From positions 1-21,992 of IMG/VR virus record IMGVR_UViG_3300025000_000453: a stretch of 21,992 bases of DNA. One strand, written 5' to 3'. This stretch comes from a virus. Both the position numbers and the translations under genes were made by a program. Below are positions 1-21,992 of the stretch, one piece after another. The notes beneath the pieces were generated by a model that saw only the letters and a list, made by a program, of their open reading frames with translations, did no database searches and was not told the DNA's origin. How positions within the stretch are numbered: position 1 is the stretch's first letter; the number at the start of each line of letters is the position of its first letter.

Positions 1-65
1 AAATTATTTTATTTATAATATATTGTATAAAAATATCTACTGACGATTTAGAAAGGAGATAAAAA

Positions 66-212
66 ATGAAACCTATAATATATGAACACAAAGGATATAG
101 TGGAAGAACTTATAAAAATTATAACTGTGGAAAATGTAAATGTCTATTAGCTAATAATAAAGAAAGTTTACCAAATTTTTGTTCTAATTGTGGTGAAAAA
201 GTAGATAAATAA
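66..212 (+). CDS. Small zinc-ribbon protein, 48 aa
   Basis: A 48-residue ORF starts at an ATG seven bases after a strong AAAGGAG Shine-Dalgarno. It carries two CxxC knuckles, NCGKC near residues 20-23 and FCSNC near residues 39-42, about 16 residues apart. That is the usual layout of a one-zinc ribbon. There is no other domain. Such mini zinc ribbons are common in phage accessory regions and may bind nucleic acid or host proteins, but the role cannot be read from the sequence. The motif and RBS make a real gene likely; the function is unknown. An 87-bp AT-rich gap follows before the next gene. Confidence 0.7.
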   Translation: MKPIIYEHKGYSGRTYKNYNCGKCKCLLANNKESLPNFCSNCGEKVDK

Positions 213-299
213 TTAATAAAATTTAAAAAAATGAGGGAAAATAAAAAAGATAATGAAAAGACAATTTAAAAAACTAGAAAAGTAAAGGTTTGATAAATA

Positions 300-752
300 A
301 TGAAACTTTATATACTTAAAAATCCTAATAAAAGAATTATTGCTATATCAGAAGATAAGAATTTTATTATTAGATATATTCTTTTAAAGAAATATAATGA
401 ATTTAATATTGAAAAAGAATCTAATAAGAAAGAAATAATGAGACTAATTAATACATTTAGTAATTTAGTTTTAAATGAATATGAAGAATATATACTTACA
501 TCTGAAGAGTTATATGTTATTAATAATACAGTAGATGAATTTACATGTAAAATAACTGATAGTATAAATAATCTTTTATTAATAAAAGATTATTTATCAT
601 TATCTAATAAAGATAAAGATAATATTGATAAAGTACTTAAATTATTAATAAAAATAAACAAACCAAAAAGACTTAATATTCTTTTAAATATTAAAGAATT
701 CATAATGTCTATTTTTAATACTAATTTATCAGATTTATTTAAAAATTACTAA
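300..752 (+). CDS. Phage hypothetical protein, paralogue of the gene at 7385
   Basis: This 150-residue protein belongs to no family I recognise. It begins with a short hydrophobic strand (MKLYILKNPNKRIIAI), then an SEDKNFIIRYILLKK segment, a central EYEEYILTSEELYV stretch and a Lys-rich helical C-terminus. The same order occurs in the 157-residue protein at 7385-7858 (FIYFILNKKGKFLGFTTDKK, then SEYELLCYDD, then an amphipathic helix with DEEKKIK). The two therefore look like diverged paralogues. The upstream Shine-Dalgarno is weak (AAAGG at about 284-288). The stop codon lies inside the terminator hairpin at 741-765, so the unit ends here. Function unknown. Confidence 0.7.
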   Translation: MKLYILKNPNKRIIAISEDKNFIIRYILLKKYNEFNIEKESNKKEIMRLINTFSNLVLNEYEEYILTSEELYVINNTVDEFTCKITDSINNLLLIKDYLSLSNKDKDNIDKVLKLLIKINKPKRLNILLNIKEFIMSIFNTNLSDLFKNY

Positions 753-774
753 TATAGTAATTTTTAATTTTTTT
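741..774 (+). terminator. Rho-independent terminator
   Basis: A perfect 11-bp stem (AAAAATTACTA at 741-751 and TAGTAATTTTT at 755-765) with a 3-base loop is followed by AATTTTTTT. It overlaps the stop codon of the gene at 300. The stem is AU-rich, so strength is uncertain. Confidence 0.7.
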
Positions 775-780
775 GATAAC

Positions 781-790
781 TATATTATAA
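781..790 (+). promoter_or_regulatory. Candidate TATATTATAA promoter-like box
   Basis: TATATTATAA lies just after the terminator and about 39 bases before the dTMP kinase start. Near-identical TATATTATTA boxes follow the terminators before the genes at 5181 and 10415. It resembles the AT-rich early-promoter element TATATTAC reported for phiKZ-type phages. In DNA this AT-rich, chance occurrence is quite possible. Confidence 0.3.
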
Positions 791-819
791 TTATTTTTTT
801 CCAAAAAAGGAGATAAAAA

Positions 820-1575
820 ATGAAAGGTAAATTAATTGTTATTGAAGGTGTAGATGGGTCAGGAAAAGAAACCCAATCTAAATTATTAACTAATTTATTA
901 AATTCTTTATCAGTTGAAACTAAATTATTATCATTTCCAAATTATAATGATTATTCATCTTATTTAGTTAATAAATATTTATCAGGTGAATTTATAAAAA
1001 ATAATAATTTAGATGTGTTAAGTTATATAAAACAAATATCAAGTTTTTATAGTGTGGATAGAGTTTATACTTTATTTAATAAGAAAAGTGATATTAAGAG
1101 TTATTATGAAAGATTATTAGATGGTTTAAATATAATTTGTGATAGATATACAACTTCTAATATATTACATATGTCAGCTAATTTACAATTAAATGATAAT
1201 GGAAAAGATATATATTCATATGTTGACTGGATACAATTTATGGAATATAGTATGTTTAAATTACCAAAACCAGATTTAGTTATATTTTTAGATGTTAACA
1301 TTAGAAATGTTATACAAAATTTAGAAAATCGTAGTAATCAGAATATAAATGATATAAATGATATTCATGAAAAGAAAAATCATCAATACTCTGTAAATAG
1401 AATAAAATATAGTATTATTCCTTTATGTGGATGGGAGAGAATTGATTGTATGTCTGAAAATAATAGATATGAAATGTTGAGTAAAGAAGAAATAACTGAA
1501 AAAATTATTCAAGTTATTAATAAAAAATTTAATGTTAATTATACAAGTTATATCCATGATATTAAAATCACTTAA
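820..1575 (+). CDS. tmk: Thymidylate kinase (dTMP kinase)
   Basis: The enzyme phosphorylates dTMP to dTDP with ATP, in the cytoplasm, and is the step after thymidylate synthase. The Walker A loop is clear at residues 10-18 (GVDGSGKET). It is followed by SFP near 38-40, a phosphate-side segment, and the DRY motif at 108-110 (ICDRYTTSN), all in the spacing typical of dTMP kinases. A hydrophobic strand ending in D (PDLVIFLDV) follows. At 251 residues it is somewhat longer than the usual 200-215, mostly through an Asn/Asp-rich segment near the LID region. The start is fixed by AAAGGAG seven bases upstream. It opens a cluster with dCMP deaminase and ThyX, which together would raise dTTP supply. 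Confidence 0.92.
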   Translation: MKGKLIVIEGVDGSGKETQSKLLTNLLNSLSVETKLLSFPNYNDYSSYLVNKYLSGEFIKNNNLDVLSYIKQISSFYSVDRVYTLFNKKSDIKSYYERLLDGLNIICDRYTTSNILHMSANLQLNDNGKDIYSYVDWIQFMEYSMFKLPKPDLVIFLDVNIRNVIQNLENRSNQNINDINDIHEKKNHQYSVNRIKYSIIPLCGWERIDCMSENNRYEMLSKEEITEKIIQVINKKFNVNYTSYIHDIKIT

Positions 1576-1622
1576 ATAATAAAATGGGAAAAATACTAAT
1601 TGATAATGGAGGGGAATAAATA

Positions 1623-2813
1623 ATGGGACTTACTTCTACTTTTTTCCTAAAAACAAAATGTCAAAATTGTGAATTTTTTAAAACACGTCAATGTCCAGGA
1701 ATTTTTATTGGTAAAAAAGGTGAGATTTTTAATGAATCTATAGGAATAAAATGTTTATTAGAAAATACATTACATGAAGAATGTGAAAAGTGTTATCAAT
1801 TACATCAAATGGATTGTGCTGGTATTCATAAACCAAGAGAATTAGATTGTTTTTTACATCGAAAAGAAAGTAGTTTAATAGAATTAAAATATAGTAAATA
1901 TATGGAACGAACATACAAATTATCTACAAATTCCACATGTTTAAGTAGAAAAGTGGGTTGTGTTATTGTAAAAAATGATAAGATTATTGCAGAATCCTAT
2001 AATTACACTATTAATTGTAAAGATGTATGTAGAAGAAAAAAAGAAAATATACCTTCTGGTAGTAGATCAGATATTTGTAATTCAATACATGCTGAATTTC
2101 AAGCTTTAGATAAAGCTGGTGATAATGCACATGGTGCCGACCTGTTTGTTAATTGTTCACCATGTTTTTTATGTGCTAAAATAATTATTCATAAAGGTAT
2201 TAAAAGAGTGATATATGATGAACTTTATAATGATATTGAAGCTATTAATTTATTAAAAGATACAGGTATTGAATTGATTCAAATTAAAGAATTAATTAAG
2301 TTGGAACAACAAAAGATGGAAGATAAAAATAAAATGAATTTACATGAATCAGAACCTAACTGGTGTGAAAAACAACGTATTGATACATTAGAACAATTTG
2401 CTGAAATTAATAGAAAAAAGGGTATTAAAGAGGAGAAAGAAAGAATTATTCAGTTATTACAAGATAAGAAATTCTTCTGTCAAGTAAAAGATATTGACAA
2501 GTATAAAATATATAGTGATCTTATTAGATTTATAAATGGTGATATCGTAGAAAACAAAATTGGTAATACACTTATTTTAGTCGATATAAAAGAAAATTTA
2601 TCTGATTTAGCTCATCGAATGTGGTCAGGTTGGATGGAATATTTATTTAGTAAATGTATTACAAATGAAAATGGTTCACTCACTATACCTCAAGAATTTG
2701 TTGAAAGATGGTCTAGACAAATAGACACCTGTTATAAAGATTTAAGTGAAGAAGAAAAAAATAGTGATAGAATTGAAGCAGAAAGAATTATTACAATTTT
2801 AAAAGATATTTAA
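1623..2813 (+). CDS. dCMP deaminase with Cys-rich N-terminus and phage C-terminal helical domain
   Basis: The middle part (about residues 85-225) is a zinc-dependent deoxycytidylate deaminase, converting dCMP to dUMP, the substrate of thymidylate synthase. The catalytic HAE motif is at 156-158 and the zinc ligands lie in PCFLC at 180-184. An N-terminal extension of about 80 residues has paired cysteines (C13/C16, C54/C57, plus C24, C44, C65 and C76) that could hold structural zinc. The C-terminal part (about 327-392) has LAHRMWSGWMEYLFSKC, then SLTIPQEFVERW, then LSEEEKNSDRIEAERI. I recognise this helical module as recurrent in phage proteins, usually outside deaminases. At 396 residues the protein is more than twice the usual 150-180. 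The start follows GGAGGGG. It lies between dTMP kinase and ThyX genes. Confidence 0.87.
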   Translation: MGLTSTFFLKTKCQNCEFFKTRQCPGIFIGKKGEIFNESIGIKCLLENTLHEECEKCYQLHQMDCAGIHKPRELDCFLHRKESSLIELKYSKYMERTYKLSTNSTCLSRKVGCVIVKNDKIIAESYNYTINCKDVCRRKKENIPSGSRSDICNSIHAEFQALDKAGDNAHGADLFVNCSPCFLCAKIIIHKGIKRVIYDELYNDIEAINLLKDTGIELIQIKELIKLEQQKMEDKNKMNLHESEPNWCEKQRIDTLEQFAEINRKKGIKEEKERIIQLLQDKKFFCQVKDIDKYKIYSDLIRFINGDIVENKIGNTLILVDIKENLSDLAHRMWSGWMEYLFSKCITNENGSLTIPQEFVERWSRQIDTCYKDLSEEEKNSDRIEAERIITILKDI

Positions 2814-2859
2814 CTAATTAGTTAAATAAAATAAAAAAATAAAAAGGGGATATGAAAAA

Positions 2860-4188
2860 ATGGAAATTACTGTTGTAAGTACAAGTGGATTGATGGATAT
2901 TAAAAATTTGGTGGTTAAAAATAAACTTAAACTATGTATGTCTGAATTACGTGAATTATTAAAATTTACAAATATTTTTTTTATATTAGAAGGAATTAAT
3001 AGGGTACAAAGTACTCTAATATGTGAATGTAAAGATTCATATGTACAACAAAGTCAACGATATGTTCAAATGAATTCAAATGCTTATACTAAAATGGAAG
3101 GGTTGGATGAAAAAGATATTAATAAAGCCCATTCATTAATAGAAAAGTGTTTTACTTTATATTCAAAAATGAGTGAAACTAAAGAAGGTTGTAAAGGTAG
3201 ACCTAAAATAGAAGATTTTAAATATGCAATTAATTTTGAAGATGCCAGGTATATTTTACCTCTAGCAACTAAAACCAATATCAGTATTTCATTAACAGGC
3301 GATAAATTAATTGATATGTTATTTTACCTTGCTGAATACAAATATATTAATGACGAATTAATTAATCTAATAATAAATAAATTATCTTTAAATTATTTTG
3401 GTATAACAATCGATAGTTTTAAGAAAGAGCAAACATATAATTCAAAATTACTCGAATCATATAAATTTAATCTCTTTAATACTATTGAAAATACTGGTGA
3501 ATGTGTATTATTAAATTCACATATGTTTGCTAATGAAAATGTTGGTTTAGCGGCAATTACAAGTACTGAACAATCACCAACAGAATCATATATAGATAAA
3601 TATAATAATAGTCAAGATGAATTAGTTGGTGTTATAGAAAGGGTTCTTGGTTATGGTCATAAAGGAATAGCAGAACATTGTAGAAATTCTTTCTTATTGT
3701 CATGTAGTCTTTCATCATATCATCAGCAGATAAGACATAGAATTCCAACTATAATAAGAGAAGATTTATTTGATATTATTGTTTTAAATAATAGGGAAGT
3801 TTATATTCCTGAATCGATTAAAAATTCAATTTTCATCGATGAATATATTGATTTAATTTCTAGAATTAAAAAATTTAGGTTAGAATTACTTAGTAGAAAA
3901 GGTAGATATACTTTAGTATTACCTTTATTATTAAATTGTGATATGGTAAAATATTTTATTAGTAATAATGCAAGAGCTGATGTTGAAATGTTGAAAGATA
4001 GATTATGTATGACAGCTCAAACCGAAATAAGAGAAAACTCAACCAAGAAAGTTATTCAATTGAAAAAAATATCAAAAGTATTATTTGAAGAGGCCGAACC
4101 CCCTTGTGTTAAAGGTAAGTGTAAAGAGGGTGATTTAACATGTGGAAAAACTAAAGAAGTAAAAGAAAAGTTTACTAATCTTTATTAA
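2860..4188 (+). CDS. thyX: Tandem (duplicated) flavin-dependent thymidylate synthase ThyX
   Basis: ThyX makes dTMP from dUMP using methylenetetrahydrofolate, FAD and NADPH. This 442-residue protein is twice the usual length of about 220 and reads as two ThyX folds. The first half has GINR at 45-48, then CEC at 55-57 where the signature RHR should be, then SQRY at 65-68 and ARYILPLAT at 129-137. The second half has GHKGIAEH around 266-273, an intact IRHR at 291-294, but IPTIIREDL in place of the usual S-N-E-S-R-Y part, then GRYTLVLPLL and NARADVEMLKDRLCMTAQTEIRE, the usual ThyX C-terminal flavin/dUMP region. The conserved signature is thus split between halves. The tail carries four Cys (C416, C421, C428 and nearby). 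AGGGG precedes the start. Confidence 0.82.
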   Translation: MEITVVSTSGLMDIKNLVVKNKLKLCMSELRELLKFTNIFFILEGINRVQSTLICECKDSYVQQSQRYVQMNSNAYTKMEGLDEKDINKAHSLIEKCFTLYSKMSETKEGCKGRPKIEDFKYAINFEDARYILPLATKTNISISLTGDKLIDMLFYLAEYKYINDELINLIINKLSLNYFGITIDSFKKEQTYNSKLLESYKFNLFNTIENTGECVLLNSHMFANENVGLAAITSTEQSPTESYIDKYNNSQDELVGVIERVLGYGHKGIAEHCRNSFLLSCSLSSYHQQIRHRIPTIIREDLFDIIVLNNREVYIPESIKNSIFIDEYIDLISRIKKFRLELLSRKGRYTLVLPLLLNCDMVKYFISNNARADVEMLKDRLCMTAQTEIRENSTKKVIQLKKISKVLFEEAEPPCVKGKCKEGDLTCGKTKEVKEKFTNLY

Positions 4189-4216
4189 AAAATAAATTAA
4201 AAAAGGGGATAATAAA

Positions 4217-4588
4217 ATGGAAAAACTTATTTGTGGGTTAAAAATGAATAAAAATACAGAAATTTATCATGAAGATAAAAAGGATATGGTTTTTAATAAT
4301 ATTCATCATTTCCAAATTAAAGAAGCCAGTTATATTAGAGAATCAAACAATATCTTATCATCAATTACTTTTCAGCAAGGTCCAGTAAAAGAAAATGGGC
4401 TTAGTGGTATTTTTGATGAAGATTTGTTATCTATACTTATTTGTAGATTAGAACATTATCAACAAAGTGAATATAGATGTAGAGAAACTGCTGTTGCTTT
4501 AACTAAATTGGAAGAAGCTTTTTTATGGTTAAATAAACGAACTATTGAAAGAACTAATAGACAAGTTGAAGGAACAAGTGAAAAATAA
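4217..4588 (+). CDS. Acb2/Tad1-type hairpin protein, candidate cyclic-nucleotide sponge (anti-CBASS)
   Basis: The protein has 123 residues. From residue 52 it matches a phage family pattern that I recall as the Acb2/Tad1 hairpin domain: FQQGPVKENGLSG, then EDLLSILICRLEHYQ, then CRETAVALTKLEEAFLWLNKRT and RQVEGT at the end. Acb2 proteins are small oligomers that bind and sequester cyclic di- and trinucleotides, so blocking CBASS immunity; they are not enzymes. No transmembrane segment or signal peptide is seen. The first 50 residues look like a strand-rich extension. It sits directly after ThyX and before the holin, an odd position that fits a moron-type defence-evasion gene. The family call is from memory of the conserved pattern; the ligand is unknown. 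Confidence 0.68.
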   Translation: MEKLICGLKMNKNTEIYHEDKKDMVFNNIHHFQIKEASYIRESNNILSSITFQQGPVKENGLSGIFDEDLLSILICRLEHYQQSEYRCRETAVALTKLEEAFLWLNKRTIERTNRQVEGTSEK

Positions 4589-4599
4589 AAATATACATT

Positions 4600-4611
4600 A
4601 ACAATTAATTA
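4600..4611 (+). promoter_or_regulatory. AACA-N6-TA late-type promoter box
   Basis: AACA at 4600-4603 and TA at 4610-4611, 19 bases before the holin start. It matches the AACA(N6)TW consensus I recall for AR9 late promoters. One of six such boxes in this window. Confidence 0.4.
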
Positions 4612-4629
4612 AAAGGAGGGTTTTATATT

Positions 4630-5085
4630 ATGGAAAATATTCAAGTATTATTTACTAATTTAATTATATCAATTCTAACTATAATTGTTACAGCACTAAC
4701 AGCACAGTTTTCTTCATTTATAAATACAAAAATTAAAGATGTAAAAGAGAAAACTAATAGTGAAAAAGTTAATAAATATATTAACTTAGCATTAGAAACA
4801 ATTCGTAAAGTTGTAATATGTTTAAATCAAACTACTACTGAGAAATTAAAAAATATTTCTTCTGATGGGAAGATAAGAAAGTTAACAGAAGAAGAGATAA
4901 TTAATCTCAGAGAATTAGCAACTCAAAAAGTTTTAAATACATTATCAACAGAAGTTACAGAATACTTATCAACGGCATATGGTGATGTAGAAGAATGGAT
5001 ACAACTTCATATTGAAAATTATGTTGTTGAAGAAAAATTATCTAAAAATTTAAAGAAGAAAAAAGAAGTTGGTTTTATTAAATAA
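4630..5085 (+). CDS. Holin-like protein (phage LL-H holin type)
   Basis: This 151-residue protein has one N-terminal membrane segment (about residues 8-27, rich in I, L, V and T) followed by a long charged helical part. Segments such as YINLALETIRKVVICLNQTT, LRELATQKVLNTL and DVEEWIQLHIENYV resemble the LL-H-type phage holin family common in Clostridium and Lactobacillus phages. Holins of this kind permeabilise the host membrane for lysis. No endolysin gene is visible beside it, so a different membrane-anchored role is possible. AAAAGGAGGG is the RBS, and a late-type AACA-N6-TA box lies upstream, fitting late expression. Confidence 0.55.
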   Translation: MENIQVLFTNLIISILTIIVTALTAQFSSFINTKIKDVKEKTNSEKVNKYINLALETIRKVVICLNQTTTEKLKNISSDGKIRKLTEEEIINLRELATQKVLNTLSTEVTEYLSTAYGDVEEWIQLHIENYVVEEKLSKNLKKKKEVGFIK

Positions 5086-5097
5086 AAGGAGTATAAA

Positions 5098-5133
5098 AAA
5101 GAAGGTAAAGAATAAAATCTTTACCTTCTTTAT
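5098..5133 (+). terminator. Rho-independent terminator
   Basis: A perfect 13-bp stem (AAAGAAGGTAAAG at 5098-5110 and CTTTACCTTCTTT at 5119-5131) with an 8-base loop and a T-rich tail. It ends the holin unit. An AAAGGAG at 5085-5091 just before it has no start codon at a suitable distance and appears to be an orphan. Confidence 0.85.
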
Positions 5134-5136
5134 TTA

Positions 5137-5146
5137 TATATTATTA
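5137..5146 (+). promoter_or_regulatory. Candidate TATATTATTA promoter-like box
   Basis: TATATTATTA immediately follows the terminator and lies 44 bases before the next start. The same ten bases occur at 10364 in the same position relative to a terminator, and a one-base variant at 781. Confidence 0.3.
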
Positions 5147-5180
5147 AATAGAAGATAAAAAATATAAAGGAGAAATTTAT

Positions 5181-6068
5181 ATGTCAGATTGTAATTTAAA
5201 AGATTTAATTAAAAAAGCAAGTGATACACATTCAGAAATTAAAAAAATAAATATACTTGATACAAGTGAAAAAGAATTCAGTATATTAAAAAGAATAACT
5301 AAAATACAAATAGAATTATCGGAATCTTTTATTAAAAATTATATAACATCTTTAATACGAAGTGATGTAAATTATGGTTTTATACCATTATATTCGAATC
5401 ATCCCTATTTAGAAGGTAATTCTATTAAACCAGGGGCATTCTTTATAGATGTTACAAAATTGGTTAAAAAATATTTTGTAATTAAAGAATGTAATAGATT
5501 TGTTAAAGATGAACTAGGGAAGATTAATATATATGATAATAGTACTAGTTTTAAAGATTCATTTTATTATCCTATTAAATCTAATGATATACTAAATTTA
5601 ATGGATTTTTTAGAAGATGAAGGAATTTATTTATTATTATATTTAAATTATTCATATACTAGAGGATTTACTCCTAATATATCTAATATTATCGCCATAT
5701 GGTTTGATGAATTGAAAGATATAATTAATACAAATTTGAAATTTGATATTGCTCCAGTTGGATATAGAACCCCTGGTATTAAATCAGAGACATGGGATAA
5801 TATATTTAGTAGGAGGTTTCAATCTAAATGTTCAGAAAATTGTCCGACATATAATTTAGATTCATATATGAATTTAAATAATGCTAAAAAGATACTTAAA
5901 AAAGCAAAACCTGAATTAGAAGATTATGTTAATTTTATAAATGAATCAACCTTAAACCTTGAGAATATTGAAAAAGTCCCAACAAGTTCTTGGGGATATA
6001 CAAATGTTGTTTGTCGTTCAGAATTAGTTATACCAAAAGTGTTATACTCAGCAAAAATGAGATACTAA
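5181..6068 (+). CDS. Hypothetical protein, 295 aa
   Basis: I do not recognise this protein. It is soluble by appearance: no signal peptide or membrane segment, mixed helix and strand, and an aromatic-rich middle (KDSFYYPI, LLLYLNYSYTRG). Near residue 195 there is a VGYRTPGIKSETWD segment followed by CSENCPTYN, where a CxxxC pair could bind metal or be incidental. The C-terminus ends with TSSWGYTNVVCRSELVIP. The start is set by AAAGGAG nine bases upstream. A terminator lies before it and the DHH phosphoesterase gene follows after 28 bases, so the two are probably co-transcribed. Function unknown. Confidence 0.8.
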   Translation: MSDCNLKDLIKKASDTHSEIKKINILDTSEKEFSILKRITKIQIELSESFIKNYITSLIRSDVNYGFIPLYSNHPYLEGNSIKPGAFFIDVTKLVKKYFVIKECNRFVKDELGKINIYDNSTSFKDSFYYPIKSNDILNLMDFLEDEGIYLLLYLNYSYTRGFTPNISNIIAIWFDELKDIINTNLKFDIAPVGYRTPGIKSETWDNIFSRRFQSKCSENCPTYNLDSYMNLNNAKKILKKAKPELEDYVNFINESTLNLENIEKVPTSSWGYTNVVCRSELVIPKVLYSAKMRY

Positions 6069-6096
6069 ATATAATATAAAAGGAGACTAGTAAATA

Positions 6097-7065
6097 ATGA
6101 GTAATGTTCAATCATTTACTGATAAGGATTTAGATGGTGTTGGTTGTGGAGTAGTCATTGAAACATTTGAAGAAGCAATAGGTAATAAGATATATACTCG
6201 ATTTGTAGATAGAACCAAAATAGGAACAATAGTTCAGGATTTTTTAAATAATCATGCTGATAAGTTTGATAAATTAATTATTACTGATATGGGTGTTCCA
6301 CTAGAAACAGCTAAAATTATAGATTTATATATAAGTAATAGACCTGATTTTGAAGTAGTTTTAAGAGATCATCATGATACAAATATGTTTTTAAATCGAT
6401 ATTCCTGGGCTGAGGTAATAAGTGAAAGGTTTGGTAGATTAACATCAGGAACTGAATTAATAAGTGAATATTATAACAAAAGTATAGATGATAATTCATT
6501 ATTTAGTAAATTTTATTGGAAATTGTATAAATTTATAGAGCTTGTAACCGAATATGACACCTATAGGTGGTATAAGGATAAAAATTTTGAAGCATATGAT
6601 TTAAGCATAGCTTGCAGTTTATTAGGATTAGAACTCTTTAAAAATACTATGAAAACTAGTATTAAAAAAGGGGAAGATTTAATTAATCCAGAGTTACAAA
6701 TATTAGTAAATAGAATAAGACAGAAAGAGGGAACATTTATTGAAAAGAAATTGGAAAAAGTATATATAAATGAAATCAAGGGTTATAAAGCCGGTATTGT
6801 ATTTATTGATTCATTTACAGGTTTTATTAGTATTTTAGGTAACAAGATATGTGAAAATTATCCTGAAGTTGACATGGCACTAATGATTGATTTAACATCT
6901 GGTAAAGTTGATTTAAGAGGTAATAAGAATGATATTCATTTAGGTAAATGGGCTGAGAAACATTTCGGTGGTGGAGGACATGCTAAAGCTGCTGGATTTA
7001 CAATAAAAAATGATAAAGTTTTTACTAATATACTTGGTATAATACAAAAGTATCTAAATAGTTAA
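6097..7065 (+). CDS. DHH/DHHA1 family phosphoesterase (NrnA/RecJ-like)
   Basis: DHH phosphoesterases are manganese-dependent enzymes that cleave nano-RNA, single-stranded DNA, cyclic dinucleotides or related phosphoesters. The metal-binding motifs are present: KDLDGVGCG at residues 10-18 (D11, D13), IITD with D64, and RDHHDTN with D91-H92-H93. The C-terminal DHHA1 substrate-binding domain ends in GGGGHAKAAGF at 291-301. At 322 residues the length fits NrnA-type oligoribonucleases better than RecJ. In a phage it could recycle short RNA or DNA fragments, or degrade defence signalling nucleotides; the sequence does not decide. AAAAGGAG gives the start, and a strong terminator follows the stop. 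Confidence 0.88.
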   Translation: MSNVQSFTDKDLDGVGCGVVIETFEEAIGNKIYTRFVDRTKIGTIVQDFLNNHADKFDKLIITDMGVPLETAKIIDLYISNRPDFEVVLRDHHDTNMFLNRYSWAEVISERFGRLTSGTELISEYYNKSIDDNSLFSKFYWKLYKFIELVTEYDTYRWYKDKNFEAYDLSIACSLLGLELFKNTMKTSIKKGEDLINPELQILVNRIRQKEGTFIEKKLEKVYINEIKGYKAGIVFIDSFTGFISILGNKICENYPEVDMALMIDLTSGKVDLRGNKNDIHLGKWAEKHFGGGGHAKAAGFTIKNDKVFTNILGIIQKYLNS

Positions 7066-7079
7066 AAATTATATAATAT

Positions 7080-7118
7080 AAAACGATATAGTAATTAAAT
7101 TACTATATCGTTTTATTA
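7080..7118 (+). terminator. Rho-independent terminator
   Basis: A perfect 16-bp stem (AAAACGATATAGTAAT at 7080-7095, ATTACTATATCGTTTT at 7099-7114) with a 3-base loop, the right arm ending in a T tract. It also has A's on the left and could act on both strands. Confidence 0.85.
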
Positions 7119-7140
7119 TTTAGTTTTAGGGGGAATATGA

Positions 7141-7380
7141 ATGAATGATGAAAGAGATAAATTATTTATTATAGATGAATTTGTTAGTAAACTAGAAGGT
7201 ACATATAAAAATTTTAGATATTTCACTAAGTTTTTTATGACTGATATTGAAAACAAAGAACTTAATGATATAATAGATAAATATCTAAAAAAAATGAAAA
7301 AAAGTAAATCTATTAAAGAAATGGATAAATATCTAAAAGTTAAAAAAGCGATAAAACGAGAAATAAAGAGAAAGAGGTGA
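7141..7380 (+). CDS. Small Lys-rich hypothetical protein, 79 aa
   Basis: A 79-residue, predominantly helical protein with an acidic and aromatic N-terminal half (FVSKLEGTYKNFRYFTKFF) and a very basic C-terminal half rich in KK and KR. No known family is recognised. AGGGGGAA precedes the ATG by a few bases. The last codons contain the AAAGAGG Shine-Dalgarno of the next gene, which starts four bases after this stop, so the two are translationally linked. The basic tail could bind nucleic acid; this is only a composition argument. Confidence 0.65.
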   Translation: MNDERDKLFIIDEFVSKLEGTYKNFRYFTKFFMTDIENKELNDIIDKYLKKMKKSKSIKEMDKYLKVKKAIKREIKRKR

Positions 7381-7384
7381 TAAT

Positions 7385-7858
7385 TTGTTTATATATTTTA
7401 TTCTTAATAAAAAAGGGAAATTTCTAGGATTTACTACTGATAAAAAGTTATTAGATTTATTTCTATATAAAAGAGGAGAGAAAAATTATAAAATAAAGAA
7501 GGTTAAAAAAAATAAATTAAATAAATCTTTTTTAAATCAATTAGAAGTAAGTTTTTCTGAATATGAACTTTTATGTTATGATGACAATATACCAGTTTTT
7601 GATTATGAGGAAACGAGATTTGCAGAATCACTACATCAATTTTTTATAGATTTAGAAATTTCAATTACTGATTTAAAAGAAGCCATTAAATTTTTTAGAT
7701 TTAGTAGTGATGAAGAGAAAAAAATAAAAAATAGTATTGAAAAATATTTAGATATCATTAAAATAATAAAAGATGAAGATTATGGTATAACAGAAAGTGA
7801 ATTTACTTATATTGATAGAGAAAAAATGATAGCTGAGTATATTAGAAGACATTCATAA
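7385..7858 (+). CDS. Phage hypothetical protein, paralogue of the gene at 300 (TTG start)
   Basis: A 157-residue protein starting at TTG, eight bases after AAAGAGGTGA in the end of the previous gene. Its layout matches the 150-residue product at 300-752: an N-terminal strand plus KxxxFxxTxDKKLLxLFL-like segment, a central SEYELLCYDDNIPVFD stretch, then helices around DEEKKIKNSIEKYLDIIKII. Identity is low but the order and spacing agree. Both genes end at a hairpin. Family and function are unknown to me. The C-terminus is charged, with no membrane segment. Confidence 0.7.
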   Translation: MFIYFILNKKGKFLGFTTDKKLLDLFLYKRGEKNYKIKKVKKNKLNKSFLNQLEVSFSEYELLCYDDNIPVFDYEETRFAESLHQFFIDLEISITDLKEAIKFFRFSSDEEKKIKNSIEKYLDIIKIIKDEDYGITESEFTYIDREKMIAEYIRRHS

Positions 7859-7860
7859 TA

Positions 7861-7927
7861 TTTTTTATCACTCCACCTTATTCTTTAACAATTAAATAAA
7901 GAATATAAGAAATGGAGTGATAAAAAA
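7861..7927 (+). promoter_or_regulatory. Long inverted repeat that covers the RBS of the next gene
   Basis: The whole intergenic space folds on itself. The outer arms, TTTTTTATCACTCCA at 7861-7875 and TGGAGTGATAAAAAA at 7913-7927, are a perfect 15-bp match. An inner pairing, CTTATTCTTTA at 7877-7887 with TAAAGAATATAAG at 7897-7909, has a two-base bulge. The right arm contains the GGAGTGA Shine-Dalgarno and ends at the base before the ATG. In RNA read through from upstream the RBS would be paired. The late-type box AACA-N6-TA at 7887-7898 is in the loop, so RNA begun there would lack the outer left arm. It may also terminate upstream RNA, though the right arm is followed by A, not T. Confidence 0.65.
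7887..7898 (+). promoter_or_regulatory. AACA-N6-TA late-type promoter box inside the hairpin loop
   Basis: AACA at 7887-7890 and TA at 7897-7898, 30 bases before the start at 7928. It has the same shape and spacing as the boxes at 14212, 19998 and 20975. Confidence 0.45.
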
Positions 7928-8590
7928 ATGAGGCTACCTAAGATTGATAATTACGAAAATAAGAATAAAATTGAATATGTTAAAATAAACGAATTACCAA
8001 CATTAACTCGTAATGTTATTATTATGAATGAAAAAGATAAAATTAAACTTATAAAAACTATTGAAAGAATAGTTCGAAGTTCAATTGAATATAAACAATA
8101 TGTACAATATTTAAGAGATGAAATTGATATGACTCTATGCTCTTTTTTTAATAATATTAGTAATAAAGATAATAAGAGGGTTTCTATTGAAATCCATCAT
8201 GAACCATTCACTTTATTTGATTTAACACAAATAGTGTTAGAAAAGTGGATTAATGAAGAAAAAGATATAAATCCTTTATTAATAGCAGAGGAAATTGTAT
8301 TACTTCACTATAAAAATACTGTTGGATTAATACCTTTATGTATTACAGTTCATAAGTTAGTTCATAATGGTAAGATATTTATACCATTACAAAATCTATT
8401 TGGAAACTTTGTTTCCTTTATTGAAGAATATGAAAAATTTATAAGTAAAGATTTATTATCATTACTTGAAGAAAAATTTAGAATATCAAAAGAACTTGCT
8501 GAACCTGATATGAGTGTTTTAGAGAAGAAATATATTTATTTAGAAATAAAGGGATTTACTTTCCCTCAAATTATTGAAGAAAATGTATAA
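7928..8590 (+). CDS. HNH-like (His-Me finger-like) phage protein, paralogue of the minus-strand gene at 16680
   Basis: A 220-residue protein with EIHHEPFTLFDL (H90, H91) and, 51 residues on, LCITVHKLVHNGKIFIP (H142, H146). The pair HH plus VHxxxH resembles the metal and catalytic histidines of HNH/His-Me finger nucleases, where a first HH or DH is followed by an LCxxCHxxxH-like segment. The classical zinc cysteines and a clear final Asn/His are not evident, so activity is uncertain. The same blocks occur in the 216-residue minus-strand protein at 16680-17330 at almost the same distance. The gene stands alone: its RBS is buried in the inverted repeat upstream, with a late-type promoter box in the loop, and a hairpin follows it. 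Confidence 0.6.
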   Translation: MRLPKIDNYENKNKIEYVKINELPTLTRNVIIMNEKDKIKLIKTIERIVRSSIEYKQYVQYLRDEIDMTLCSFFNNISNKDNKRVSIEIHHEPFTLFDLTQIVLEKWINEEKDINPLLIAEEIVLLHYKNTVGLIPLCITVHKLVHNGKIFIPLQNLFGNFVSFIEEYEKFISKDLLSLLEEKFRISKELAEPDMSVLEKKYIYLEIKGFTFPQIIEENV

Positions 8591-8601
8591 AATAAAATAA
8601 T

Positions 8602-8638
8602 TTCCTTCCTAGAAGAGCCCGTTTCTTCTAGGAAGGAA
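8602..8638. terminator. Strong hairpin, possible terminator
   Basis: A perfect 15-bp stem (TTCCTTCCTAGAAGA at 8602-8616, TCTTCTAGGAAGGAA at 8624-8638) with a 7-base loop GCCCGTT. The downstream side (TATTTAAAT) lacks a good T tract. On the opposite strand the hairpin is followed by TTATTTTATTT, which would fit termination in that direction better. It is also the most GC-rich element nearby. Confidence 0.6.
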
Positions 8639-8747
8639 TATTTAAATAGGAGGTAGGGATGAAGTAATGAAAGTATCTTAATCCAGTATCCATTATATAT
8701 TTGTTTAAAAAAATATAAAATAAATAGAAAAAAATAGAGGGATACAA
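8639..8747 (+). other. Intergenic stretch with an orphan Shine-Dalgarno
   Basis: About 110 bases without a credible gene. A perfect AGGAGGT at 8648-8654 is followed at 8659 by ATG-AAG-TAA and at 8667 by a four-codon ORF, so it drives nothing visible. Possibly the remains of a deleted gene or a leader region for the RNase H gene. No promoter box of either type is clear here. Confidence 0.35.
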
Positions 8748-9335
8748 ATGAAAATATTAATATTTACAGATGGTGGAGGTTTTAAAAAAAGTAATAAAAA
8801 ATTTACAGCAGTTTCATCATATAGAATATTTAAAGATGATGAATTATTAATTAATAATGAAATAATTACTGAAGATAAAACTAATAATTTTGCTGAAATA
8901 TATGCTATACAAAAATCTTTAGAAATAGTTAATAAATATCTAAAAGTGAGTAAAAATAATGATTATAGTATTGAATTATATACAGATTCTTTATTATGTT
9001 TAAAATCATTAACAGAATGGATTTATAATTGGTTGAAAACTTCTGTTGACGGTATACTATATACATCTAAAGGTTCAATAGTAGCTAATCAAGAATGTAT
9101 TATTAAAGCTTTTAAATTATTAAATAAATTAAAAAGAGTGAAAATATTTCATATTAATTCACATATGCCGATGTATAAAACACATCAACAACATAAATAT
9201 TTTAATAAATTTAATAAATGTAATATTAGCTATGAAAAATTTTTAGGGGTTTATTTAAATAATAAAGAATGTGATAGAGCAATTAAAGAAGCTTATGAAA
9301 AGTATAAAAATAATAAAGAGGGAACACATAAATAA
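8748..9335 (+). CDS. Ribonuclease H (RNase HI-like)
   Basis: RNase H degrades the RNA strand of RNA-DNA hybrids, for example primers during phage replication. The catalytic acidic residues are visible in order: IFTDGGG with D8, NNFAEIYAI with E50, LYTDSLLCL with D80, and a final Asp in KECDRAIKEA at about D176. This is the D-E-D-D set of the family. At 195 residues it is longer than E. coli RNase HI (155), because of a segment around VDGILYTSKGSIVANQECI and a charged C-terminus. GAGGG lies a short distance before the ATG. The Nudix gene follows after 30 bases and is probably co-transcribed. Confidence 0.86.
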   Translation: MKILIFTDGGGFKKSNKKFTAVSSYRIFKDDELLINNEIITEDKTNNFAEIYAIQKSLEIVNKYLKVSKNNDYSIELYTDSLLCLKSLTEWIYNWLKTSVDGILYTSKGSIVANQECIIKAFKLLNKLKRVKIFHINSHMPMYKTHQQHKYFNKFNKCNISYEKFLGVYLNNKECDRAIKEAYEKYKNNKEGTHK

Positions 9336-9365
9336 TATAAAAATAGAATGAGGGAGTTGGAATAA

Positions 9366-10292
9366 ATGACAAAAAAAAGAGGTTCAATAATACCGTCAGA
9401 TTATGAGCAAAATAAGAGTATTGATTTACTCACATATGAATTATATAATTATCCATTAGATTCATTTAAATATTTACAAACTAAATTAAAAATTGAGAAT
9501 TTATTACGACAAGAGTCCAAATATTTAGAAGAAATAATTTGTATACCCAGTAAGTTTAATATAGAATCTATGAATGACACTAAAAATTATAATCGTTACG
9601 ATGAAATAAGGAGGGTAAACTCTTTAGTTAGTTTAGTTCATCCAGATAATGGCTTATCACTTCAATCTAAAGAATATGATGAAGACGGTAATATTATAAC
9701 TAAAGTTTTTACCAATGAAAATAAACCTCTATTTAAAAAAGATAAAACTTTTTTAGAAGATGATGATTTTATTATAATCCCAAGATTTGAAGCTGAATAT
9801 AATTCACGATATAAACAATTGGTTGTAGCCTGTTATATAACTGATAATAAGAATATTCTTCTTTTAGAATCACTTCAGGGTAGAATGAGTGGTAAAATAA
9901 CTATGATTCAAGGTCATGTTTCATTTACACGTTCTTGTTATCTTAAAAATCAATTTACAATATTAAGAGAGAATCTTATGAGAGAAATAGAAGAAGAACT
10001 GATATTTAAAGATGGTATTACTTTACCAGTACCATTACTACCAAACTTCACATACAACGGATATATAACATTGTCTGAAAGTGAACATTTTGGTTTATTA
10101 TATCAAATACATGTTCCTAGTATTAATGATATTATAGATAAGATTCAAACTGGGGAACCAGATAAACATAAATTGGTTCTATTAGAAATTAATAATGACT
10201 TATTAAATAAACCTAATTTAGATACATGGGTTAAATTAGTTATAGATAATATTTTAACTCTTAAGAATCAATATGCACCGATGATGATATAA
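9366..10292 (+). CDS. Nudix hydrolase with an insertion in the Nudix box
   Basis: Nudix enzymes hydrolyse nucleoside diphosphates linked to another group, such as damaged dNTPs, NAD-type molecules or RNA caps. The box can be seen as IQGHVSFTR starting at G183, then, after extra residues, LRENLMREIEEELIF with R206-E207 and E209-E210-E211. The G-to-R distance is 23 residues rather than 14, so about nine residues (around CYLKNQFT) are inserted. The core strand QLVVACYITDNKNILLLE precedes it. The N-terminal 130 residues are a separate, mostly helical region with no recognised domain. In all 308 residues, about twice a minimal Nudix protein. The start follows GAGGGAG. A strong terminator ends the unit. 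Confidence 0.82.
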   Translation: MTKKRGSIIPSDYEQNKSIDLLTYELYNYPLDSFKYLQTKLKIENLLRQESKYLEEIICIPSKFNIESMNDTKNYNRYDEIRRVNSLVSLVHPDNGLSLQSKEYDEDGNIITKVFTNENKPLFKKDKTFLEDDDFIIIPRFEAEYNSRYKQLVVACYITDNKNILLLESLQGRMSGKITMIQGHVSFTRSCYLKNQFTILRENLMREIEEELIFKDGITLPVPLLPNFTYNGYITLSESEHFGLLYQIHVPSINDIIDKIQTGEPDKHKLVLLEINNDLLNKPNLDTWVKLVIDNILTLKNQYAPMMI

Positions 10293-10297
10293 GAACT

Positions 10298-10345
10298 ATT
10301 AAATTAGACACTAGAGTTGAATTTATCTCTAGTGTCTAATTTAAT
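10298..10345 (+). terminator. Rho-independent terminator (perfect 19-bp stem)
   Basis: ATTAAATTAGACACTAGAG at 10298-10316 pairs perfectly with 10327-10345 across a 10-base loop. An AT-rich but only partly T-rich tail follows. The stem is symmetric and may serve both strands. Confidence 0.8.
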
Positions 10346-10363
10346 AATCTAATTATTTAAATA

Positions 10364-10373
10364 TATATTATTA
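10364..10373 (+). promoter_or_regulatory. Candidate TATATTATTA promoter-like box
   Basis: TATATTATTA, identical to the box at 5137, about 51 bases before the chosen start at 10415 and just after a terminator. Confidence 0.3.
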
Positions 10374-10414
10374 TAATATAAATAAGAACTTTTATGTGGG
10401 AGTGTGAGGGTGGA

Positions 10415-11359
10415 ATGAAAATTTCAGTTAATGATAACTCATTTTTATTTGAGGTATTTGTAAATGATTTTGGAGATAATTATCATAGAGGTTCTTCTGA
10501 ACCTTCTACAGAATTGGAAAGACAAGCTAAAAAAATTAGGAGGAGATATAAAAATATAAGTGATTATATGTCATCATTATTAATATATGATGAATATATG
10601 AATAAATTAGCTGAAAAACATGGTAATGAGCAATTACTAAAAATTAAGATAAAGAATGATATGGTTGATGACTTTATCCCAGCTAAACCTAGGATGCGAA
10701 ATAATAATACTAATAAATTTTTATTAAAAAATAAAATTCTTTTAAGTAAAACTAAGAATCTTTATCCTGATGAAGAAGTTATTGATAAACTATTACAAAT
10801 ATTACCTAAAGATGAAAGAGATTTTACACATTATAAAACAATGAATAAGGATATTTCAGGGATTATTAAAGATGGTATTCAAACAAAAATTCCAGATAAA
10901 AAGTTAAAATCAATACATACCTTAGATTTAATGGCTGAATTCTTTGAAACTAAAAATAAATTAAAAGAATCTAAAATAGAGGAATATCATCCTAGTATGA
11001 AAGATGTACTAAGTGGTAAATATCTTGATAAAATACAAGATACTACTGACCAAGATGAAATTATTCATTATAATGGAAGATTCGTTAATAGAGAAACAGC
11101 TGAAGAACTAAACGTTTATCAAAATCTTAATAATATAGGATGGAATTCTATTAAAATTATGAAGGAAAAAGGTATTAGTAAAAGAGCCACAAAATTAATA
11201 CGTGACAAAGATAAAGAAGAAAAGAAGAGAAAGAAAAAAAATAAAAAAAATGATAATTTTATGACCAGAGTTATAACTGATAATAATTATAATAGTTTTG
11301 AAGATTTTCAAGAAGATATGTTAAACTTTACATCTGGTAATTTAGGTTCGAATGATTAG
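10415..11359 (+). CDS. Conserved phage hypothetical protein, 314 aa, highly charged
   Basis: A 314-residue charged protein with no recognised domain. The N-terminal part has ELERQAKKIRRRYKNISDYM; a middle section (KDERDFTHYKTMNKDISGII) precedes a segment with HYNGRFVNRETAEELNVYQN; near residue 265 a Lys/Glu run (KEEKKRKKKNKK) is followed by an acidic C-terminus. An ATG at 10394 would add seven residues but lacks a Shine-Dalgarno, whereas GAGGGTGGA sits directly before 10415, so I chose the latter. Its place before the kinase-like gene and other virion-type genes suggests a role in assembly or the virion. This is context only. Confidence 0.72.
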   Translation: MKISVNDNSFLFEVFVNDFGDNYHRGSSEPSTELERQAKKIRRRYKNISDYMSSLLIYDEYMNKLAEKHGNEQLLKIKIKNDMVDDFIPAKPRMRNNNTNKFLLKNKILLSKTKNLYPDEEVIDKLLQILPKDERDFTHYKTMNKDISGIIKDGIQTKIPDKKLKSIHTLDLMAEFFETKNKLKESKIEEYHPSMKDVLSGKYLDKIQDTTDQDEIIHYNGRFVNRETAEELNVYQNLNNIGWNSIKIMKEKGISKRATKLIRDKDKEEKKRKKKNKKNDNFMTRVITDNNYNSFEDFQEDMLNFTSGNLGSND

Positions 11360-11368
11360 ATCGAACCT
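11344..11368 (+). terminator. Short hairpin over the stop codon, weak terminator
   Basis: AGGTTCGA at 11344-11351 pairs with TCGAACCT at 11361-11368. The loop holds the stop codon of the preceding gene. What follows is GTAAAAAAT without a T tract, so it may attenuate or stabilise RNA rather than terminate. Confidence 0.35.
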
Positions 11369-11401
11369 GTAAAAAATATTCTTTTAGGGGTTGGATATTT
11401 A

Positions 11402-13459
11402 ATGACAAAAAAAATGATTAGAAGCAGAATTTTAGAACACTTTAAAAAAGACTTATTAATAGATTTATATAATGTGTGTAAATCCATTGATATATCAGAT
11501 AATAATTATAAAACTGATATGATGATAGCAGTATTAAACAAACATGAATTAGACTATGTAGAATTAGGACCAGGAACAAATCGTTTAGCTATTTTAATAG
11601 ATAATTATGTTTTTAAAATAGCTTTAGATAAATGGGGTATACAAGACAATTTGAATGAATTTACTATGTCAGATGAATTACAACCCTATGTGATTAAAGT
11701 CTATGAAACTAATGAACTTATATTAGCATGTGAATATATCACTGTTATAAGTAAAGAAGAATTCATAGAACAAAAAGAAAACCTTCAAGCAATTTTAGCA
11801 ATTTTAGCAGAATCCTATTTATTAGGAGATGTTGGAACTGTACCAAGAAATTATTTAAATTGGGGGTATAGAGATAATGGTGACTTAGTAATACTTGATT
11901 TTGCATACATTTATCGTATAAATGGAGATGAATTACTATGTTCCGCTTGTGGGCAATTTGTTGAATATGATACTAATTTTCATGATTTAAAATGTCCTAA
12001 ATGTAATAAAAAATATACCTTTATTGATTTAAGAAAGAAAATTTCTATGGAAATTGAAAGAAATGAAAATTATATCGCCAAACAAATGGCGTTTAAATTA
12101 ACTAAACCTCTAATGGAAGTAGAAACTAATTCTATGGAGGAAGTTATATCAAACAAACAAAAGGAGGAAAATGATATGAAAAAGGATAGATTTTTAAATA
12201 CTAATGATTTTAATCCTGATGAAGCTAAAGATAAGTACTTGGAGGCATTAGAGTCTCTTCCAATTATTAAGACTGGTAATATTGGAACTGTTCCATTAAG
12301 AGATAAATTTATATTACCCTTAGTAGAAGATGGCTTTCAAGTATCATGGGGTGAATCAGATGAAAATTCTGATATGAAGAATTATGCGGAAGAATTTACA
12401 ACAGAGGATTTAGTTTTATTAGAATATTTAAAAGTTTCAATTGATGAATTATTCTTTATTTCAGCTGAAGCTAAAGATAAGTATTTAAACAGACTAAGAG
12501 GTAATTTAAATGAAGAAGAAAAAGATTATTTAAATCAACATACTAAGTGTAGTATTCTTGGTGTACCTGAGGATATAATTTTTGCAGAAGAAGTTGATTC
12601 TAAGGAAACCGAAACCACTTTAACTGAAGAACAATTAAGAATGTTAAAAAATCTTAAAACAACATTGTCAGATGTAATAGAGAATAATATTTCTGATGAT
12701 GGTAAAGAAAAATTAACTAAAGAACAACTGGAATTATTAACTAAACAACTACAAGAAACTATGAAAAATGTATCTTTTGACTTTGATTCAGATGATATTG
12801 TTAGAGAAAGAATTTTAGAAATATTGGAATCTGTTGGGGGATTAGGTGAACAAATAATTATTAATATTAACACTTCGGACCAACTTGAAATAAATAGTGG
12901 TATAGTTACAATAAAGGAAAAAGAAACTCGTGAAATTATTAAACAATTTCCTCTATATATCCCCCAAGAACCTAAACATTGTGATATAAAAATAGATTTA
13001 TCATTTCTTAATAAAAATCCAGAAGATTTAAATAAAGCATATGAGGGTAGGAATGTGGAAGTGTTAGTAACAGATGTATCTACTTGTCATTCTGATAATG
13101 ATTCATTATCTATTAATATTTTTAATCCAACTGAACAAGGTGTATCAATACCTCAAAATAAAACTGAAGATGAATCAAACATAGAACAAAATAAAAATGA
13201 AATAGAAGATATGATTATATTAGAAGAATTAAAAGAGCGTGGTTTTGATTCTAAGGATGACTCAGAATTTATACCATCTTCTGAAGTATTCTCTACTGAT
13301 GACTTAAATACAGAACAAGAAAATACAACATTAGAAGTTCATGATTTAGGTTCGGGTGTAACAGTTCTAACAGAAAGTATATCTTCATCTGAACAGGTCG
13401 ATGATGAAGAAGAAAGTGAAGATATGAAAAAATTAAGAGAAGAACTGGGATTAAATTGA
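11402..13459 (+). CDS. Kinase-like fold plus zinc-ribbon protein with long acidic C-terminus, 685 aa
   Basis: Residues about 45-170 read like a reduced protein-kinase fold: a glycine-loop-like ELGPGTNRLAILI (54-66), a strand with Lys YVFKIALDK (69-77), NEF with E86, a hinge-like ILACEYI (107-113), and GDVGTVPRNYLNWG then LVILDFAYIYR, where D143, N150/N153 and D166-F167 take the places of the catalytic loop and DFG. HRD is missing, so it may be inactive or atypical. A zinc ribbon follows (C180/C183, C198/C201). From residue about 245 the protein is acidic and low in complexity, with LTEEQLRMLKNL repeats of helical type and Ser/Glu/Asp-rich ends. An in-frame ATG at 12176 with a perfect RBS could give a separate 427-residue C-terminal product. 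I recall related proteins in giant Bacillus phages, without a proven role. Confidence 0.72.
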   Translation: MTKKMIRSRILEHFKKDLLIDLYNVCKSIDISDNNYKTDMMIAVLNKHELDYVELGPGTNRLAILIDNYVFKIALDKWGIQDNLNEFTMSDELQPYVIKVYETNELILACEYITVISKEEFIEQKENLQAILAILAESYLLGDVGTVPRNYLNWGYRDNGDLVILDFAYIYRINGDELLCSACGQFVEYDTNFHDLKCPKCNKKYTFIDLRKKISMEIERNENYIAKQMAFKLTKPLMEVETNSMEEVISNKQKEENDMKKDRFLNTNDFNPDEAKDKYLEALESLPIIKTGNIGTVPLRDKFILPLVEDGFQVSWGESDENSDMKNYAEEFTTEDLVLLEYLKVSIDELFFISAEAKDKYLNRLRGNLNEEEKDYLNQHTKCSILGVPEDIIFAEEVDSKETETTLTEEQLRMLKNLKTTLSDVIENNISDDGKEKLTKEQLELLTKQLQETMKNVSFDFDSDDIVRERILEILESVGGLGEQIIININTSDQLEINSGIVTIKEKETREIIKQFPLYIPQEPKHCDIKIDLSFLNKNPEDLNKAYEGRNVEVLVTDVSTCHSDNDSLSINIFNPTEQGVSIPQNKTEDESNIEQNKNEIEDMIILEELKERGFDSKDDSEFIPSSEVFSTDDLNTEQENTTLEVHDLGSGVTVLTESISSSEQVDDEEESEDMKKLREELGLN
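12161..12178 (+). promoter_or_regulatory. Internal RBS and in-frame start codon
   Basis: AAGGAGG at 12161-12167 stands eight bases before ATG at 12176, which is in frame with the 685-residue ORF (Met259, MKKDRFLNTND). It is among the best Shine-Dalgarno sites in the window and falls right at the boundary between the zinc-ribbon part and the acidic part. An out-of-frame ATG at 12171 is also present. No AACA-N6-TA box fits here, so it would be a translational, not a transcriptional, internal start. Confidence 0.55.
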
Positions 13460-13485
13460 TGATTAATAAAAGGGGATATGAAATT

Positions 13486-14145
13486 ATGGGTTGTATAATT
13501 AGAATTGATTCAGAGAAATTTATTGGGGATTTCTTAAAAAATTTTGACCCCAATAAATTTCAATTTTTATTAATATCGAAAGATATTACAACCAAAGGAA
13601 AGAAAGGAAAGTATTCTAATGTAATGGCTATTAAAGCATTAATTCCACCACCTCATATCGCATCAGTTTTTATAAATGATGGTATGACAAAAACATATAA
13701 AAAGAAGTATTTAGAGTATCTTAAAAAAGATGATAATAACTTACTAGTTTCAACCATCATCAAAGGTGCTATTAATAATATGAATATTGTTTTATTATGT
13801 TCTAAGTCTGAAGATGAATTCGGATATCTTAAATTGTTATGTGAATTCATTGAGGATATTTATAATATGAAAACCTATTCATATAAAAAGTTTAAAAAAG
13901 AACCGGATAAAGCTACTAAGATATCAAATAAAGATCAGGTTATTGGTAATTTAACAAATATTATTAATAAATTAAAACCATCTGATATAATGTCACCTGA
14001 TGTGAATAAAGAAAAACTTATTAAAAGGTTGAAAGGAATGGACAGGGAAGATTTATATAAGTATTGTAAAACAAATGGGATAAAAGTTGATAAGACATAT
14101 AATAAGAAGGAACTTATTAAGTGTATAGTAAAATCAATCTGTTGA
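13486..14145 (+). CDS. Conserved phage hypothetical protein with C-terminal SAP/HeH-like helices
   Basis: A 219-residue protein. The N-terminal part holds well-formed alternating strands and helices (FQFLLISKDITTKG, VMAIKALIPPPHIASVF, MNIVLLCSKSEDEFGYLKLL), faintly like the DUF488 fold with its LC...E strand, though I would not name it so. The C-terminal 40 residues (KLIKRLKGMDREDLYKYC, then KTNGIKVDKTYNKKEL) look like a small SAP- or HeH-type helix-extended-helix unit that often binds nucleic acid. Upstream in-frame TTG at 13456 overlaps the previous stop, but AGGGGAT places the start at ATG 13486. A terminator follows. Function unknown. Confidence 0.7.
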   Translation: MGCIIRIDSEKFIGDFLKNFDPNKFQFLLISKDITTKGKKGKYSNVMAIKALIPPPHIASVFINDGMTKTYKKKYLEYLKKDDNNLLVSTIIKGAINNMNIVLLCSKSEDEFGYLKLLCEFIEDIYNMKTYSYKKFKKEPDKATKISNKDQVIGNLTNIINKLKPSDIMSPDVNKEKLIKRLKGMDREDLYKYCKTNGIKVDKTYNKKELIKCIVKSIC

Positions 14146-14153
14146 TTTAAAAC

Positions 14154-14183
14154 ATAGACCTTAGTAGAAATACTAAGGTCTAT
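14154..14183 (+). terminator. Hairpin terminator with GAAA loop
   Basis: A perfect 13-bp stem (ATAGACCTTAGTA at 14154-14166, TACTAAGGTCTAT at 14171-14183) closed by a GAAA tetraloop. The tail is TAATATATT, poor in consecutive T. Confidence 0.65.
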
Positions 14184-14211
14184 TAATATATTAGAAAACT
14201 ACTTTTATACT

Positions 14212-14223
14212 AACAAATTATTA
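14212..14223 (+). promoter_or_regulatory. AACA-N6-TA late-type promoter box
   Basis: AACA at 14212-14215 and TA at 14222-14223, 29 bases before the start at 14252 and just after a terminator. Confidence 0.45.
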
Positions 14224-14251
14224 AAAATTTATTTTTTTAAGGATGATAAAA

Positions 14252-15025
14252 ATGACTCAGAATAATAGTTTGTTATTTAAGAAACATTTCTATTTAAATA
14301 AAAATATTGATTATTTAATTTCGAATGAAATAATTGAATATGATATTAAATTAGCTGGATTTAATATTATAAAGAAATATAATCTTTTAGATTCTAATAA
14401 GATAAAATATTTAGAAACTTTAGATAGAAAACAAAAACAAGTGCAAATAGGTTTATATATGAGAAAAGATAAAGAATTATTTAAAATTTTAAATCAAAAA
14501 TTTATTGAAGTGAGGGAATGGTTTTTTAATAATAATAATATTAAAGATGATGATGTTTTATCTATAAAGAAGGATGCTATTGTAGTAACTAAAAGATGTA
14601 TTGTTACAGAATTAGATAATATTTCTTTTATTGAGAAGAATGTTTATAGCTCATATTATTATTTAAATGATAATGAATTTTATTATAATAAAAATAATAT
14701 TGTTGTAAAAGGGATATCTGATAGTACTTTAGAATGTCATAAAAAATATATGTTAGATTTTTTACATACATTTTTTAAAATGAATGAAATATCTAAAAGA
14801 AAAAGGGTAATAGAATTTCTAAAAGATTTTATCGATTATTATAAAAGAAGAAAACTATGTATTGAATATTACAGAGAATTAAATACACAATCATTATTTA
14901 GATTAAAAAATTTAAAATATAATAAAGAAATAATTGGAGTTATAGATATAGCTTATGTTGATGAAATAGATATTAATTATAATTTTATACATTATTTAGT
15001 TCCTTTAATAAGTATCTTAATTTAG
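14252..15025 (+). CDS. Phage hypothetical protein, possibly polymerase-palm related
   Basis: A 257-residue protein of unknown function. Two segments recall polymerase palm motifs: IIEYDIKLAGFNI near residues 27-39, like motif A with its Asp, and DDVLSIKKDAIVV near 100-112, like motif C with one Asp. Between them lies a basic stretch DRKQKQVQIG. The usual second catalytic Asp of motif C and most of a polymerase are missing, so an enzyme is unlikely; a remnant or chance likeness is possible. The rest is rich in Tyr, Asn and Lys with a hydrophobic C-terminus (YLVPLISILI). AAGGA at 14239-14243 favours ATG 14252 over 14243. A late-type box precedes it. Confidence 0.65.
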   Translation: MTQNNSLLFKKHFYLNKNIDYLISNEIIEYDIKLAGFNIIKKYNLLDSNKIKYLETLDRKQKQVQIGLYMRKDKELFKILNQKFIEVREWFFNNNNIKDDDVLSIKKDAIVVTKRCIVTELDNISFIEKNVYSSYYYLNDNEFYYNKNNIVVKGISDSTLECHKKYMLDFLHTFFKMNEISKRKRVIEFLKDFIDYYKRRKLCIEYYRELNTQSLFRLKNLKYNKEIIGVIDIAYVDEIDINYNFIHYLVPLISILI

Positions 15026-15063
15026 AGGGTTTATTTTTTTTGTCTGTATCTAAAGGAAATGTT

Positions 15064-15274
15064 ATGGTTGATGAAAATATATTAGATAAAAAAATTAAAA
15101 ATCTTAATGATGAATGATGAAACATTGGGAGAAATTGAACATATACTGATTGAAAAAGTTTGTAAACTTCTACTATTTAATAAAAATGATGAGTTGTTAT
15201 GTTTAAAAACTTATAATAAAAGAAAACAAGAACTAAAAAAAATAATTTATCATATTGATAAATTGATTAAATAA
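15064..15274 (+). pseudogene. Small gene broken by a 7-bp tandem duplication
   Basis: A 17-codon ORF (MVDENILDKKIKNLNDE) starts at 15064 after AAAGGA and stops at 15117. An overlapping ORF in another frame, 15107-15274 (55 codons), begins MMNDETLGEIEHILIEK. Around 15107-15120 the seven bases AATGATG occur twice in a row. Removing one copy joins the frames into one 67-residue helical protein reading ...NLNDETLGEIEH..., with the RBS in the right place. The simplest reading is a recent inactivating duplication. The second ORF could still be translated by re-initiation at the overlapping ATGs. An in-frame TTG at 15040 is an alternative upstream start. No family is recognised. Confidence 0.6.
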
Positions 15275-15311
15275 AAATAAATAAGTTAATTAAAAAAAGG
15301 AGTTGTTTATT

Positions 15312-16010
15312 TTGTTAGAAAAAGAAATAAAAGTTTTTAATCTTGGTACTGCTGAGGAAATAGAAAAAATACTAATTGAGAAAGGAGCTAAACTTGTTAA
15401 GTTTGAAGAGCAACAAAATATTATTTATAACTTTAAAAATAAAATGATTAGATTGAGAAAAAGGTTTCCACTTAATGAAGAAAGAAAATATAGAAAACCT
15501 CCCATTTTAGAGTATACAATAAAAACTAATACTGAGATTACTGAAACACATAGAATTGATTCTGAAAGAACTATTAATATAAGTTTAGATGTATTTGAAA
15601 AACTTTTATCTAATTATAAAAAAGAAAAATCAATTTATATCCCTGTTTTAGTTGGAAATAAATTAAGAAAAAGTTTTAAGTTAAATAATTTTTTGTATGA
15701 AATAGATGTATGGAATAGATTTATTTGTCCTTATACTTATTTGGAGATAGAGGCACTAGAACCACAAGATGAACTAATAGATGGTATAAAACAAATATTA
15801 ACAGAAGAACAAATTAATTCAATTATTACAACTACTTTAGGTATTGGTCAAATATATAAATATTATCATAATGCTAATAATTTCTTTGACTTATTTACTA
15901 AATGTAATGTATTTAAAGATGATATGTTGTGTATAGATAGATTTATTAAAATTATTGATAAAGAACTTAATATAAAAGGACTTGTTCAGACAGGAGTTGT
16001 TATATCGTGA
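15312..16010 (+). CDS. CYTH-domain protein (triphosphate tunnel family)
   Basis: CYTH proteins form a beta-barrel tunnel that binds triphosphates: thiamine triphosphatase, inorganic triphosphatase, class IV adenylate cyclase or RNA triphosphatase. The hallmark ExExK is LEKEIKV at residues 2-8. Further barrel residues follow: NKMIRLRKR around 43-51, ILEYTIK around 65-71, KLRKSFKLNNFLYEIDVW around 117-134, and YTYLEIEAL around 141-149. All are in family order. The length is 232 residues. Start: AAAGGAG at 15296-15302 abuts TTG 15303 but is nine bases before TTG 15312, so the latter is chosen. A charged C-terminal extension of about 60 residues is extra. The substrate cannot be told from sequence. 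Confidence 0.8.
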   Translation: MLEKEIKVFNLGTAEEIEKILIEKGAKLVKFEEQQNIIYNFKNKMIRLRKRFPLNEERKYRKPPILEYTIKTNTEITETHRIDSERTINISLDVFEKLLSNYKKEKSIYIPVLVGNKLRKSFKLNNFLYEIDVWNRFICPYTYLEIEALEPQDELIDGIKQILTEEQINSIITTTLGIGQIYKYYHNANNFFDLFTKCNVFKDDMLCIDRFIKIIDKELNIKGLVQTGVVIS

Positions 16011-16042
16011 TTTTTAATAATAAAAGAAAAGAGGTATTAAAT

Positions 16043-16633
16043 ATGTCAAATAATAATAGTATTGATGAAAAACTTATAGAAGAATCTATAAGTGATACAA
16101 AAGCACATATTGATAAAGTTGCTGGTTTTATAAATTTAATTATAAGTGAACTAAGTGAAAGAGTTTTAAATCATGATAAAAGTAAAATGGAACAACCTGA
16201 ATTAGATATTTTTGCTGTATATGGACCTAAACTTAAATACACCACTTATGGTAGTGATGAATATAGGTCTTATTTAAAAGAAATGAAAGTTGCATTAGAT
16301 AGTCACTATGCTAAGAATAGACATCACGCAGAATTTCATGATAAAAAAGAAAAATATTGTAATGAATGTGATATTGGATTAAATCCAACTATTACTCAAT
16401 ATAATAAATGTCCTAATTGTAATACTACAAATCCTGAAGTTAAAGAAAGATATACCTTAAGAGGTATGAATCTTATAGATTTAGTTGAAATGATTTGTGA
16501 TTGGAAAGCTGCTACAATGCGACATAGTGATGGTGACATTTATAAAAGTTTAGATGATAACAAAAAAAGATTTGGTATATCTGATGAATTATATCAAATT
16601 CTTTTAAATACAATTAAATTGTTTGATAACTAA
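16043..16633 (+). CDS. DUF5662 family protein with inserted zinc ribbon
   Basis: I recognise the DUF5662 pattern of phage proteins: DTKAHIDKVAGFI, then VLNHDKSKMEQPEL (H44, D45), KYTTYGSDEY, then LDSHYAKNRHHAEFH (H88, H94, H95), and GMNLIDLVEMICDWKAATMRH (D153, H161), followed by GDIYKSL. The His/Asp set looks like an HD-type metal site, though no activity is known to me. Between HHAEFH and the GMNLIDL block sits an insert with C106/C109 and C123/C126, a zinc ribbon. The 196-residue length includes this. An earlier in-frame GTG at 16007 overlaps the previous stop, but AAGAGGT places the start at ATG 16043. Confidence 0.8.
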   Translation: MSNNNSIDEKLIEESISDTKAHIDKVAGFINLIISELSERVLNHDKSKMEQPELDIFAVYGPKLKYTTYGSDEYRSYLKEMKVALDSHYAKNRHHAEFHDKKEKYCNECDIGLNPTITQYNKCPNCNTTNPEVKERYTLRGMNLIDLVEMICDWKAATMRHSDGDIYKSLDDNKKRFGISDELYQILLNTIKLFDN

Positions 16634-16638
16634 TTAAT

Positions 16639-16676
16639 ATATTAACCTAATGGCTAATTAGCCATTAGGTTAATAT
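16639..16676. terminator. Bidirectional terminator, 38-bp perfect palindrome
   Basis: A perfect palindrome of 38 bp centred at 16657/16658 lies between the convergent genes ending at 16633 (plus) and 16680 (minus). A T run follows on the plus strand; the other side is less T-rich. Its position fits a shared terminator. Confidence 0.85.
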
Positions 16677-16679
16677 TTT

Positions 16680-17330
16680 TTAAAATATAATTTCATTATT
16701 AGACCATGACTTAATATTTTTTTTTAATTCAAGTACATTTTTATCAAACGAATCATATTTTTCAGATAGTTCAATATACTTATTTATTTTTTGTATCTGT
16801 TCAGGATGTATTCCCAGCATATATTTATTTAGGAATGTGACTAAATCACCAAAAGCTTGTTTTAAATTAATAAAAATATTTTGGATATGGACTTGTTCAT
16901 GTACAGTTTCTGATAACATTACTACTTGGATATTATTGTTTTTATGTTCCTCTAATAAAGTATTCGATATAATAAATGTATTAATTTTTTTATTTTTAGC
17001 TAAATAATAATCTGTAACTATACAAGCACAATCAAATAAAGTTAATATTGGTCCATGGTGCATATCTATTTCTGCACTTTCATCATCTATATTAGATAAA
17101 ACTTGACAACGAGTTAAACCAATATCATTCTTTAAATATGAAATATACTTTTTATAAAATTTATCACCCCTTACTTGTTTTTCAACTGCTTTAATGAAGG
17201 ATACAAAGTTATCTATATTAGAAAAATATTCTCCATCTTTATAAAAAGGTAATGTGAATAAACTTGTCTCTGAATCAATAATCGGTTTATTCTTAGTATT
17301 CTTAAATTTAATATTTGCTATACTACTCAT
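16680..17330 (-). CDS. HNH-like phage protein, minus strand, paralogue of the gene at 7928
   Basis: The only minus-strand gene. Its 216 residues carry EIDMHHGPILTLFD (H91, H92) and, 52 residues on, MLSETVHEQVHIQNIFINL (H144, H148), the same two blocks as the protein at 7928, plus matching flanks (FYKKYISYLKNDIGLT versus YKQYVQYLRDEIDMT, and QAFGDLVTFL versus NLFGNFVSFI). The HH plus VHxxxH set resembles a His-Me finger (HNH) site, but no known active enzyme is recognised. The start is Met at 17330, after AAAGGAG on the minus strand; a longer form to 17375 would lack an RBS and overlap the promoter box. It interrupts a long run of plus-strand genes, as mobile or recently moved genes often do. 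Confidence 0.68.
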   Translation of the reverse strand: MSSIANIKFKNTKNKPIIDSETSLFTLPFYKDGEYFSNIDNFVSFIKAVEKQVRGDKFYKKYISYLKNDIGLTRCQVLSNIDDESAEIDMHHGPILTLFDCACIVTDYYLAKNKKINTFIISNTLLEEHKNNNIQVVMLSETVHEQVHIQNIFINLKQAFGDLVTFLNKYMLGIHPEQIQKINKYIELSEKYDSFDKNVLELKKNIKSWSNNEIIF

Positions 17331-17375
17331 TTTTTTATTCAACTCCTTTAAAATATTTTTGAAAGTACAATTCAT

Positions 17376-17387
17376 TAATAGTATGTT
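17376..17387 (-). promoter_or_regulatory. AACA-N6-TA late-type promoter box, minus strand
   Basis: Reading on the minus strand, AACA at 17387-17384, TACTAT, then TA at 17377-17376, about 45 bases before the start at 17330. This supports the shorter start for that gene. Confidence 0.4.
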
Positions 17388-17414
17388 TTTTAATAAAGGA
17401 GGCTTTGTATTACA

Positions 17415-19997
17415 ATGTATTTAATAAATAATATCTTTAATGAGATAAATTTAATTATACCTACCATTACTATTAAATTTGAAAAGGAAGCTAAATTATT
17501 AGATACTGTCGATATTTTAAGAGAAAGTGATAAATATGTATCTGCTGTATTAGGATTAGATTCCTTTAATACATATCGACAATTCAATATTGAAGTGATA
17601 ATAAATGCAGGAGTTATTAATTTAGATTTAGCAAAAGAATATTCAGAAGATAAACTAAAAATACCTTATAATTTAAGAGATATAATTATACTAAAACAAA
17701 GAGAATATATTATAAATAATTATATTGAAAAAAATAATTATTATAGAACACTAAATGGTTTACCTAATATAGAAGATAATAATTTTATTTATTTAGATGA
17801 AGAAACTTGTATTAAACTAAATTTAGCTTATGGTATACCTATTCATAATTATTCTATCGAAGATATTAATATAATTAAAAATGTTAGATTGTTAGAAACA
17901 TTGAAAATAAATTATCCAAATAAAAAATATCTTAATTATCTTGGTTCTGATAAGATTGATATCGTATATGCTAGAAAAGCTAAAAATTTCTCTATATTAC
18001 AAATGACAAAAGATATATCTGATAGTATGTATATAAAATTTAATCAATTTTATAATAACTCAAGAGAATATTTTATGACTGTAATCTATATAAAAGAATA
18101 TAGTAAAACATATGATTTATATGATAATTTTATTGCATTGTGTATAATGTTTATGACAATTCAAAGAACCTTTTCAGATGTATTTAAAGTTGGTATAACA
18201 AGAGATTTTTATGACTTAGAATCAATAAAAATGATGTTTGAATCTTATAATGTACCTTTTTTATCTTATTTATCTTTAGATTATCAAAGAATTATTTTAA
18301 AAAATTTAAATAATTTACTAAGATATAAATCAACGGATAAAGTATTATATGATTTATGTTCTTTATTAAATTTTGAAAGGGTTAGAATATTCTCATATTA
18401 TTTAATAAAAGAACATAATTTAGATGAAAATAAAAATCCTTTGTTTTTTTATAAAGAAGAAATTGATGCTTCAGGTAATACTGTAATTGTTGAAGATGTA
18501 GAACGAATGTATTCATTATATTTTCAATTAGTTGATATAAGTGAACGAAATGTCGCTCTTGCATTAGAAAATAATAATAATAAATTAAATTACAATGAAG
18601 TTATTGTTGAAGACCCCTATTGGATTGATGAAGAAGTTAAAGATAAATTATATAAAGAGGATTTTAATTTTATTGAGAATAAATATCTAAGTATTCAATT
18701 GATGTATAAAATGACCGAAATGTTATTTGAAGTTATTTATTTTTTAAAATTATTATTAGATAAAAAAAATGAAGTTTCTAATATATTAGTCAAATTGCCT
18801 AAAATTTTTAGTAATAGAGAATTTGATATATTTCATGTTGTAGTATTTTTATTAGCTTTAATAAGTAAAAAGAATAAAATGGCTGGTAATATTTTATACA
18901 CACCATCAAAAATATTAGCAGTAATGGGATTTAATTTTAAAAATGATTTTAATATAATACGTCAATATATAAATGAAAATTCAAATCTAATAGATATAAA
19001 TATTCTTAATTATATAAATAATTTAAATATAACAAGTGTTGATGATATTAATAATCTTTATGTTAATATTAAAGGTCTAAATGATTTTATTGTTACTAAA
19101 TTGGCAACTTCTCAGAATATAGATGAATATAGAGCGTATGTTAAACTATATAATTCTTTAATGGTTTCTGATGAAACTAATGAAATATTTATGAAATCTA
19201 ATGGAGATATAGCTACAACTTTTTTAGATTATTTAAAAGATGTTAATATTGATATGTATAATACAATTATTTCATCTAGTGACGATGAAATATCTGAATA
19301 TATTAGACATAGTGTATTTAGATTAAAGAGACTTGTTACTGAATTAAAATATATAGAGATGTTTTTTAATGATTTTAATACTGGTATAATGAAAGCATTA
19401 GTAACATTCATAGATTTTTTTAAATCATATACAACTGATATTGCATCATTAAATGTGGTTTATTTAATGAATAGTAAATATTTTAATATGATTAAATTGA
19501 TACATGATATTAAAAATATTAATAAAATATTAGGTATACAAGATATTTTTAATTTTAGCTATAAAGATATTATCAATTCTTTTAATATTAATATTAGTAA
19601 AGATGATAAAATTTTATTAATAGAAAATCTTATTAAATCATATAAAACTTTGTTAGAAAAAGAACATTTTTCATATAGTGAGAATAAAATTAGTCTAACT
19701 AAAAATTCTATAATAAGAGAAGAATATAATATATTATCATCTAATATTATCAATTCTTTTAATATTAATATTAGTAAAGATGATAAAATTTTATTAATAG
19801 AAAATCTTATTAAATCATATAAAACTTTATTAGAAAAAGAACGGTTTTCATATAGTGAAAATAAAATTAGCTTAACCAAAAATTCCACAATAAGAGAAGA
19901 ATATAATATATTATCATCTAATATTATCAATTCTTTGATAATGAATAAAACTCCTCTAACAATACGAGATAATATTAATATTATTCGTGAATTATAA
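17415..19997 (+). CDS. Large virion-type structural protein, 860 aa, with duplicated C-terminal segment
   Basis: An 860-residue protein resembling large structural proteins, possibly of the baseplate or neck, that I recall from SPO1-like and giant phages of Gram-positive hosts. Recognisable stretches are NLNNLLRYKSTDKVLYDLC around residue 300, EDPYWIDEEVKDKLYKEDFNFI around 400, and NKYLSIQLMYKMTEMLFEV shortly after. No enzyme motif, signal or membrane segment is seen; it is rich in Asn, Ile, Asp and Lys. Residues 719-777 and 778-836 are an almost perfect tandem repeat (two differences in 59). AAAGGAGG stands 12 bases before the ATG, a long spacing. It is divergent from the minus-strand gene. 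The virion assignment rests on memory of the family. Confidence 0.72.
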   Translation: MYLINNIFNEINLIIPTITIKFEKEAKLLDTVDILRESDKYVSAVLGLDSFNTYRQFNIEVIINAGVINLDLAKEYSEDKLKIPYNLRDIIILKQREYIINNYIEKNNYYRTLNGLPNIEDNNFIYLDEETCIKLNLAYGIPIHNYSIEDINIIKNVRLLETLKINYPNKKYLNYLGSDKIDIVYARKAKNFSILQMTKDISDSMYIKFNQFYNNSREYFMTVIYIKEYSKTYDLYDNFIALCIMFMTIQRTFSDVFKVGITRDFYDLESIKMMFESYNVPFLSYLSLDYQRIILKNLNNLLRYKSTDKVLYDLCSLLNFERVRIFSYYLIKEHNLDENKNPLFFYKEEIDASGNTVIVEDVERMYSLYFQLVDISERNVALALENNNNKLNYNEVIVEDPYWIDEEVKDKLYKEDFNFIENKYLSIQLMYKMTEMLFEVIYFLKLLLDKKNEVSNILVKLPKIFSNREFDIFHVVVFLLALISKKNKMAGNILYTPSKILAVMGFNFKNDFNIIRQYINENSNLIDINILNYINNLNITSVDDINNLYVNIKGLNDFIVTKLATSQNIDEYRAYVKLYNSLMVSDETNEIFMKSNGDIATTFLDYLKDVNIDMYNTIISSSDDEISEYIRHSVFRLKRLVTELKYIEMFFNDFNTGIMKALVTFIDFFKSYTTDIASLNVVYLMNSKYFNMIKLIHDIKNINKILGIQDIFNFSYKDIINSFNINISKDDKILLIENLIKSYKTLLEKEHFSYSENKISLTKNSIIREEYNILSSNIINSFNINISKDDKILLIENLIKSYKTLLEKERFSYSENKISLTKNSTIREEYNILSSNIINSLIMNKTPLTIRDNINIIREL
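19569..19922 (+). repeat. Two 177-bp in-frame tandem copies plus a 14-base partial third
   Basis: Copies at 19569-19745 and 19746-19922 differ at about nine of 177 bases (about 95 % identity) and two of 59 residues (His to Arg, Ile to Thr). ATTATCAATTCTTT at 19923 starts a third copy that then departs. The period is an exact multiple of three, so the frame is kept. Confidence 0.95.
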
Positions 19998-20009
19998 AAC
20001 AAATAAATA
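19998..20009 (+). promoter_or_regulatory. AACA-N6-TA late-type promoter box
   Basis: AACA at 19998-20001 and TA at 20008-20009, overlapping the end of the 860-residue gene and 33 bases before the start chosen at 20042. Initiation here would rule out the alternative ATG at 20012. Confidence 0.42.
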
Positions 20010-20041
20010 AGATGAAACAGAAAGGGGTCGAGTTTTTAAAA

Positions 20042-20905
20042 ATGAATAAAATTATTAAAAAAAAAGATAAACTTAGTACAAATGGTATTATATCCCTTGA
20101 TTATAAACCAAATGTATTACAAAAGACTAAAATCATAGGTGGTTTTAATCCTAGAATAAATGAAAAAGGTATCACTGAGTTAGGAGAAGTTCTTTTTGAA
20201 GAAGAGAATCAGATAGTATTAGGTGGGGCTTTATTTATTTTAGAAAAAATATTTGGTGTAACTTCTCCTTTATTAGTTGATTATTTAAATAATATTATGG
20301 GGATTGCAACAACTGGAGCCACAGTAACAGAAATATACCCTAAAGATACTTTAGTATGTCTTTTTGGTGTAGGTATTGGTGGTGCAGGGGATACAATAAC
20401 TTCAGTTTTAGATGTTAAATTTTATGAAAGAGAAATTTTTGATATGGTACCATTTAGAGTTATTGATGGTGCGCTTTCTGCTGAAGATGTTGAAAAGTAT
20501 TGGTTTAAAAAATTATTGCTGGATGATAAACAAGCATATTATTTAAAGAAATTTGAAGCTCCTCCTGCAATTAAAGTTCTTTGGAAAGATGCTGAAGGTG
20601 ATGAGGATGGAACTGTAGTTGAAGCAGGAGTTCACGATACTACACGTATTGAACCAATTGAATCATTTATTGAACTTATTTTAAAAATAAGTAAAACTGA
20701 TGTTAGAGAATGGTTTGAGCTACAAGGTAATATTGAACAAGCTAGAATAAATTCAATCGGATTATTTACAGGTATTAAAAGTCAGTTAGCAGATGGTACT
20801 TTTGACTATAAACAAGTTAAACTATTTTCTAAATTAAATATCGGGAATGAATTATTACAACTTGCTAAAGATTTAACTATTATTTATCGTATTTATACTT
20901 CATAG
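20042..20905 (+). CDS. Virion-type structural protein, 287 aa
   Basis: A 287-residue protein that resembles phage virion proteins. It starts with a basic stretch, then DYKPNVLQKTKIIGGFNPRIN, a glycine-rich middle (LVCLFGVGIGGAGDT), VKFYEREIFDMVPFRV, and ends with ARINSIGLFTGIK, YKQVKLFSKLNIGNELL and the C-terminal TIIYRIYTS, a pattern I recall from structural proteins of large phages of Gram-positive bacteria. No catalytic motif or membrane segment is seen. An ATG at 20012 would add ten residues but has no RBS; AAAGGGG lies 14 bases before 20042, rather far, so the start is moderately certain. A strong terminator ends the unit. Confidence 0.75.
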   Translation: MNKIIKKKDKLSTNGIISLDYKPNVLQKTKIIGGFNPRINEKGITELGEVLFEEENQIVLGGALFILEKIFGVTSPLLVDYLNNIMGIATTGATVTEIYPKDTLVCLFGVGIGGAGDTITSVLDVKFYEREIFDMVPFRVIDGALSAEDVEKYWFKKLLLDDKQAYYLKKFEAPPAIKVLWKDAEGDEDGTVVEAGVHDTTRIEPIESFIELILKISKTDVREWFELQGNIEQARINSIGLFTGIKSQLADGTFDYKQVKLFSKLNIGNELLQLAKDLTIIYRIYTS

Positions 20906-20913
20906 AAATTAAT

Positions 20914-20957
20914 TTTATATAATTGATAATTTTATTATCAATTATATAAATTTTTTT
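20914..20957 (+). terminator. Rho-independent terminator
   Basis: A perfect 16-bp stem (TTTATATAATTGATAA at 20914-20929, TTATCAATTATATAAA at 20935-20950) with loop TTTTA, followed by seven T's. Confidence 0.88.
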
Positions 20958-20974
20958 ATTTTTATATAAATCAA

Positions 20975-20986
20975 AACAAATTTATA
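20975..20986 (+). promoter_or_regulatory. AACA-N6-TA late-type promoter box
   Basis: AACA at 20975-20978 and TA at 20985-20986, 33 bases before the start of the RNA polymerase subunit gene and after a strong terminator. Confidence 0.48.
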
Positions 20987-21018
20987 ACCTATAAAAAATA
21001 ATAAGGGGGAAAATTATA

Positions 21019-21819
21019 ATGGATGTGATTTCTCAAAAAGATAAAGAATATTTGTTAAGTTTAAAACCCGAACAAATATTTTTTGATGAAATATTATTAA
21101 AATTATTTGGTGATACTATTAAAAAAGATAATGATGGTAAAATCAATATCATTAAAAGTAGATTTAAAACATGGGATGAGTTTGATTTAAATGTAAATGA
21201 ATATTTTAATAAAGAGAAAATTAGAACTAATATTGGTTTATTTATTTATAATAAATTTATTGTTGAAAGAAATTTAGTAAATATTTTAGGGTATATTAAT
21301 GAAACTATAGATAAAGGAGTACTTTCAAAGATAGAAAAAAAATTATCTAAAGCATTATTGAATGATAAAATAAATACAGAAATAATGACTAAATATCTTA
21401 ATGATACTCAATGGTTAGCTCTACAATTCCATACTGTTATCTCTGGTTCATATACGATGAAATTATTTAAACCTAATCCTAAAGTTATTAGTATGAAAAA
21501 TAAATTGTTAAAAGAAAATAGAGATAAATTAAAACAAGGGGATATTGTAACAGCTGTTAAAATAGAGAAAGAATTAATAAAATTAGCTGAAGAAGAATTA
21601 AAAGATGATACTGGTTATGAACTTTATAAATCTGGAGCTAGAGGGACTTTTAGTAATAATTATAAAAATACTAATATTATGAAAGGACCTGTATATAATC
21701 CATCTACAGGTGAATTTGATTTTGTTGAAAATTGTTTAATGGAAGGTATAAAGAAAGAAGATTTAGCTGTTTATGGTAATGCAATTATAACCGGTGCCTT
21801 AATTTATAGGGCTTCATAA
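21019..21819 (+). CDS. RNA polymerase beta-prime-like subunit, 5' exon (interrupted)
   Basis: This resembles the middle of a multisubunit RNA polymerase beta-prime subunit, as in the split subunits of phiKZ/AR9-type phages. Matches in order: IRTNIGLFIYNKFIVE (beta-prime TTxGRxxFN segment) near residue 70-85; LQFHTVISGSYTMKLF (the GFxxAxxSGxSI segment) near 137-152; YKSGARGTFSNNYKNT (the SGARG segment) near 204-219; then KGPVYNPSTGE and VENCLMEGIKKEDLAVYGNAIITGALIYRA (the GL...HGARKGLADTA region). The frame then meets three stop codons in succession (TAA, TAG, TAA from 21817), exactly where the conserved sequence should run on. The end is therefore not a true C-terminus but an intron boundary near 21813; the last residues may be intron-encoded. 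GGGGG lies upstream of the ATG. Confidence 0.75.
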   Translation: MDVISQKDKEYLLSLKPEQIFFDEILLKLFGDTIKKDNDGKINIIKSRFKTWDEFDLNVNEYFNKEKIRTNIGLFIYNKFIVERNLVNILGYINETIDKGVLSKIEKKLSKALLNDKINTEIMTKYLNDTQWLALQFHTVISGSYTMKLFKPNPKVISMKNKLLKENRDKLKQGDIVTAVKIEKELIKLAEEELKDDTGYELYKSGARGTFSNNYKNTNIMKGPVYNPSTGEFDFVENCLMEGIKKEDLAVYGNAIITGALIYRAS

Positions 21820-21992
21820 TAGTAATATTATGTTATTATTTCTTTAATTGTCGGGGAAGCTCTTAGAGCCTAAAACTACTAAGTTATATTAGTAATAATA
21901 TAATGGCTTAGTCTAATCAACTAAGGTATAGTAATAAGGTTTTAGGATTGAGTAATCCGCAGCTAAGATTCTAATATTATATTAGAATAAAG
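21814..21992 (+). ncRNA. Group I intron, 5' part (continues beyond the window)
   Basis: The sequence after the exon has no ORF but strong structure. AATCCGCAGCTAAG at 21954-21967 is a good match to the Q core element (AATCCGCAGCCAAG) of phage group I introns, and GTCGGGGAAGCTCTTAG resembles the 5' core region of T4-type introns. AGGGCTTC at 21808-21815 can pair with GAAGCTCT at 21856-21863 as a P1 helix with the internal guide. A hairpin pairs 21878-21883 with 21907-21912, with an inner TTATATT/AATATAA; a further small one is GGATT/AATCC at 21945-21958. The R and S elements, 3' splice site and any homing endonuclease lie beyond the window. The start is approximate (a U near 21813 or 21814). 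Confidence 0.72.

Follow-up and report, generated by a model that had tools for sequence, protein, structure and literature searches.

A tandem ThyX encoded by a phage carries complementary parts of one predicted active site in its two halves

A double-length ThyX gene

The window, the whole stretch of viral DNA that was analysed (21,992 nucleotides), contains a gene at positions 2860..4188 (+ strand, as are all features within this gene given below) that starts with ATG and encodes a protein 442 aa long with two Thy1 domains. The N-terminal half (N-half; about residues 1-190, 2860..3429) is ThyX-like and shortened at both ends, and is followed by a ThyX-like C-terminal half (C-half; residues 211-442, 3490..4185). 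The Pfam Thy1 model (PF02511, cut-off 24.8 bits) matched the protein twice (E 2.1e-29; 103 bits for the whole protein), and residues 1-218 and 219-442 each exceeded the cut-off when taken alone (1.2e-11, 45.2 bits, and 1.8e-16, 60.9 bits, respectively). A sequence-only reading of this DNA had proposed two ThyX domains in one chain; this proposal holds, and neither half fails to match a ThyX profile. Against the NCBIfam thyX equivalog TIGR02170, a model of 211 positions and thus of single-domain length, the window protein scored 70.1 bits, below the cut-off of 87.9, as expected of a divergent form of ThyX. Two phage relatives scored 80.0 and 87.0, and a relative from the bacterial genome G062 scored 73.3. 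The full RHR...S.RY signature does not occur within one domain and is instead divided between the halves, so we class the protein as a tandem variant rather than as a canonical ThyX. The gene is preceded by genes predicted to encode a thymidylate kinase (820..1575, +; PF02223, 2e-15) and a dCMP deaminase (1623..2813, +; PF00383, 2.4e-19; phrog_174, 9e-36), both syntenic in L003 and L004, two other phage contigs that keep the order thymidylate kinase, dCMP deaminase, ThyX.

The AF2 model of the full chain, made from 47 alignment rows, had a pLDDT of 87.1 and a pTM of 0.82; an alignment of eight rows had given a pLDDT of 49.9, and the good model was obtained by adding single-domain rows from related loci. 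Comparison of the C-half model with ThyX structures gave Z scores of about 14 (residues 211-441 against T. maritima ThyX, 1o24: Z 14.4, 2.4 Å over 199 residues). The full-chain monomer prediction that the earlier reading had suggested thus bears out a ThyX fold for the C-half. The N-half was predicted with good confidence and is assigned to ThyX by sequence, the structural matches listed all falling on the one domain formed by residues 211-442.

Catalytic residues are divided between the two halves

Tandem proteins were aligned to T. maritima ThyX, and positions such as S88, R90 and R78 are numbered according to that protein. In the N-half of the window protein, R48 (3001..3003) corresponds to R87 of Mtb ThyX (T. 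maritima position 70), a dUMP contact whose arginine is confined to the N-half in the window's group. C55-E56-C57 (3022..3030) occupies the site of the lost RHR, S65-Q66-R67-Y68 (3052..3063) corresponds to the S88/R90/Y91 active-site loop, and R130 within EDAR (3247..3249) corresponds to R147. The C-half contains GHKGIAEH at residues 266-273 (3655..3678), the H53/T55/E58 FAD helix that the N-half lacks, together with R292-H293-R294 (3733..3741; RHR 78-80), N370-A371-R372 (3967..3975; N163/R165, FAD phosphate) and R381 (4000..4002; R174, dUMP activation). The sequence and alignment agree with the earlier statements that the N-half has CEC at 55-57 in place of RHR and keeps SQRY at 65-68, and that the C-half keeps IRHR at 291-294 and lacks the S-N-E-S-R-Y part. 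All dUMP- and FAD-contacting positions are represented in the chain. The window protein has G at position 55 (S/T), as do phage C-halves.

The losses in the two halves are complementary beyond chance. The group consensus for the window's group has each of 13 catalytic or cofactor positions in exactly one half, four in the N-half and nine in the C-half, an arrangement with a probability of 1 in 715 under random marks. Among 62 conserved ThyX columns, 18 were lost in both halves versus 24.8 expected (permutation p 0.00015). The earlier reading had called for alignment with other tandem ThyX proteins, and this revealed the same partition in all 24 distinct proteins, which belong to four groups. 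Every N-half has S88, R90 and R147 and lacks R78 and H79; every C-half has R78, H79, R80 and R174 and lacks S88, R90 and R147. Y91 is present in the N-halves with the exception of G254, which has E there.

We also considered the suggestion that CEC and the cysteine-rich tail form an additional metal or redox site. SQRY and IRHR are conserved in phage relatives at about 73-78% identity. CEC is found only in these relatives, with CEL or CEM in more distant ones. The tail, CVKGKCKEGDLTCGK (residues 416-430, 4105..4149), has the same motif in single-domain clostridial ThyX, and is thus a general feature of the single-domain ThyX of this lineage that is retained in the C-half. Because CEC is poorly conserved and the tail is general to the lineage, such a site is not supported, and a metal site at CEC was dropped as a candidate.

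Tandem ThyX proteins of phages and bacteria

Two phage contigs of 187 kb and 250 kb carry tandem ThyX proteins with about 77% and about 73% identity to that of the window, and a third contig (210 kb) carries one with 41% identity. A first bacterial example came from a probably mislabelled 'phage' record, followed by four clostridial genomes. In a sample of the same class, tandem ThyX occurred in 14 of 391 genomes, one of which was also among the first four. BFVD gave full-length, low-TM matches to a protein of the Microcystis phage LMM01 and to others, which we used as leads and then examined by sequence.

By sequence comparison, the tandem proteins of bacteria and phages fall into four divergent groups. 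Group I consists of G001-G004, G111, G384 and G254/G324; the proteins of G254 and G324 are identical, which is why 24 distinct proteins are counted. Group II contains the window, the three phage contigs and the bacteria G062, G326 and G344. Group III contains G073, G273, G306, G236, G101 and G310, and group IV consists of Parabacteroides distasonis and phages of Microcystis, Tunturiibacter and Vibrio. In the group III loci L174-L176 (G273, G306 and G073), Pfam detects the N-half only, yet the residue split is the same; these three genomes have no other recognised thymidylate synthase. The records L005, L006 and L007 (MT835736, MT835745 and MT837662) are public faecal 'Bacteriophage sp.' entries. 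Genes of a chromosomal type are present in L005 and L007 (ThyX, thymidylate kinase, acetyltransferase- or helicase-like), and a Ruminococcus MAG contains a ThyX with 97% identity to that of L005, so at least these records are probably bacterial DNA. MT835736 and similar records look like clostridial DNA. Since the window's gene groups with the bacteria of group II, the phage family probably acquired tandem ThyX from clostridial hosts.

The trees bear on whether the tandem form arose once. Independent fusions in several lineages could have converged on the same split, a history that we rate at somewhat below even chances and that is compatible with the enzyme model presented below. It is favoured by the FAD-helix elements, which lie in opposite halves in group II versus groups I, III and IV, and by the tree without motif columns, where the N-halves of group I stay apart from those of group II and a union of group II N- and C-halves is not rejected (AU p 0.19). 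Against it, the C-halves of groups I and II join in that same tree (100/94), the N-halves of groups I, II and III join when all columns are used (89/89), and the AU test does not reject a single clade for the N-halves of I and II (p 0.32). Either a single fusion with later re-placement of the FAD elements or separate fusions may account for the tandem forms.

A composite active site

One ThyX site consists of residues from three subunits; in the Mtb crystal structure these are R95-97 and R199 of subunit A, S71 and R190 of subunit B, and R87, S105, R107 and Y108 of subunit C (PMC6514825). In PBCV-1 ThyX, Q75 and R182 come from monomer A and S88 and Q89 from monomer B (PMC3498832). Tandem proteins have set A (RHR and R174) in the C-half only and the core of set C in the N-half only. 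Because these two sets come from two subunits in solved ThyX, the complementary loss fits a model in which each pair of halves forms one composite site and the opposite site is dead. The sequence-only reading had proposed such a composite site, and a partition that matches the published subunit boundaries and recurs in 24 of 24 proteins argues for it. That reading also placed the two parts of the signature in the same chain of ordinary ThyX; they do share a chain there, but each part belongs to a different active site.

The C-half alone might instead be the enzyme, or only an FAD binder, with the N-half a structural or regulatory remnant and the pattern a result of relaxed selection. The C-half is indeed longer and the better match to ThyX, and the N-half is shortened. 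However, S88, R90 and R147 are missing from the C-half of every tandem protein and persist in all 24 N-halves even though the groups have otherwise mostly diverged, and in T. maritima ThyX the S88A and R90A substitutions greatly slow consumption of the flavin intermediate (PMC8316439). We therefore regard this explanation as very improbable.

Because ThyX sites need three subunits, a composite site probably requires two chains forming a pseudo-tetramer, in which either chain could donate the N-half elements. The third set of residues differs between groups. All seven group II proteins carry H53, S55 and R165 (set B plus the helix) in the C-half, with G for S55 in the phage ones. In groups I, III and IV these residues are found in the N-half, though not every member of III and IV retains all of them, and most of group I has R165 in both halves. 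This location of set B points to a different arrangement of the pseudo-tetramer. Provided that a third subunit still supplies set B, its donor in group II would be the C-half of the other chain, and a C-half/C-half' core would hold both FADs; for the other three groups the donor would be an N-half. The two placements would predict different true two-fold axes.

Genome context supports thymidylate synthase function

We surveyed ThyA and ThyX in the 391 clostridial genomes of one class. ThyA was absent from all 14 genomes with a tandem ThyX in this sample, in which some assemblies may be incomplete. By comparison, ThyA was present in 182 of the 391 genomes overall and in 172 of the 215 without ThyX (tandem genomes versus those without ThyX, Fisher p 9e-10, not corrected for relatedness). 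ThyA was also absent from G001, G003 and G004, and no second ThyX was found in the tandem-bearing genomes. G326 and G344 have their tandem gene flanked by cysS and rlmB within the cluster gltX-cysS-thyX-rlmB-(yacP)-sigH-tuf, a locus at which several of the other genomes sampled encode a single ThyX. G062 has a thymidylate kinase gene about 2 kb downstream from its tandem gene. The absence of ThyA and of another ThyX, the standard thyX locus, and the neighbouring thymidylate kinase and dCMP deaminase genes of the phage support a predicted ThyX function of the tandem form.

The location on a phage next to a kinase gene, and a fold that includes the UMP/dUMP methylase PolB (4p5b, Z 13.0 to the C-half model), could suggest a modified pyrimidine for phage DNA, such as 5-hydroxymethyl-dUMP or the product of PolB-like methylation of another nucleotide, rather than dTMP, but this is very unlikely given that, in the bacteria of the window's group, the tandem protein is the genome's sole recognised thymidylate synthase, encoded in two of them at the housekeeping thyX locus, and that all dUMP-contacting residues are retained.

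A model for tandem ThyX

ThyX, an essential enzyme and a drug target, has been described as a homotetramer whose four identical sites are each formed by three subunits. We consider it quite probable that the window encodes a flavin-dependent thymidylate synthase in which a thyX gene was first tandemly fused and the halves then specialised into complementary parts of one predicted active site. RHR and R174, for activation of flavin and dUMP, would come from the C-half, as would the FAD-phosphate/H53 helix elements in the window's group; the N-half would provide the S-Q-R-Y loop, R48 and R130 for dUMP binding and as a lid. We infer the activity, the oligomer and the pairing of N-halves with C-halves as follows. 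Two chains would form a pseudo-tetramer with two working sites rather than four, in which a C-half/C-half' core carries both FADs and each site is closed by one N-half. With thymidylate kinase and dCMP deaminase genes preceding it, the phage enzyme is proposed to convert dCMP-derived dUMP to dTMP for viral DNA.

The C-half fold resembles the single-domain homotetramers of T. maritima (TM0449) and M. tuberculosis, which carry the same catalytic and cofactor residues once per chain, and clostridial single-domain ThyX shares the Cys tail. Tandem ThyX differs in having two halves per chain with the residues divided between them and, by our model, two sites per four domains versus four. PolB of polyoxin synthesis has a similar fold but is a single domain of an antibiotic pathway. 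LMM01 MAP_020, Tunturi_5 gp50, proteins of Vibrio Yong phages and P. distasonis WP_009276148.1 are very divergent and have the same partition of S88/R90/R147 versus RHR/R174, with the H53/S55 elements in the N-half, where Parabacteroides has D in place of H53. In Tunturi_5, dCMP deaminase adjoins tandem ThyX, as in the window phage. Their records give a plain thymidylate synthase or a hypothetical protein and do not describe the split. A literature search on tandem or duplicated ThyX, with partial coverage of subscription papers, found no description of it either. The ThyX of Chlamydia trachomatis (CT632) has about 530 aa, twice the usual length, and is reported to be active (a 2005 study by Griffin and colleagues is among the references of PMC2386288 and PMC8316439); it may be a double-length example that has already been studied. 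New here is the placement of the third set (FAD-phosphate/H53) in the opposite half in the window's group versus the three other groups.

On balance, we lean slightly towards split-site tandem ThyX being a widespread, overlooked thymidylate synthase of bacteria and phages, in which four equal sites have become two composite ones through at least two quaternary wirings, with the FAD-phosphate elements either in the RHR half or with the active-site loop. Such proteins are natural complementation experiments that reveal the subunit from which each residue has to come, and provide a test of the transition from a symmetric homomer to an obligate heteromer. Annotation by motif can overlook or misread this class of thymidylate synthase.

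Other genes of the window

Directly downstream of the ThyX gene, a small ORF (4217-4588, +) encodes a product that scored 26.9 bits with the Acb2/Tad1 hairpin model PF24729 (cut-off 27) and matched phrog_2428 (2e-36); it is possibly a cyclic-nucleotide sponge that counters CBASS/Thoeris. Comparison with stretches of L003, L004 and L014 gave no homologue. The product of 16680-17375 (-) matches the L003 and L004 orthologues of 7928-8590 (+) with 32% identity, and the two genes are likely a paralogous pair. The 860-aa protein encoded at 17415-19997 (+) has, as read by eye, a C-terminal direct repeat of some 55-70 residues (NSFNINISKDDKILLIENLIKSYKTLLEKE...).
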